NCBI GenBank assembly: GCA_002256345.1
Contig: NKIY01000012.1
Span: 62,001-126,000 of the forward strand
Length of the DNA stretch: 64,000 nucleotides
Origin: Bradyrhizobiaceae bacterium PARB1
GTDB taxonomy: Bacteria > Pseudomonadota > Alphaproteobacteria > Rhizobiales > Xanthobacteraceae
Direction: 5' to 3'
Positions 1 to 64,000 of the stretch are shown here, piece by piece. Both the position numbers and the translations under genes were made by a program. The first letter of the stretch is position 1. Each line of letters opens with the position of its first letter. Below the pieces are notes generated by a model. It saw nothing but the letters and a program-made list of their open reading frames with translations, was not told the origin of the DNA and ran no database searches.

Positions 1-1
1 T

Positions 2-502
<501 letters not shown>

Positions 503-562
503 GGGAACCTGCGGGAACCGCCAGGCATCCCGCCCAAATTGGGCCGCATGAATGGGCCAAAA

Positions 563-591
563 CGCACGCGTATTCGCCTCATACGCGTGCG
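563..591. other. Perfect inverted repeat in guaB downstream region
   Basis: Two 10-base arms (563-572 and 582-591) are exact reverse complements around a 9-base centre. No T-run follows, so it is a weak candidate for a terminator. It could be an operator or an mRNA-stabilising hairpin. It lies in the 181-base gap between guaB and the next gene, in which nothing else was seen. Confidence 0.4.
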
Positions 592-683
592 GCCACGGTC
601 TTGCGCGCGATGAGACCTGTTCCGGTGCTGCCTAACGCGGTACCGCTCGCTCAGCATTAGTGCCAAGCACATTGGAGACTTCC

Positions 684-1310
684 ATGGCCGTCGAATGGAC
701 TGAAGACCGCGTCGCGGCACTCGAAACTCCGCAGCTCAAGAACCTGCGTGAGAACGCCTTGAAGCGGGATGTCACCGCTTTGGCCGATCTCTGCACGGCC
801 GAACTCACCAAGCGGAACGCTGACAAGCCGCGCCGCATCGGTCAGCCGCGCTCTGAGGCCAAGCAGTTCGAGCATGAAATGGCGGATCAGATCGCCGCTG
901 TCGGCAAGACGTTGGCCGAGAAATACGACCTCTCGGAAGCCACCGCCAAGGCGAAATCGGAAGGCGTGAAGGGCTTCAAGGCTCACAAGCTGCTCGACTC
1001 CAAGGGCTCGGCCAAGCTCGGCGGTATGCAGCGCGACGGCTCGGTGGCCGTGGATCGCTACATCTCTTATCGCCGCGGCAAGGACATCGTTTCGCTCAGC
1101 GTGTTTTTGCTCAAGGATCAGCCGCTGGAGTCCCACGAGTTTCAGGTGATCGCGCCGCTTTCGATGCTCGACGGTGGCAAGCCGGTGGCGGAAATCCGTC
1201 CGACCGCGACGCCGGCACAGAAGCAGTCCGCGGATGGCGGTCTGTCCTTCAAGGATCTCGACAGTGCGGCTGCGGCATTTGATGCCGTGCTCGCGAAGAT
1301 CGCGGCCTGA
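684..1310 (+). CDS. Conserved hypothetical protein, function unknown
   Basis: A soluble, charged protein of 208 residues that I do not recognise. The N-terminal 80 residues are predicted to be largely helical (leucine/alanine heptads with many Lys/Arg/Glu). The middle part (YRRGKDIVSLSVFLL) looks like beta strand. There is no signal peptide or membrane segment. The ATG at 684 is preferred because GGAG sits about 7 bases upstream; a GTG 24 bases earlier has no ribosome binding site. It stands alone between guaB and a strong terminator at 1332-1364. Confidence 0.8.
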   Translation: MAVEWTEDRVAALETPQLKNLRENALKRDVTALADLCTAELTKRNADKPRRIGQPRSEAKQFEHEMADQIAAVGKTLAEKYDLSEATAKAKSEGVKGFKAHKLLDSKGSAKLGGMQRDGSVAVDRYISYRRGKDIVSLSVFLLKDQPLESHEFQVIAPLSMLDGGKPVAEIRPTATPAQKQSADGGLSFKDLDSAAAAFDAVLAKIAA

Positions 1311-1331
1311 TATTACTGGTTTACCGAAGGG

Positions 1332-1364
1332 ACGCGGCGCGCGATCATCGTGCGCCGCGTTTTT
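1332..1364 (+). terminator. Rho-independent terminator
   Basis: A 9-bp perfect GC-rich stem (1332-1340 with 1352-1360) closes an 11-base loop and is followed by TTTTT. It lies 20 bases after the stop of the hypothetical gene and ahead of the oxidoreductase ribosome binding site, so it ends the upstream transcript. Confidence 0.8.
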
Positions 1365-1406
1365 GCGTCCGGCTCACCCCGCAACAAGAAGCAAGAGGAA
1401 ACATCC

Positions 1407-2432
1407 ATGTCTGCATCAGCCAAACGCGTCGTTCTCGCATCGCGCCCGCATGGCGAACCCGGTCCCGGAAATTTCCGCATGGAGGAGTTCGCCGTGCCGA
1501 AGCCCGGCGAGGGCGAAGTGCTGCTGCGCACGATCTGGCTGTCGCTGGATCCCTACATGCGCGGGCGCATGAATGACGGTCCGTCCTATGCAGCACCGGT
1601 GCCGGTGGATGGCGTGATGGAAGGCGGCACCGTGTGCGAGGTGATTGCCTCGAACAATCCGGGCTTTACAGCCGGCGATATCGTGCTGTCGCATTCGGGC
1701 TGGCAGACGCATTCGATCTCCGATGGCAAGGGCCTGCGCAAGATCGATCCCAAGATGGCGCCGATCTCCACCGCTGTCGGCATTCTCGGCATGCCCGGCA
1801 TGACCGCTTACACGGGCCTGTTGGCGATCGGTAATCCGCAGCCGGGCGAGACGGTGGTGGTCGCTGCAGCCTCCGGCGCGGTGGGATCGGCTGTGGGGCA
1901 AATCGCGAAGATCAAGGGCGCCAAGGCGATCGGCATCGCCGGCGGTGCCGACAAGTGTCGCTACGTGGTGGAAGAACTCGGCTTCGATGCCTGTATCGAT
2001 CACCGCGATCCCAATTTTGCGACGAAGCTGAAGGAAGCCTGCCCTGATGGCATCGACGTCTATTTCGAGAATGTCGGCGGCGAGGTGTTCGAGGCAGTGT
2101 TTCCGCTGCTGAATTTCTTCGCCCGCATCCCGGTCTGCGGCCTGATCGCGCAATATAACGACACAGCTTCGACGGCGCCGAAATGGGCGGGCGCGATGAT
2201 GCGCAATGTGCTGACCAAGCGGCTCAACTTCCGCGGCTTCATCGTCCGCGACTTCGCCTCCATGCATGGCGACTTCCTGCGCGACATGGGGCAATGGGTC
2301 CGTGAGGGCAAGGTGAAGTACAAGGAGTACGTCACCGAAGGCCTCGACAGCGCGCCGACGGCCTTCATGGGCCTGCTGAAAGGCCAGAACTTCGGCAAGC
2401 AATTGGTGCGGGTCGGGCCGGACAAGGCCTAG
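1407..2432 (+). CDS. NADP-dependent medium-chain oxidoreductase (CurA / leukotriene B4 dehydrogenase type)
   Basis: A zinc-free medium-chain dehydrogenase/reductase of 341 residues, the family that reduces enones and 2-alkenals with NADPH. Family marks are the N-terminal RPHGEPGPGNFRMEE start, LSLDPYMRGRM, GMPGMTAYTGLL, and the nucleotide-binding segment VVVAAASGAVGSAVGQIAK followed by YFENVGG. The Cys/His zinc ligands of the alcohol dehydrogenases are absent, as expected. The ATG at 1407 has AAGAGGAA 6-14 bases upstream; the open frame continues upstream into the terminator, so an earlier start is unlikely. It appears monocistronic. The true substrate cannot be told from sequence. Confidence 0.93.
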   Translation: MSASAKRVVLASRPHGEPGPGNFRMEEFAVPKPGEGEVLLRTIWLSLDPYMRGRMNDGPSYAAPVPVDGVMEGGTVCEVIASNNPGFTAGDIVLSHSGWQTHSISDGKGLRKIDPKMAPISTAVGILGMPGMTAYTGLLAIGNPQPGETVVVAAASGAVGSAVGQIAKIKGAKAIGIAGGADKCRYVVEELGFDACIDHRDPNFATKLKEACPDGIDVYFENVGGEVFEAVFPLLNFFARIPVCGLIAQYNDTASTAPKWAGAMMRNVLTKRLNFRGFIVRDFASMHGDFLRDMGQWVREGKVKYKEYVTEGLDSAPTAFMGLLKGQNFGKQLVRVGPDKA

Positions 2433-2447
2433 GTTTCGTTCTCTCCA

Positions 2448-2528
2448 CGTCATCCTCGGGCTTGACCCGCGGACCCAACTTCGTTTGCGCAAGAAAGATG
2501 GATGGCCGGGTCAAGCCCGGCCATGACG
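2448..2528. repeat. Palindromic intergenic repeat, copy 1
   Basis: The left arm (CGTCATCCTCGGGCTTGACC) and right arm (GGTCAAGCCCGGCCATGACG) are near-complements around a spacer that contains the internal word GATGGATGGCC. Similar copies occur at 5281-5370 and 48214-48302, with partial copies elsewhere. It sits between two convergent genes and could fold into a long hairpin. Confidence 0.75.
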
Positions 2529-2574
2529 GATGAGGGCGTAAGCGCCCGCATTCGATGCGCGATCTCCGTCGTCA

Positions 2575-3423
2575 CTACGCCCGCGGCTCGCCTTTCTCAT
2601 CGACCATTCCAAACAGATCGATATCGCTTTGGCCGGGCGCGCGACTGTGGCGAACTTCAAAACCGTCGGGCTGAAAATGATATTCCACCAGCCCGACTTC
2701 CTTGACGCCGACCAGCGACTGCTTCTCGTTCGAGCGGATGACAAAACTGCTCGACGGCGCCCAGATATGCCGTGTGCTGCGCCAGGTGTAGTCGCGGCGC
2801 TGATGGACATGGCCACAGGCGACCAGCCTCAGATCGACATCGCGCAGCATCGCAGTGAGACGGGCGCGCGCGGGCATCGGCGTGAAGCGGATCGACGTCG
2901 CTGCCAGTTCGGGATCGCTGGGGGCGTTCTGATACAGCGGCTTATGGACAAATAGCGCGAGTGGTCGTCCGTCGAGACTGGAGAGCTGCTCTGCGAGCCA
3001 GTCGAACTGTTCTTCCTCGCAGGCGAGCCCGCTATTCATGATCAGTGAATTGAGGCCGATGAAACTCCAGCCGGCCGCATTGAAGCGCCAGCGGTCGTGG
3101 CCGAAGGCAGCGAGGAAGGTCTGCCGGTTCGGCTCGGAAATGAGCTGTGACGGTGGCGGGGCGACCAGGGTGGGATTGTCGCCGATATCGTGATTGCCGG
3201 GCAGGTAGCGGCAGGCGACGGGCAGAGCATCGTGCAGCGATCGGGCGAAGGCCAGTTCGTCGGGATGGCCCGGCCCGTCGAAAGCGAGGTCGCCGGTATT
3301 GATGACGAGGTCGGGGCGGGCGGCGTCGATATAGTCGCTGACGCGCTGGAAGTTTTCGACAAATCGCGGAAAGCGCGGGCTGAGATGGCAGTCGGTGATC
3401 TGGATCAAGCGAAATGCGGTCAT
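2575..3423 (-). CDS. Calcineurin-like metallophosphoesterase (CpdA-type)
   Basis: A class III cyclic-nucleotide phosphodiesterase-like enzyme of 282 residues. The metal-binding motifs occur in order: ITDCHL (D-x-H) at the N-terminus, INTGDLAFDG (GDxx), PGNHDIGDN (GNHD), a central FVHKP histidine, and VACGHVHQ (GHxH). This layout fits the two-metal phosphoesterase fold, and cAMP is the commonest substrate of close relatives. The ATG at 3423 is chosen because GGAG lies 8 bases upstream; a GTG 9 bases earlier would overlap that site. The stop faces the downstream end of the oxidoreductase gene across the palindromic repeat. Confidence 0.88.
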   Translation of the reverse strand: MTAFRLIQITDCHLSPRFPRFVENFQRVSDYIDAARPDLVINTGDLAFDGPGHPDELAFARSLHDALPVACRYLPGNHDIGDNPTLVAPPPSQLISEPNRQTFLAAFGHDRWRFNAAGWSFIGLNSLIMNSGLACEEEQFDWLAEQLSSLDGRPLALFVHKPLYQNAPSDPELAATSIRFTPMPARARLTAMLRDVDLRLVACGHVHQRRDYTWRSTRHIWAPSSSFVIRSNEKQSLVGVKEVGLVEYHFQPDGFEVRHSRAPGQSDIDLFGMVDEKGEPRA

Positions 3424-3562
3424 GCAGGGCACTCCGTGAGCCGGCAGCCTAGTCCTGTCGGATGTCAGCCAGATGGCTTCGGGAACTTACCTGCCCGGCG
3501 CGTCGTTGGGTTCCCCGGAAGCCGCGGCCGGTGTTGGCCGGGGCGGGCTGAGGGAAATTTCG

Positions 3563-3913
3563 ATGTCGGTTCAAATGGTTCTGTTGCCGGTCTTCGTGCT
3601 GGTGGCGATTACGCTGGGCATGTTCTTTGTCACGGGCTTGCGGAGCGGTGGCGTGGGGCGCAATGACGCCCGTGAGCTGCCGAATACCGCCCCGCAGCTC
3701 GATCTGCTGTTCTATTCCCTGATCGCCCTCGGCCTGCCGCTGCGAAAGATCGATCTGGCCCTGGTCTGCCTGTCCTGGGTGTTCGTGGTTGCCCGTTTCG
3801 TCGGCGCCGGTTTCTTTGCCGCCAACCGGGGATCGCAAGCCTGGATCGCCAGCGCGCTTGTATTGCTGGCCATGTGGTTCTACTTCGCGCTGCGGATGTT
3901 GCTCCTGCTGTGA
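3563..3913 (+). CDS. MAPEG-family-like membrane protein
   Basis: A 116-residue protein with about four hydrophobic helices (MVLLPVFVLVAITLGMFFV, then LDLLFYSLIALGL, LALVCLSWVFVVARFV and a C-terminal ALVLLAMWFYFALRMLLLL). The topology and the VFVVARFVGAGFF segment resemble MAPEG proteins (membrane-associated eicosanoid/glutathione metabolism). No catalytic residues can be asserted. The ATG at 3563 follows GAGGGA by about 9 bases. It lies 53 bases before rsmB on the same strand. Confidence 0.7.
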   Translation: MSVQMVLLPVFVLVAITLGMFFVTGLRSGGVGRNDARELPNTAPQLDLLFYSLIALGLPLRKIDLALVCLSWVFVVARFVGAGFFAANRGSQAWIASALVLLAMWFYFALRMLLLL

Positions 3914-3966
3914 GGCTTGTGCCGGAAGGCTGGGGCGGCGCCGATTCTCTGGACTGAAAGTTTGCC

Positions 3967-5268
3967 ATGACGCCCGCCGCCCGCCTGACTGCCGCCATCG
4001 AGGTCATCGACGCCATCGAGACCCAGCGCATTCCCGCCGCCAAGGCGCTGAAGGAGTGGGGCACCGCGCACCGCTTTGCGGGCTCCGGCGACCGCGCGGG
4101 GATCGCCGGCCTCGTCTGGGACGTGCTGCGCCGTCGCGCCTCCAGCGCCTGGGTGATGGAGGATGAGACGTCGCGTGCGCGCGTGCTCGGCATGCTCAAG
4201 CTCGAACGCGGCATGGATGTCGCCGAGATCGAGGCCATGTGCGATGGCAGTCGCTTCGCGCCGGCGCCGTTGAGCGATGCGGAGCGCAAGGCGCTCGCTT
4301 CGCGCACCGCTGAAGGTGCGCCCGCGCACATCGCTGGTGATTATCCCGAATGGCTCGACAGCCAGCTCGCCGACGTGTTCGGCGATGACCGCGTGACCGA
4401 GGCGGTGGCGATAGCCAGCCGCGCGCCGCTCGATCTGCGCGTCAACACGCTGAAGAGCAACCGCGAGAAGGCGCTGGCCTCGCTGAAGCATCTCGGCGCC
4501 AAGGAAACGCCATGGTCGCCGCTCGGTCTACGGATCGAGCTCGGCGCCGATGCGCGCAATCCCGGCGTCCATGCGGAAGAAGACTTCATCAAGGGGGGCA
4601 TAGAGGTGCAGGATGAGGGCTCGCAGCTTGCAGCGCTGTTTGCCGGCGCAAAGCCTGGCGAGCAGGTGATTGATCTCTGTGCCGGGGCCGGCGGCAAGAC
4701 GCTGGCGCTGGCCGCGATGATGCAGGGCAAGGGCCGGCTGATTGCGACCGATGCCGACAAGCGCCAGCTCGCGCCGATCCACGAGCGGCTGTCGCGAGCT
4801 GGCGTGCACAATTGCGAGGTCCGCGCGCCCAAGGGAGCCGAGGATCCGCTCGCCGATATTCGCGCCTCCGCCGATCTCGTTCTGATCGACGCGCCGTGCA
4901 CGGGCACTGGCACCTGGCGCCGCAATCCGGACGCCAAATGGCGCATGCGGCCGGGCGCGCTGGAGATCCGGCTCAAGGACCAGCAGGAGGTGCTGGACCG
5001 CGCCGCGCAGTTCGTGAAGCCGGGCGGCCGCATCGCCTATGTCAGCTGCTCGGTGCTGCCGCAGGAGAACAGGGACCAGGTGAAGGAATTTCTGGCCCGT
5101 CAATCCGGCTTCGCAGTGGTGCCGCCGGAGCAAGTGATGTCGGCGTTGTGGGACAAGGCCGAGGATTTTGCGGCAGCCGTGTACCAGTCGCCCGAAGGGC
5201 TGCTGATGACGCCGCGCAAGACCGGGACGGACGGGTTTTTCGTCAGCGTTTTGAGGAGGCAGGGCTGA
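3967..5268 (+). CDS. rsmB: 16S rRNA (cytosine-5) methyltransferase, RsmB/NOL1 family
   Basis: An SAM-dependent RNA m5C methyltransferase of 433 residues. The first 130 or so residues form the helical NusB-like region seen in RsmB. The SAM-binding loop DLCAGAGGKT lies near residue 235. The two cysteine motifs follow: DAPCTGTGTWRRNP near 307 and VSCSVLPQEN near 358. One cysteine attacks C6 of cytosine and the other releases the product. It sits directly before guaA, an arrangement common in this group of alphaproteobacteria. The exact target (C967 in E. coli) is inferred from the family. Confidence 0.92.
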   Translation: MTPAARLTAAIEVIDAIETQRIPAAKALKEWGTAHRFAGSGDRAGIAGLVWDVLRRRASSAWVMEDETSRARVLGMLKLERGMDVAEIEAMCDGSRFAPAPLSDAERKALASRTAEGAPAHIAGDYPEWLDSQLADVFGDDRVTEAVAIASRAPLDLRVNTLKSNREKALASLKHLGAKETPWSPLGLRIELGADARNPGVHAEEDFIKGGIEVQDEGSQLAALFAGAKPGEQVIDLCAGAGGKTLALAAMMQGKGRLIATDADKRQLAPIHERLSRAGVHNCEVRAPKGAEDPLADIRASADLVLIDAPCTGTGTWRRNPDAKWRMRPGALEIRLKDQQEVLDRAAQFVKPGGRIAYVSCSVLPQENRDQVKEFLARQSGFAVVPPEQVMSALWDKAEDFAAAVYQSPEGLLMTPRKTGTDGFFVSVLRRQG

Positions 5269-5280
5269 CCCACTCTCGGT

Positions 5281-5370
5281 GTCATGACCGGGCTTGTCCC
5301 GGGTATCCATCTTCTTGCGGGACGGGCCTGAAAATTAAGGTGGATGGCCGGGCAGGCCCGACCATGACGG
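5281..5370. repeat. Palindromic intergenic repeat, copy 2
   Basis: Left arm GTCATGACCGGGCTTGTCCC and right arm GGCCGGGCAGGCCCGACCATGAC flank a spacer containing ATCCATCTTC and GGTGGATGG. It is the same family as the repeats at 2448 and 48214. It fills most of the gap between rsmB and guaA. Confidence 0.75.
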
Positions 5371-5427
5371 AGTTTGGCGCAGTCCGCGGGGGTTGCGAAC
5401 CGGCTCCCCGTGCCGTAATTCCTCGCT

Positions 5428-7035
5428 ATGACAGCCCCCAGCAACTCCTCCGCCTCGTTCACCGATCCGTCGCCCCATGTCGGCGCGGAGCATGACAAGA
5501 TTCTGATCGTCGATTTCGGCTCCCAGGTGACGCAGCTGATCGCGCGCCGGGTGCGCGAGGACGGCGTCTATTCCGAGATCGTCCCGTTCAACAAGGCGGA
5601 AGCCGCCTTTGCCGAGATGAAGCCGAAAGCCGTGATCCTGTCCGGCGGGCCGGCCTCGGTGCTCGACAAGGACGCGCCGTCGGTGCCGCTGTCGATCCTT
5701 ACCGCCGGCGTGCCGGTGCTCGGCATCTGCTATGGCGAGCAGACGATGGCGCAGCAGCTCGGCGGCACCGTCGAGGGCGGGCACCACCGCGAATTCGGCC
5801 GCGCCACCATCGAGATCACCGATGACTGCCCGCTGTTCGAAGGCGTGTGGGAGAAGGGCGGCAAATACGACGTCTGGATGAGCCATGGCGACCGCGTCAC
5901 CAAACTGCCGGAAGGTTTTCGCGGTGTCGCCAAGGCGCCGGGCTCGCCGATCTCGGTGATCGCCGACGACGTCCGCAAGTTCTATGCGATGCAGTTCCAT
6001 CCAGAAGTCGCGCATACGCCAGACGGCGCCAAGATCATCCGCAATTTTGTGCGCAAGGTCGCCGGCTTCACCGGCGACTGGACCATGCGCGCCTTCCGCG
6101 AGGAAGCGATCGAAAAGATCCGCGCCCAGGTCGGCAAGGGCAGGGTGATCTGCGGTCTCTCCGGTGGCGTCGACAGCGCTGTCGCGGCCGTGCTGATCCA
6201 TGAAGCGATCGGCGATCAGCTCACTTGCGTCTTCGTCGATCACGGCATGCTGCGCAAGGACGAGGGCAAGACCGTCGTCGATCTGTTCCGCGGCCACTAC
6301 AATATCCCGCTAGTGCATGTGGATGCGTCGAAGCAGTTCCTCGGCGAACTCGACGGCGTCACCGATCCTGAAGTGAAGCGCAAGACCATCGGCCGCCTGT
6401 TCATCGACGTGTTCGATGCCGAAGCCAAGAAGATCGGCGGCGCGGACTTTTTGGCCCAGGGCACGCTGTATCCCGACGTGATCGAGAGCGTCTCCTTCAC
6501 CGGCGGCCCGTCGGTGACCATCAAGTCGCACCACAATGTCGGCGGTCTGCCGGCCCGCATGAACATGAAGCTGGTCGAGCCACTGCGCGAACTCTTCAAG
6601 GACGAAGTGCGCGATCTCGGCCGTGAACTCGGTCTGCCCGACATCTTCGTCGGTCGCCATCCTTTCCCGGGCCCGGGTCTCGCCATTCGCTGCCCCGGCG
6701 AGATCACCCGCGAAAAGCTCGACATTCTTCGCGAGGCGGATGCGGTGTACATCGACCAGATCCGCAAGGCCGGTCTCTACGACACCATCTGGCAGGCCTT
6801 TGCGGTGTTGCTGCCGGTGAAGACCGTGGGCGTGATGGGCGACGGCCGCACCTATGAATACGTCGTCGGCCTGCGCGCCGTGACATCGACCGACGGCATG
6901 ACCGCTGACTTCTATGCCTTCGACATGAAGTTTCTGGGCGAAACGGCCACGCGCATCATCAACGAGGTGAAGGGCGTGAACAGGGTGGTGTACGACATCA
7001 CCAGCAAGCCGCCGGGGACGATTGAATGGGAGTAG
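5428..7035 (+). CDS. guaA: GMP synthase (glutamine-hydrolysing)
   Basis: This enzyme converts XMP to GMP using glutamine nitrogen and ATP. It has 535 residues, the usual length plus a short N-terminal tail. The class I glutamine amidotransferase domain shows the nucleophile segment GICYGEQ (Cys near residue 100) and the HPEVAHT His/Glu pair near 191. The ATP pyrophosphatase domain has the SGGVDS P-loop near 247. The C-terminal dimerisation domain carries [11 protein letters not shown] and the conserved end KPPGTIEWE. Together with guaB at the left edge it gives both dedicated steps from IMP to GMP. Confidence 0.98.
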
Positions 7036-7067
7036 GTTACTAGAGAGAGCGTCTGCGGCAGGAGCTG

Positions 7068-7544
7068 CTAGCTCTTTAGTTCCAGTACCCAATTGCGTTG
7101 ATTATCTGTATCAGGGATTGGCAAGCCTCGCGCTTTCTGAATCGCGTGAAGTGCCTCCTCTGGCGTAAAGCCCGCGGTGATTAACACCGCTGCGGCCATG
7201 ATCGAGGAACGTCCAATGCCAGCTCGGCAGTGGATCGCGACTGGCTTGCCGGTGTTCGTTAATGTCGATGCCAAGCGAAGTGCTGCTTGAGTGTCTGTGG
7301 GGAGACCGCGATCCGGAATTGGGAACGATATAAACGCGATATCATTCTGCCGGCAAAATGTTGCTTCCAATTCCAACTCAAGTTCGCTTACTTCTTCGCT
7401 CTCCAGCAAGCTTACAACGATCTCGACGCCCGATTCCTTCCAATGCGAGATCTCATCTTGGAGCCAGTCACCGGCCCGCGGGCGAGCCATAATTGCCAGC
7501 CGGAGGTTGGCGATGGTCTCAATCCAGTAAATCTTTGAGTGCAT
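7068..7544 (-). CDS. Dual-specificity / tyrosine phosphatase-like protein
   Basis: A small cytoplasmic protein of 158 residues carrying the cysteine phosphatase signature HCRAGIGRSS (Cys 106, Arg 112), which builds the phosphate-binding loop. A general-acid aspartate may be the one in PIPDRGLP near residue 78. The size and the WIETI start are those of compact bacterial DSP-like enzymes. It converges on guaA with a gap of about 30 bases, and its upstream neighbour on the same strand ends about 40 bases away. The substrate is unknown. Confidence 0.85.
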   Translation of the reverse strand: MHSKIYWIETIANLRLAIMARPRAGDWLQDEISHWKESGVEIVVSLLESEEVSELELELEATFCRQNDIAFISFPIPDRGLPTDTQAALRLASTLTNTGKPVAIHCRAGIGRSSIMAAAVLITAGFTPEEALHAIQKARGLPIPDTDNQRNWVLELKS

Positions 7545-7583
7545 TTTCTTGGCTATCTCGTCACGGATGCGACCTGCAGGTTT

Positions 7584-8693
7584 TCAGCCGGGCTGCTGCT
7601 GTGTCGTACAATGGATTCCTCCGCCCCCGGCCGCGATGGCGTCGATGTTCAATTGGATGACCTCACGTCCCGGAAACAAATCTCGTAAAGTGTCCCGGGT
7701 GTTAGTATCTGCCGTCCGGTCACCGAACTCCGGGACGATGACGGCACCGTTGCAGACGTAGAAATTGATGTAGCCGGCCGCGAACTCCTTGTTCTCATAT
7801 TTGCTGCGCACGGTTGACGGGCCTTGCAGCATCACCACCTTCAGTTTGCGTCCTTTGGCATCGGTGGATTGCTGCAGGATTTCCTGGTGCCGTTTTGTGA
7901 CGGCGTGATCAAAGGATGATGGGTCCGGCTCGAGCCCGGCCATGACCACGCCTGGGGCGGCAAAACGCGCGTAAAAGTCGGTGTGACCATCGGTGATGTC
8001 CTTGCCGGCAATGCCGGGCAGCCAGATGACTTTCTGCAGTCCGAGCAGACGGGACAATTCCGCCTCGCATTGAGCTTTGCCCAGACCGGGATTGCGATTG
8101 GCGTTGAGCACGCAACTTTCGGTGATGATAGCCGTACCTTCGCCATCGACTTCGATGCCGCCACCTTCGAGTACCAAATTCGTCTCGATGAACTCGGCAG
8201 CTACTTTGCGGGCAACGAAGCCGGCGATTTCGGCATCCCTGTCGTGCTTTTGCTTGTTGCCCCAGCCATTGAAATTGAATCCGACCGCGCCGGCTCGCCC
8301 GGATTGGTCTTTCACGAACACCGGTCCGGTATCGCGCAGCCACAAATCGTCGATCGGCTGGACCACCAGCGAGATCGCGGGACCACACAGGCGTGCGGCG
8401 GTGTCGTAATCCTCCTCGCGCACCAGCATGTTCACCGGTTCGTATGTCGCAATCGCCTTTGCGATGGTGGCCAGATTTTCTCTGGCCACGGGAAGCAGCT
8501 TGGCACCCCAATCTTTCATGCTGGGACCGAAGGCCATCCATGTAGCGGTGTGGACAGCCCCTTCATCGGGCATGTGCCAGGTACTGCTCTGAGTCTGTCC
8601 CGTCGCGGCAAATCGGTTCGCAAACGCATCTGTCACGAGAGCTCCTCCTGAAATCACGAGTCCTCGGTTCAAGACATTTCGCCGTGTCAACAT
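7584..8693 (-). CDS. Agmatine deiminase / peptidylarginine deiminase-family protein with twin-arginine signal
   Basis: A guanidino-group-modifying enzyme of 369 residues. The catalytic set of the family is present: IDDLWLRDTGP (Asp near 116), LEGGGIEVDG (Glu 176), DGHTDFYARF (His 237) and GGGGIHCTTQQ (nucleophilic Cys 362). Such enzymes convert agmatine to N-carbamoylputrescine. The N-terminus MLTRRNVLNRGLVISGGALV reads as a Tat signal, so it is probably exported. That is unusual because the characterised agmatine deiminases are cytoplasmic. No putrescine-pathway partner is next to it. Confidence 0.88.
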   Translation of the reverse strand: MLTRRNVLNRGLVISGGALVTDAFANRFAATGQTQSSTWHMPDEGAVHTATWMAFGPSMKDWGAKLLPVARENLATIAKAIATYEPVNMLVREEDYDTAARLCGPAISLVVQPIDDLWLRDTGPVFVKDQSGRAGAVGFNFNGWGNKQKHDRDAEIAGFVARKVAAEFIETNLVLEGGGIEVDGEGTAIITESCVLNANRNPGLGKAQCEAELSRLLGLQKVIWLPGIAGKDITDGHTDFYARFAAPGVVMAGLEPDPSSFDHAVTKRHQEILQQSTDAKGRKLKVVMLQGPSTVRSKYENKEFAAGYINFYVCNGAVIVPEFGDRTADTNTRDTLRDLFPGREVIQLNIDAIAAGGGGIHCTTQQQPG

Positions 8694-8993
8694 GAAAAGC
8701 TCCTTTGCGAACCAGTTGATGCGACGCGTGTAACCTTGGGCGCGGAATGGCTAGTGTAGTTTCAACGGGACATCGGTGGTGTTTCGATTTCGATTCCGTA
8801 AAGTCTTTTGTCGAGCAGGCTGGAATGGTGCAGCGAGGCGAGGGATTCGTCCTGCCTGCTCGCGTGCAGGCCCCTTAGTCTATGGCGATGTGATCGGTCG
8901 GTAGAAACTCTACATTCTCCGCGGCGGACGATCGAGTGGAGTAGTGGAGTGCTGGACGAACTGTTTGTTCGATGGGCGCATTGGCAGCCCGTT
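8694..8993. other. Intergenic region, no gene recognised
   Basis: This is 300 bases between the start of the deiminase gene and the end of the DUF4336 gene. It should contain the deiminase promoter. No convincing reading frame, hairpin or repeat was found; a short open frame on the plus strand has no ribosome binding site or family resemblance. Confidence 0.5.
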
Positions 8994-9683
8994 TCACACC
9001 ATCAGCCATCTGAATGCACGCCGGATGAATGCTGAGCCGTCCGCGGTGATCGGCGTTCCATGGGCCATCAGCACTTTCTCGGCGGGCCAGGCGAGGATGC
9101 GTTCGAGCGAGGCCCGCGCAGTGCGACGATCGGTGAAAGCTGCGCGGAACTTGCGGGGCACGGATGGCTCAGCGCCAAGCATCAGGTCCCATTTTGCAAT
9201 CCATGTCCGCCAGCCCGAAAACCAATTGGCGGGAAATTGCTGGATGAGATCGGTAAAAATCACCGTGCTGCTTTTGCGATGAAAGAATACAGCTTCGGTG
9301 GTGATGACGTTGCCCTGCACCAGAACGTGTTCGATATCGTCCGACCAATCAGCTATCGGCCCGCTGCCAAGCTCCGCGTCGAATACGATGTCTTTGCATT
9401 TTTCTCGCAGTCCCGGCGCTGCATAGACTTGAGCAGTTGGATAGGCACGCTTCCAATCCGCGATGAACATGTGATGGAGTGAGTTGGGGGCGATCAAATA
9501 GCGAACCACTCCAAGCGCATCCACCTCGGCGCGGAGTCCGTCGCTCAATGCGACCGGTGACCACACGAAGAGGTCGCTGGCCAATCTGATGACGACCATG
9601 CGGGTCGGATAATGAAATCCCAGCATGGCCACGACATCAGAACCTTCCGCAGTCCAGATCTCGCGACCGAATTGTTTCAACAT
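8994..9683 (-). CDS. DUF4336 (metallo-beta-lactamase-like fold) protein
   Basis: A 229-residue protein matching the DUF4336 pattern: REIWTAEGSDVVAMLGFHYP at the N-terminus, IAPNSLHHMFIADWKRAYP in place of the HxHxDH loop, VQGN..TTEAVFFHRKSSTVIFTDL, and a C-terminal LMAHGTPI. The fold is that of metallo-beta-lactamases, but the metal ligands are reduced and its activity is unknown. The ATG at 9683 is preferred because the upstream extension of the frame runs into an insertion-sequence end. Confidence 0.82.
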   Translation of the reverse strand: MLKQFGREIWTAEGSDVVAMLGFHYPTRMVVIRLASDLFVWSPVALSDGLRAEVDALGVVRYLIAPNSLHHMFIADWKRAYPTAQVYAAPGLREKCKDIVFDAELGSGPIADWSDDIEHVLVQGNVITTEAVFFHRKSSTVIFTDLIQQFPANWFSGWRTWIAKWDLMLGAEPSVPRKFRAAFTDRRTARASLERILAWPAEKVLMAHGTPITADGSAFIRRAFRWLMV

Positions 9684-9799
9684 GGCTGCCCCCGATGTCC
9701 TCTGGGCACTTGGATGTACAGCGAACAGTATTTCGCTGTTGCGCCCCGCGACCGTTTCGGCATGATGTTCCTCGGCGCCGCCGCGCGACATCCGATGGA

Positions 9800-9855
9800 T
9801 CAATGTCCCCCGCTCAAACGCAGGATGTGTGCCAAATTCTCCAATGTTATGACAG
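9800..9855. repeat. Probable insertion-sequence end, copy A
   Basis: A 56-base segment starting TCAATG, with the core CCCCCGCTCAAACGC and ending ATGTTATGACAG. It aligns with 21666-21722 at roughly 80 percent by eye. It lies immediately beyond the stop codon of the IS481-type transposase remnant, which suggests that it is the element's terminal sequence. Confidence 0.55.
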
Positions 9856-9877
9856 CGGGTAGGGCGGGTACGCTTCG

Positions 9878-10015
9878 CTAATTGTGGAATCTCAGTACGT
9901 GGTCTCCGGAGAGGCCGAGGCGGCTGACGGGTGGTTTCGCGTTCAGGCTAGCATGCGGACGGTGCCAGTTGTAGCGATGCAGCCAGAACGGCAGCTCGTT
10001 CAGCGATCGATCATT
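9878..10015 (-). pseudogene. IS481-family transposase, C-terminal remnant
   Basis: Reading the minus strand, 45 codons up to the stop encode the end of an integrase-core transposase, including LPFWLHRYNWHRPHASLN and LGLSGDHVLRFHN. This is the conserved C-terminus of IS481-like transposases. An in-frame stop (10016-10018) cuts it off upstream, and the isoprenylcysteine methyltransferase-like gene begins beyond. The catalytic DDE residues are missing, so this is a dead fragment. With the adjoining terminal sequence at 9800-9855 it marks an old insertion. Confidence 0.8.
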
Positions 10016-10042
10016 CTAGCGTCGGCTGGCCGGCGTGCTGTC

Positions 10043-10726
10043 TCACCAGATGAACGGAAACAAGCGCCAGCGCACGCGGCGCGCATATTGGTCATAGCCC
10101 TCAAGGCCCACGCGCAGCGTCTTTTCCTCGATGCCGATCCGGATGCCGAGCAGCAGGACCAGGAGGGGGATCATCGCAAGCCCCCACCAAGAGCCAAGCA
10201 CGAGCGAGGTGGCGGCAAAATAGAAGAGCGCACCGGAATACATGGGATGGCGGACGATCGCGTAGGGGCCGGTCGTAATCACCGTCTGCCCGCGGTTTTT
10301 CTGTATTTTGACGACAGGCGCTGCAAAACTGTTCGTGCGCATGGTCCAGCCGATGAACAGGAACGATGCGAGAAGCAGGCCGCATCCGGCCCACTGCACC
10401 GAAGGCGGCATCATCGACCAGCGCCAACGCGCGGCATCCGCTGCCATGAAGCCCATTCCAGCGAAGATAATGAGCAGGAGCGGGACAAGGATCAGTTTGT
10501 CCGCAAGCGGCTGACCCTTCTGTATGGGCGGCTTCAGGCGCTCCCTGAGGAGTTCCGGATCGACGCGGATCGCGTAGGCCCCAAACACGGCCGAGATGAC
10601 AATCATCTCGCCGAGATAGAGCCACCCGCCGACATAGTTCGTCGTGCCCGCGGCGCCAAAAATGATCGCGCCCATGACCCCGTACCAGAGGATCGTCTGG
10701 ACGATGAGATTCAAAACGAGACCCAT
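10043..10726 (-). CDS. Isoprenylcysteine carboxyl methyltransferase (ICMT)-family membrane protein
   Basis: An integral membrane protein of 227 residues with about five hydrophobic helices. The C-terminal half carries the ICMT/PEMT signature GPYAIVRHPMYSGALFYF and a GIRIGIEEKTLR segment followed by YDQYARRVRWRLFPFIW. These form the SAM-binding and catalytic region of the family. Bacterial members methylate diverse, mostly unknown, small or lipid substrates. It stands alone, with the IS481 remnant just downstream of its stop codon. Confidence 0.88.
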   Translation of the reverse strand: MGLVLNLIVQTILWYGVMGAIIFGAAGTTNYVGGWLYLGEMIVISAVFGAYAIRVDPELLRERLKPPIQKGQPLADKLILVPLLLIIFAGMGFMAADAARWRWSMMPPSVQWAGCGLLLASFLFIGWTMRTNSFAAPVVKIQKNRGQTVITTGPYAIVRHPMYSGALFYFAATSLVLGSWWGLAMIPLLVLLLGIRIGIEEKTLRVGLEGYDQYARRVRWRLFPFIW

Positions 10727-11230
10727 GTCTTGTTCCTCCCGTCAATGCTGCCAAAGCGTGCATGGTTCGAACAGACAATTCTGCGGCCGCATCAGGGCTT
10801 CGTAGCGGTCGGGCGCCGTGTGTGGACTTGGAAAGACTGCCAGCCCACCAAAAGAGGTCCCGGCTCAGCCGGAGGAGACTTACCTGTGACGGCGGGCATG
10901 GCAGCGCTCCGTTGTATTGATCTCAATGGTTGTAAAATGTCCTGCCGCAATCTTGTTCGGCGCGTTTCGACCCGGTGACGCATATTGCAGGCGTACCGCC
11001 CCGAGTCCGGGCGCCGCAAAGCACTATCCAGCGGTTTGTCGGGCGATGCCTGCGGCAGGATCGTCCACACCGTTGAATCTTGAATTTAAAGGACTATTTT
11101 TACCGCAATGCAGTATCTTGTCAGTCGAGCGCGATTGACGTACTCGAAGCCGAACTCGCCTTTAGACCGGTTTTAACAATAACGGTTGGTGGCGCTGCAC
11201 CTCCAGCGTCAATCACCTCATGACGTTGGG
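10727..11230. other. Intergenic region upstream of acnB
   Basis: About 500 bases between the divergently oriented methyltransferase-like gene and acnB. Both promoters should lie here. The last 150 bases are AT-richer (around 11080-11180), as expected for the acnB promoter. A minus-strand open frame (10792-11070) has the composition of noise and was not accepted. Confidence 0.45.
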
Positions 11231-11236
11231 ATGACG

Positions 11237-14023
<2,787 letters not shown>

Positions 14024-14041
14024 GAGCAGGTAAACAAATAG

Positions 14042-14078
14042 CGCCCTCCGAACGCGACGTGCGTTCGGAGGGCGTTTT
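14042..14078. terminator. Strong bidirectional terminator after acnB
   Basis: A perfect 14-bp GC-rich stem (14042-14055 with 14061-14074) with a 5-base loop is followed by TTTT. It separates acnB from the convergent hydrolase gene and can serve both strands. Confidence 0.9.
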
Positions 14079-14096
14079 CATTGAGGGGGGCGTCGT

Positions 14097-14795
14097 TTAG
14101 TTACTGACGCCCCGGGCAGCGTCCTCGATGATCGCCGCCACGGCCTGCGGCTGCGACACGTAGACTGCGTGGCTACCGGACTGATCGACCGTCTTGGCAC
14201 CCGCACGGTTCGCCATCATGCGCTGGGCGGGGACAGGGATCATCTTGTCGTCCGTTGCCACGAGGTACCAGCTTGGCTTGACCTTCCAGGCCGGCTTTGT
14301 GACTTCGCCATTCAGGGCGTCGAGACCCCACGGCACCTGCGCGTTGGCCATAAAGTCGGCCAGGCTAGATTCCACATCAGCCGCGAAGGAAGCTGCGAAC
14401 TGGGTCCGGTCCAGCAGCAGGAAGCCGTCCTGAGGCGGCAGGATGGGCGGCACCGGGGCGCCGGGAGGTGGGTTGGCGATCAGCTTGGCGACGGACTCGC
14501 CCTGGTCCGGCGCGAAGGCCGTGATGTAGACGAGGCCGGCCACTTTCGGGTCGGTGCCGGCTTCGGTAATCACCACGCCGCCGTAGGAATGACCGACTAG
14601 GATCACGTCCCCTTCCGCAGCGGCGATCGCACGCCGGGTCGCGGCTACGTCGTCGGCCAGTGAGGTTGTCGGGTTCTGTACGACGCTGACCTTGTAGCCA
14701 TTCTTTGACAGGGCCTTGTACACACCTTCCCAGCCGGAGCCATCGACGAAGCCGCCATGGACGAGGACGACTGATTTTACAGACTTGGTGGACAT
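14097..14795 (-). CDS. Alpha/beta hydrolase (salicylate-esterase-like family)
   Basis: A cytoplasmic alpha/beta hydrolase of 232 residues. It has the oxyanion segment VLVHGGFVDGSGW, the nucleophile elbow VGHSYGG (Ser near residue 88), a candidate acid in VATDDKMIP, and the catalytic histidine in QSGSHAVYVSQP. The short form with a small cap resembles plant-type methyl-salicylate esterases and bacterial relatives. It is divergent from the LysR gene at 14943 across 147 bases, the classic arrangement of a LysR regulator and its target. Confidence 0.88.
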   Translation of the reverse strand: MSTKSVKSVVLVHGGFVDGSGWEGVYKALSKNGYKVSVVQNPTTSLADDVAATRRAIAAAEGDVILVGHSYGGVVITEAGTDPKVAGLVYITAFAPDQGESVAKLIANPPPGAPVPPILPPQDGFLLLDRTQFAASFAADVESSLADFMANAQVPWGLDALNGEVTKPAWKVKPSWYLVATDDKMIPVPAQRMMANRAGAKTVDQSGSHAVYVSQPQAVAAIIEDAARGVSN

Positions 14796-14942
14796 TGGAG
14801 TTCTCCTTGCTCATCTGATTTTCAAGTCCCGCCCGGGCCGCTCCAGGGCTCGGCGTCTTGAAGCAGTCGCAAGGTATGGTGGCGGCGGACTGCCCAGAAC
14901 TTTTCGTTTCAAATACCGTCATTCACGGTATGAATACTGCGC

Positions 14943-15887
14943 ATGAAACCCAGCACGGACCTTCGCAACGTCGATCTCAATCTTCTTCACGTCTTCGACG
15001 TGATCTATCGCACACGCAATACGACGCGAGCGGCCGAGGCGCTTCACCTGACGCAGCCCGCCGTGAGCAATGCGCTCAGGCGTCTGCGCGTCCTGTTCGG
15101 GGATGTGCTGTTCGTGAAGACCGCCAGCGGCATGCAGCCGACGCCGCGGGCGGACGGGATTGCGGTCCTGCTGGAGGAGGGCTTCGCGTCGCTGCGCCTC
15201 GCCATTCAGGCGGGGCAGCCGTTCGATTCGAGGACCGCCACGCGCGTGTTTCACCTCTATGTCAGCGATATCGGGCAGATGGTCTTTGTCCCTTCGCTTG
15301 CCGCACATCTGAGCAAGGTCGCGCCCGGAATTCGGCTGATCACGATGAACGTGCCGCTAGATGTAGCCCAGCAGATGATGAAGCTCGGCCAGATCGATCT
15401 GGCCGTCGGGATGCTATCCGGGCTGCATGGTGACTTCATTCAGCAGCGGCTATTCCACGAGACCTATGCGGTCCTCGTGCGAAAGAAGCATCCGGTGATC
15501 GGCGCCAGGATAAGCGCGGAGCAATTCTTCGCCGCCCAGCATGTCACATATACGCCGACCGTCGGTAGCCATGCCCGCTTCGAAGCCGAACTGGATGCGC
15601 TCGCCATCAAGCAGGGGGCTCCGCGGAAGCTGGCGTTGCAGCTCGCGCATTCATCGGGAATCTACAAGATCATTGCGTCGACCGATTTTATTGCTTGCGT
15701 GCCGAGCCGCGTCGCCGACGCCATGTCCGATCGAAGCGTACGCGCACTGCCGCTTCCGTTCGAGACGACGCCGCTCGATATCTCGCAGTTATGGCACGAG
15801 CGATGCCACCGCGATGAAGGGCATCAGTGGTTGCGCTCGCTGATTTTCGAGGTGTTTCACGATAACCGAAAAAGCGCGATCAAATGA
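14943..15887 (+). CDS. LysR-family transcriptional regulator (NodD-like group)
   Basis: A 314-residue regulator. The DNA-binding helix-turn-helix is at residues 22-60 (NTTRAAEALHLTQPAVSNAL, then RLRVLFGDVLFVKTASGM). A LysR substrate-binding domain follows from about residue 95 to the end. The RNVDLNLLHVFDVIY start and the LFVKT..GM motif place it in the NodD/SyrM-like group. It is transcribed divergently from the hydrolase gene at 14097-14795, which it probably controls through the 14796-14942 spacer. The inducer is unknown. Confidence 0.92.
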   Translation: MKPSTDLRNVDLNLLHVFDVIYRTRNTTRAAEALHLTQPAVSNALRRLRVLFGDVLFVKTASGMQPTPRADGIAVLLEEGFASLRLAIQAGQPFDSRTATRVFHLYVSDIGQMVFVPSLAAHLSKVAPGIRLITMNVPLDVAQQMMKLGQIDLAVGMLSGLHGDFIQQRLFHETYAVLVRKKHPVIGARISAEQFFAAQHVTYTPTVGSHARFEAELDALAIKQGAPRKLALQLAHSSGIYKIIASTDFIACVPSRVADAMSDRSVRALPLPFETTPLDISQLWHERCHRDEGHQWLRSLIFEVFHDNRKSAIK

Positions 15888-15890
15888 TCC

Positions 15891-15921
15891 CGGCGGGCTG
15901 AGCTAAAGGCTCGGCCCGCCG
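15891..15921. terminator. Hairpin between convergent LysR and aspD genes
   Basis: A 13-bp stem with one G-U pair (15891-15903 with 15909-15921) and a 5-base loop lies just after the LysR stop and before the aspD stop on the other strand. Only a short T-rich stretch follows, so termination strength is uncertain. Confidence 0.6.
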
Positions 15922-15958
15922 TTATGCAGATGCGCGGGAGACGGCGGCGTCTACGGCT

Positions 15959-19253
<3,295 letters not shown>

Positions 19254-19638
19254 GGATGCGCCTGACGTTGGATTGATGAATGTCGGGGCTAATGGGTCTC
19301 GATCGTGTGGCCTTTGTCTGATCCGGCCCGCCCGCATTTGCTGCAGAGGCGAAACCCGGCGTCGTTCCTGTGCTTATCTGAATTCAGAATGGATGATGTT
19401 ACGTTTCGATCACCAGATGATGTCACGTTTCATTCAATTGTCTACGGATCGTCTTTTTGAATCGAGATAATGAAGTGCAGTCGTCAGCACGAACATGCGA
19501 ACGTGATTAGCGATCGGCGAGAAGCGATGGCACGCTGACCCTGATCGATAGGATTTCTATTCGACCGGTCGAGTGTTGCCTTGCGATGAGTGTTTTGTCC
19601 CGCAATCAGAAAATTTCTTCTCGGACAGGAGGTTCTCG
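19254..19638. promoter_or_regulatory. Divergent promoter region with a 16-base direct repeat
   Basis: This 385-base spacer must hold the promoters of aspT-aspD (minus) and oleate hydratase (plus). Within it GATGATGTTACGTTTC (19393-19408) and GATGATGTCACGTTTC (19417-19432) are direct repeats offset by 24 bases, a spacing that would place two regulator subunits on the same DNA face. The regulator is unknown. No other gene was seen. Confidence 0.45.
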
Positions 19639-21621
19639 ATGACGGCTAGCCCTGACTTCGACAAAAACGATAGCGGAACATTCAAGGTCGAGAACGATAC
19701 CACTGGGGGCTATTGGCATCACCGCGCGGACAACACCTTGCCGCCTCCGGACATGATGGGCGCCTATATGCGCAACCGGCCTGTGCCGGACAATCGCATC
19801 GAAGGCCGTAAGGCGCTGATCATCGGCAGCGGCATCGCTGGCCTCGCCGCCGCGTTCTACCTGATGCGCGATGGCAACATGGCGGGCAGGGACATCACCA
19901 TCCTCGACGCGATGCAGATCGAGGGCGGATCGCTCGATGGCGCCGGCAATCCCGATGATGGATACATTATTCGCGGCGGCCGCGAGATGAATTGGAACTA
20001 CGATAATCTGTGGGACATGTTCCAGGACGTGCAGGCGTTGGAGCTGCCGGAAGGCTACAGCGTCCTCGACGAATACAGGATGGTCAACGACAACGATCCA
20101 AATTTCTCGAAGGCCCGCCTGATGCACAAGCGCGGTGAGATCCGCGATTTCTCCACGCTCGGACTCAACCGTTCGCAACAATGGGAGCTGATCCGTCTGC
20201 TCCTGAAACGCAAGGAGGATCTCGACGACATCACGATCGAGCAGTATTTCAGCCCCGGATTCCTCGAGACGAATTTCTGGTATCTTTGGCGCTCGATGTT
20301 CGCGTTCGAGAACTGGCAGAGCCTCCTTGAGATGAAGCTCTACATGCATCGGTTTCTCGATGCGATCGATGGTCTCAACGACATGTCGGCGCTGATATTC
20401 CCGAAATACAATCAGTATGACAGTTTCGTGCGTCCGCTCGTGCGTCATCTGCAGGAGCGCGGCGTGCAGGTCCGGTTCGGCGTGCGTGCTTATGACTTCG
20501 ACATGGCGGTCGAAGGTGACAGGCATATCGTCAAGGCAATCCGCGCGAAGATCGATGGCAAAGACGAGGTGATCGGCGTCGGGCCGAATGATGTCGTGTT
20601 CGCGCTGACGGGATCGATGACTGAAGGCACGGCCTATGGCGACATGCACACTGCGCCTATTCTGCAGCGCGGACGGCACGAACCTGGCGAGGGCAGCGAC
20701 TGGGCACTGTGGAAGAACCTTGCGAAAAAGTCGCCGATCTTCGGAAAGCCGGAAAAATTCTACGGCGATACGGAGAAGTCCATGTGGGAATCCGTCACGC
20801 TGACCTGCAAGCCGTCGCCTTTCGTGGACCGGTTGAAGCAATTGTCGGTCAACGATCCGTATTCGGGCAAGACCGTGACCGGCGGCATCATCACCTTCAC
20901 GGACTCCAACTGGGTGCTCAGCTTCACCTGCAACCGTCAGCCGCATTTCCCCGACCAGCCGAAGGACGTGCTGGTCGTCTGGGTCTACGCCCTGCTGATG
21001 GACAAGGACGGCAACTATGTGAAGAAGCCCATGCCGGCCTGCACGGGCCAGGAGATCATCGCCGAGCTTTGTTATCATCTGGGGATCGAGGACCAGCTCG
21101 ATGCGGTTGTCGCGAACACCAAGGCCCGTCTGGCCTTGATGCCTTATATTACTGCGATGTTCATGCCGCGCGCGGCCGGGGACCGGCCGCATGTGGTTCC
21201 GAAGGGATGCACCAATCTGGCGCTGATGGGACAGTTCGTCGAGACGTCGAACGACATCATCTTCACCATGGACAGTTCGATCCGCACGGCACGCGTCGGC
21301 GTGTACACACTGCTGGGCTTGCGCAAGCAGGTCCCGGATATCAGTCCGGTCCAGTACGATATCCGAACGCTGCTCAAGGCCGCACGGGCGCTCAACAACG
21401 ACGAGCCGTTCCCGGGCGAGCGGCTGCTGCACCGACTGCTGGACAAGACCTATTTCGCGCACGTCCTGCCGCCGCTGAAGGAGCAGGAGTCGGCGAGACG
21501 GGAGAAGGCCGAGAAAGAACTCGCGGAGTTGATCGGGGCAGGTGGTCAGGCGGTCAGCCGGATGACCGGCTGGCTGGAGACGGTTCGGGAAAGCCTGGCC
21601 TCACGCATCAGGAAGCACTAG
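19639..21621 (+). CDS. ohyA: Oleate hydratase (myosin-cross-reactive antigen family)
   Basis: An FAD enzyme of 660 residues that adds water across the cis-9 double bond of oleic acid to give 10-hydroxystearate. The dinucleotide-binding motif [15 protein letters not shown] is at about residues 61-75, and [20 protein letters not shown] with [14 protein letters not shown] carries the family glutamate and cap region. The C-terminal membrane-contact helices are also present. The ATG at 19639 has an ideal AGGAGG 6 bases upstream. Members detoxify unsaturated fatty acids. The gene is divergent from aspT. Confidence 0.94.
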
Positions 21622-21665
21622 CGCGGCGCTGAGGCGCAACCGACCGCGCGGCGGAATGCAACGCG

Positions 21666-21722
21666 TCAATGCACCCCCGCTCAAACGCGGGGTGTGTCCT
21701 ATCGTCTCCGATGTTACGACAG
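21666..21722. repeat. Probable solo insertion-sequence end, copy B
   Basis: This segment aligns with 9800-9855 (shared core CCCCCGCTCAAACGC, then GTGTGT and a C-rich block ending GATGTTACGACAG). Copy A adjoins an IS481-type transposase remnant, but here no transposase is nearby. It lies immediately upstream of the serine hydrolase gene, so it may contribute to that gene's promoter. Confidence 0.5.
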
Positions 21723-21750
21723 TCATATCGTATCCTTGGAGACCGCCTTG

Positions 21751-23010
21751 ATGTCCGATGCCGCCCCCAGCCAACCGACGCTGACTGCCGCCGAAACCGA
21801 TCCGCAGGTGCTGGGCTGGATGAAGGGGTTTCCGCCCGCGCCGGACAAGATCATCCGTTTTCACGACGACAGCTTCCGCAATTTTCCAGAGTTGCGCTGG
21901 GCCTGGAGCAATGTGCGCTCGCTGGTGCCGACGGTGAATGTCTGGCGCGGGGCGGGCGGCGCATCGGTACTGCCGCGCGCGGAGCGCGATATCGGTGGCG
22001 TGCAATCGACGACCATGGACGGTCGCCCGATGACCTTCGCAAAAATGTTCGAGGAGACCTATGCCGACGGCATCGCCGTATTGCACAAGGGCAGGCTGAT
22101 CTTCGAGCGCTATGCCGGCGCGCTGAAGCCGCACAAGCCGCATATCGCCATGTCGGTGACCAAGTCGTTTACTGGCACGCTGGCCGGCATGCTGATCGCC
22201 GAAGGCAAGATCGATCCGCAGGCGCCGGTCACCGACTATGTGCCGGAGCTGAAGGACACCGCGTTCGGCGATGCCCGCGTGCATGAGGTCATGGATATGA
22301 CCACGGGCCTGAAATACACCGAGGTGTATGCCGACCGGAATTCCGACGTCTGGAGCCTGCGCCGGGCCAACGGCATGGCGCCGATTCCGCCGGACTATCA
22401 GGGCGCGACGGATATCTTCGCTTTGCTGTGCATGCAGGAAAAGCAGGGCGAGCACGGCAAGGCCTTTGCCTACAAGACCGTCAATACCGACGTGCTCGCC
22501 TTCATCGTCCGCCGCGCCAGCGGAACGGCACTGAGCGATCTGCTCTCCGAGCGCATCTGGCAGCCGATGGGCGCGGAAGAAGATGCACATTACCACGTCG
22601 ATCGCATCGGCATGGAGAGCGGTGGCGGAGGTCTCTCGACCACGCTGCGCGATCTCGCGCGTTTCGGCGAGGTGATGCGCAATCACGGCGCGTTCAATGG
22701 CCGCCAGATCGTGCCTAGTTCGGTGGTCGAGGACATCGAGCGCGGCGCCGATCCCGAGAAGTTCAAGCCGGCCGGCTACACCACGCTGCCCGGCGGTTCC
22801 TACAAGAACCAGTGGTGGATCACCCATAACGCGCATGGCGCCTATATGGCGCGCGGCGTCTACGGGCAGGGCATCTATATCGATCCCAAGGCCGAGATGG
22901 TGATCGCACGCTATGCGTCACATCCGGTCGCCGGCAATGCCGCCAATGATCCGGTGACGCTGCCGGCCTATATGGCGCTGGCGAAGGAGCTGATGGCGGG
23001 GCGGGTCTGA
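21751..23010 (+). CDS. Serine hydrolase, class C beta-lactamase family
   Basis: A 419-residue member of the beta-lactamase/D-aminopeptidase/esterase fold. The SxxK nucleophile motif is MSVTKSFTG near residue 136. The second motif position is FAYKTVNTDVLAFI (Tyr/Asn). The late GGG-rich strand ESGGGGLSTTLRDLARFGEVM is typical of the group. No signal peptide was seen, so this is probably a cytoplasmic esterase or amidase rather than a resistance enzyme. The ATG at 21751 follows TTGGAGAC by about 10 bases. Confidence 0.87.
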   Translation: MSDAAPSQPTLTAAETDPQVLGWMKGFPPAPDKIIRFHDDSFRNFPELRWAWSNVRSLVPTVNVWRGAGGASVLPRAERDIGGVQSTTMDGRPMTFAKMFEETYADGIAVLHKGRLIFERYAGALKPHKPHIAMSVTKSFTGTLAGMLIAEGKIDPQAPVTDYVPELKDTAFGDARVHEVMDMTTGLKYTEVYADRNSDVWSLRRANGMAPIPPDYQGATDIFALLCMQEKQGEHGKAFAYKTVNTDVLAFIVRRASGTALSDLLSERIWQPMGAEEDAHYHVDRIGMESGGGGLSTTLRDLARFGEVMRNHGAFNGRQIVPSSVVEDIERGADPEKFKPAGYTTLPGGSYKNQWWITHNAHGAYMARGVYGQGIYIDPKAEMVIARYASHPVAGNAANDPVTLPAYMALAKELMAGRV

Positions 23011-23103
23011 GAGCGTGCGGGAGAATCGGCGGGGAACCTAATGCGGTGTTGCGCGTAGTGTTCCCTGCCGACAGTCGGTCGGTGTCATCCGGACCGTTTA
23101 ATC

Positions 23104-23787
23104 ATGCTCAAGCTTTCGCGCGTTGCTTTATGGCTGCGCTTCTTCTGTGCTGCGTTGATGATGGCGTACGGGGCGGCTGAACTTACAACGCCTCTTCAGG
23201 CGCAGGAGCGCAGCGGCCTACGGAGTAATCCCGCTGTTGCCACCGATGGTGCGACACTGATCCACGGCAATTACTGCGGTGCGGGCAATCGACCGGGGAA
23301 GCCGCCCATTGATGCCCTCGACCTGGCCTGCATGAATCACGATGCCTGCTCACCGACCGGCGGCGTGCCGACCTGCGAATGCAATGCACGGCTGCGCGAT
23401 GAGGCAGCCGCTGTGTCACGCGACCCCCGACAGGCGCCGGAGCTCCGAAGCCTGGCGTCGCTGACCGCGGCCGCTGCCACCATGATGATCTGCAATCCGA
23501 CGATAACGGACGCTGAAGTTACGCCGCCCGCGATCGTAACGCCCGTGCCGGCGCCGCCCGCAGCGGCGTCGGCGGTCGCTCCTCCAGCGGCGGGGCCAAC
23601 TGCGACAATCACCACAGCCCCCATTGCTGGCGTTCCCGCCGCGGCGGCTCCCGTCGCAGACGCGGCTGCCCCCGCGCCACCGATGTCAATCGTTCCCGCA
23701 GGTGCCGCTCCCGTGGCAGACGCGCCCGGCGCGCCCGCCGAGTCTTCGCCAGCAGCAGTCGAGCCGCGGGCACGATCACTTCCCTGA
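23104..23787 (+). CDS. Exported phospholipase A2-like protein with Ala/Pro-rich tail
   Basis: A 227-residue protein with an N-terminal signal peptide ending near LQAQ. The segment GNYCGAGNRPGKPPIDALD (calcium-loop-like) followed by ACMNHDACSP and CECNARLRDEA matches the secreted phospholipase A2 pattern, in which the His-Asp pair is catalytic and the cysteines form disulfides. From about residue 140 the chain is a low-complexity Ala/Pro/Val tail with repeated APVAD words, perhaps a cell-wall or outer-membrane spacer. The assignment rests on motif recognition only. Confidence 0.7.
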   Translation: MLKLSRVALWLRFFCAALMMAYGAAELTTPLQAQERSGLRSNPAVATDGATLIHGNYCGAGNRPGKPPIDALDLACMNHDACSPTGGVPTCECNARLRDEAAAVSRDPRQAPELRSLASLTAAAATMMICNPTITDAEVTPPAIVTPVPAPPAAASAVAPPAAGPTATITTAPIAGVPAAAAPVADAAAPAPPMSIVPAGAAPVADAPGAPAESSPAAVEPRARSLP

Positions 23788-23886
23788 TCCGGAAACTGAG
23801 CGGAATTGCGCCCTTCTCGCGTGCGTCCTTGGATTGTTTTAGGGTGATCGCCATACGGATTCTCACCTGACAAGAAGGACGACCAC

Positions 23887-24231
23887 ATGGCACGCGTGCG
23901 CTGTATCACCGAGATGGGCATGGGCGTCGACGTCCATGGCCGCGACGCCACCAAGGCGGCCAAACGTGCGGTCTCCGATGCGATCCGGCATTCCAGTCTC
24001 GGCTTTTTCCGCTTCGTCGGAAAGACACCGCAGGACATGTTCGTGGACGTAACCATCGGCGTTCCCAGTCCCGATGCCGTCGATACGGAGGCTGTCGCGA
24101 AGGAGCTTCCTTACGGGACAGTGACGGTCAAGGCAGTGCAGGGCGGCCTGGAAATTCCGGCCGAAAGCGGCACCGATGCCATCATCATCGCCAATGCCGC
24201 GGTGGTGGTGAGCCTCGATAACGACGCGTGA
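23887..24231 (+). CDS. Lin0512-family protein
   Basis: A 114-residue cytoplasmic protein of the Lin0512 family, whose function is not known. Family marks are the ITEMGMGVDVHGRDATKAAKRA start, IRHSSLGFF, and the alternating FVDVTIGVP strand with an EAVAKELPYG helix. The stop overlaps the GTG start of the TenA-like gene by 4 bases, so the two are translationally coupled and probably work in one pathway. Confidence 0.85.
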   Translation: MARVRCITEMGMGVDVHGRDATKAAKRAVSDAIRHSSLGFFRFVGKTPQDMFVDVTIGVPSPDAVDTEAVAKELPYGTVTVKAVQGGLEIPAESGTDAIIIANAAVVVSLDNDA

Positions 24232-24902
24232 GCACTGCATCGATGGATATCTTCGATCGCCTCGAGGCTGCGGCCGCCGACGACTGGTCGTCCTATGTCG
24301 ATCATGATTTCGTCCGTCAGCTCGGCGCAGGTACGTTGCCTGAACCCGCGTTTCGCACCTATCTGGTGCAGGACTATCTGTTCCTGATCCAGTTCGCGCG
24401 CGCCTATGCGCTCGCGACCTACAAGAGCCGGACGCTGGACGATATGAAGGCCGCGCAAGGTGGCCTCGCCGCGATTCTCGGCGAGATGGAGTTGCATGTG
24501 AAATTATGCGGCCGCTGGGGTCTGTCGCCGGCGGATATCGAGGCCGCGCCGGAACTGCAGGCGACGGTCGCCTATACGCGCTTCGTGCTCGACTGCGGCG
24601 CGGCCGGCGATCTGCTCGATCTGCATGTGGCGCTGGCGCCATGTGTCATTGGCTATGCCGAGATCGGCCGCAAGCTCGCACCCGATGGCGCCGCTGCCTT
24701 GGGTGATCATCCCTATCGCGAATGGATCGGTGAATATGCCGGCGCAATCTATCAGGACATCGCCATGAAAGCGCGCCGCCATCTCGATGATCTCGCGGCG
24801 CGCGCGATGACGGAGCGCCGCTTTGGCGAACTCGCAAAACTGTTCGGTCAGGCCTCTCGTCTGGAAGCCGACTTCTGGCAGATGGGGCTGGACGCGCGCT
24901 GA
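24228..24902 (+). CDS. tenA: TenA/THI-4 family thiaminase II-like protein
   Basis: A helical 224-residue protein of the TenA family, which hydrolyses aminopyrimidine thiamin breakdown products for salvage. The active-site cysteine is in VALAPCVIGYAEIG (near residue 140), aspartate/tyrosine positions fall in FRTYLVQDYLFLIQFARAYA, and the terminal glutamate is in LEADFWQMGL. The GTG at 24228 overlaps the Lin0512 stop; an ATG at 24243 is an alternative start. The coupling suggests that Lin0512 acts with it. No thiamin riboswitch was seen upstream. Confidence 0.88.
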   Translation: MSTASMDIFDRLEAAAADDWSSYVDHDFVRQLGAGTLPEPAFRTYLVQDYLFLIQFARAYALATYKSRTLDDMKAAQGGLAAILGEMELHVKLCGRWGLSPADIEAAPELQATVAYTRFVLDCGAAGDLLDLHVALAPCVIGYAEIGRKLAPDGAAALGDHPYREWIGEYAGAIYQDIAMKARRHLDDLAARAMTERRFGELAKLFGQASRLEADFWQMGLDAR

Positions 24903-24929
24903 CCCGGCGCGCAGCAGTCAGGACAGAGC

Positions 24930-25529
24930 ATGGCACCCGTCAAGGTCGATCCCGCGAATGTACGCGAATTCAAGACAGTCGATGCCTTCTACAAATGGCT
25001 CGGCAAGAACCACGACAAGGCCGATGAGGTCTGGGTCAAGATTCATAAGCTGAACTCCGGCCTTGCGTCGATCACGCCGAAAGAGGCCATCGATGTCGTA
25101 CTGTGCTGGGGGTGGATCGACGGGATCCGCAAAGGCTTCGACGATCAGAGTTTCCTGCAGCGCTACTCGCCACGTGGCCGCAAGAGCGTGTGGAGCAAGA
25201 TCAATGTCGAGAACGTCGCGCGCCTTATCAAGGAGGAACGCATGACGGGGCATGGCCTGGCACATGTCGAGGCCGCGAAGTCCGATGGTCGCTGGGACCG
25301 CGCCTATGGCAGCGGCAAGGATTTGGCGATCCCTGCGGATTTGCAGGCCGCCATCGACGCGGAACCCAAGGCGAAAGCGATGCTGGTCAAGCTCAGCGCC
25401 CAGAATCGTTTCGCCATCGCATTTCGCATGCACAACCTGAAGACCGAGGCCGGCCGCAAGAAGCGTATCGCGGCCTTCGTCGAGATGCTGAAGAAGGGCG
25501 AGACGATCCATCCGCAGGGGAAGACGTGA
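24930..25529 (+). CDS. YdeI/OmpD-associated family protein
   Basis: A cytoplasmic 199-residue protein with the family marks FYKWLGKNHDKADEVWVKIHK, EAIDVVLCWGWIDG, SFLQRYSPRGRKSVWSKIN and the C-terminal NLKTEAGRKKRIAAFVEML. In enterobacteria YdeI proteins affect resistance to cationic peptides and bacteriocins; the biochemical role is not settled. It follows the TenA-like gene by 27 bases on the same strand. Confidence 0.88.
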   Translation: MAPVKVDPANVREFKTVDAFYKWLGKNHDKADEVWVKIHKLNSGLASITPKEAIDVVLCWGWIDGIRKGFDDQSFLQRYSPRGRKSVWSKINVENVARLIKEERMTGHGLAHVEAAKSDGRWDRAYGSGKDLAIPADLQAAIDAEPKAKAMLVKLSAQNRFAIAFRMHNLKTEAGRKKRIAAFVEMLKKGETIHPQGKT

Positions 25530-25601
25530 AGCGCCGCACCGCCTCGTAGACTTGACGTCACTGCCGCGACACCGCGATGATGACGATCTCCCCAGGATAG
25601 A

Positions 25602-26240
25602 TCACCCGCGCATCGGTCGTCGCACTGCACGCAGCTTGCCGCTTTTGCCGCCGCCGGCGAAGAACTGATCCGCGCCGTCGGACTCCAGGCCCGAGACGCC
25701 GCTGCCTGCGGGCAAAGCCAGACTCTCCAGCGCTTCGCCGGTCTGCGGATCGATCCGCCGGATGTCGCTCGCGTCGTCTTCCCAGGTGCCGTGCCAGAGT
25801 TCGCCGTCGACCCAGGTGACCCCGGTGACGAAGCGGTTGCTCTCGATGGTGCGCAGGATCTTGCCGGTATCGGGATCGATCTGATGAATTTTGCGGTCGC
25901 GATACTGGCCGACCCACAGCGCGCCTTCGGCCCAGGCCATGCCGGAGTCGCCGCCATTGCCGGGTGCCGGGATCGTGGCGATCACACGGCCGGTTTGCGG
26001 GTCGATCTTCTGGATGCAATCCTCGGCAATCTGGAACAGATACTTGCCGTCGAAGGCCGTACCGGCATGGGCGGCGACGGCGATGCTGCGCACCGTCTTG
26101 CCGCTCTCGGGTTCGAGCGCGTTGAGTTTGTCGCCGGAAGCGAACCAGACATGCTGGCCGTCATAGGTGACGCCATGTACGCCATCGACACCCTCGAAGG
26201 GGCCATATTCTCGGATGATCTCTGCTGCGGATGTTTTCAT
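25602..26240 (-). CDS. Beta-propeller (YncE / glutamine-cyclotransferase-like) protein
   Basis: A 212-residue chain of about five repeated beta-propeller blades, visible as recurring (I/V)xxIDPxTG words: CIQKIDPQTGRVIATI, IHQIDPDTGKILRTI and IRRIDPQTGEALESL. No signal peptide is visible. Its ATG follows GAGGAAAGC closely, and the regulator gene 26271-27491 ends 30 bases upstream on the same strand, so the two are likely co-transcribed. The ligand or enzymatic role is unknown. Confidence 0.78.
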   Translation of the reverse strand: MKTSAAEIIREYGPFEGVDGVHGVTYDGQHVWFASGDKLNALEPESGKTVRSIAVAAHAGTAFDGKYLFQIAEDCIQKIDPQTGRVIATIPAPGNGGDSGMAWAEGALWVGQYRDRKIHQIDPDTGKILRTIESNRFVTGVTWVDGELWHGTWEDDASDIRRIDPQTGEALESLALPAGSGVSGLESDGADQFFAGGGKSGKLRAVRRPMRG

Positions 26241-26270
26241 GAGAGCTTTCCTCGTGACGCTGGCGTCAAC

Positions 26271-27491
26271 CTAGTGATCTGGCAGCGGCGGCGGGAGTAA
26301 CAACATCGTCGCGAGTCCCGGAAGCGAAGGCGATGTCCAGCGGCGCGCCCGGCCGCGGCCGAGTGATTGCACCTTATTGTCCGAAGCGAGCGTTTCGAGA
26401 GTCCGCTGAATGCTGCGCTGGCTCGTTCCGAGGGCCAGCGCGAGCGCCGAACTCGACCAGCTTTCGCCATCGGCCAGCAGGGCGAGGGTGGCGGCATGCT
26501 GTTCCTCGACAGGTCGTGCCAACACGACAACCTCGTATGCGATGTGCGGCGTCAATACGAAGCCAGTCTTGGTCGCGTATATGTCCGCGATTGGCGCGAG
26601 CACCTTGCGCAGACGGCCGATCTCGACACGGAGCCGCGCGCGATGGGAGTCATCGGCATGCCTGGCGCCGAAGGCGCGTGCCAGCAACGTCTCTCGCGTA
26701 ACATCCGCAGGCCACGCTTCACCGAGTGTGCGTGCGAGCGTGAACAGAACCGGACGTGTGGCCAGCGACAGCTCTGTCTTCTTGTGGCGAACGACATGTC
26801 TGCAGGCGTCGATGACAATGGCTTTTGAGCTCTGCAACGCTTCGACATCGTCGAGCAAGATCGGTCTTGTGTCTCCGCGTGCGATCAGACGTGCGGCAGG
26901 GGCGTCGAGGAGCCGCGATGCAGCATCGACCTCAGCCGTTAGCGCCGGGATGCCGGCGAGCCCCGCTGCGCGCCGCGCCTCGGCGAGCGCCTTGCGCGCG
27001 ACTGTCGCCCGCAGCCGCCGCATGGCGATGCCGATGACCACCAATGCATGGGCCGTGCGCAAGGCTGGCGGGAAGGGGGCTGGATCCAGAGCGCCGAGCT
27101 TTCGCTCGGCTTCATCAAGGCGTCCAATGAGCAGAAGACGTCTCACGTCGAGATAGCCGCCATAAGCCGCGTTTAGCCGGTCGCCATGGGCGTCGAGCGT
27201 TTGCCGCGCCGCATCGAGCGCCTTGCTGGGCCAACTCAGATCGCGCGAGACCAGCGCGATCTCTGCCTCGGCGACGATGCATCGCGCACGCGCTACAGGT
27301 TCCTTCGTCCCGAAAGCACGCGCGGCTCGTTTCACGAGACTTTTTGCGCGTGCGAAATCGCCGAGCTGGGCCATTGCGATACCGCGTAGTGCAAGCGCCT
27401 CGGCATCATCGCGCAGTGCAACACGCTTTAGAGCGCCGAGCGGATCACCTGCTGCGAGCGCACGTCCTGCAGCGGTAATCAGCGAGTCCAT
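26271..27491 (-). CDS. TPR plus winged-helix transcriptional regulator
   Basis: A 406-residue protein with helical TPR-like repeats in the first 200 residues (ALALRGIAMAQLGDFARAKS and similar). A winged-helix, OmpR-like DNA-binding region follows (about residues 255-320: VLFTLARTLGEAW, LRVEIGRLRKVLAPIADIYA). A second C-terminal helix-turn-helix lies around residues 345-380 (SSSALALALGTSQRSIQRTL). It precedes the beta-propeller gene by 30 bases; the pair may form a sensor-regulator unit. Confidence 0.72.
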   Translation of the reverse strand: MDSLITAAGRALAAGDPLGALKRVALRDDAEALALRGIAMAQLGDFARAKSLVKRAARAFGTKEPVARARCIVAEAEIALVSRDLSWPSKALDAARQTLDAHGDRLNAAYGGYLDVRRLLLIGRLDEAERKLGALDPAPFPPALRTAHALVVIGIAMRRLRATVARKALAEARRAAGLAGIPALTAEVDAASRLLDAPAARLIARGDTRPILLDDVEALQSSKAIVIDACRHVVRHKKTELSLATRPVLFTLARTLGEAWPADVTRETLLARAFGARHADDSHRARLRVEIGRLRKVLAPIADIYATKTGFVLTPHIAYEVVVLARPVEEQHAATLALLADGESWSSSALALALGTSQRSIQRTLETLASDNKVQSLGRGRARRWTSPSLPGLATMLLLPPPLPDH

Positions 27492-27612
27492 CTGAATCCC
27501 GCCACACTTGTCACTCCCGCCCTCACGTCGTCGGGCCCTAATCTACCTCACACGGATGAACCGACAAGTCGTGCCCGAACGCATGACGATGGACGAATGC
27601 GGAGAGAATGCC

Positions 27613-28362
27613 ATGACGACACCGATGACAACACCGCCGATTGTTTCGCAGCAGGCATGGGACGCCGCGCGAGCGGACATGCTGGTGAAGGAAAAGGCCT
27701 TCACGCGCGCGCGGGACGCGCTGGCCGCGGAGCGTCGGAGGATGCCGTGGATGGCGGTGGAGAAGGCCTATGCATTCGAAGGGCCTGACGGAACGGCCAG
27801 CCTGCAGGATCTTTTCGACGGCCGTCGCCAGTTGATCGTCTATCGCGCCTTCTTCGAGCCGGGCGTGTTCGGCTGGCCCGATCACGCCTGCCGCGGCTGT
27901 TCCATGGTGGCCGATCAGGTCGCACATCTCGCGCATCTGAATGCGCGCGACACGACGCTCGTCTTCGCCTCACGCGCTCCGCAGGCGGATATCAAGCGGC
28001 TGAAGGCGCGGATGGGCTGGGACATCCCTTGGTACACGATCACGGACAGTTTCGACGCCGACTTCGGTGTGGGCGAGTGGCATGGCCACAACGTGTTCTT
28101 CAACGACAACGGCCGCGTATTCCGCACTTACCTCATCAACAGCCGCGGCGACGAGGCGATGGGAAGCACCTGGAGCTATCTCGACGCGACGCCGCTCGGC
28201 CGCCAGGAGGTCTGGGAGGATTCGCCCGCAGGCTATCCGCAGACGCCTACCTACAAATGGTGGAACTGGCACGACAACTATCTCGTCGATGCTGCGCCCG
28301 ACAAGAAGTGGGTCGAGGTGTCGACCGCCGGTGAAGAGGCATTCCGGAAGCGCGACGCATAG
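27613..28362 (+). CDS. DUF899 thioredoxin-like protein
   Basis: A 249-residue member of the DUF899 family (thioredoxin fold without the usual CxxC). Recognised segments are EKAFTRARDALAAERRRMPW, YAFEGPDGTASLQDLFDGR, QLIVYRAFF, and the cysteine pair HACRGCSMVADQ. YKWWNWHDNY is near the C-terminus. The ATG at 27613 has GGAGAG 6 bases upstream; earlier in-frame starts are less convincing. It is divergent from the TPR/winged-helix regulator. The reaction is unknown. Confidence 0.88.
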   Translation: MTTPMTTPPIVSQQAWDAARADMLVKEKAFTRARDALAAERRRMPWMAVEKAYAFEGPDGTASLQDLFDGRRQLIVYRAFFEPGVFGWPDHACRGCSMVADQVAHLAHLNARDTTLVFASRAPQADIKRLKARMGWDIPWYTITDSFDADFGVGEWHGHNVFFNDNGRVFRTYLINSRGDEAMGSTWSYLDATPLGRQEVWEDSPAGYPQTPTYKWWNWHDNYLVDAAPDKKWVEVSTAGEEAFRKRDA

Positions 28363-28426
28363 TCCGGCGGTTTGGATCGTCGGGCAGACGACAGTGCCCG
28401 ATATGGCCCGTTCTGGGAGAGAGATC

Positions 28427-28714
28427 ATGAGCGAAGGCCTGTTGAACAGATACGCCTCTCGCGCGAGCCGTCATGATGGTCACGCGGTCATGCTCGGAGC
28501 TGCGGACTGGCTGCATCTGGCAGCGGCGCCGGCCTTCGCCGTCATGGCACTGCTGACGGGATTTCTCGATGGCGGTTCGCCCGATATGCTTTGTTCGGGA
28601 TCGCGCGCATCGCCACTAGGCGGCATGGTCGCGATGTATGTCCTGATGAGCGTGTTCCATGTCACGCCCTGGTTCAGGCTGATGTCACGCCGCAAGGGCG
28701 ACGATGTGCCCTAG
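28427..28714 (+). CDS. Small two-helix membrane protein
   Basis: A 95-residue protein with two hydrophobic helices (LHLAAAPAFAVMALLTGFL and LGGMVAMYVLMSVFHVTPW) joined by a short polar loop. The ATG at 28427 follows GGGAGAGAG. It is 64 bases after the DUF899 gene, so probably in the same transcript, and its stop overlaps the stop of the convergent deformylase-like gene by 4 bases. I do not recognise a family. Confidence 0.68.
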   Translation: MSEGLLNRYASRASRHDGHAVMLGAADWLHLAAAPAFAVMALLTGFLDGGSPDMLCSGSRASPLGGMVAMYVLMSVFHVTPWFRLMSRRKGDDVP

Positions 28715-29202
28715 TTGCGCGACAGCTTCTCGAACCGCTTGATCAGCCGGTCGCGTTTCAGGCGTGACAGGCGCTGGATCCAGAACATGCCATTCAACTG
28801 GTCGATCTCGTGCTGGTGGCAGACGGCACGCAGTCCGTCGGATTCTTCCTCCTGCGCATTGCCGTCGAGATCGCGATAGCCGATGCGCACGCGCGCGTGG
28901 CGCTGAATGTCGTCGTTCACGCCGGGCATCGAGACGCTGCCTTCCTGATGCATGATCGTCTCGGGCGAGGCCCAGACGATCTCCGGATTGACGTAGGTCT
29001 TCGCGCCTTCACCGAGATCGAGCACGACAACGCGCAACGATACGCCGATATGCGGCGCGGTGATGCCGATCCCCGGCGCCGCATGCATGGTGTCGCCGAG
29101 ATCGCTTGCGAGGATGCGCAGCGCTTCGTCGAAGTCGGTGACATCAGCCGCCGGTAGCGCAAGGCGGGGGTCGGGATAGCGGAGAATAGGGCGCGCGGTC
29201 AT
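28711..29202 (-). CDS. Peptide deformylase-like protein lacking two metal ligands
   Basis: A 163-residue protein with the peptide deformylase fold pattern: RPILRYPDPRL start, GIGITAPHIG (motif I), QEGSVSMPG (motif II) and CHQHEIDQLNG (motif III). In active enzymes motif II is EGCLS, where the cysteine binds metal, and motif III is HExDH. Here the cysteine is serine, the second histidine is glutamine, and the motif I glutamine is histidine. Only one of three metal ligands remains, so classic deformylase activity is doubtful. The nucleotide sequence at the motifs is unambiguous. It overlaps the upstream regulator gene by 4 bases. Confidence 0.85.
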   Translation of the reverse strand: MTARPILRYPDPRLALPAADVTDFDEALRILASDLGDTMHAAPGIGITAPHIGVSLRVVVLDLGEGAKTYVNPEIVWASPETIMHQEGSVSMPGVNDDIQRHARVRIGYRDLDGNAQEEESDGLRAVCHQHEIDQLNGMFWIQRLSRLKRDRLIKRFEKLSRN

Positions 29203-30788
29203 TCCGGAAGTCCTGCCGCTTTCAGGGCTGTGGCATAGGTTTTTGCCATGGAGGCGACGGGGACCGGAATGCGCGCGAAGAAGGCGGAGACGGTGAGCTC
29301 CGGCTCGATGGTGAGCAATTCTTCCACCACCTGCGCGGCGCGCTCATGCTCGCCGACATTCACGAGCGCCACCGCCAGTGCGCGCAGCGCGACAGCGAAG
29401 CGGCGGTTCTGCACCAGCGCCTTGTCGGCCCAGCTGATCGCCTCCCGATAATCTCCGTCGATGATGGCGGCGATGGCCAGCGCGCCGCAGACGAACCAGC
29501 CATGCGGATCGAGCGGATTGAGGCGCCGCGCGCGCTCCAGCAAGGCGCGGCCGGCGGCCTGCTGTCCGCGCATGGTTTCGATCCAGCCAGCGAGGGCAAG
29601 GGCCGTGGCTGAATTCGGATTGATCGCGAGCGAGCGGCTGAACAACTCAATGGCCGCGTCCTTACCGTTCTGCGTGTCCGCGAGATTCCAGATCGCGAAA
29701 GCCGCCATCCAGAGGACTTGCGGATCGTTAGGCGCCAGCTCGACGGCGCGCTGCGCTTGTGCGAGACCTTCGCTGCGATGCGCGCCGTCCTGCGATATCC
29801 AGCCCTGGAAATGGCGCTGCGCGTGGCAATAGGCGGTGGTCGCCATGGCCGGTGCGTAACCGGGATCGAGCGCCAGTGCCTGATGCAGGCAGCCGAGCGC
29901 TGCGCTCATGCCGTCCGGCGTAAAGTCGCGTTCATGGGCGGAAGCGCGCAGCAACAGGTCGTAAGCGTCGGGCTTGTTCGGCCAGCTATGTTTGCGCCGA
30001 TCGATCTCGGCGATGCGCAAGGTCGGCTCGATGGCGGCGACGGCGCATGCGGTGATGCGGTCCTGCAGATCGAACACGTCGCTGCGATCGCCGTCGAAAC
30101 GATCGGCCCACAGATGCGCGCCGGAACGTGCGTCGATGAGCTGCGCGATGATGCGCAGCCGCTCGCCGGCGCGGCGGACGCTGCCTTCGAGCACATAGTT
30201 CACGCCGAGCGTGCGGCCGACCTCGCGGATGTCGACGGGCTTGTTCTTGTAGGTGAAGGACGAATTGCGCGCGATCACCAGAAGCCCGCTGCAGCGGGAC
30301 AGTGCCGTGATGATCTCCTCGGCGATGCCATCGCCAAAATAGTCCTGTTCGGGATCGGCGCTCATATTGTTGAAGGGGAGCACGGCAATCGACAGGTCGG
30401 CGGATGCGGCCGGGGTCTCAGCGGTCACGGTCGGTGCGATCGTGGCATCGGCCTGTTCGGAGACCTCGCCGACGAAACGGACGCCCTTGCGCGGCAGCGT
30501 GCGGATCAATCGTTGCTGCTCGCCGTTGTCGCCGATGGCGGTGCGGGCTGCATTCACGCGGCTGCTCAGCGTTGCCTCGGAAACGATGCGGCCATGCCAG
30601 ACCTCGGCCAGCAATTCGTCGCGGCTCACGACCCGGTCCCGCGCACGGATCAGGAACTCCAGCACATCGAATACCTGCGGTTCGACCGCCATCGTCTCGG
30701 CGCCTCGCCGCAGCTCCCGCCGGCCTGTGTCGAGGACGAATTCGTCGAACCGGAACAGCAAGGCCGGGTCCATTTCCTGTTGTGTCAT
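29199..30788 (-). CDS. Winged-helix regulator with TolB-like and TPR domains (CadC/adenylate-cyclase-associated type)
   Basis: A 529-residue regulator. It has an OmpR/CadC-type DNA-binding winged helix at residues 15-105 (FRFDEFVLDTGRRELRRG, LRTLPRKGVRFVGEV), then a TolB-N-like region (SIAVLPFNNMSADPEQDYFG, GVNYVLEGSVRRAGERLRI), and TPR repeats from about residue 300 to the end. There is no membrane helix. The deformylase-like gene overlaps its stop by 4 bases, so the two are translationally coupled. Such proteins are common in rhizobia; targets and signals are unknown. Confidence 0.87.
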   Translation of the reverse strand: MTQQEMDPALLFRFDEFVLDTGRRELRRGAETMAVEPQVFDVLEFLIRARDRVVSRDELLAEVWHGRIVSEATLSSRVNAARTAIGDNGEQQRLIRTLPRKGVRFVGEVSEQADATIAPTVTAETPAASADLSIAVLPFNNMSADPEQDYFGDGIAEEIITALSRCSGLLVIARNSSFTYKNKPVDIREVGRTLGVNYVLEGSVRRAGERLRIIAQLIDARSGAHLWADRFDGDRSDVFDLQDRITACAVAAIEPTLRIAEIDRRKHSWPNKPDAYDLLLRASAHERDFTPDGMSAALGCLHQALALDPGYAPAMATTAYCHAQRHFQGWISQDGAHRSEGLAQAQRAVELAPNDPQVLWMAAFAIWNLADTQNGKDAAIELFSRSLAINPNSATALALAGWIETMRGQQAAGRALLERARRLNPLDPHGWFVCGALAIAAIIDGDYREAISWADKALVQNRRFAVALRALAVALVNVGEHERAAQVVEELLTIEPELTVSAFFARIPVPVASMAKTYATALKAAGLPE

Positions 30789-30948
30789 CAATGTGTTGTG
30801 CCGGGACCGTCCCTAGCACACCCTGTCTCAACGACAAATCATGGCCTTCTCAAGAGAAAATCGGAGATTCCTCCAAGCGAACGGTTCAACGAGGCGTCAT
30901 GGTCCGTACATCGACGGCGGCAGCCGTCATTGCCAGAGGATCTGCACC

Positions 30949-32016
30949 ATGACGAATGACAACGGGAACAGCCCTTATCTCAACCGCCGCAGCCTGCTGG
31001 GCGCTGCCATCGCGGGCATGGCCGCAGCCGGATTCGGCGCCATCGATCCGGTAATGGCGCAGGCCGGCAAGGCGGCCAGGCAGGTGCCGGGGGTCAAGCG
31101 TGGCACCCATACGTCGTTCAAGCCGCTGAAGAAGATCGATGCCGGCGTGCTCAGCGTGGCCTATGCGGAGGACGGCCCGGCCAATGGCCCGGTGGTCCTG
31201 CTGCTGCATGGCTGGCCCTATGACATCTACAGCTATGTGGATGTCGCACCCGTGCTCGCCTCCGCCGGCTACCGTGTCATCATCCCGTTCCTGCGCGGCT
31301 ATGGCGACACGCGTTTCCTGTCGGATGCGACGCCGCGCAACGGCCAGCCTGCGGCGCTCGCTACCGACATCATCGATTTCATGGACGCGCTCAAGATCGA
31401 GAAGGCTGTGGTCGGCGGTTACGACTGGGGCGGCCGCACGGCTGATATCCTCGCCGCGATCTGGCCCGAACGCGTCAAGGCGCTGGTTGCCGTCAGTGGC
31501 TACCTGATCGGCAGCCAGGAAGCCAACCGCATGCCGCTGCCGCCGAAGGCCGAGCTGGAATGGTGGTACCAGTTCTATTTCACCACGGAACGTGGTCGGC
31601 TTGGCTACGACAAGTACCGGCACGACTTCGCCAAGCTGATCTGGAAGCTCGCTTCGCCGAAGTGGAATTTCGACGACGCCACTTATGATCGCAGCGCCAA
31701 GGCGTTTGAAAATCCCGATCACGTCGCCATCACGATCCACAATTATCGCTGGCGGCTCGAGCTTGCCCAGGGCGAGCCGAAGTTCGACGCATTGGAGAAG
31801 CGCCTGGCACAGGGGCCGACCATCGGCGTGCCGACCATCACCATGGAAGGCGATGCCAATGGCGCGCCGCATCCCGATCCCAAGGCCTATGCCAAGAAGT
31901 TCACGGGCAAGTACGAGCATCGCCTGATCAACGGCGGCATCGGCCATAACCTGCCACAGGAAGCGCCGCGCGAGTTTGCCCAGGCGATCATCGATGCTGA
32001 TGCGATGGCCCGCTGA
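30949..32016 (+). CDS. Tat-exported alpha/beta hydrolase, epoxide-hydrolase-like
   Basis: A 355-residue alpha/beta hydrolase with a twin-arginine signal (NRRSLLGAAIAGMAAAGFG, cleavage near PVMAQA). The oxyanion segment is LLLHGWPYDIYSY and the nucleophile elbow GGYDWGGRTA has aspartate, as in epoxide hydrolases and haloalkane dehalogenases. The late histidine is in GGIGHNLPQEAP. The ATG at 30949 follows AGAGGA. Its stop shares one base with the start of the cytochrome P460 gene, so both are periplasmic products of one operon. Confidence 0.88.
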   Translation: MTNDNGNSPYLNRRSLLGAAIAGMAAAGFGAIDPVMAQAGKAARQVPGVKRGTHTSFKPLKKIDAGVLSVAYAEDGPANGPVVLLLHGWPYDIYSYVDVAPVLASAGYRVIIPFLRGYGDTRFLSDATPRNGQPAALATDIIDFMDALKIEKAVVGGYDWGGRTADILAAIWPERVKALVAVSGYLIGSQEANRMPLPPKAELEWWYQFYFTTERGRLGYDKYRHDFAKLIWKLASPKWNFDDATYDRSAKAFENPDHVAITIHNYRWRLELAQGEPKFDALEKRLAQGPTIGVPTITMEGDANGAPHPDPKAYAKKFTGKYEHRLINGGIGHNLPQEAPREFAQAIIDADAMAR

Positions 32017-32522
32017 TGCGCAAGATCATCTTGGCGAGCCTGGCCGCCGGTGTCGTGTCATCGGCGGTGGTGGCGGCCTTCGCGGCCAATACGGCCAATC
32101 CCGAAAATCTGTCGCCGATCTACGGCGTCAGCATCCCCGATGGTTATCGCAAATGGGAGCTGATCGCCCCTGCACAGGAGGGCGAACCCCTGAACGAACT
32201 CCGCGCGGTGCTCGGCAACGACATCGCCGTCAAAGCCTATCGGGACGGCAAGCTGCCGTTCCCTGACGGCACGGTGCTGGTGAAGCTGGCGTGGAAACAC
32301 ACCCAGTCGCCGGATTTCGAATCCGCCTCCATCCCCGGCGCCGCGACTACGGTGCAGGTGATGGTGAAGGATTCGAAGAAATACGCCGCGTCAGGAGGAT
32401 GGGGTTTTGGCCGCTTCATCGACGGCAAGCCGGCGGATCTGGCACAGCACGAGACCTGCTTTGCCTGTCACGAGGGGCGGGTGAAGCAGCGGGACTATGT
32501 CTTCACGAAGTGGGCGCCTTGA
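32016..32522 (+). CDS. Cytochrome P460-family c-type haem protein
   Basis: A periplasmic protein of 168 residues with a signal peptide (IILASLAAGVVSSAVVAAFA). The body matches the cytochrome P460 fold (IPDGYRKWELIAPAQ, GNDIAVKAYRDGKLPFPDGT). The C-terminal CFACH is the covalent haem site. In P460 enzymes of ammonia oxidisers a lysine cross-links to the haem and the protein oxidises hydroxylamine; here the activity may be hydroxylamine or NO detoxification, but that is inference. The start overlaps the previous stop (TGATG). Confidence 0.88.
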   Translation: MRKIILASLAAGVVSSAVVAAFAANTANPENLSPIYGVSIPDGYRKWELIAPAQEGEPLNELRAVLGNDIAVKAYRDGKLPFPDGTVLVKLAWKHTQSPDFESASIPGAATTVQVMVKDSKKYAASGGWGFGRFIDGKPADLAQHETCFACHEGRVKQRDYVFTKWAP

Positions 32523-32669
32523 GCGCCTACGACTGGCGGCGCATGCCACAAGCTGGCCGTAGTTCGCGATTACGCAGCCTCCCTCTTCATTCCAGCAGGA
32601 TGTGTGCTTCGATGGATTTCACCCAGGTCACAACGCCAGTTTGCCTTGTTTCCCGGGAGATGTTCATTC

Positions 32670-34247
32670 ATGCCTGCGCATATCGCTGTATCCGATCTGT
32701 CCGTCGCGACGCCTGACGGCCGATCGCTTTTCACCGATCTCAATCTCAATTTTGGCCCCGAACGCACAGGCCTCGTCGGCCGCAATGGCGTCGGCAAGTC
32801 CACATTGCTCAATGTGATATCCGGCAATCTCTCGCCGCATCGGGGGAGCGTGCGCGTGCATGGTCGACTGGCTGTGCTGCGGCAGGCGCTGCAGGTCGAT
32901 CCGGACGAGACAGTTGCCGATCTGTTCGGCGTCACCGCTGCGCTCGACCTTCTCGCTCGCGCCGAGGCGGGCATCGCGACCGCCGATGAACTGGCGCATG
33001 CCGATTGGGATCTGGAGGCGCGGATCGCCAAGTCTCTCGGGCAGCTCGGTCCGGATGCGAGTCACGATACCGCGTTGTCCGCGCTCTCCGGCGGTCAGCG
33101 TACGCGTGTTGCGCTGGCCGCGCTGATCTTTTCCGAACCCGACTTCCTGCTGCTGGACGAGCCCACCAACAATCTCGATCGGGACGGCAGACGCGCCGTG
33201 ATCGACCTTCTCGCCGATTGGCGTGCCGGTGCGATCGTCATCAGCCATGATCGTGAGTTGCTCGACACGATGGATGTCATCGTCGAGCTGACATCGCTCG
33301 GCGGCACGCGCTATGGCGGCAACTGGACGCATTATCGCGAGCGCAAGGCGCGCGAGCTTGCGGCCGCGGAACACCAGTTGAACGACGCCGAGAAGCATGT
33401 TGAGGCAATGGCGCGGCAGGCGCAGGCAACAGCGGAGCGTCAGGCGCATCGGGATCAGGCCGGGCGGCGCAAAGGCGCCAAAGGCGGGACACCGCGGATT
33501 GCCCTTGGCGGTCTGAAAGACCGCAGCGAGGATACCGGCGGTGAGAATGCTCGTTTGGCGCAGCGTCGGCAGGCGCAGGCGAATGACGCGCTGATGGCCG
33601 CGCGGGAACGTATCGAAGTCCTGCAGCCGCTATCCGTCGCCATTTCCTCGACAGGGCTCGTCTCCAGCCGGGCCGTATTGCACGTGGACAGGATCAGCTT
33701 CGGCTATGTGCCGGATGCGCCGATCATCCGCGATCTGTCATTCTCCGTCACGGGCCCCGAGCGTATCGCTGTCACCGGCCGTAATGGCTCCGGCAAGACG
33801 ACGCTGCTCGGCCTCGTCACCGGCGCGATCAGGCCCGTCGACGGCGCAGTGCGCATGCTGGTGGACCATGCCATGCTCGACCAGCACGTCAGTCTGCTCG
33901 ATCCCTCGCAGACGATCCGCGACAATTTCCGGCAACGTCATCCGCAGGCCGACGAGAATGCCTGCCGCGCGGCGCTGGCCCGCTTCATGTTTCGTGCCGA
34001 TGCCGCGCTGCAGATCGTCGGCACGTTGAGCGGCGGGCAAATGCTGCGCGCCGGTCTTGCTTGTGTCATGGGCGGCGTCGCGCCGCCGCCGCTGCTGATC
34101 CTCGATGAGCCGACCAATCATCTCGATGTCGAGTCCATCGAAGCGGTGGAAGCCGGCCTGCGGGCCTATGACGGCGCGCTCGTGGTGGTCAGCCACGACG
34201 AGACATTCCTGCAGAATGTCGGGATCACGCGGCGGCTGGAGCTATAG
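32670..34247 (+). CDS. ABC-F family ATPase
   Basis: A 525-residue protein with two fused ABC ATPase domains and no membrane part. Domain 1 has Walker A GRNGVGKSTLL, signature LSGGQRTRVALA and Walker B LLLDEPTNNLD. Domain 2 has GRNGSGKTTLL, LSGGQMLRAGLA and LILDEPTNHLD. The linker between them is long, charged and Gln/Arg/Ala-rich (HRDQAGRRKGAKGG), as in ribosome-acting ABC-F proteins. Some family members protect ribosomes from antibiotics and others assist translation; which applies here cannot be told. The ATG at 32670 follows GGGAGA. Confidence 0.92.
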   Translation: MPAHIAVSDLSVATPDGRSLFTDLNLNFGPERTGLVGRNGVGKSTLLNVISGNLSPHRGSVRVHGRLAVLRQALQVDPDETVADLFGVTAALDLLARAEAGIATADELAHADWDLEARIAKSLGQLGPDASHDTALSALSGGQRTRVALAALIFSEPDFLLLDEPTNNLDRDGRRAVIDLLADWRAGAIVISHDRELLDTMDVIVELTSLGGTRYGGNWTHYRERKARELAAAEHQLNDAEKHVEAMARQAQATAERQAHRDQAGRRKGAKGGTPRIALGGLKDRSEDTGGENARLAQRRQAQANDALMAARERIEVLQPLSVAISSTGLVSSRAVLHVDRISFGYVPDAPIIRDLSFSVTGPERIAVTGRNGSGKTTLLGLVTGAIRPVDGAVRMLVDHAMLDQHVSLLDPSQTIRDNFRQRHPQADENACRAALARFMFRADAALQIVGTLSGGQMLRAGLACVMGGVAPPPLLILDEPTNHLDVESIEAVEAGLRAYDGALVVVSHDETFLQNVGITRRLEL

Positions 34248-34256
34248 TTGCTGTCG

Positions 34257-34802
34257 CTACCGCTTCAGCAGTTCATATACGACAGGATCGTCCGCACAGG
34301 CCTTGAAGCCGCATTCGAGCAGGGCGGAGGCGAAGTTGCCGGCGGTGAGGGCGATGATGAGACCGACTGCAACGATCGCCAGCATGTTCGTCTTCACCGG
34401 CGCCGGCTGCGGCGAGAATTGGCGATCGAACAGCAGCACGATCGAGATGAGCGCGATGGCAGCCACGAAGGCCATCAGCGCCAGCGTGTAGAAGTGATGG
34501 CCGAACAGCGCCGTACCATAGCCGGGGTCGCCGGGCATGATGTGCAGCAGCACCTGCCGCGTCGAAACGACGGCGCCGACGATGGCGGCGAGCAGCGACA
34601 GCGCATAGTGGCTCGGGCGCGGGCCATAGCGGATATTGAGGATCGGGCCGACGGCGAGCAGCGCGAACAAGATCCGCTGCAGGAGGCACAGCGGGCAGGG
34701 CAGTTCGCCGAGGATGAATTGCGCGCCGAAGGCCGCAGCGAGAATGCCGGCCAGCGCGTAAAGCGCGAGAACGTTCAGGGCAATTGCACGAACAGGTGTC
34801 AT
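34257..34802 (-). CDS. dsbB: Disulfide bond formation protein B
   Basis: An inner-membrane quinone reductase of 181 residues with four membrane helices. The periplasmic redox pair CPLC is in ELPCPLCLLQR near residue 38. The second loop has a cysteine pair at the C-terminal end (ECGFKAC), unlike the usual mid-protein position, as in the shorter alphaproteobacterial forms. It would reoxidise DsbA using quinone. A small membrane gene ends 7 bases upstream, so they form a unit. Confidence 0.9.
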   Translation of the reverse strand: MTPVRAIALNVLALYALAGILAAAFGAQFILGELPCPLCLLQRILFALLAVGPILNIRYGPRPSHYALSLLAAIVGAVVSTRQVLLHIMPGDPGYGTALFGHHFYTLALMAFVAAIALISIVLLFDRQFSPQPAPVKTNMLAIVAVGLIIALTAGNFASALLECGFKACADDPVVYELLKR

Positions 34803-34809
34803 GGCGGCC

Positions 34810-34968
34810 TCAGAACGACAGTTTCAGCGTATCGGTGGCGTGATGCAGGAAGGTCGCGATGCAGGCGACCAGCACCATCGCGAACAGCGACAGCGCGAGC
34901 AGCCGCGGTCCGCGCCATGCGACCAGCATGGTGACGGTGATAGCGAGAAAGAGCGCCGTGAATTCCAT
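34810..34968 (-). CDS. Small membrane protein, DUF5993-like
   Basis: A 52-residue peptide with two hydrophobic helices (TALFLAITVTMLVAW and LLALSLFAMVLVACIATFL), ending HHATDTLKLSF. The pattern and the position immediately before dsbB fit the DUF5993 family. It is separated from dsbB by 7 bases. The ATG at 34968 is chosen; an in-frame start at 35016 is possible but adds a polar tail not seen in the family. Function unknown. Confidence 0.7.
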   Translation of the reverse strand: MEFTALFLAITVTMLVAWRGPRLLALSLFAMVLVACIATFLHHATDTLKLSF

Positions 34969-35049
34969 GACTGCATCCGCGCGTTGTGTCGCCGGAGCTA
35001 GATCAGATTCGGCCAAATCCGCCCAGCAATGGACAGGCGCTAGGTGTCG

Positions 35050-35520
35050 TCAGCCTGCTTTGCCTGGCTTCTCGTCCGTCGTGTTGGTGTAGTTGGTTAC
35101 GGCATCGCGAAAGGCATGGACTTCGCTGTTCAGCGCGATCAGTCGCTCCGGCGTCATGCCTGCGGCGGCGAACAGCGTCTCGCCGAGGCAGCGGGCTTTT
35201 TCGCGCATCGCCGTGCCGTTCGGCGTCAGCGAGACCACGACCTGACGCTCGTCGTTCGGATTGCGCTTGCGGATCACGAGATCGGCCTGTTCGAGCCGTT
35301 TCACCAGCGGTGTCACCGTGCTGGACTCCAGCGCCAGCCGGTCGGCGATGCCGCCGACGCTCTGCGGGCCGCTTTCCCATAGCGTGCTCAGCACCAGATA
35401 CTGCGGATAGGTGATTTCCAGCCGATCGAGCAGCGGCTTGTAGGCGCGGCCGATCGCCATGCTGGCTCCATACAGCGCAAAGCAAAGCTGGTGATCCAGC
35501 GGGATGTTGGCCGGGATCAT
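35050..35520 (-). CDS. MarR/OhrR-type transcriptional regulator
   Basis: A 156-residue winged-helix regulator. The N-terminal segment HQLCFALYGASMAIGRAYKPLL carries a cysteine near residue 13, in the position of the peroxide-sensing cysteine of OhrR. The recognition region is ALESSTVTPLVKRLEQADL with the wing RNPNDERQVVVSLT. The ATG at 35520 has GAGGAG about 7 bases upstream. It is divergent from a membrane protein gene, and the spacer holds palindromes that look like its operators. No organic hydroperoxide resistance gene is adjacent, so the target may differ from classical OhrR. Confidence 0.88.
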   Translation of the reverse strand: MIPANIPLDHQLCFALYGASMAIGRAYKPLLDRLEITYPQYLVLSTLWESGPQSVGGIADRLALESSTVTPLVKRLEQADLVIRKRNPNDERQVVVSLTPNGTAMREKARCLGETLFAAAGMTPERLIALNSEVHAFRDAVTNYTNTTDEKPGKAG

Positions 35521-35555
35521 GGTCGGGCTCCTCAACTCAATATCACAATAATGTA

Positions 35556-35623
35556 TATCGCGATAAATATCTGGACAAGGAGTTGGTTGGCGACGATAAA
35601 TATATCGCGATAATAATTATCGC
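35556..35623. promoter_or_regulatory. Palindromic operators in MarR divergent spacer
   Basis: The perfect palindrome TATCGCGATA occurs twice (35556-35565 and 35603-35612). The second copy overlaps an inverted repeat GCGATAA-TAA-TTATCGC (35607-35623). The spacer is AT-rich against a GC-rich background. Two operator sites between a MarR gene and a divergent target fit autorepression plus control of the membrane protein at 35689. Confidence 0.75.
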
Positions 35624-35688
35624 AATATGTATCTGGCCGGGGCTGCAAACTCCATGCGTTCCGTGGCCCGGCTTGCGCGGAGAGAAGC

Positions 35689-36261
35689 ATGACAAACGCA
35701 GACATCACGGGATTTCAGTCCGTCGGATCGGGCGATCTCGCACGCTATTACCTGATCCGAGGTCTCGTCGCGGCAGGGTGGGTCGCTGCAGCGGCGACCG
35801 TCGGCCGGTCGAGCAGTGGCGCGGCCGCCATCCTGCTGGTGAGCTATCCGGCCTGGGACGCGCTGGCGAACTGGTTCGACGCTCAGGGGAGCGGCGGCCT
35901 GCGCGCCAATCCGTCGCAGGCGCTAAACGTGGTGGTCAGCCTCGTCGCCGCCGTGGCCGTGGCCGGCGCATTGTTGTCGGGGATGAATGCGGTGCTCGCC
36001 GTGTTCGGCGTCTGGGCGATCGTGGCCGGTCTTGCGCAACTGATTACCGGCTTGCGCCGCTGGCGCGTGTTCGGCGCGCAGTGGGTGATGATCCTGAGCG
36101 GCGCCCAGTCGATGGCGGCGGGCATCTTTTTCGTGATCCAGTCGCACGGCGCGAAGGTCCCGGGCATTATCGATGTCGCGCCTTACGCCGCCTTCGGCGC
36201 ATTCTACTTTCTGGTCTCGGCGGCCTGGCTGGCATTCACCAGGCGTCGCTCGGGCATCTGA
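35689..36261 (+). CDS. Multi-helix membrane protein (DUF308/HdeD-like)
   Basis: A 190-residue protein with about six hydrophobic helices (YLIRGLVAAGWVAAAATVG, ALNVVVSLVAAVAVAGALL, AVFGVWAIVAGLAQLITGL and others). The repeating Gly-rich helices resemble HdeD/DUF308 acid-stress membrane proteins, though the likeness is general. It is divergent from the MarR/OhrR-type gene across the palindromic operators, so it is probably that regulator's target. Role unknown. Confidence 0.7.
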   Translation: MTNADITGFQSVGSGDLARYYLIRGLVAAGWVAAAATVGRSSSGAAAILLVSYPAWDALANWFDAQGSGGLRANPSQALNVVVSLVAAVAVAGALLSGMNAVLAVFGVWAIVAGLAQLITGLRRWRVFGAQWVMILSGAQSMAAGIFFVIQSHGAKVPGIIDVAPYAAFGAFYFLVSAAWLAFTRRRSGI

Positions 36262-36363
36262 TAGCGCTGCCTGCTGTGGATGACGCCGGAATCGCGGCCA
36301 GCCAGCCGGCGTCATCTGCTAGTCAGGTTTGCAGATATTACTCATGAGCAACGCGGACATCTC

Positions 36364-36711
36364 ATGGCGACCACGATCTACGGCATCAAGAATTGCGACA
36401 CGATGAAGAAGGCGCGCACCTGGCTCGACAGCCACGACGTCGCCTACGACTTTCACGACTACAAGGCATCCGGCATCGACAAGGCGCATCTTCAGCGCTG
36501 GTCGAAGACGGTCGGCTGGGAGACGCTCCTCAACCGCGCCGGTACCACTTTCCGAAAGCTCGATGAGACCGCGAAGAAAGGACTGACCGAAGCCAAGGCC
36601 ATCGCGCTGATGCTGGAGCAGCCGTCGATGATCAAGCGTCCGGTGCTGGAAGCGGGCGGGAAGATTCTTGTCGGCTTCAAGCCGGACATTTACGCGAAAG
36701 AACTCGCGTAA
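36364..36711 (+). CDS. Spx/ArsC/YffB-family protein
   Basis: A thioredoxin-fold protein of 115 residues in the ArsC/Spx/YffB family. The start TIYGIKNCDTMKKARTWLD carries a single active cysteine (near residue 11), and the C-terminal half has MIKRPVLEAGGKILVGFKP, where the arginine is typical. E. coli YffB binds glutathione; arsenate reductase activity is unproven for this branch. The ATG at 36364 gives the standard N-terminus. Its stop lies 1 base from the stop of the convergent PAS_5 gene. Confidence 0.88.
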   Translation: MATTIYGIKNCDTMKKARTWLDSHDVAYDFHDYKASGIDKAHLQRWSKTVGWETLLNRAGTTFRKLDETAKKGLTEAKAIALMLEQPSMIKRPVLEAGGKILVGFKPDIYAKELA

Positions 36712-36712
36712 C

Positions 36713-37324
36713 TCAGTCGATTTCGATCAGTTCGTTGGCGGCGCTACGGGCCGGTATCCGATGCGTGAGATTGCGGTCGAGCACCACGCTGAGTACCGGC
36801 TTCGGTATGCTGCGATGACCCCGCATCAGATTGCGGATCTCGAAACCGCCGTCCTCGCTAATCGTTTTCAGCGATGCGAGGATATGTGTGACGTCGCTGC
36901 CGGCGTCGCAGAACGGCAGCAGCATACGCTCATAGGCGACGGCATGGCCGTTGACGTCGTCGATCATCGAAATCGTATAGGTCGGCAGTCGGTGCGCGAC
37001 GCAGGCGTGATAGGCCGGCAGCACGACGGGGCCGAGGATCGGGCCGAGATAATCGTCGAGATAGCGGCCCTTGCCGGTCGAGCCATAGGCGCTCGCCATC
37101 CGTGTGCCGTTGCTGTCGATGATCAGGCGCACGGGGGTGAAGCCGCGATCGACGATGTAGTAGACGAGATCGGCGCGCTCGTCGTCGAGCCTGTCGGGTT
37201 GATAGGCCGCAAGCCGTGGCAGCGTCTGCGCTGGCGCATAAAGTCGCAGCCAGCAGTTCAGCAAATCCCGCTGCCGTATCGACTTCACGACAGATGCGTC
37301 TGAGCTTTCGAAACTCACGGCCAT
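36713..37324 (-). CDS. PAS_5-family sensor-like protein
   Basis: A 203-residue soluble protein resembling the PAS_5 group common in Bradyrhizobium. Recognised segments are IRQRDLLNCWLRLYAPAQTL, DLVYYIVDRGFTPVRLIID, the LDDYLGPILGPVVLPAYHAC segment, and VAYERMLLPFCDAGSDVTHI. Only the PAS region is present, with no kinase or cyclase output domain. The function is unknown. It is convergent with the YffB-like gene. Confidence 0.75.
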   Translation of the reverse strand: MAVSFESSDASVVKSIRQRDLLNCWLRLYAPAQTLPRLAAYQPDRLDDERADLVYYIVDRGFTPVRLIIDSNGTRMASAYGSTGKGRYLDDYLGPILGPVVLPAYHACVAHRLPTYTISMIDDVNGHAVAYERMLLPFCDAGSDVTHILASLKTISEDGGFEIRNLMRGHRSIPKPVLSVVLDRNLTHRIPARSAANELIEID

Positions 37325-37731
37325 CGTCCCACATTAGCGAATGTGGGCGAAGCATGAGCTAGTCAGGCAAATAAAGCGTGAAGAGGCGTGCTTGTTTACC
37401 TGTACAATTAACAGGCGATTGCGATTTCGTTCCATGCGCGTCGCATGTGCCCGCACGGTGAAAGGTTCTGGTCGCCGGAATGCTTCCACACTCCTTTTGT
37501 GCAGTGCACGAGCGGCGCAACCCTCTAATACTAATGGTGAAGTTGGCGCGATGGGGCGTCCCCGGCAAAACGCCTGTACTGCACTTGCGTTAATTGATCG
37601 CTTGACGGCATAGTCCGTGCCGCGACATGCAGCCGGTCGGGGCGACCCGGTTTCGTATCGCTCACGACCGCTGCGCAAAAAATCGGCCAGCCGCGCGACA
37701 CCGCGGCCAAGGTCGATTGGGGGAAATTTGC
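37325..37731. other. Intergenic region upstream of the liv operon
   Basis: About 400 bases that must carry the liv operon promoter. Parts are AT-richer than the surroundings (37350-37440). I could not identify a specific -35/-10 pair or regulator site. Short open frames here have no ribosome binding site and were not accepted. Confidence 0.45.
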
Positions 37732-38487
37732 TTGACCGATGAGTTCATCCTCGAAACCCACGGGCTGACCAAACAATTTGCGGGATTCTACGCCGTTCGC
37801 GACGTCAATCTCCAGGTCCGCAAGGGTACCATTCACGCATTGATCGGGCCGAACGGCGCCGGCAAGACGACGTGCTTCAATCTGCTCACCAAGTTTCTGC
37901 AGCCCTCGGAAGGCCAGATTCTCTACAAGGGCAGGGACATCAGCGCGATGGCGCCGGCAGACGTCGCACGTCTCGGCCTCGTGCGCTCGTTCCAGATCTC
38001 GGCGGTGTTTCCGCATCTGACGGCGCTGGAGAATGTCCGCGTCGCGCTGCAGCGTCAGCATGGCTCGTCGTTCGATTTCTGGCGCTCCAAGACGGTGCTC
38101 GACAAATACAATCGGCGCGCCGCCGAATTGCTGGAAGACGTCGGCCTGTCCGAATTCGCCAACACCCCGGCCGTCGAGATGGCCTATGGCCGCAAGCGCG
38201 CGCTGGAGATCGCCACCACGCTGGCGCTCGATCCGGAAATGATGCTGCTCGACGAGCCGATGGCCGGCATGGGCCATGAGGACATCGACAAGATCGCCGC
38301 GCTGATCAAGCGCATCTCGGCGAAATATACCATCCTGATGGTCGAACATAACCTCAGCGTCGTCTCGACGCTGTCGGACAAGATCACTGTGCTGACGCGC
38401 GGAAAAATCCTGGCGGAAGGCAACTATGCCGACCTCACCAAGGACGAACGCGTGAAGGAAGCTTACCTGGGAGCCGGACATGGCTGA
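37732..38487 (+). CDS. livG: Branched-chain amino acid ABC transporter ATPase (LivG-type)
   Basis: An ABC ATPase of 251 residues with Walker A GPNGAGKTTCFN, Walker B MMLLDEPMAGM and the LivG-typical switch MVEHNLSVV. The signature region reads MAYGRKRALEIA, which departs from the LSGGQ consensus as in many LivG proteins. The TTG at 37732 is preferred as start: GGGGGAAA lies 6-13 bases upstream and the protein then begins TDEFILETHGLTKQF as expected. livF overlaps its end by 8 bases. Confidence 0.93.
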   Translation: MTDEFILETHGLTKQFAGFYAVRDVNLQVRKGTIHALIGPNGAGKTTCFNLLTKFLQPSEGQILYKGRDISAMAPADVARLGLVRSFQISAVFPHLTALENVRVALQRQHGSSFDFWRSKTVLDKYNRRAAELLEDVGLSEFANTPAVEMAYGRKRALEIATTLALDPEMMLLDEPMAGMGHEDIDKIAALIKRISAKYTILMVEHNLSVVSTLSDKITVLTRGKILAEGNYADLTKDERVKEAYLGAGHG

Positions 38488-39226
38488 TACTTTGACGGCC
38501 GCTCCGGCATCATCTTCTGCAAACGCAAAAACCGTCCTCGAAGTCCGCGACCTTCAGGCGTGGTACGGCGAGTCGCACATTCTTCACGGCGTCAATTTCG
38601 ACGTGAAGCAGGGCGAGGTGGTGACGCTGCTCGGCCGTAACGGCGCCGGCAAGACCACGACGCTGAAGTCCATCATGGGCATCATCGGCAAGCGCACCGG
38701 CTCAGTGAAGTTCGAAGGTAACGAGATCATCAAGACCGCCTCGGACAAGATCGCCAAGCAGGGCATCGCCTTCTGCCCGGAAGAGCGCGGCATCTTCTCC
38801 AGTCTCGATGTGCGCGAAAACCTGATGCTGCCGCCGACCATCCGGCCCGGCGGCCTCTCGGTCGAACAGATCTTCGAACTGTTTCCGAATCTGAAAGAGC
38901 GCCTCAGCAGCCAAGGGACAAAACTCTCGGGCGGTGAGCAGCAGATGCTGGCGATCGGCCGCATCCTGCGCACCGGCGCGCGCTTCCTGATGCTGGATGA
39001 GCCGACCGAAGGTCTGGCGCCGGTCATCATCCAGCAGATCGGCCACACCATCGCGCGGCTGAAGTCGGAAGGCTTCACCATCCTGCTCGTCGAGCAGAAT
39101 TTCCGTTTCGCCTCCACCGTGGCCGATCGCTTCTACATCGTCGATCACGGCCAGGTCGTCGACGGATTCGCGAGTTCGGAGCTGTCCGCCAATATGGACA
39201 AGCTGCACACCTATCTCGGCGTCTAA
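38480..39226 (+). CDS. livF: Branched-chain amino acid ABC transporter ATPase (LivF-type)
   Basis: The second ATPase of the importer, 248 residues. Walker A is GRNGAGKTTTLKS, the signature is LSGGEQQMLAIGR and Walker B is FLMLDEPTEGLAP. The LivF-specific segment FCPEERGIFSSLDVRENL is present. A 20-residue Ala/Ser-rich N-terminal extension precedes the domain. The start lies inside livG (8-base overlap), which implies translational coupling and equal amounts of the two ATPases. Confidence 0.95.
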   Translation: MADTLTAAPASSSANAKTVLEVRDLQAWYGESHILHGVNFDVKQGEVVTLLGRNGAGKTTTLKSIMGIIGKRTGSVKFEGNEIIKTASDKIAKQGIAFCPEERGIFSSLDVRENLMLPPTIRPGGLSVEQIFELFPNLKERLSSQGTKLSGGEQQMLAIGRILRTGARFLMLDEPTEGLAPVIIQQIGHTIARLKSEGFTILLVEQNFRFASTVADRFYIVDHGQVVDGFASSELSANMDKLHTYLGV

Positions 39227-39295
39227 TTCATAAGAAGCTACGGAACGAGCCAACGGTCCGAGTGAAATCATGAATATCTCAGGGAGAGAGACACA

Positions 39296-40519
39296 ATGCT
39301 GAAAAAGAGGGTTACGTCATCGCTACTTGCAGCCGCGGCCGTTCTGGCCGCGGGCTCGATGGCATCTGCTCAGGACAAGGTGGCCAAGGTCGGCGTATTG
39401 AACGACCAGTCGGGTCTTTATGCCGACATCACCGGGCCGGGCTCGGTGCTCGCCGCGCAGATGGCGATCGAGGATTCCGGCCTCACCGCCAAGGGCTGGA
39501 AACTCGAGGTTCTCGTCGGTGATCACCAGAACAAGCCGGATGTTGGCGTCAACATCGCGCGCCAGTGGTTCGATCGCGACAAGGTTGACGCCATTGTCGA
39601 CGTGCCGACGTCGTCGGTCGGCCTTGCCGTCAGCAACGTCGTCAAGGAGAAGAACGGCGTCTATCTGAACTCCGGTTCGGGCACCTCCGATCTTTCCAAC
39701 GCGCAGTGCTCGCCGAACACGATCCACTGGGCTTACGACACCTATCAACTCGCCAATGGCACCGGCACCGCGTTGACCAAGGCCGGCGGCGACACCTGGT
39801 TCTTCCTCACCGCCGACTATGCCTTCGGCAGCGCGCTGGAGCGTGACACTACCGCGGCTGTCACCGCCGTGGGCGGCAAGGTGGTCGGCAGCGTGCGCCC
39901 GCCGCTCAACACGCCGGACTTCTCAAGCTTCCTGCTGCAGGCACAGACCTCGAAGGCCAAGGTCATCGGCCTCGCCAATGCCGGCGGCGACACGATTAAT
40001 TCCATCAAGCAGGCGTCCGAATTCGGCATCGTCAAGGGCGGTCAGAAGCTGGCCGGCCTCCTGATGTTCATCTCGGACGTTAATGCGCTCGGCCTGCCGG
40101 TCGCCAACGGCCTGAACCTGACCGAGACCTTCTACTGGGATCTCAACGACGGTACCCGCGCCTTCTCCAAGCGCTTCCAAGAGCGGATGAAGAACAAGAG
40201 CATGCCGACCACCGTGCATGCCGGCGTCTATTCGTCGCTGATCCATTACTTCAAGACGCTCGACGCCATGGGCGGCAATTCGCATGACGGCATCAAGATC
40301 ATCGACAAGATGAAGTCGATGCCGACCGACGATCCGTTGTTCGGAAAGGGAACGATCCAGCCGAACGGGCGCAAACTGCATCCCGCCTATCTTTTCGAGG
40401 TCAAGAAGCCCGACGAATCAAAGGGGCCGTGGGATTACTACAAGCTGGTGGCGACGATCCCCGCGGATCAGGCGTTCACGCCGCTTGAGAAGAGCACCTG
40501 TCCACTACTGAAGAAATGA
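39296..40519 (+). CDS. Periplasmic branched-chain amino-acid-type binding protein, copy 1
   Basis: A type I periplasmic binding protein of 407 residues with a signal peptide (SLLAAAAVLAAGSMASA, cleavage before QDK). The mature start VAKVGVLNDQSGLYADI and the WFFLTADYAFGSALE hinge segment are typical of LivK-like/amide-urea-type sensors. It is followed after 40 bases by a clear paralogue with the same C-terminus (PADQAFTPLEKSTCPLLKK). The ligand is unknown; LivK-like proteins of this branch bind diverse amides and aromatic compounds as well as amino acids. Confidence 0.92.
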   Translation: MLKKRVTSSLLAAAAVLAAGSMASAQDKVAKVGVLNDQSGLYADITGPGSVLAAQMAIEDSGLTAKGWKLEVLVGDHQNKPDVGVNIARQWFDRDKVDAIVDVPTSSVGLAVSNVVKEKNGVYLNSGSGTSDLSNAQCSPNTIHWAYDTYQLANGTGTALTKAGGDTWFFLTADYAFGSALERDTTAAVTAVGGKVVGSVRPPLNTPDFSSFLLQAQTSKAKVIGLANAGGDTINSIKQASEFGIVKGGQKLAGLLMFISDVNALGLPVANGLNLTETFYWDLNDGTRAFSKRFQERMKNKSMPTTVHAGVYSSLIHYFKTLDAMGGNSHDGIKIIDKMKSMPTDDPLFGKGTIQPNGRKLHPAYLFEVKKPDESKGPWDYYKLVATIPADQAFTPLEKSTCPLLKK

Positions 40520-40541
40520 TGCTCTCGGCGGGTGCCGGGAG
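40520..40541 (+). other. Intercistronic hairpin after binding protein 1
   Basis: A 9-bp stem with one G-U pair (GCTCTCGGC with GCCGGGAGC) lies directly after the stop codon. No T-run follows. It may protect the upstream message. Confidence 0.4.
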
Positions 40542-40559
40542 CGGTTTGAAGAGGATTGA

Positions 40560-41777
40560 ATGTCTGGAATGATAGCAAGACTGCTGCTCGGCACCGCCAT
40601 TGCCGCCGCGACCGTGTCCACGGCCGCGGCTCAGGACAAGAACGTCAAGATCGGCGTGCTTACCGACCTCTCGGGCATCTATGCCGATCTCGCCGGTCCG
40701 GGCTCGACCCTGGCCGCGCAGATGGCCGTCGAGGATTCCGGCCTCAAGGCGAAGGGCTGGACCATCGATGTGATCTCCGGCGACCACCAGCACAAGCCGG
40801 ATATCGGCGCCAATCTCGCGCGCCAGTGGTTCGACCGCGAGAAGATGGACATGATCACCGACGTGCCGAATTCGGGCGTCGCGCTGGCCGTGAACAACGT
40901 CGTCAAGGAAAAGAACGGCGTCTATATCAATTCGGGCGGCGGCACCTCCGACCTCACCAATGCCCAGTGCACGCCGAACACCATCCACTGGACCTACGAC
41001 ACCTACAATCTCGCTTACGGCACCGGCACCGCGCTGACCAAGGCCGGCGGCGACTCGTGGTTCTTCCTCACGGCCGACTACGCCTTCGGCGCTGCGCTCG
41101 AGCGTGACACGTCCAACGCGCTCAAGGCTGCAGGCGGCAAGGTTACCGGCAGCGTCAAGCATCCGCTCAACACGTCGGACTTCTCGTCCTTCCTGCTGCA
41201 GGCGCAGTCGTCGGGCGCCAAGGTCATCGGCCTCGCCAATGCCGGCGGCGACACCTCGACCGCCATCAAGCAGGCGGCCGAATTCGGCATCAGCAAGAGC
41301 CAGAAGCTGGCCGCGCTGCTGCTGTTCCTCACCGACGTCAAGTCGATCGGCCTCGATCTCGCCCAGGGCCTGTCCTTCACCGAGACGTTCTACTGGGACA
41401 TGAACGACGGCACCCGCGAGTTCTCGAAGCGCTTCTCGGCGCGTTCGAAGGGCGCGGCGCCGCCGACCATGGTGCAGGCCGGCGTCTATTCCGGCACGCT
41501 GCATTATCTGAAGGCGCTGGAAGCCATGGGCGGCAATCCGCATGACGGTGCCAAGGTTGTCGCCAAGATGAAGGAAATGCCGACCGACGATCCGCTGTTC
41601 GGCAAGGGCTCGATCCAGCCGAACGGCCGCAAGATCCACCCGGCCTATCTGTTCGAGGTCAAGAAGCCTTCGGAATCGAAGGCCCCATGGGATTACTACA
41701 AGCTGGTTGCCACCATTCCGGCCGACCAGGCCTTCACGCCGCTCGACAAGAGCACCTGTTCGCTGTTGAAGAAATAA
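40560..41777 (+). CDS. Periplasmic branched-chain amino-acid-type binding protein, copy 2
   Basis: A 405-residue paralogue of the preceding gene, with a signal peptide ending near STAAAQ. Long stretches match copy 1 (GSTLAAQMAVEDSGLKAKGW, NVVKEKNGVYINSG, KVIGLANAGGDT, GPxx-DYYKLVATIPADQAF), indicating tandem duplication. Differences concentrate in the pocket-lining segments such as VPNSGVALAVNN against VPTSSVGLAVSN, so the ligand may have changed. GAAGAGG lies 5 bases before the ATG. Confidence 0.92.
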   Translation: MSGMIARLLLGTAIAAATVSTAAAQDKNVKIGVLTDLSGIYADLAGPGSTLAAQMAVEDSGLKAKGWTIDVISGDHQHKPDIGANLARQWFDREKMDMITDVPNSGVALAVNNVVKEKNGVYINSGGGTSDLTNAQCTPNTIHWTYDTYNLAYGTGTALTKAGGDSWFFLTADYAFGAALERDTSNALKAAGGKVTGSVKHPLNTSDFSSFLLQAQSSGAKVIGLANAGGDTSTAIKQAAEFGISKSQKLAALLLFLTDVKSIGLDLAQGLSFTETFYWDMNDGTREFSKRFSARSKGAAPPTMVQAGVYSGTLHYLKALEAMGGNPHDGAKVVAKMKEMPTDDPLFGKGSIQPNGRKIHPAYLFEVKKPSESKAPWDYYKLVATIPADQAFTPLDKSTCSLLKK

Positions 41778-41785
41778 CGAGAGCT

Positions 41786-41815
41786 GCGGCCCGGCGGCAT
41801 CAATCGCCGGGCCGC
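41786..41815 (+). other. Intercistronic hairpin after binding protein 2
   Basis: A perfect 11-bp GC-rich stem (41786-41796 with 41805-41815) with an 8-base loop follows the stop codon. There is no T-run, so it is more likely an mRNA-processing or stabilising element than a full terminator; the permease genes follow on the same strand. Confidence 0.55.
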
Positions 41816-41825
41816 GACTTCCACA

Positions 41826-41875
41826 AGAGCACGATCCCGAGAAGTGGATTCCGGTTTTCGGATCAGGTCATGCTC
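41826..41875. repeat. Rhizobial intergenic palindrome (RIME-like)
   Basis: The segment begins AGAGCACGATCCCGAGAAG and ends GGATCAGGTCATGCTCT, with the inner TTCCGGTTTTCGGAT. Its end arms are near-complements. It resembles a repeat found widely between genes of rhizobial genomes. It sits between the binding-protein genes and livH. Confidence 0.7.
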
Positions 41876-41944
41876 TACCAAAGACGAAGCTGGGGTCTGA
41901 TTCATCGAGGATGAAGCAGACTCTAAATCAGAGTTGAAAGCGCC

Positions 41945-42820
41945 ATGTCGTTCAATCTCCAGGCCCTGTCCGCCCAATTGCTGGTCGGGCTCATCAACGG
42001 CTCCTTCTATGCCTTGCTGAGTCTCGGTCTCGCCGTGATTTTCGGCATGCTGAACATCATCAATTTCGCCCATGGCGCGCTCTATATGATGGGCGCCTTC
42101 GTGGCTTACTTCCTGCTCAATCTCGCCGGCATCAGCTACTGGCCGGCGCTGTTCCTGGCGCCGATCATCGTCGGCATCTTCGGCATGATCCTGGAGCGGA
42201 CCATGCTGCAATGGATCGCCAATCTCGATCACTTGTATGGCCTGCTGCTGACCTTCGGCCTCGCGCTGATCATCCAGGGCGTGTTCCAGAACTATTTCGG
42301 CTCGTCGGGCCTGCCTTACGCGATCCCGGATGCGCTGAAGGGTGGCGTCAATCTCGGTTTCATGTTCCTGCCGATCTATCGCGGCTGGGTCGTCATCTTC
42401 TCGCTCGTCGTCTGTATCGCCACCTGGTTCCTGATCGAGCGCACGCGCCTCGGCGCCTATCTCCGCGCCGCGACGGAAAACCCGACGCTGGTCCGCGCCT
42501 TCGGCATCAACGTGCCGCTGATGATCACGCTGACCTATGGTCTCGGCGTCGGTCTCGCTGCGCTCGCCGGCGTGCTGTCGGCGCCGATCAACCAGGTTCG
42601 CCCCTTGATGGGCGCGGACCTCATCATCGTCGTGTTCGCGGTCGTCGTCATCGGCGGCATGGGCTCGATCATGGGATCGATCATCACCGGTTTCACCCTC
42701 GGCATCATCGAGGGCCTGACCAAGTATTTCTATCCCGAGGCCTCCAACACCGTCGTCTTCGTGCTGATGGTGCTGGTGCTCCTCGTGAAACCCTCAGGCC
42801 TGACGGGACGGACCACCTGA
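41945..42820 (+). CDS. livH: Branched-chain amino acid ABC transporter permease (LivH-type)
   Basis: An inner-membrane permease of 291 residues with about eight helices. Marks are the N-terminal LLVGLINGSFYALLSLGLAV, FGMLNIINFAHGALYMMGAF, and the coupling segment RAATENPTLVRAFGINV that contacts the ATPases. It is 167 bases from the binding protein gene and 1 base before livM. Confidence 0.95.
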   Translation: MSFNLQALSAQLLVGLINGSFYALLSLGLAVIFGMLNIINFAHGALYMMGAFVAYFLLNLAGISYWPALFLAPIIVGIFGMILERTMLQWIANLDHLYGLLLTFGLALIIQGVFQNYFGSSGLPYAIPDALKGGVNLGFMFLPIYRGWVVIFSLVVCIATWFLIERTRLGAYLRAATENPTLVRAFGINVPLMITLTYGLGVGLAALAGVLSAPINQVRPLMGADLIIVVFAVVVIGGMGSIMGSIITGFTLGIIEGLTKYFYPEASNTVVFVLMVLVLLVKPSGLTGRTT

Positions 42821-42821
42821 T

Positions 42822-43841
42822 ATGACCACCATCACCGATAATTCGATCCCCGTGCAGAGCCGTGGCGTGAAGGACGAGATGATCGCTTTCGTGATCATGA
42901 CCGTCCTGTTTGCAGCCGTGCCATTCACCGGCCTGTATCCGTTCTTCGTGATGCAGGCGCTGTGCTTCGCGCTGTTCGCCTGCGCCTTCAACCTCCTGAT
43001 CGGTTATGGCGGCCTGCTGTCGTTCGGGCACGCGATGTTCATGGGCACCGCGGGCTATGTCACCGCGCATATGGCCAAGGTCGGCACCATCGGCTTCAAG
43101 GTGCCTCTGATCGGCGAGTTCATGATCAATATGGGCCCGCTGTCGCCGGAACTCTCCATCGTGTTTGGCCTCATCGCCGCGCTGGTGCTGTCGGTCGTCA
43201 CCGGCCTGATCGCGATCCGCCGCCAGGGCATCTATTTCGCCATGATCACGCTGGCGCTGTCGCAGCTGATCTTCTTCCTCTATCTGCAGACGCCGTTCAC
43301 CCATGGTGAAGACGGCATCCAGGGCATCCCGCAGGGCATGCTGTTCGGCCTGTTCGACCTGTCGAAGCCGATCACGCTGTATTACGTGATCCTGGTCGGC
43401 TTCCTCATCGGCTTCCTCATCATCTTCCGCACCATCAATTCGCCGTTCGGCGAGGTGCTGAAGGCGATCCGCGAAAACGAGCCGCGCGCGATTTCGCTCG
43501 GCTACAAGACCGATCAGTACAAGCTGCTCGCCTTCATCCTGTCGGGTGTGCTGGCCGGTTTCGCCGGCTCGCTGAAAGTGTTCGTGGCGCAGAACGCCTC
43601 GCTTACCGACGTGCACTGGACCATGTCCGGCGAGGTCGTTCTGATCACGCTGGTCGGCGGTCTTGCGACCCTCTACGGCCCGGTTGTCGGCGCCTTCGTG
43701 ATCATCGCCATGCAGCAGTATCTCGCCGGCTTCGGCCAGTGGGTGACGGTGATCCAGGGTGTGATCTTCGTGATCTGCGTGCTCACCTTCCGCCGCGGCG
43801 TCGTCGGCGAGATCGCGCACCTGTTCAAACGCTCGCTGTAA
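42822..43841 (+). CDS. livM: Branched-chain amino acid ABC transporter permease (LivM-type)
   Basis: The second permease, 339 residues, with about ten hydrophobic helices. LivM features are FNLLIGYGGLLSFGHAMFMG near the first third and the EAA-like coupling loop LKAIRENEPRAISLGYK. Its start follows the livH stop by 1 base. It closes the operon, which ends at a terminator at 43869-43893. Confidence 0.95.
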   Translation: MTTITDNSIPVQSRGVKDEMIAFVIMTVLFAAVPFTGLYPFFVMQALCFALFACAFNLLIGYGGLLSFGHAMFMGTAGYVTAHMAKVGTIGFKVPLIGEFMINMGPLSPELSIVFGLIAALVLSVVTGLIAIRRQGIYFAMITLALSQLIFFLYLQTPFTHGEDGIQGIPQGMLFGLFDLSKPITLYYVILVGFLIGFLIIFRTINSPFGEVLKAIRENEPRAISLGYKTDQYKLLAFILSGVLAGFAGSLKVFVAQNASLTDVHWTMSGEVVLITLVGGLATLYGPVVGAFVIIAMQQYLAGFGQWVTVIQGVIFVICVLTFRRGVVGEIAHLFKRSL

Positions 43842-43868
43842 GGGCAGGGCGCTTTACACCGACAAGCT

Positions 43869-43893
43869 CAACGCCGCCGCAAGGCGGCGTTTT
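43869..43893 (+). terminator. Rho-independent terminator of the liv operon
   Basis: An 8-10 bp stem (core ACGCCGCC with GGCGGCGT) around a GCAA tetraloop is followed by a short T-run. It lies 28 bases after the livM stop. Confidence 0.85.
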
Positions 43894-43934
43894 GCGTTGA
43901 CAGCATCAACAATACTGAACGAGAGACAATCCGA

Positions 43935-44297
43935 ATGAAGAGGGTCGCGTTTGCTTGTGCCGGTGGCGCAATGCTGCTGCTCGGATTGATCGGCATCGTA
44001 ACGCCGCTCTTGCCGACCGTGCCCTTCCTGATCGTCGCGGCCTGGTGCTTCGGCAAATCCTCCCCGCGTCTCGAGGCATGGATGCTCGATCATCCACGCT
44101 TCGGCCCGAGCCTGCGGCGGTGGCGCGAGCAGGGTGCGATCCCCCGCCGCGCCAAATGGATGGCGGTGACGGGGATGGCGATCGGATATGGCTTGTTCTG
44201 GACCCAGGTCCAGCCAGGCTGGATGCTTGCAACGGCGGTCGCGGTGGTGATGCTCGGCTCCGCCATTTATGTCGTGTCCCGGCCGGAGCCGAGGTGA
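43935..44297 (+). CDS. DUF454/YbaN-family membrane protein
   Basis: A 120-residue inner-membrane protein of the DUF454 (YbaN) family, recognised from GLIGIVTPLLPTVPFLIVAA, WCFGKSSPRLEAWMLDHP, FGPSLRRWREQGAIPRRAK and a final helix pair. YbaN is often near nitrogen- or haem-related genes but has no settled role. It stands alone after the liv terminator. Confidence 0.88.
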   Translation: MKRVAFACAGGAMLLLGLIGIVTPLLPTVPFLIVAAWCFGKSSPRLEAWMLDHPRFGPSLRRWREQGAIPRRAKWMAVTGMAIGYGLFWTQVQPGWMLATAVAVVMLGSAIYVVSRPEPR

Positions 44298-44389
44298 CCG
44301 ACAAGGCGGTGTTTTCATTTGGGAGGGGTACCCGGTCGGCACTCAATTCGCTCCTGCCGCTCCCGAAAGGAACGTGGTAGGGTGTCATC

Positions 44390-44686
44390 ATGACCCGGAC
44401 CGAAGCCTTGAAGAAATTGCGCGGATTTGCCGGCGCTCTGAAGGAGCGCGGTGCGACGTCGCTGTATTTGTTCGGCTCGACATCTCGCAATGAGGCGAGC
44501 CGCACCAGCGATCTGGATTTGTTTATGGACTACGATCCCCGCAGCAAGTTCGACGTTTTCGATCTGGTCGCCGTCAAGCGGATGTTGCAGGACAGGCTCG
44601 GGGTCAATGTGGATCTCACCACGCGGGGTGGCTTGCATCCGTTGATCCGCGAGAAGGTCGAAGCCGAGGCCGTTCGGGTGTTCTGA
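44390..44686 (+). CDS. MNT-type minimal nucleotidyltransferase (antitoxin-like)
   Basis: A 98-residue minimal nucleotidyltransferase. The motif LYLFGSTSRNEASRTSDLDL carries the GS and the DxD metal ligands, and VNVDLTT supplies the third acidic residue. In MNT/HEPN modules the MNT protein (MntA) AMPylates a tyrosine of the HEPN toxin and thereby silences it. The downstream HEPN gene starts within the stop codon of this gene (TGATG), so the two are coupled. Confidence 0.88.
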   Translation: MTRTEALKKLRGFAGALKERGATSLYLFGSTSRNEASRTSDLDLFMDYDPRSKFDVFDLVAVKRMLQDRLGVNVDLTTRGGLHPLIREKVEAEAVRVF

Positions 44687-45033
44687 TGCCGCGCAGCCCG
44701 TTGCTCCGCATTCACGATATGCTGGAAAGCATCAAGGGCATTGAGCAGGCCATCCGCGGGAAAAGCTATCGTGACTACCAGCGTTCTTGGGTGCTGCGCT
44801 CTGCATTGGAGCGTGGGATCGAAGTCATTTCCGAGGCAAGTCGTCACCTCGGTCGTGAGCTGAAAGCCCAGCACAAAGAGGTCCGCTGGAAAGACATCGC
44901 GGGCATCGGCAACATTCTCCGTCACGAGTATCAGCGTGTCGATGACCGCATTATCTGGAATGCAGTGAAGAACGAGCTTCCTCCGCTGAAGGAGGCTCTG
45001 CTGGTCCTCAGGAGCACGCTTGCGGATGAGTAG
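44686..45033 (+). CDS. HEPN-domain protein (HepT/DUF86-like), toxin partner
   Basis: A helical 115-residue HEPN protein of the DUF86/HepT family. The active-site helix of HEPN RNases carries Rx4-6H followed by Y. Here the segment is AGIGNILRHEYQRVD: the histidine and tyrosine (the AMPylation target) remain, but the position of the canonical arginine holds glycine. The protein may be a weaker or altered RNase, or belong to a subfamily with a shifted arginine (the R before H). It overlaps the MNT gene by one base. Confidence 0.86.
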   Translation: MPRSPLLRIHDMLESIKGIEQAIRGKSYRDYQRSWVLRSALERGIEVISEASRHLGRELKAQHKEVRWKDIAGIGNILRHEYQRVDDRIIWNAVKNELPPLKEALLVLRSTLADE

Positions 45034-45054
45034 GCCGAGAAGATCGGCCAGCTT

Positions 45055-45819
45055 TCACGATCGCCGCGGAGCGCCGACCGGAGCTGCGTCTCCTGAATAC
45101 TCGGCCCATGCCTGCTGCAGGATCTGCACCGATGACGTCAGGAAGATGCCAGCCATCACTGCGGCGACCGCGAGATCGGGCCATGCGCTTGTCGAGCCCC
45201 AGACGCCCAGTGCGGCGAACATCACGATCACATTGCCGATGGCGTCGTTGCGTGAGCAGAGCCACACCGAGCGCACATTGGCGTCGCCATCCTTGTAGCG
45301 CATCAGTAGCAGCACAGAGGCAAGGTTTGCGGCGAGCGCCATGAGGCCGATGCTGCCCATCACCTGCGCGCTGGGCAGGCCGAGGATCATCGTTTGATAG
45401 ACCGTCGAGCCGAACACCCACAGAGCCATCGCGCTGAGCGAAAGCCCCTTGAACAGCGCTGCCATCGATCGCGTACGGATGCTCGCGCCGATCACTGCGA
45501 GGCTGAGCCCGTAAGTGATGGTGTCGCCGAGAAAGTCGAGTGCGTCGGCCTTGAGCGCCTGCGAACCCGCGAGTTGTCCCGCGATCATCTCGACCAGAAA
45601 CATCACCCCGTTGATGGTGATGACGGTCCACAGCACGCGTTTGTATCTGACATCGACGCCGTCGAAGACCGGCACGCCGCCGGAGCAGCCGCAAGCCTCG
45701 CTCGCGCAGGCATCCTGCGTCACGGGCTTCAATGCAGTCTTCGGGATCGTCACCGGCCTGGCGAAATCGATCGGCGGCGGTGCGCAGCAGTTATCGGTGG
45801 TGCAGCTCTTGTCGGTCAT
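45055..45819 (-). CDS. Cation diffusion facilitator-like metal transporter with Cys-rich N-terminus
   Basis: An inner-membrane protein of 254 residues with six helices, related to the CDF metal exporters. The N-terminal 50 residues are cysteine-rich (SCTTDNCCAPPP, ACASEACGCSGG), typical of soft-metal binding. In place of the ZitB-type HxxxD in helix 2 it has DxxxD (ADALDFLGD), and helix 5 has CxxxD (LCSRNDAIGN) in place of HxxxD. The cysteine suggests Cd, Pb or Hg rather than Zn alone. It is divergent from a MerR gene with an ideal operator between them. Confidence 0.85.
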   Translation of the reverse strand: MTDKSCTTDNCCAPPPIDFARPVTIPKTALKPVTQDACASEACGCSGGVPVFDGVDVRYKRVLWTVITINGVMFLVEMIAGQLAGSQALKADALDFLGDTITYGLSLAVIGASIRTRSMAALFKGLSLSAMALWVFGSTVYQTMILGLPSAQVMGSIGLMALAANLASVLLLMRYKDGDANVRSVWLCSRNDAIGNVIVMFAALGVWGSTSAWPDLAVAAVMAGIFLTSSVQILQQAWAEYSGDAAPVGAPRRS

Positions 45820-45848
45820 CGCTTTCCTTCCAGATTCTGGAAGCGTAC

Positions 45849-45869
45849 AACCTCTAGCGACTGGAGGTT
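45849..45869 (-). promoter_or_regulatory. MerR-type operator-promoter
   Basis: The dyad AACCTC-N9-GAGGTT lies inside a promoter read on the minus strand: TTGAAC, a 19-base spacer, then TACGCT. The overlong 19-base spacer with a central dyad is the classic MerR-family arrangement, in which the activator untwists DNA to permit transcription. It drives the metal transporter; the merR-like gene starts 11 bases beyond the dyad on the other strand. Confidence 0.85.
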
Positions 45870-45879
45870 CAAGCCCCAA

Positions 45880-46281
45880 ATGGACTACGCCATCGGAGAA
45901 GCGTCGCGTCTGACCGGCATCAAGGTGCCGACCATCCGCTATTACGAGGGCATCGGCCTCCTGGCCGCGCCAGCGCGGACCGAGGGGAGGCAGCGGCGCT
46001 ATCGCGTCGAGGATGTGGCCCGCCTCAATTTCATCCGCCATGCGCGCGATCTCGGTTTCGAGATGGCTGACATCGCGGAGTTGCTGGCCTTGAGTGAAGG
46101 GCCGGACCAGTCCTGCAAGAAGGTCGATGAGATCACCCGCCGGCATCTGTCGGAGGTCGATCGCCGGATCGCGCAGCTCACGGCGCTGCGCCGTGAGCTC
46201 GTGCGCATGGTGGACGAATGCAGCCACGGCCGGGTTGGCGACTGCCGCGTCATCGAGACGCTGTCGGGGGAAACTGCGTAG
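45880..46281 (+). CDS. MerR-family metal-responsive regulator (ZntR/CadR-like)
   Basis: A 133-residue MerR-family activator. The DNA-binding part is IGEASRLTGIKVPTIRYYEG with the wing RTEGRQRRYRVEDV. Metal ligands are suggested by a cysteine in GPDQSCKKVDEI (position equivalent to ZntR Cys79) and by ECSHGRVGDCRVIE near the C-terminus. This pattern is that of Zn/Cd/Pb sensors. It starts directly beside the transporter operator and likely represses itself. Confidence 0.9.
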   Translation: MDYAIGEASRLTGIKVPTIRYYEGIGLLAAPARTEGRQRRYRVEDVARLNFIRHARDLGFEMADIAELLALSEGPDQSCKKVDEITRRHLSEVDRRIAQLTALRRELVRMVDECSHGRVGDCRVIETLSGETA

Positions 46282-46312
46282 GGCGGATTGGCGAAGCGTA
46301 ATCCGCCGGCCG
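46282..46312. repeat. Short intergenic repeat (GGGCGGATTgGCGAAGCGTAATCCGCC type)
   Basis: A palindromic word whose arms GGCGGATT and AATCCGCC flank GGCGAAGCGT. Related copies occur at 63055-63135 and, partly, at 9861-9881 (AGGGCGGGTACGCTTCGCTAA). It is a recurring intergenic element of this genome. The rest of the 46282-46526 gap shows nothing else definite. Confidence 0.65.
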
Positions 46313-46526
46313 ATTGCATGTGGCTGACAATGGCGGATTAAGGTTACGTCCGTCCTCCAACCCCTTGCATCACCTTACAAAACCCGCTGACGCCACAAAC
46401 CGGTGGATGACGCGCCGATATCGCCCCGGCGATTGCCCCTCATTCCCGGACATGCTTTATGACGGTTCTGTGACATTGGATCGCCGCGCGATCCGCTCAT
46501 TCCGTTTTCCTTTCCTGGGTGTCCCG

Positions 46527-47171
46527 ATGCTGCGCTTGTTCCGATCCTTTCTGCCCCGGGAGGAACGGTTCTTCGATCTGTTCGCCCAGCATTCGAAAGC
46601 CGTGAGCGAGGGCGCCAAGGCCTTGGCGGGCATGCTGGAAGGTGGCGAGGAGACGCCGGTCTATTGCCAGCGCGTCAACCAGTTCGAAAACGACGCCGAC
46701 AACGTCACCCGCGAGGTGCTGATGGCCGTGCGTCGCTCCTTCATCACCCCGTTCGACCGCATCGACATCAAGAACCTGATCGGGGCGATGGACGACAGCA
46801 TCGACCAGATGCAGCAGACCGCAAAGGCGGTGATGCTGTTCGAGGTGCGCCAGTTCGAGCCGCCGATGCGCGAGATCGGTTCGCTGCTGGTGCAATGCGC
46901 CGACCTGATCGGGCAGGCGGTGCCGCTGATGGACAAGATAGGCGACAATGTCGGCCTGCTCACCGCGCTCACCGAGGAGGTCGGCAAGCTCGAAGGCCGG
47001 ATCGACGATCTCCACGACATCGGGCTGAAGGAACTGTTCCTCAAGCACCGCGATGCCAACACCATGGATTTCGTGGTCGGCGCCGAGATCTATAAGCATC
47101 TCGAAAAGGTGGCGGATCGTTTTGACGATGTCGCCAACGAGATCAGCAGCATCGTCATCGAGCAAGTGTAA
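46527..47171 (+). CDS. DUF47 (PhoU-like) phosphate transport regulator
   Basis: A helical 214-residue protein of the DUF47/PhoU-like family (PREERFFDLFAQHSKAVSEG, QFENDADNVTREVL, RIDIKNLIGAMDDSIDQMQQ). Such proteins are coupled to PiT transporters and probably modulate their activity. The gene ends 11 bases before the PiT gene on the same strand, the usual DUF47-PiT operon. The ATG at 46527 gives the family N-terminus; the long upstream extension is not conserved-looking. Confidence 0.92.
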   Translation: MLRLFRSFLPREERFFDLFAQHSKAVSEGAKALAGMLEGGEETPVYCQRVNQFENDADNVTREVLMAVRRSFITPFDRIDIKNLIGAMDDSIDQMQQTAKAVMLFEVRQFEPPMREIGSLLVQCADLIGQAVPLMDKIGDNVGLLTALTEEVGKLEGRIDDLHDIGLKELFLKHRDANTMDFVVGAEIYKHLEKVADRFDDVANEISSIVIEQV

Positions 47172-47182
47172 GGGCAGCGCCA

Positions 47183-48199
47183 GTGGACGCCACGCTCGCA
47201 TTCCCGGTGCTGATCGGCCTGATCGCCGTCGCGCTGCTGTTCGATTTCCTCAACGGCCTGCACGATGCCGCGAATTCCATCGCGACCATCGTCTCCACGC
47301 GTGTACTGCGCCCGCAATATGCGGTCTTCTGGGCGGCGTTTTTCAACTTCATCGCCTTCACGGTGTTCGGCCTGCACGTCGCCAACACCATCGGCACCGG
47401 CATCATCCAGCCGGAATTGATCGATCCCGCGGTGATTTTCGCTGCATTGGTCGGCGCCATCGTCTGGAACCTGATCACCTGGGCGCTCGGCATTCCGTCC
47501 TCATCCTCGCATGCGCTGATCGGCGGATTGCTGGGGGCGGGCCTCGCCAAGGCCGGCCTGTCCGCGGCGGTGTGGAGCGGTGTGATCAAGACGCTGCTCG
47601 CCATCGTGCTGTCGCCGCTGGTGGGTTTCCTGTTGGCGCTGGTGCTGGTGGCCATCGTCTCCTGGGCCTCGGTGCGCTCGACGCCCTTCGCCGTGGACCG
47701 CGCCTTCCGCATCCTGCAATTCGTCTCGGCCTCGCTCTATTCGCTCGGCCATGGCGGCAACGACGCGCAGAAGACCATGGGCATCATCGCCGTGCTGCTC
47801 TACTCGCAGGGCTATCTCGGCAGCGAATTTTCGGTGCCGTTCTGGGTGGTGATCTCGTGCCAGGCCGCGATGGCGTTGGGCACCTTGATGGGCGGCTGGC
47901 GTATCGTCCGCACCATGGGCCTGCGCATTACCAAACTGACGCCGATGCAGGGCTTTTGCGCCGAGACCGGCGGCGCTGCGACGCTGTTCGCGGCCACCTT
48001 CATGGGCGTGCCGGTTTCCACGACGCACACCATCACCGGCGCCATTGTCGGCGTCGGCGCGGCGCGGCGCGTCTCGGCCGTGCGCTGGAACGTGGCGAGT
48101 TCGATCGTCTATGCCTGGGTGATCACGATCCCGGCGGCAGCGATCGTAGCGGCGCTGACATGGTGGATCGTGAAGCTGCTGCATCTGAGCTTCATCTGA
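47183..48199 (+). CDS. pit: Low-affinity inorganic phosphate transporter (PiT)
   Basis: An inner-membrane metal-phosphate:proton symporter of 338 residues. The two PiT signature repeats are FDFLNGLHDAANSIATIVST near the N-terminus and LYSLGHGGNDAQKTMGIIAV in the second half. The sequences IPSSSSHALIGG and VPVSTTHTITGAIVGVGAAR are the paired transport loops. The GTG start at 47183 follows AAGGG. It is in an operon with DUF47. Confidence 0.94.
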   Translation: MDATLAFPVLIGLIAVALLFDFLNGLHDAANSIATIVSTRVLRPQYAVFWAAFFNFIAFTVFGLHVANTIGTGIIQPELIDPAVIFAALVGAIVWNLITWALGIPSSSSHALIGGLLGAGLAKAGLSAAVWSGVIKTLLAIVLSPLVGFLLALVLVAIVSWASVRSTPFAVDRAFRILQFVSASLYSLGHGGNDAQKTMGIIAVLLYSQGYLGSEFSVPFWVVISCQAAMALGTLMGGWRIVRTMGLRITKLTPMQGFCAETGGAATLFAATFMGVPVSTTHTITGAIVGVGAARRVSAVRWNVASSIVYAWVITIPAAAIVAALTWWIVKLLHLSFI

Positions 48200-48213
48200 G
48201 AACCAAACTCCGA

Positions 48214-48302
48214 TGTCGTCCCCGGGCTTGACCCGGGGACCCATCTTCAATGTGTGCTCCGCTGCCCAAGATGGATGGCCGGGTCAGGCCCCGCCATGAC
48301 GT
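48214..48302. repeat. Palindromic intergenic repeat, copy 3
   Basis: Left arm GTCGTCCCCGGGCTTGACC and right arm GGTCAGGCCCCGCCATGACG flank a spacer containing ACCCATCTTC and AGATGGATGG. It is the same family as the repeats at 2448 and 5281. It separates pit and the convergent SMR gene. Confidence 0.75.
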
Positions 48303-48318
48303 CGAGGAAAGGCCCCCG

Positions 48319-48633
48319 TTAGCTCACCAGCTTGAGCCCCGCGATCCCCGCCACGATCAGCCCGATACAGGCGATCCGTGCCACCGTGGCAGGGTCGCCG
48401 AACAGGTAGATGCCCAGCGCCGCCGTGCCCACTGCGCCGATGCCGGTCCAGACCGCATAGGCGGTTCCCATCGGCAGTTCCTTCAACGCCAGCGCCAGCA
48501 TGCCGACCGAGGCCGCCATGCAGCTCAGCGTCAGCACGGAGGGAACGAGTTTGGTGAAACCTTCGGTATATTTGAGACCCACGGCCCAGCCGACCTCGAG
48601 CAGACCGGCGACAAAGAGAATAGCCCAGGCCAT
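48319..48633 (-). CDS. gdx: SMR guanidinium exporter (Gdx/SugE)
   Basis: A small multidrug resistance family protein of 104 residues and four helices. It matches the SugE/Gdx branch: the start [20 protein letters not shown] with the essential glutamate of helix 1, [12 protein letters not shown], and [17 protein letters not shown]. Gdx proteins export guanidinium in exchange for protons. The ATG at 48633 follows AGGGAGG by 7 bases. Two ACGA-loop hairpins upstream (48707-48751) look like a guanidine-II riboswitch, which agrees with this substrate. Confidence 0.9.
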
Positions 48634-48656
48634 GGAACGGCCTCCCTGCATGTTTG

Positions 48657-48703
48657 CGCGTCATCCGGGCGCGAAACCGGGATCCACTTTCGCGGATGAC
48701 GCG
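48657..48703. repeat. Perfect 11-bp inverted repeat between riboswitch and gdx
   Basis: Arms at 48657-48667 and 48693-48703 are exact complements. The 25-base centre contains ACCGGGATCCACTTT, a common word of rhizobial intergenic palindromes. The element separates the riboswitch-like hairpins from the gdx ribosome binding site; removing it would leave the hairpins about 12 bases from the Shine-Dalgarno, the usual spacing. It may be a later insertion. Confidence 0.65.
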
Positions 48704-48706
48704 GAA

Positions 48707-48751
48707 GCAGGGTCGTCCCTGCGGATGAATGATGATTTGGAGGTCGTCCTC
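48707..48751 (-). promoter_or_regulatory. Candidate guanidine-II (mini-ykkC) riboswitch
   Basis: Read on the minus strand there are two short hairpins with identical ACGA tetraloops. The distal one is GAGG-ACGA-CCTC (48740-48751) and the proximal one is GCAGGG-ACGA-CCCTGC (48707-48722), with a 17-base spacer. Two ACGR-loop hairpins a short distance apart define guanidine-II riboswitches, which sense guanidine and control SMR exporters. The CCTCC that follows the first loop could also pair with the GGAGG of the gdx ribosome binding site. The gene downstream is indeed an SMR/Gdx type. Confidence 0.85.
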
Positions 48752-48857
48752 GCCCGGTCTATATGGGTGCAAAGCATGGGCGTCGCAACGCGGCCGAAGG
48801 TCGCCACATCCGGCAAAAGCCCTTGATCACCCGCATTTTACCTGCCACAGCCCGCAT

Positions 48858-50474
48858 ATGTCCGACACCGCTGCCCTGTCCAATTCCGCCGCGTCCCCGC
48901 TTGCCCTCGAGGTGGCCCGCCGCCGCACCTTCGCGATCATCTCGCATCCTGACGCCGGCAAGACCACGCTGACGGAAAAGCTGCTGCTGTTCGGCGGCGC
49001 CATCAATCTCGCCGGCCAGGTCAAGGCCAAGGGCGAACGCCGCAACACGCGCTCCGACTGGATGAAGATCGAGCGCGACCGCGGCATCTCCGTCGTCACC
49101 TCGGTGATGACCTTCGAATTCCAGGGACACGTGTTCAACCTGCTCGACACGCCCGGCCACGAAGACTTCTCGGAAGACACCTATCGCACGCTCACCGCTG
49201 TGGACTCCGCCATCATGGTGATCGACGCCGCCAAGGGCATCGAGGCGCGCACGCTGAAACTGATCGAGGTCTGCCGCCTCCGCGACATTCCGATCATCAC
49301 CTTCGTCAACAAGATGGACCGCGAGAGCCGCGACATCTTTGATCTCCTCGACGAGATCGAGAAGACGCTGGCGCTCGACACCGTGCCGATCAACTGGCCG
49401 GTCGGTCGCGGCCGCGATTTCGTCGGCACCTATGACATCGAGACCGGCGGCATCCGCCTGCTCGAAGGCGGCGGCGCCAAGACCGGCGCAGCCGAGAAGA
49501 TCGAAATCTCCGAACTGGCCAGCCGCAACGCCAATCTCGACGCCGACGAAATCGCCGGCGAACTCGAACTCGTCAAGGAAGCCGGCAAGCCGTTCGACCT
49601 GCAGGCGTTTCGTGAAGGCCATATGACCCCGGTCTATTTCGGCTCGGCGCTGCGCAACTTTGGCGTCGGCGATCTGCTCGAAGGCCTCGGCCGTTTCGCG
49701 CCGTCGCCGCGCGCGCAGGAGGCGGATGTCCGCAAGGTGGAAGCCGAGGAGCCGCGTATGTCGGCCTTCGTGTTCAAGATCCAGGCGAACATGGACCCCA
49801 ACCATCGCGACCGCATCGCCTTTGCGCGCCTCTGCTCGGGCAAGCTGACCCGCGGCATGAAGGCCAAGCTCGTGCGCACCGGCAAGAACATGTCGCTGTC
49901 GAGCCCGCAGTTTTTCTTCGCGCAGGACCGCGCGATTGCGGACGAAGCCTATGCCGGCGACGTGGTCGGCATCCCCAATCACGGCACGCTGCGCATCGGC
50001 GACACGCTGACGGATGGCGAGGACATCACCTTCATCGGCGTGCCGTCCTTCGCGCCGGAAATCGTCCGCCGTGTGCGTCTCGGCGATGCGATGAAGGCGA
50101 AGAAGCTGAAGGAAGCCCTGCAGCAGATGTCGGAAGAGGGCGTCGTGCAGGTATTCCGCCCACGCGATGGCGCGCCGGCACTGGTTGGCGTCGTCGGCCC
50201 GCTGCAGCTCGACGTGCTGAAGGCGCGCCTCGATGCGGAATATCAGCTGCCGGTGAGCTTCGAAGTCTCGGAATTCTCGCTGGCCCGCTGGATCTCGTCG
50301 GACAATGCCAAGGCGCTCGACACCTTTATGTCGAACAACAATTCCGGCGTCGCCGATGACGTCGACGGCGATCCCGTGTTCCTGGCGAAGAACGACTTCT
50401 ATCTGAACTACACAAAGGAACGCGCCGAAGGGATCGTGTTCTCGAACGTGAAGGACGTGAAGAAGAAGGGGTAG
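48858..50474 (+). CDS. prfC: Peptide chain release factor 3
   Basis: The GTPase RF3, 538 residues, which removes RF1/RF2 from the ribosome after termination. GTPase motifs are SHPDAGKTTLTEKL, the switch II region LLDTPGHEDFSEDTYR, and FVNKMD. The C-terminal half has RF3-type domains II and III (AFVFKIQANMDPNHRDRIAF, EGVVQVFRPRDGAPALVGVV). The ATG at 48858 gives the family N-terminus; upstream in-frame codons overlap the riboswitch. The last 145 bases reappear, diverged, at 52031-52170 beyond the SIR2 gene. Confidence 0.95.
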   Translation: MSDTAALSNSAASPLALEVARRRTFAIISHPDAGKTTLTEKLLLFGGAINLAGQVKAKGERRNTRSDWMKIERDRGISVVTSVMTFEFQGHVFNLLDTPGHEDFSEDTYRTLTAVDSAIMVIDAAKGIEARTLKLIEVCRLRDIPIITFVNKMDRESRDIFDLLDEIEKTLALDTVPINWPVGRGRDFVGTYDIETGGIRLLEGGGAKTGAAEKIEISELASRNANLDADEIAGELELVKEAGKPFDLQAFREGHMTPVYFGSALRNFGVGDLLEGLGRFAPSPRAQEADVRKVEAEEPRMSAFVFKIQANMDPNHRDRIAFARLCSGKLTRGMKAKLVRTGKNMSLSSPQFFFAQDRAIADEAYAGDVVGIPNHGTLRIGDTLTDGEDITFIGVPSFAPEIVRRVRLGDAMKAKKLKEALQQMSEEGVVQVFRPRDGAPALVGVVGPLQLDVLKARLDAEYQLPVSFEVSEFSLARWISSDNAKALDTFMSNNNSGVADDVDGDPVFLAKNDFYLNYTKERAEGIVFSNVKDVKKKG

Positions 50475-50513
50475 GGAGCGTCGCTCGTTCGGTTACTCCC
50501 GACCTCTCCTCAC

Positions 50514-50545
50514 ATCATGGCCGGGCTTCACCCGGTCATCCACCG
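50514..50545. repeat. Partial copy of the palindromic intergenic repeat
   Basis: The segment ATCATGGCCGGGCTTCACCC followed by GGTCATCCACC is one arm of the family seen at 2448, 5281 and 48214. It lies between prfC and the SIR2-like gene, which are convergent. Confidence 0.55.
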
Positions 50546-50588
50546 TTGCTGCAAGCGCGGACCTCGAAGTGCACCTCCGTTCGGTGCG

Positions 50589-51893
50589 TCACCGCCGCCT
50601 GAACCACATCGGCAGTTCCGGCTGGGTCGCGAGGTCCAGTTCCAGTTTCAGCTTTTCATCGATGACCTCGACACCGATGGTGAACGCGCCGTAGGCCTCG
50701 ATCACGCAATCCGCGACACCTTTCTTGGCCCGATGGGTCACGACCTGGCGCGGGAAGGTCGGATGCAAGTGGAATGATACCGGGCCGGCGAGAGGTCTGT
50801 TCGCTGCGTCGGCCGAGGCATCCACGCGCAGCGTGATATCGAGCGTCTCGTCGTCATTGATCTCGAAGCTCGCGACGCTGAGGCGTCTTCCGTTGCGTTC
50901 GCTCGTTTCTCCGAACCGACCCTTGTGCGGATCGTCCGGATCGAACTCCGGCAGCGCCTTGCTCGGCTTCATTGCGCTCGGTTCTCGCGGCTGCTCGTTG
51001 CCCGCGAGCGCGTCCAGCAGGTGCACGAGATTACAGTGTTCGTCTCCGCTCGGATGGGACGACGCGTGGCTGTAGAAGATCGGACTGACGCCGAATTTCC
51101 CGACCATGCGCGCACGGATCGCATCGCGCTCGGTCTCGTTCCGATAGCCCATAAGGGCGAAATGGCATGGCGGCGTGGTGCGTAGCCGGGCCGTGACCTC
51201 GCGCATGATATTGCCGAGGTCAGGATCGTTCATGGAGAAACCCACGAACACCACCGGATGCGTCAGAAAGATCGCCATCAGCTTGCGGCGGGCATCGTCA
51301 CTCGCGACGTAGCGCTCCACATAGGAGCTTTCCGTCAGGATGATGTTTTCCGGATCGTCATCGTGCCGGCCATGGAGATAGACGACGTAAGTGTCGGGGC
51401 GCCGGTTGCCGAGATTGATCAGAAAATCCGACACCATGGCGGGGTTGTGCCACGCGACAGATTTCGCGCTTCGTTCCGCAGCTTTCAGCGCCATCTCGAT
51501 GCATGGATCGTAGTTGGTGGTGATGTAGTGAGAGAAATTCATCCGTGCGAGCGAAAGATGCGGCTCCCGCACATCGCTTTTTTCCTTGAATTCCGTGCGG
51601 ATCAGCGTGCGAAAATCACGCGGCGCCATCCCGTTGACGAAGACTTCCGCCGTCCACGGGGCGTCGTTGAGATCGGCGAGAACCGTTCTCCACTGCAGGG
51701 CACGCGCTTTGGGGCTTGCGGTTTCCTGCAGGCGAACGAGCAATTGATGCCAGTTGGGATAGCCGGAATTGAGGCTGGCGCCGGCCCCGATCAGCGCAAT
51801 CGGCGGCCTGTTGCTCCGGATCAGCGCGGCGAGCTGGTCGAACGCAGCGCATCGCTCGAATGGTGGAAACAGTGGAGATTCGAGCGCCGTCAT
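50589..51893 (-). CDS. SIR2-like protein fused to a pYEATS-like C-terminal domain
   Basis: A 434-residue soluble protein. The N-terminal SIR2_2-type domain shows IALIGAGASLNSGYPNW (residues 32-48), FSHYITTNYDPCIE (near 120), YLHGRHDDDPENIILTESSY (near 173) and VVFVGFSMNDPDLGNIM. The asparagine of TTNYD and the histidine of LHG occupy the catalytic positions used by NAD-degrading antiphage SIR2 domains. After a charged linker, residues 345-434 resemble the prokaryotic YEATS-like domain (RLSVASFEINDDETL, VSFHLHPTFPR, EAYGAFTIGVEVIDEKLKL, ELPMWFRRR). This suggests an NADase effector joined to a small sensor domain. The gene is convergent with prfC. Confidence 0.8.
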   Translation of the reverse strand: MTALESPLFPPFERCAAFDQLAALIRSNRPPIALIGAGASLNSGYPNWHQLLVRLQETASPKARALQWRTVLADLNDAPWTAEVFVNGMAPRDFRTLIRTEFKEKSDVREPHLSLARMNFSHYITTNYDPCIEMALKAAERSAKSVAWHNPAMVSDFLINLGNRRPDTYVVYLHGRHDDDPENIILTESSYVERYVASDDARRKLMAIFLTHPVVFVGFSMNDPDLGNIMREVTARLRTTPPCHFALMGYRNETERDAIRARMVGKFGVSPIFYSHASSHPSGDEHCNLVHLLDALAGNEQPREPSAMKPSKALPEFDPDDPHKGRFGETSERNGRRLSVASFEINDDETLDITLRVDASADAANRPLAGPVSFHLHPTFPRQVVTHRAKKGVADCVIEAYGAFTIGVEVIDEKLKLELDLATQPELPMWFRRR

Positions 51894-52030
51894 CGATCGC
51901 CTCGGAAATGTAGTCTCTGAAATGCAATCTAGGATTGCTTCGTTCGCGGGCGAAGTCCAGCGCTATTCGGCCGCATTTTGTTGGTTTTCGTGCTGGCCTC
52001 CATTGGCTGACAGGAGAGAAACTCGACACC

Positions 52031-52192
52031 ATGTCCGCCAACAATTCCGGCGTCGCCGATGACGATCCGGCGTTCCTGGCAAAGAACGATTTCTATCTGA
52101 ACTACACCAAGGAACGCGCCGAAGGGATGGTGTTCTGGAGTGTGAAGGATATGAAGAAGAAGGGAGCTCGCATCCCCAAGGCAGGTTCATAA
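52031..52192 (+). pseudogene. Diverged duplicate of the prfC 3' end
   Basis: This 53-codon frame repeats the end of prfC (SANNSGVADDDPAFLAKNDF, then YLNYTKERAEG-VFW-VKD-KKKG). Against the original it has a 9-base in-frame deletion, several silent and about six replacement changes, and has lost the stop, so it reads on to a short new tail. The homology also takes in the preceding bases CTCGACACC. It has an ATG and a weak ribosome binding site, but no other RF3 domain. It bounds the SIR2-like gene opposite the true prfC end. It may be an attachment-site remnant or a tail brought in by recombination. Confidence 0.82.
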
Positions 52193-52245
52193 TAGGGACT
52201 GGTTCATGATAGTCTGCTTCGGCTGGCACGAAGGGCGAGAACGAA

Positions 52246-52779
52246 ATGAGCAGTGAAGCCAAGTGGGTTGGGTCGGGCGGAGGCCCTCTGATCTGTGTCG
52301 AGGAACGTCTCGCGCATCACTGGTTGGGCGTTGACAACGCCATTGCGGGTGATGATGACGGGAGTGACTACGACAGGGCTTGTGACATCGGGGACTTCCT
52401 CGGCAAGGTTCCTTTACCCGGCGCTGATGCCCTGATCCTAGGGGATGAGCCTCTACAAACCTGTGTCGATCGGACACATCCTGAGCATCCGTCTGTCCTG
52501 CGTGTTTACTACGCGGACCCCGATATTGATGTGATCAGGCAACTCCACGCGAGGGGCGATCTCGATTTCGCGAATCCGGAAGAGATGATCGAAATCGATG
52601 TCGGTTCGACGCCTCTCGTCATCTTTGACGCCGCTTTTCCTGGCGAGGACCGCAGTGTCCAGCGTCTTTCATTCGATCTGCGCCCCGGCCACTATAAAGT
52701 CCTGACGAAGAGGTTCGAGCCCGATGAGAGAATATCGGTTCTTGTGCATCGGTTCGTGCGGCAAGAACAGCTAATTTAA
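52246..52779 (+). CDS. Immunity protein, Imm21-like
   Basis: A soluble acidic protein of 177 residues. The segments WVGSGGGPLICVEERLAHHW, DYDRACDIGDFLGKVPLPG and ALILGDEPLQTCV match the Imm21 immunity-protein family, which protects against polymorphic toxins. No cognate toxin gene is next to it, so it could be an orphan immunity gene, or the family label may be imprecise. It follows the prfC-tail duplicate by 53 bases, within which GGTTCATAATAG and GGTTCATGATAG form a short direct repeat. Confidence 0.72.
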   Translation: MSSEAKWVGSGGGPLICVEERLAHHWLGVDNAIAGDDDGSDYDRACDIGDFLGKVPLPGADALILGDEPLQTCVDRTHPEHPSVLRVYYADPDIDVIRQLHARGDLDFANPEEMIEIDVGSTPLVIFDAAFPGEDRSVQRLSFDLRPGHYKVLTKRFEPDERISVLVHRFVRQEQLI

Positions 52780-53249
52780 GCCTGCCGCTCCTCCACCACC
52801 CTCTTGATATTCCCCAGCCCCAATTCCGCCTCCGCATCGATCCGTGCCACGATCTCCGGGCTCGCTTCCTTCGGCCGCGCGGGATTGCGGACTGTGCGGA
52901 TGAACTTCGTGCCGCCATCCACCTCCGTGCAGTCATACTGCACCACGATCGGGCCGATCGCGCTCATATGGGTGAGGCCGATCCATAGCCGCGGGCGGTC
53001 GCAGGCGATCACCAGCCAGTCGAGTTCGACCGGGCCGGAACGCGTCGACCAGTGTTCGTGAAAGGTGTCGCCAAAAGCCATCGGGCGGTCGTCGCAATCG
53101 ATCTCGTGGGACGAAGGCAGCCATTCCGGCCAGGATTTCGGATTGGTCACATAGTCGAAAACCGCCTCGGGTCTTGCCGCGATCACGATGGAATGGCTGC
53201 GCTCGAATGGATGTGCGTGGCCGGTGGGCTTGAGGTCCATGGTGGTCAT
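52776..53249 (-). CDS. SRPBCC-family (polyketide-cyclase/START-like) protein
   Basis: A 157-residue protein with the SRPBCC ligand-binding fold pattern: RSHSIVIAARPEAVFDYVTN, PKSWPEWLPSSHEIDCDDRP, then strands ELDWLVIACDRPRLWIGL and VVQYDCTEVDGGTKFIRTV, and a long C-terminal helix. It has no signal peptide. The ligand is unknown. Its stop codon overlaps that of the convergent Imm21-like gene by 4 bases. The ATG at 53249 follows AGGGA. Confidence 0.88.
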   Translation of the reverse strand: MTTMDLKPTGHAHPFERSHSIVIAARPEAVFDYVTNPKSWPEWLPSSHEIDCDDRPMAFGDTFHEHWSTRSGPVELDWLVIACDRPRLWIGLTHMSAIGPIVVQYDCTEVDGGTKFIRTVRNPARPKEASPEIVARIDAEAELGLGNIKRVVEERQA

Positions 53250-53402
53250 GTCGGCGTTTCCCTGAAGGCTTGTTGTTGTGCGCAGAGTGCAAGACGCCGC
53301 TGTCCGGGACAAGCCCCGGGATGAAGATGCATTATTGCGGGTGACGGAGAATTGACGAGGCGCCGGTGACCTTGAAGCGCCGATCTGCGTTTAGAATAGA
53401 TA

Positions 53403-54008
53403 ATGCGCCTTGTTCTGCTCGCTCTTGTCGTCACCGCCGCCTCCGCCGCCCATGCCGAGACGCAGCGGCTGCGCGCCGGCGATGCGGTGCCGTTCTCGCA
53501 TGCGCCGTGCAGCGTTTTCGATCGGCGGCCCTGCGCGCCCTATACGTGCAGCCTGCTGGATCACCACGGCCCGTGCATTCCTGAAATCGATTATCCCATC
53601 GGGCAGAATCTGCAGGTCACGGTGATGTCCAGGCCGCCACAGGACAAGCCCGACTGGTATCGCAAGCCCGATCACGATCTCGATACGCTCGTCGATCTCT
53701 TCGCGGCACTGCGTTCGTGCTGGACGCCGCCGGCGCAGGATGTCGCCCGCGCAGGGATGCAGATGTCGGTGATGTTTTCGTTCAATCGAACGGGCAGGCC
53801 GATCGCGCCGCCGCGCATGACCTTCGCCTCGCGCGACGCGCCGAAGGAGACGCGCGACACCTATCTCAAGGCGATCGACGACTCGCTGAATGGCTGCCTG
53901 CCGCTCACCTTCACCAAGGCGCTGGGCGGCGCCATCGCCGGGCGGCCGATCATGATCCGCTATATCGACAATCGCGAACTCGATGCAGGGGCGGGGGCGG
54001 TTCGCTGA
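53403..54008 (+). CDS. Exported protein with TolA/TonB C-terminal-like domain
   Basis: A 201-residue periplasmic protein with signal peptide MRLVLLALVVTAASAAHA. The N-terminal part has five cysteines in a short span (APCSVFDRRPCAPYTCSLLD, GPCIPE). The C-terminal part, from SCWTPPAQDVARAGMQMSVM to PLTFTKALGGAIAGRP, resembles the TolA/TonB-C-like domain of a Bradyrhizobium-typical family. Its role is unknown. Confidence 0.78.
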   Translation: MRLVLLALVVTAASAAHAETQRLRAGDAVPFSHAPCSVFDRRPCAPYTCSLLDHHGPCIPEIDYPIGQNLQVTVMSRPPQDKPDWYRKPDHDLDTLVDLFAALRSCWTPPAQDVARAGMQMSVMFSFNRTGRPIAPPRMTFASRDAPKETRDTYLKAIDDSLNGCLPLTFTKALGGAIAGRPIMIRYIDNRELDAGAGAVR

Positions 54009-54133
54009 CATCGGCGGCCGCGGCATTGAACCCGCTTGGCGCCTGCCGCGACGAACCGAGACCACGGGGGCATCCGCTGCGGAATGCGCCTGTTCGCAAT
54101 GATATCTCTCATGCAAGCTGATTGGAGTCTCGG

Positions 54134-54724
54134 ATGTTGAAACTGCTGGGCTGCACTGCCGTCGCCGCATTGTTCGCGGTTGTCCAGATCGATGCGAGCC
54201 ATGCCCAGAGCGCACCGCCCGCGGAGAAGGCCACGACGGATGCGGCAGCCGAGAAGGCTGCGGACAAGCCGGTGGCCGACAAACCTGTGGCGGACAAGCC
54301 CGCGGTGGACAAGGCTCCGGTTGACAAGCCTGCAGTCGATCGGGCCGCAGCGGAGAAACCGGCCGCAGAGAAGCCCGTCGCTGAAAAGCCGGCGGCGGAG
54401 AAACCGGCCGCCGACCGCGCAGCCGCCGACAAGGCGGCAACGGACAAGCCCGCGAGCGATCGTGCGGCGAGCGACAAGGCCGCTGCAGAGAAGCCTGCGG
54501 ACAAGGAAGCCGTGCGCTCACCGGCCAAGCCGGCGGCCGAGAAGCCCGCCGCCGAGAAGGCCGCGGCAACCAGCGATGACGAGCAGCCGAAGAAAAAGAA
54601 AGCAAAGCACCTGACGCGCCAGCAGGAACTCGATCGCTCGCTTGAGACCGGCACCGTGCCGGCGCGCTATCGCAACCAGGTGCCGAAGGAATATCACCAG
54701 TTCATTCCGTTCGCGAAGCAGTAA
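54134..54724 (+). CDS. Exported Ala/Lys/Pro/Glu-rich low-complexity protein
   Basis: A 196-residue protein with a signal peptide (LLGCTAVAALFAVVQIDASHA). Residues 30-145 are an array of roughly 5-residue units of the type A-(D/E)-K-(P/A)-(V/A), for example ADKPVADKP and AEKPAAEKP. They should form an extended or helical spacer like TolA or histone H1 tails. A charged C-terminus (KKKKAKHLTRQQELDRSLE, RYRNQVPKEYHQFIPFAKQ) follows. The role is unknown; a cell-envelope or DNA/polyanion binding spacer is possible. TTGGAG precedes the ATG. Confidence 0.8.
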   Translation: MLKLLGCTAVAALFAVVQIDASHAQSAPPAEKATTDAAAEKAADKPVADKPVADKPAVDKAPVDKPAVDRAAAEKPAAEKPVAEKPAAEKPAADRAAADKAATDKPASDRAASDKAAAEKPADKEAVRSPAKPAAEKPAAEKAAATSDDEQPKKKKAKHLTRQQELDRSLETGTVPARYRNQVPKEYHQFIPFAKQ

Positions 54725-54741
54725 CACCCCGGGCAGCTCAT

Positions 54742-54787
54742 CTCTCCCTGCCTTGCGAAGCTACGCTTCGCCGGGATGCGGGGAGAG
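54742..54787. repeat. Intergenic palindrome after low-complexity gene
   Basis: Outer arms CTCTCCC / GGGAGAG enclose an inner hairpin CGAAGC-TAC-GCTTCG. It lies between two convergent genes and may help end transcription. Confidence 0.55.
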
Positions 54788-54827
54788 GTGAGGCTGGAGC
54801 CGCTCACGCTGCGTCACGGCGCGCCGA

Positions 54828-55469
54828 TCAGCTCGCATATTTGTATTGCGGTGCCGCCTTCAGCTGCGCGGCCGTGGTGTCCATCTCGGCGCTCCACTTC
54901 TTGTCATGGCCGTTCCAGGTCAGGTTGAGGGCCGAGGGACGTACGGCGACGTCGTGCTCGTCGATCCCCAGAAAGCCGCCGACGCTGAGAATGTAGCCGT
55001 TCACATGGCCGCTCTCGTCCATGGCGATATCCTTGATGCTGCCGATCGACTTGTTGGCGGCGTTGTGGACGTCGAGGCCGATCAGTTGCGTGCCAAGCCT
55101 GTCGCCGGCCGGAATGGTGCGGAAGGCCTCGGCTGCAGCGGCGGTCTGGCTGACATCGACAACATTGGTTGCGCGGGCCTGGCCGTTGCCCTGATTGTCG
55201 CCGCCATCGCTGAAAGCGACTTCGGAAATCGCGGTCATCGAGTCCGGCGTGATATACATCGAGACCGGATCGCCATTGCGATCGGTGGCATTCACCACGA
55301 ATGAACCGGGTTCGACCTTGACGTTCGTCAACCCGGACTGCTGCAGGTCGTTGGTGACCCGCTGGATCACGCTGGGCTGCGCTGTGCTATCGTTGGAGGC
55401 GGCCTGTGCGATGGCGACTGTCGAGCCGGTAGCAAGCAGGGCGATCACCGCCAGTTTCATGACTTTCAT
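54828..55469 (-). CDS. Exported PRC-barrel domain protein
   Basis: A 213-residue exported protein with a signal peptide (LAVIALLATGSTVAIAQA). After a variable region, residues 135-195 match the PRC-barrel: GTQLIGLDVHNAANKSIGSI, KDIAMDESGHVNGYILSVGG, FLGIDEHDVAVRPSAL. Such proteins in rhizobia are periplasmic and often stress-induced; their function is not defined. The ATG at 55469 has GGAG 8 bases upstream. Confidence 0.87.
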   Translation of the reverse strand: MKVMKLAVIALLATGSTVAIAQAASNDSTAQPSVIQRVTNDLQQSGLTNVKVEPGSFVVNATDRNGDPVSMYITPDSMTAISEVAFSDGGDNQGNGQARATNVVDVSQTAAAAEAFRTIPAGDRLGTQLIGLDVHNAANKSIGSIKDIAMDESGHVNGYILSVGGFLGIDEHDVAVRPSALNLTWNGHDKKWSAEMDTTAAQLKAAPQYKYAS

Positions 55470-55651
55470 GACGTAAACTCCATATCCTTGTCGCCCTCGC
55501 ATGGACAACGATGCGGCCATGTCGCCGTTCGCGCATGTCCAGAATTTAATCGTCTCCCGGGGGCGTGAGCGCCGCGCATGCGGGCCGTCTCGCGACAATG
55601 AACCGCCGTTGCGCGTGCCGCGACGTAACGTTGGATCATTGGGAGGCAGCG

Positions 55652-56023
55652 ATGCGGCGGTGGCTGGTTGTTGGATGTGTGATCGGTGTCGTCGGCATCA
55701 TCGGCGGCGCCAGTGCGTGGCTGCTCTGGCCGCAGTCCGATGACTGGAGCGAGGAAGCAAAACTCTGCATCGGCGATAAGTACGCGGGTTTCTGGGACGC
55801 CAGTGGCCAGTACTCGTTCCGGATGGAATTCGAGAACAAGTGCTATCGCAAGGTCGCTTGCGGCGTCGATGTCATGGTCAGCAATGCCAAAGGCACGGTG
55901 AAGGACCACGGCAATGTCACCATCCCGGCGCGCGGCGAGATGCCGGGCACGGCGACCTACAGCCTGCCGACGACATCGTCGTCCGGCATGGCGCAGACGG
56001 CCAGGAATTGCCGGTTCGTGTGA
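55652..56023 (+). CDS. Membrane-anchored hypothetical protein
   Basis: A 123-residue protein with one N-terminal hydrophobic helix (WLVVGCVIGVVGIIGGASAW), which could be a signal anchor. A periplasmic beta-rich part with four cysteines follows (LCIGDKYAGFWDASGQYSF, NKCYRKVACGVDVMV, ARNCRFV). The ATG at 55652 has GGGAGG 5 bases upstream. I do not recognise the family. It is divergent from the PRC-barrel gene. Confidence 0.75.
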   Translation: MRRWLVVGCVIGVVGIIGGASAWLLWPQSDDWSEEAKLCIGDKYAGFWDASGQYSFRMEFENKCYRKVACGVDVMVSNAKGTVKDHGNVTIPARGEMPGTATYSLPTTSSSGMAQTARNCRFV

Positions 56024-56180
56024 GGTTGGGCTAGGCCGCATCTGGGCCGTATACTTATAAACGCAACGGCCGCATGTGACTGGGGCGACTAAGTCCGGGT
56101 TGCTCCCATAGCGATGTCACGATGGTCCACAACCGGGCGCAGAGTTTACGGCCGGTCTGCTTCTCGCTTAGTATCCTTAA

Positions 56181-56840
56181 ATGTCAAAACGCGCAGACCT
56201 ACTTGCCAGGATTGCCCGCACGGTGGCCGAACTTGCCCCGGACAGGATCGTGCGGGTTGCAATCGATGGCGTCGACGGGGCGGGAAAAACGACGTTTGCT
56301 AACGAGCTCGCGGGTGTGATGGTCGATTTTGGGCGACCCGTCATCAGAGCCTCCGTTGATGGCTTCCACAATCGAAGAGCGATCCGATATGCCAAGGGCC
56401 GGCAGTCGCCTATCGGTTTTTTCGAAGACTCCTACAATTACGCTTTGCTGAAGCAATATCTCTTGGAACCCCTGAGCCCCGGCGGCAATCGCCGTTATTG
56501 CATCGCGTCTTTCGACCACGTTACCGATAAACCCGTGGATTTGGTCGAGCGAGAAGCATCCTCGAATTCTATCCTCTTGCTGGACGGAATATTTCTGCAT
56601 CGTCCCGAGCTACGCCCTTACTGGGAGGCATCGATCTTCCTTCGTGTCGACTTTCCGGTATCGGTGGCACGCAATGCTGTTAGGGATGGTATCTCCCCGG
56701 ATCCGGCAGACGGCGCTAACCGTAGATACGTCGAGGGCCAGCGCATCTATCTGAGCAAATGTGCGCCCGAAGACTACGCGACAATTATTATTGATAACAA
56801 CGATCTTGCGGAGCCTGCACTCGTGAAAAAGTGCTGGTAG
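56181..56840 (+). CDS. Uridine-kinase-like P-loop nucleoside kinase
   Basis: A 219-residue P-loop kinase-like protein. The ATP-binding loop is VAIDGVDGAGKTTFANEL near residue 30. A substrate-region helix follows SVDGFHNRRAIRYAKG, and LLLDGIFLHRPELRPYW resembles the lid strand of uridine/cytidine kinases. The phosphate acceptor is uncertain; nucleosides, phosphoribulokinase-type sugars or coenzyme precursors are possible. The gene and its 3' flank are AT-richer than neighbours and use codons such as ATT and AAT more often, which suggests acquisition from elsewhere. Confidence 0.8.
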   Translation: MSKRADLLARIARTVAELAPDRIVRVAIDGVDGAGKTTFANELAGVMVDFGRPVIRASVDGFHNRRAIRYAKGRQSPIGFFEDSYNYALLKQYLLEPLSPGGNRRYCIASFDHVTDKPVDLVEREASSNSILLLDGIFLHRPELRPYWEASIFLRVDFPVSVARNAVRDGISPDPADGANRRYVEGQRIYLSKCAPEDYATIIIDNNDLAEPALVKKCW

Positions 56841-57272
56841 GCGGAAGGGATGGACGAATTTGTCGTACACCTGCGCCGATCACCCGTTTCAACTAGGCTC
56901 AGCAGTGGGAAAACAACCCTGCAGAGATTGGCCGCGCCATGGCTATCGAACTTTCTTCGCTCGGGATCAATTTGAGTTCCGCGCCGATCTTAGGCATCGA
57001 CGGTAACCGCAACAATCCTCTAATCGGTCGCCCACGCACCTGACCTAGTTGCCAAACGTGCGTATTCATTCATGAAGGAACTTGAATCTGTTGGCGTACG
57101 CGCCTGCGGCAAGCACACATTCTCGGATAAGAAGATAAGGTTCGAGAGCGCATTCTCATGGCAGGCCCCGTGCCATGTCCCCCATGCGATCGGCTTCGCT
57201 GCGCTACGCCGCTAAACTATCCCCGTAAAGAGCGGGAAGAGGTTAGGCCGGAGCCGCGCGCCTTGCGTGCGA
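56841..57272. other. Intergenic AT-richer region, no gene recognised
   Basis: About 430 bases beyond the kinase-like gene, lower in GC than the surroundings. A 34-codon plus-strand frame (56939-57043) lacks a clear ribosome binding site and family. The end contains the common intergenic words CGCTGCGCTACGCCGC and GCGGGAAGAGGTTAGG. Nothing else could be supported. Confidence 0.5.
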
Positions 57273-58265
57273 CTACTCAATCCTGATCTTCGCCGCCTTG
57301 ATCACATCGGCCCAGAGCGCCTTCTCGTCATTCATACGCTTGCGGAGTTCTTCCGGCGTGGTCGGCGAGGGGGTGATGAGCTGCGCCTTCAGCTTCTCGA
57401 TCACCGCCGGCTCGGTCAGTGTCATGCGCACCTCCGCATTGATCGCGGCGACCACATCCTTCGGCAATCCGCCCGGGCCGACCAGCGCATTCCAGGCGTC
57501 GGACTGCACGTCCACGCCGCTCTCTTTCAGCGTCGGCACATCCGGCAGGAACGGCGAGCGCTGCGCCGTCGTCACCGCGAGGATCTTCACCGCGCCGGTG
57601 GCGAGTTGCGGCGTCACGCCGATGGCCGGAAGGCATGCCACCTGCACATCGCCGCGGATCAGCGCCGTGGTGGCGGCGGGAGAGGACGGATAGGGGACGT
57701 GCACCATGTTCACCCCGGCCTTTTGCGCAATCGCTTCCATGCAGATCTGCGACAGCGTGCCGACGCCGATGGAGCCGTAGGCAAGACCCTTGCTGTCGGC
57801 TTTCGCCTTGGCCAGCAGCTCCGCCACCGAATTCACACCGAGACTGGTCGGCACCGCGAGCGCGCTCGGCAGTTGCGTGAGCAGCGTGATCGGCGCGATG
57901 TCGGTGTCGGGATTGTAGGGCAGCTTCGCAAACAGCAGCGTGTTGATGGCAAGCGGGCCGCCGAGCGAGATGCCGATCGTGCCGCCATCTGGCGCCGCCT
58001 TGCCGATGGCATCGGTGCCGATATTGCCGGAGGCGCCAGGCTTGTTCTCCACCACGAAACTGGTGCCGGGATGCCGCGTCTGCAGGCTGTCGGCGAGCAC
58101 GCGGCCGACGATGTCCGGGCTCGCGCCAGGGCCGAACGGCACGATGATGCGCACCATTTTCGGCGGCCACACCGCCTGCGCGAAAGCCGCCTGCGGCACG
58201 GCGAGGACAAGCAATGCGGCGAGCGCCATGCGTGCGCGGATGGAGGTGGTGGCTTTTCGCAGCAT
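57273..58265 (-). CDS. Tripartite tricarboxylate transporter (Bug-family) binding protein
   Basis: A periplasmic binding protein of 330 residues with a signal peptide (RMALAALLVLAVPQAAFAQA). Bug-family marks are WPPKMVRIIVPFGPGASPDI, VVENKPGASGNIGTDAIGKA, and the pocket segments YGSIGVGTLSQICMEA and VPYPSSPAATTALIRGDVQV. Bug proteins bind diverse carboxylates, and many, like this one, are not next to membrane permease genes. The ligand is unknown. It is divergent from the nnrU-panB pair. Confidence 0.92.
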   Translation of the reverse strand: MLRKATTSIRARMALAALLVLAVPQAAFAQAVWPPKMVRIIVPFGPGASPDIVGRVLADSLQTRHPGTSFVVENKPGASGNIGTDAIGKAAPDGGTIGISLGGPLAINTLLFAKLPYNPDTDIAPITLLTQLPSALAVPTSLGVNSVAELLAKAKADSKGLAYGSIGVGTLSQICMEAIAQKAGVNMVHVPYPSSPAATTALIRGDVQVACLPAIGVTPQLATGAVKILAVTTAQRSPFLPDVPTLKESGVDVQSDAWNALVGPGGLPKDVVAAINAEVRMTLTEPAVIEKLKAQLITPSPTTPEELRKRMNDEKALWADVIKAAKIRIE

Positions 58266-58391
58266 TGCGCGTTTCCCCGGAAAAGTGATACCCGAACAGC
58301 GTCCAGACGCCGTGGCGAGCGGGACCATAATTGGAATTTCGGGGCGAGCAACCCATCCGGCACGCAACCGCCCTGCGAGAGGAAACAGGCC

Positions 58392-58976
58392 ATGGGCCTC
58401 GTCGTGATGATCCTCGGCCTCGTGCTGTTTCTCGGCATCCACGTTTTCATCACCCGCCGCGACGCGCGCGCCGATGTGATCGCGCAGATCGGCGAGGGCG
58501 GCTACAAGATCGGCTTCTCCGTCATCTCGCTGCTTGGCCTCGCGCTGATCATCTGGGGCTTTGCGACCTACCGCGCCACCGGCTGGATCGACGTCTGGTA
58601 TCCGCCGCTCTGGATCAAGCACCTCACCATCGCGCTGATGCTGCCCGCCGTCATCATGGTCGCTGCCTCCTACATCCGCGGCCGCATCTACACCACGCTG
58701 AAGCACCCGATGCTCGCCGGCGTCAAACTGTGGGCACTGTCGCATTTGCTGGCCAATGGCGATCTCGGCTCGATCATCCTGTTCGGCTCGTTTCTCGCCT
58801 GGGCGGTGTTCGACCGCATCTCGCTGAAGCGCCGCGCCGATAGCGGTGCGCCGCCGATTCCGGTGGGCGGCGTCGGCAATGATGCGATTGCGGTGGCGGT
58901 CGGTCTCGTCGCCTATCTTGCTTTGGGTTTCGCTTTCCACCCGGTGGTGATCGGCGTGCCCGTATTCGGAGCCTAA
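58392..58976 (+). CDS. nnrU: NnrU-family membrane protein
   Basis: A 194-residue membrane protein with about five helices (LVVMILGLVLFLGIHVFITR at the start, then IGFSVISLLGLALIIWGF, LWIKHLTIALMLPAVIMVAA). The KHPMLAGVKLWALSHLLANGD motif is characteristic of NnrU/DUF-like relatives of ICMT and isoprenoid methyltransferases. NnrU was named for its link with nitrite/NO reduction; here the neighbour is panB, 3 bases downstream, so the two are co-transcribed. Confidence 0.88.
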   Translation: MGLVVMILGLVLFLGIHVFITRRDARADVIAQIGEGGYKIGFSVISLLGLALIIWGFATYRATGWIDVWYPPLWIKHLTIALMLPAVIMVAASYIRGRIYTTLKHPMLAGVKLWALSHLLANGDLGSIILFGSFLAWAVFDRISLKRRADSGAPPIPVGGVGNDAIAVAVGLVAYLALGFAFHPVVIGVPVFGA

Positions 58977-58979
58977 GTC

Positions 58980-59828
58980 ATGTCAGTACAAGCAGTGATC
59001 AAGCGAAAGACCGCACCGGATATTCTCGCTCGCAAGAATGGCGAGCCGATTGTGATGCTCACGTCGTATCACGCCCATACGGCCTCGCTGGTCGATCGCT
59101 ATTGCGACGTCATCCTCGTCGGCGACTCGCTCGGCAATGTGATGCATGGTTTCGAGACCACGCTGCCGGTGACGCTGGAGATGATGATCCTGCAGGGCCA
59201 CGCGGTCATGCGCGGGTCCAAGCAGTCGCTCGTCGTGGTGGACATGCCGTTCGGCTCCTATGAAGCGTCGAAGGAGCAGGCCTTCCATTCCGCCGCGCGC
59301 ATTTTGAAAGAGACGCATTGCGGGGCCGTGAAGCTGGAAGGCGGCGCGCGCATGGCGGAGACGATCGCGTTTTTGACGGAGCGCGGCATTCCGGTCATGG
59401 CGCATATCGGCCTGACGCCGCAGTCGATCAATGCACTCGGCTCGTTCCGCTCGCAGGGGAAGGACGAAGCCGAAGCGCTGGCGCGCGGCGAGAATGTGAG
59501 CGGCCCGATTCAGAACGATGCGATTGCGGTCGCGCAGGCCGGCGCATTCTCCGTCGTCATCGAAGCGGTGGCCGAACCGGTCGCGCGAAAAATCACGCAG
59601 ACGATTGCGATCCCCACGATCGGCATCGGCGCAAGCTCGGCTTGCGACGGGCAGGTGCTGGTGCTCGAGGACATGCTCGGCCTCAATGCGCGGGTGCCGA
59701 AGTTCGTCAAGAAGTACGGCAATCTCGGTTCCATGATCGAGGCGGCGATCGAGGGCTATGCGACGGAAGTGCGCTCCCGTGCATTTCCGGGGCCCGAACA
59801 TGTATATGGAGCGAAGCCCAAAAGCTGA
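58980..59828 (+). CDS. panB: 3-methyl-2-oxobutanoate hydroxymethyltransferase
   Basis: This 282-residue enzyme makes ketopantoate from ketoisovalerate and methylenetetrahydrofolate in pantothenate (CoA) synthesis. Motifs are [40 protein letters not shown] (metal and substrate ligands), [32 protein letters not shown] and [20 protein letters not shown]. Length and motif order are standard. The gene begins 3 bases after nnrU. No panC is adjacent. Confidence 0.97.
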
Positions 59829-59932
59829 CGCAAGTTCGCCGCTGGGCGGCCGCACGAAATGCGTGCCAAACGGGAATTTTGCGCGCATTTCGGTGTTGTG
59901 AGCGTGTGGGCGACAGTGAAGGACAGTCGATC

Positions 59933-60184
59933 ATGAAGACCTTGAAATATCTAGGCTTTGCAGCTGCCTTGGTGCTTGTGCCGCAAGTTTGCCACAGCGA
60001 GCCCGCGAAGAAGCATCGCAAGCCGCATGTGCAATCCGTCGAGCCGCGGCCGGTCTATCGGTCCAAGGAAGACATCTATCGCGGCAATGCCGCGCTCGGC
60101 GGCAACAACGCCAATTCGGCCTATGGCTCGAATAGTGCTGATGAAAATGCCAATGGCCGCACCGGCGGCGGGTTCGGCAGCTGA
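59933..60184 (+). CDS. Small exported hypothetical protein
   Basis: An 83-residue protein with a signal peptide (LKYLGFAAALVLVPQVCHS). A basic region (KKHRKPHVQSVEPRPVYRSK) follows, then an Asn/Gly/Ser-rich tail (GGNNANSAYGSNSADENANG). GAAGGACAG precedes the ATG. No family was recognised. It stands alone between panB and the TPR gene. Confidence 0.72.
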   Translation: MKTLKYLGFAAALVLVPQVCHSEPAKKHRKPHVQSVEPRPVYRSKEDIYRGNAALGGNNANSAYGSNSADENANGRTGGGFGS

Positions 60185-60366
60185 ACGCCACGGCGTTTGA
60201 CTGTGTGAAGCTTTCCGGGATAACGCCTTGATCGCCAACATCTTGATGGCGCACGGCTTTGCCTTGCCAACGCCATAACGCTAGGGTATCGCCGCCGCGA
60301 TGCGCGGGCGATGGCCCCAGCGTCGCTCGGGGTGAGCGCGGCCGATCCGTCACAGGAAATATCCAA

Positions 60367-61020
60367 GTGTCTGAATTATTTAATGAAGTCGATGAGGATC
60401 TGCGTCGCGAGCAGCTCAAGAAGATTTGGGAGAAATATTCGCTCCTGATTATTCTGGTCGCAATTCTCATTGTCGGCGGCGTCGGCGGCTGGCGTGCCTA
60501 TACGTATTTCGAGGCCAAGAAGGCCGCCGAAGCCGGCGCGGCCTTTGATCGCGCTGCAGAATTGTCCGAGCAGAACAAGCCGGCCGAGGCCGAAGCCGCC
60601 TTCACCAAGCTCGCCGCCGAGGCGCCTGCAGGCTACCGCACCATGGCGCGCCTGCGCGCGGCCGGCGAGGCCGCGAAGCGCGATGCTGCGACGGCCGTGA
60701 AACTCTATGACGAAGTCATCGCGGACAACACCGTCGGCGCGCCGGAGAAGGATCTCGCCCGCGTCCGTGTCGGCGCTTTGCTTGTTGAAACAACGGCTTA
60801 CGATACACTGCTGCCGAAGCTCGAGCCCGCCACGACGGCCACCAGCACCTATCGCCATTCGGCGCGCGAACTGCTCGCACTGTCCGCCTGGAAGGCGGGC
60901 AATGCCGGCGAGACACGCAAATGGGTCGAGGCTCTGTCCAACGATCCTGAGACCCCCTCCAGCATCCGCACCCGCGCCGAAGCGCTGCAGGCGCTGCTGC
61001 CGCCCGCCGCCAAGAGCTGA
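60367..61020 (+). CDS. YfgM-like membrane-anchored TPR protein
   Basis: A 217-residue protein with one N-terminal membrane helix (SLLIILVAILIVGGVGGWRA) after the conserved cytoplasmic start VSELFNEVDEDLRREQLKK. Periplasmic TPR-like helices follow. This matches YfgM/TPR_21 proteins, which assist folding beside the Sec translocon. A GTG start at 60367 is chosen since it gives the family N-terminus; AGGA lies about 12 bases upstream. In enterobacteria the order is yfgM-bamB-der; here a lipoprotein gene takes the middle place. Confidence 0.85.
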   Translation: MSELFNEVDEDLRREQLKKIWEKYSLLIILVAILIVGGVGGWRAYTYFEAKKAAEAGAAFDRAAELSEQNKPAEAEAAFTKLAAEAPAGYRTMARLRAAGEAAKRDAATAVKLYDEVIADNTVGAPEKDLARVRVGALLVETTAYDTLLPKLEPATTATSTYRHSARELLALSAWKAGNAGETRKWVEALSNDPETPSSIRTRAEALQALLPPAAKS

Positions 61021-61053
61021 TCCGGCGTCCGAACGAGTTTGAGTGAGAAGCCT

Positions 61054-61611
61054 ATGCGCTCATCGATGCAACGCCTTGTTTCCGCTGCGGTTCTGATCGC
61101 GCTTGCCAGCGTCCTGACGGGCTGCGGCGGGGCGTCGAGCTGGGATCCGTCGGATCTGCTCGATTTCATGGACACCAAGAAGAAGCTCCCCGGCGACCGC
61201 AAACCGGTATTCCCCGAAGGCGTTCCCGGCCTCGAACAGGGCGTGCCGCGCGATCTCTACAAGGAAAGCGTCGAGCGCCAGCAGGCCGAACAGGCCGCCG
61301 CTGCGGCTGCCGCAGCAGCCCCGCCGCAACAGGCCGCGCCGCCGGCGCAGGCGCGCAAGTCCAAGTCGCGCAGCCGCGGCGATGTTGAGGTTGGCAATGT
61401 CCGTCAGGAAGGTGCGCCAGCCGCTGCCGGTACGGATGAAGGTGGTGCCGCAGACGTCGCGCCGCCGCCGAAAGGCAAGCAGGTCACGCGCCGCCGCTCC
61501 ACCACCGCGCCGCCGCCGGATGAACCGGCCGCCGCACCTGCCGCTCCCGCACAACAACAACCTTCCTCAGGATTCCCGGCACCGATGCCGTCGGGAAGTT
61601 TTTCGCGCTAA
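61054..61611 (+). CDS. Lipoprotein of unknown function between yfgM-like and der
   Basis: A 185-residue lipoprotein with a type II signal (LIALASVLTGCGG; lipobox LTGC, Cys near residue 28). Conserved-looking segments are SWDPSDLLDFMDTKKKLPG and PVFPEGVPGLEQGVPRDLYK. The rest is Ala/Pro/Gln-rich low complexity. It occupies the place that bamB holds in enterobacteria but has no beta-propeller repeats. Its role is unknown; an outer-membrane assembly accessory is possible given the context. Confidence 0.8.
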   Translation: MRSSMQRLVSAAVLIALASVLTGCGGASSWDPSDLLDFMDTKKKLPGDRKPVFPEGVPGLEQGVPRDLYKESVERQQAEQAAAAAAAAAPPQQAAPPAQARKSKSRSRGDVEVGNVRQEGAPAAAGTDEGGAADVAPPPKGKQVTRRRSTTAPPPDEPAAAPAAPAQQQPSSGFPAPMPSGSFSR

Positions 61612-61666
61612 CCTCACGCGCAACCGCGCATTGACAGAACGTCCGTAACGGGCGCACGGATCGCCC

Positions 61667-63049
61667 ATGTCTTATACGATTGCCATTATCGGCCGGCCCA
61701 ATGTCGGCAAGTCCACGCTGTTCAACCGTCTGGTTGGGCAGAAACTGGCGCTCGTCGACGACACGCCGGGCGTGACGCGCGACCGCCGCGAGGGCGCGGC
61801 CAGACTCGGCGACCTCGAATTCACCATCATCGACACCGCCGGCCTCGATGAAGGCGCCAAGGGCTCGCTCACCGCACGCATGCAGGAGCAGACCGAGACG
61901 GCGATCGCACTCGCAGACGCGCTGTTCTTCGTCATCGACGCGCGCATGGGCCTGACGCCGAACGACCGCGCTTTCGCGGATTTCGCGCGCCGCGCCGACA
62001 AGCCGGTGCTGCTGCTCGCCAACAAGAGCGAGGGCAAGCATGGCGAGATCGGCGCGATGGAGAGCTACGCGCTCGGGCTCGGTGATCCCATCCAGATCTC
62101 CGCCGAACATGGCGAGGGCATGGGCGAGCTCTATGACGAACTTGCAAAATTGCTGCCGGAGCCGGTGGAAGAGGAAGAAGAGGAAGCGATTGCGGAAGAG
62201 TGGAGCGATGAGGAAATTGCCTCACGCCCGATCCGCGTCGCCATTGTCGGCCGTCCGAATGCCGGCAAGTCCACGACCATCAATCATCTGCTCGGCGAAG
62301 AACGTCTGCTGACCTCGCCGGAAGCCGGCACGACGCGCGACAGCATCTCCGTCGAGGTGGACTACAAGGGTCGTAATTTCCGCATCTTCGACACGGCCGG
62401 CCTGCGCCGCCGCTCGCGCATCGAGGAGAAGCTGGAAAAGCTCTCCGTCGCCGATGCGTTGCGTGCCGTGCGTTTCGCCGAAGTCGTCGTGATGATGATG
62501 GACTCGCAGAACAAGTTCGAGGAACAGGATCTGCGCATCACCGATCTCGTCGAGCGCGAAGGCCGCGCCCTGGTGCTTGCGGTCAACAAATGGGATCTCG
62601 TCGAGAAGCGCGGCGGCATGATCGGCCAGCTGCGAACAGAGGCCGATCACTGGCTGCCGCAGATCAAGGGCGTGCCGATCGTCGCCATCTCCGGCCTGAT
62701 GGGCGAGGGCATCGACCGCCTGATGGCGGCGATCCAGGAAGCCTACAAGATCTGGAATCGACGCATTGCGACCGCGGCGCTGAACCGCTGGTTCGAGGAT
62801 GCAATCTCGACCAACCCGCCGCCGGCCGTTTCAGGGCGGCGGCTGAAGCTGAATTACATTACGCAAACCAAGGCGCGTCCGCCAAGCTTTGTGGTGTTCT
62901 GCTCGCGCGCCGACGCGGTGCCGACGAGCTATCTGCGCTATCTTACCAACAGCATGCGCGAGGCGTTCGACCTGCCAGGTACGCCGATCCGTATCACGCT
63001 GCGTGAGAAGGCCAACCCTTTTGCGCATAAGCGGAAGCGGCCGAATTAG
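61667..63049 (+). CDS. der: Ribosome biogenesis GTPase Der (EngA)
   Basis: An essential double GTPase of 460 residues that helps assemble the 50S ribosomal subunit. Domain 1 has [14 protein letters not shown] and DTAGLDEG; domain 2 has [34 protein letters not shown] and NKWDL. The KH-like C-terminal domain ends RKRPN. The start [14 protein letters not shown] is standard. The linker between the domains is acidic ([17 protein letters not shown]). Confidence 0.97.
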
Positions 63050-63054
63050 CGATA

Positions 63055-63135
63055 TTAGGTGGTAAGGCGGTTCGCCGAAGTCGTAATCCGCCGCTGCTTC
63101 ACCGCGTCGGATTACGCTTCGCTAATCGCCCTACG
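63055..63135. repeat. Intergenic repeat pair near der and metE ends
   Basis: Words of the type AAGGCGGTTCGCCGAAGTCG-TAATCCGCC and GGATTACGCTTCGCTAATCGCCC form a large inverted pair. It is the same family as 46282-46312. It lies between convergent genes. Confidence 0.65.
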
Positions 63136-63136
63136 G

Positions 63137-64000
63137 TTACGTTGCCCGCATCTCGCGCGCTGCCGCCACCATGTTGACCAGAGCGGGCTTCACTTCGTCC
63201 CACTTGCGGGTTTTCAGACCGCAATCCGGGTTGATCCAGAGCTGGGCATCCGCAAGGCGTTGCCTAGCGAGTCTCAGAAGCTCAGTCATCTCACCGATCT
63301 CCGGAACGCGCGGCGAGTGGATATCGTAGACGCCCGGTCCGATCTCGTTCGGATATTTGTAGCTCTTGAACGCGTCCAGCAGCTCCATCTTGGAGCGCGA
63401 CGTTTCGATGGAGATGACGTCGGCATCCATGGCGCCGATGGCGTCGATGATGTCGTTGAACTCCGAATAGCACATATGGGTGTGAATCTGAGTGCGATCC
63501 TCAACGCCCGATGCACTGATCCGGAAGCTATCGACAGCCCAGCCGAGATAAGTTGTCCACTGCGACTTGCGCAGGGGCAGGCCTTCGCGGAGGGCGGCTT
63601 CATCGATCTGAATCATCTTGGCACCGGCCTCTTCGAGGTCGATGACCTCGTCGCGGATCGCGAGAGCGATCTGCTGGCAGGCGACGCTGCGTGGGACGTC
63701 ATCGCGGACGAAGGACCAGTTCAGGATCGTTACCGGGCCAGTGAGCATTGCTTTCATTGGCCGTTTGGTGAGCGACTGCGCGTAGCGCCACCAACCGAGC
63801 GTCATGGATACCGGGCGTGAGACGTCGCCGAACAGGATTGGCGGACGCACATAGCGCGAGCCGTAGGACTGCACCCAGCCATGCCTGGTGAAGGTGAATC
63901 CGGTCAGCTGTTCGCCGAAATACTGTACCATGTCGTTGCGCTCGAACTCGCCATGCACGAGCACATCGAGGCCGATCTCCTCTTGCCAGCGCACGGCCTC
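63137..64000 (-). CDS. metE: Cobalamin-independent methionine synthase, C-terminal part (cut by window edge)
   Basis: The catalytic C-terminal part of MetE, 287 codons, which transfers a methyl group from methyltetrahydrofolate-triglutamate to homocysteine through zinc. Zinc ligands and substrate residues are visible: [12 protein letters not shown] (His and Cys), [14 protein letters not shown] (Glu), and [13 protein letters not shown] (Cys). Other marks are [20 protein letters not shown] and [17 protein letters not shown]. The 5' half lies beyond the window, so no upstream riboswitch can be assessed. The stop is a TAA at 63137-63139. Confidence 0.97.

Follow-up and report, generated by a model that had tools for sequence, protein, structure and literature searches.

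A second, decayed prfC tail behind a SIR2-pYEATS gene suggests integrase-free capture of foreign DNA in a Bradyrhizobiaceae bacterium

In the genome of Bradyrhizobiaceae bacterium PARB1 (G000), from which we analyzed a window of 64,000 nucleotides, the 3' end of prfC is present twice, and a gene for a SIR2-pYEATS protein lies between the two copies. We interpret this locus, with a probability of roughly 0.55, as the scar left when foreign DNA, anchored at the 3' end of prfC, was captured without an integrase through homology-facilitated illegitimate recombination. The observations behind this reading are the duplicated tail with its cargo, the presence of such scars with unrelated cargo in four genomes, empty sites in relatives of one of them (G050), the differing starts of the second tails, and the fact that no integrase was recognized. 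The prfC end thus seems to admit foreign DNA occasionally through a tail swap.

The prfC gene itself (48858..50474, plus strand) encodes an intact peptide chain release factor 3 of 538 amino acids with the Pfam domains GTP_EFTU, EF-G_D2 and RF3_C. Its 3' end from about 50310 on constitutes the first tail copy, as defined by direct repeats, and matches congener G002 at 91.3%. The inserted DNA extends over 1,528 nt from the prfC stop codon to the second tail (50475..52002, with an approximate right border at 52003-52009) and has a GC content of 60.8%, versus 63.3% in the final 1000 nt of prfC. Comparison with 17 congener loci gave no alignment beyond short pieces of a dispersed repeat. This repeat opens the insert (50499..50560, plus strand) and matches 21 or more other places in the genome; the own-genome DNA search, in which 40 of 125 candidates were scored, returned 23 matches, namely the query, one prfC tail and 21 copies of the repeat. 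The SIR2-pYEATS gene follows on the minus strand (50589..51893, 434 amino acids). The right border of the variable slot is formed by a minus-strand gene that resembles SRPBCC/polyketide cyclase genes by inspection (52776..53312); DNA similarity to it was found in 11 of the 17 congener loci, and three of the remaining six end 0.4-1.3 kb from prfC.

The second tail lies on the plus strand behind the SIR2-pYEATS gene, where the final 145-165 nt or so of prfC are repeated at about 52003-52164. Two direct repeats relate it to the first copy: 50328-50361 to 52031-52064 (91%) and 50353-50470 to 52047-52164 (86%). The change in repeat spacing from 1703 to 1694 corresponds to an in-frame deletion of 9 nt in the second copy. 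When the second tail was used as a query against its own genome, only two places matched (E-values of 4.6e-32 and 4.6e-19), which rules out a chance repeat. Starting from the repeated ATG at 52031, a frame of 53 codons remains open to 52192, and the prfC stop is lost. Our reading of the alignment from this ATG gives about seven silent changes and six replacement codons (N>A, V>A, I>M, S>W, N>S, V>M), while one more changed site depends on gap placement; the preliminary description had counted about six of each. Homology upstream of the ATG, which was also claimed there, is real and extends to about 52003-52009. The left edge of the second tail is nearer to prfC of G002 than to the prfC of its own genome, and the best alignment of the second tail as a whole is likewise to G002. 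Sliding-window identity over prfC (G308 left out) shows a dip at -180 to -121 in G000, a segment in which relatives vary too. Thus the duplication of the tail behind a SIR2-like gene, together with the deletion, the substitutions and the lost stop, was confirmed by the repeats and by the own-genome search.

A gene absent from the preliminary description sits directly behind the second tail and encodes an Imm21 immunity protein of 177 amino acids (52246..52779, plus strand; Pfam PF15589, E 4.1e-28). No toxin gene was recognized among its neighbors.

In order to place this locus among its relatives, we note that only one of 18 genomes of the genus, G000, carries a second tail, which rules out a fixed genus feature. 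The slot behind prfC in other congeners holds different genes, e.g. one with a match to a dCTP-deaminase defense model, one for a PDC-S31/DUF2971 protein, and one for a HigA-like antitoxin. It is nearly empty in two congeners, where the flanking blocks are 166 bp (G004) and 296 bp (G003) apart. A profile of the tail matched twice in nine of 391 family genomes, and four of these (G000, G050, G100 and G308, from three genera) contain true second tails, which share the strand of prfC and follow it at 0.2-5.1 kb. The inserts are mutually unrelated: besides the SIR2-pYEATS insert of G000, whose second tail starts approximately 165 nt from the prfC end, there is a frame-broken membrane gene in G050 (1,134 nt; tail start 57 nt from the end), a short insert consisting mostly of a dispersed repeat in G100 (155 nt; 69 nt), and PEP-mutase, ABC-transporter and GntR genes in G308 (5,098 nt; 92 nt). 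The second tails in G050, G100 and G308 have 18-30 codons, with different starts and different neighbors. By eye, no sequence is shared to the left of the four tail starts, and no integrase was recognized in the four inserts, for which ORFs were read and the main ORFs were searched with Pfam; the preliminary description had likewise seen none. Both a slot close to empty and other cargo between repeated prfC tails, as expected from that description, were encountered, the latter in three other genomes. A duplicated tail lacking cargo or spread over the whole family was not found, though only 155 bp separate the two tails of G100.

The other double matches were rejected as second tails. Those in G116, G242, G337 and G386 fall in ORFs of 282-554 amino acids that are found on a different contig or at a distance of 1 Mb or more, and in G127 prfC is split across two contig ends. 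A wider sample of the order yielded two matches in 10 of 397 genomes, G000 among them; the other nine have weak second matches (E 0.007-0.05), inside ORFs of 684-968 amino acids. We also compared prfC tails with their own downstream DNA at 19 loci (16 from the genus, without G010, and three from other genera; 0.4-5.9 kb of downstream sequence) and at 14 loci with 1.4-1.5 kb, for which the tail end was set approximately. Besides the copies already described for G308 and G100, only short matches were obtained, the best being 26 nt inside an ORF in G015. Neither phages nor viral contigs contained a relative of the prfC tail, and the plasmid collection gave one weak match to prfC-tail DNA, in a 4.6-Mb Shinella record.

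Which of the two tails is the newcomer can be judged best in G050. Each of its five closest congeners (as determined by the prfC body) resembles the second tail more than the fused one; against G262, for instance, the values are 94.7% and 87.7%, respectively. Within the duplicated span, 6 of 46 sites of the fused tail deviate from the congener consensus, compared with 4 of 194 sites upstream of it (Fisher p 0.004 in one of four tests of this kind), and when all 24 congeners are used the six sites that differ between the tails split 3 to 3. In G000 (p 0.59), G100 (p 0.48) and G308 (p 0.78), the fused tail shows no significant surplus of such private states. Differences between the tails are silent in five of five cases in G100 and five of six in G050, counts that rest on the evenly aligned rows of these two genomes only, and we read this bias as the pattern that would be expected between two working prfC genes. 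In G000, 13 sites with a congener-majority base favor prfC's own tail, seven favor the second tail, which there carries the majority base absent from prfC, and two are tied; this pattern would also fit drift after an old duplication. The second tail of G308 is less congener-like than its fused tail (12 sites versus 5). Sequence comparison thus supports for G050 the view that the fused tail is incoming and the second tail is the displaced native end; the same is weakly indicated for the fused tail of G100, and for that of G000 we infer it.

In the capture that we propose for G000, the incoming fragment would have come from a related bacterium and would have carried its own prfC end, a spacer of approximately 114 nt and the convergent SIR2-pYEATS gene. 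On one side it would have recombined with the resident prfC through homology, and on the other it would have been joined without much homology into the resident chromosome, at a point within the prfC tail already present there. The tail thus displaced would have ended up behind the cargo, unselected and decaying, while prfC would have remained whole because its new end is the incoming tail. The one-sided homology, the illegitimate joint, the donor and the transfer route are what we infer. In all four genomes homology to the resident gene bounds the insert, with a prfC tail at both ends, and the far joint, by eye, lacks extended homology and varies in position as given above. A search at E 1e-20 with the SIR2 protein, scored regardless of position relative to prfC, brought up no evident donor with prfC beside this cargo: it matched in two other family genomes out of 391, in one case over the C-terminal part only, and at two loci in genome_contigs. 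A similar search for the G308 and G050 tails joined to their insert starts in one match returned only G308 and G050 themselves among 43 genus genomes, 39 of which gave matches (eight candidates scored per genome).

Orphaned 3' regions have been proposed as a residue of homology-facilitated illegitimate recombination at T6SS effector-immunity and Rhs loci (PMC5361080). As described there, these loci share with ours a conserved upstream anchor, another end joined without homology, and a resident 3' sequence pushed downstream of the newcomer. They differ in that their anchor is an effector or toxin locus with variable ends, whereas here a housekeeping translation factor with a constant end is followed by arbitrary cargo. 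For the species tested, the same text places the frequency of the process orders of magnitude below that of ordinary homologous recombination (PMC5361080). Among the papers listed on prfC islands, integrases, attachment sites and defense hotspots, no title or abstract beginning evidently described prfC-tail scars.

The main rival explanation is an event of the type known from prophage e14 in icd, in which small islands would have integrated site-specifically at the 3' end of prfC with a replacement tail, displacing the original one, their integrase being since lost or acting in trans; we regard it as possible but unlikely. It would account for the duplicated gene end, the intact upstream copy, the empty sites in relatives and the tail replacement in G050, and its anatomy is that of icd/icdC of E. 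coli K-12: a 165-bp copy of the gene end with 12 nucleotide changes and two replacements lies at the far side of the insert there, and the incoming tail keeps the gene whole (PMC11148124). However, the prophage e14 carries an integrase gene (intE) and crosses over at one codon, while no integrase was recognized within the repeats of the four inserts and no fixed crossover site is apparent from the four different tail starts across genera. The 155-nt insert of G100, mostly a dispersed repeat, and the lack of prfC-tail relatives in phages and viral contigs also speak against it. Among mobile elements, SXT uses the 5' end of prfC. SXT/R391 elements, related ICEs and the cdt1 phage have prfC as a landing gene next to which they insert (PMC8138268), which favors this rival; SXT/R391 and cdt1 are integrase-bearing. 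The preliminary description is supported as to an insertion or recombination scar at the prfC end, but a mobile element with its own site is unsupported given that no integrase was recognized in four inserts, the lack of a common tail start and the one insert that is mostly dispersed repeat. Recombination with foreign prfC-linked cargo, the alternative it had named, fits better.

A local duplication of the prfC tail within the genome, with the SIR2 gene inserted between the two copies in a separate later event, appears improbable to us. The site pattern of G000 fits two copies drifting on one lineage, and in G100 a local event is possible because its insert is 86% similar to a repeat located about 560 bp behind the second tail. 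However, the 3 kb that follow the second tail in G000 and in G050 contain no repeat of insert DNA, which counts against tandem duplication; the fused tail of G050 is the more distant one from its nearest congeners, the tail differences in G100 are all silent, and the same two-step history would be required four times. It is very improbable, finally, that the second tail functions as a small gene encoding a 53-aa RF3 C-terminal peptide, which might for instance serve the SIR2 protein as decoy or partner. An ATG, 53 open codons and an AGGAG about 14 nt upstream are present, but replacements make up about half of the changed codons, the stop has been lost along with three codons kept by the aligned congeners, and the other three second tails are far shorter, with other starts and neighbors.

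The cargo protein of G000 combines SIR2_2 (E 3.5e-25) and pYEATS (E 1e-11) domains, both above the Pfam gathering score. It contains the stretches GAGAS, TTNY, LHG and GFSMNDPD, and a Bosea homolog has the same domain pair with GAGAS, TTNF, LHG and GFSMNDPD. The best PADLOC match is ThsA of the Thoeris system, over the SIR2 region (residues 34-256). Unlike ThsA, the C-terminus is a pYEATS domain rather than one of the STALD/SLOG type according to Pfam, and no TIR-domain ThsB-like gene was recognized adjacent to it, the neighbors being prfC and Imm21. Viral contigs contained no relatives of the protein, and single-sequence structure prediction was uninformative (mean pLDDT 41.6). Judging by its domains, the protein probably acts as an NAD-consuming (SIR2) effector in anti-phage defense or stress.

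Accessory and defense genes often occupy slots without a visible integrase, and the route by which they arrived is usually unreadable. A displaced gene tail is a footprint of the joint and, where close relatives are available, also gives the direction and relative age of the capture. We tentatively suggest that the prfC 3' end may be a recurrent integrase-free capture site in the family, with the strongly conserved tail serving as a universal anchor; a still bolder version would have a recombinase in trans recognize the prfC tail. If the capture-site reading is true, DNA of other species of the family, defense genes included, would be added behind an important gene, leaving that gene unbroken and a datable displaced tail behind. 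Should conserved gene ends act as anchors, scanning genomes for core genes with a displaced 3' end would give a direct measure of such transfer.

We ran a profile of the prfC tail (A1) over two overlapping samples: 391 family genomes taken from a larger group, of which 343 gave a match, and 397 genomes of the order, of which 299 did. Checking of those that matched twice left a true second tail in four genomes: PARB1 (G000, genus g1), G050 and G308 (both genus g34) and G100 (genus g24). In all four (4/4) it follows prfC and is oriented as prfC is. The insert between the prfC stop and the second tail measures 1,528 nt in G000, 1,134 nt in G050, 155 nt in G100 and 5,098 nt in G308, and holds, respectively, a SIR2-pYEATS gene, one frame-broken membrane gene, mostly a dispersed repeat, and a PEP-mutase family gene with two ABC permeases, an ABC ATPase, a substrate-binding protein and a GntR regulator (second permease and ATPase assigned by inspection). 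We conclude that duplication of the prfC tail is a real, recurrent recombination scar. The G100 repeat has an 86% copy about 560 bp behind the second tail of that genome.

In the window, intact prfC (48858-50474, plus strand) is followed by the oppositely oriented SIR2_2 and pYEATS domain gene (50589-51893, minus strand), the second prfC 3' end (about 52003-52164, plus strand), an Imm21 gene (52246-52779, plus strand) and a gene common to relatives (52776-53312, minus strand). The second tail has an in-frame 9-nt deletion and has lost its stop; from the repeated ATG roughly seven codon changes are silent and six are replacements, as read by eye from the alignment. A search of the PARB1 genome returned these two tail copies only. 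Just past the prfC stop (50499-50560) lies a dispersed repeat that matches at least 21 other places in the genome.

The direction of the exchange is clearest in G050. In three congeners of it (G266, G274 and G270) prfC matches that of G050 up to 10 nt before the stop, and a single alignment runs from 57 nt before the prfC stop into the downstream gene, matching G050 from its second tail onwards. These three genomes thus have empty sites, and the second tail of G050 occupies the place expected of the native end. Five congeners are nearest to G050 when judged by the prfC body, and to every one of them its second tail is closer than its fused tail, the end now joined to prfC (94.7% vs 87.7% identity for G262). 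Within the duplicated span, 6 of 46 sites of the fused tail deviate from the consensus of the congeners, vs 4 of 194 sites upstream (p 0.004 in one of four such tests); however, when all 24 congeners are used, the six sites at which the two tails of G050 differ divide evenly, 3 to 3, which counts against the second tail being the native end. The five tail differences in G100 are all silent, and with six congeners three favour the second tail, one favours the fused tail and one ties. In G308 it is the fused tail that resembles the congeners more (12 sites vs 5). For the window the tally is 13 sites for the tail of prfC itself, seven for the second tail and two ties, and at its left edge the second tail has bases in common with the congener G002 and not with the window prfC; the second tail is thus something other than a straightforward recent copy of the end that prfC has today. 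This pattern fits an old event followed by decay of the unused copy, in which either tail may be the newcomer.

Among PARB1 and 17 other genomes of its genus, the second tail is confined to PARB1 (1/18), and nowhere else in the genus does a tail copy accompany the contents of the slot between prfC and the next shared gene. This space varies among congeners: the gap between aligned blocks is 166 bp in G004 and 296 bp in G003, and the slot holds a GGDEF-type protein in G002, G007, G014 and G017 (by inspection), a HigA-like antitoxin in G001 (HTH_3; PADLOC PD-Lambda-2_B), a PDC-S31 protein in G009 (DUF2971 slightly under the Pfam cut-off), a HATPase protein without a PADLOC match in G015 and a longer stretch with an IS630-like transposase in G016 (by inspection). 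In G005 the C-terminal part of a protein that matches the dCTP-deaminase defence model (E 1.5e-62) lies directly behind prfC (locus L038, 2173-2691) and is cut by the contig end. The loci of G006, G008 and G010 yielded no next shared gene, and those of G005, G011 and G013 stop short of it. Such differing contents indicate a variable slot, at times with defence-like genes. The Imm21 immunity gene of the window comes directly after the second tail and was not seen in the congeners that align here, which may mean that the slot has served repeatedly; no toxin gene was recognised beside it. In G007 (L040 3762-3878) and G015 (L048 3734-4108) the SRPBCC-like gene bordering the slot has additional fragments or a further copy, possibly the same type of scar on the right-hand side, or simply paralogues. 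Another stretch missing from G002 (56025-57266) contains a weakly kinase-like gene (PRK, E 1.8e-4, slightly under the Pfam cut-off).

One-sided homology accounts most simply for the four cases. A fragment carrying a related prfC end and downstream DNA would pair with the resident prfC, and its far end would join illegitimately within the resident tail. A far joint beyond the stop would leave no tail copy behind, which would explain the lack of tail copies in the other variable slots. Homology-facilitated illegitimate recombination is reported from three competent species and from conjugation in E. coli (PMC3240628). Integrase-type integration at the prfC end is an unlikely alternative with a close anatomical precedent in e14 at icd (PMC11148124); no integrase was recognised in the four inserts, and the second tails, which start about 165 (G000), 57 (G050), 69 (G100) and 92 nt (G308) before the gene end, share no crossover point. 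The preliminary description had proposed a mobile element inserting at the prfC end, or recombination with foreign prfC-linked cargo; insertion at this end holds in outline, as a recurrent scar in four genomes, while the mobile-element reading is probably wrong.

The SIR2-pYEATS protein is rare within the collections searched. At E 1e-20 it has matches in 3 of the 391 family genomes, a count that takes in G000 itself and one C-terminal-only match and has G207 among the three, and two loci were found in genome_contigs, in Bosea caraganae and Xanthobacter sp. NM-59; these two counts probably overlap. The Bosea locus (L065, 142-8904) encodes a trypsin and endonuclease protein, a CHAT-domain protein, the SIR2-pYEATS gene and an FRG-domain protein, in this order, and resembles a larger operon for defence or conflict. 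The window protein retains the GAGAS, TTNY and LHG stretches, which we take to be the SIR2 NAD-binding and catalytic motifs, and its domains suggest that the cargo carried behind prfC may have a role in defence.
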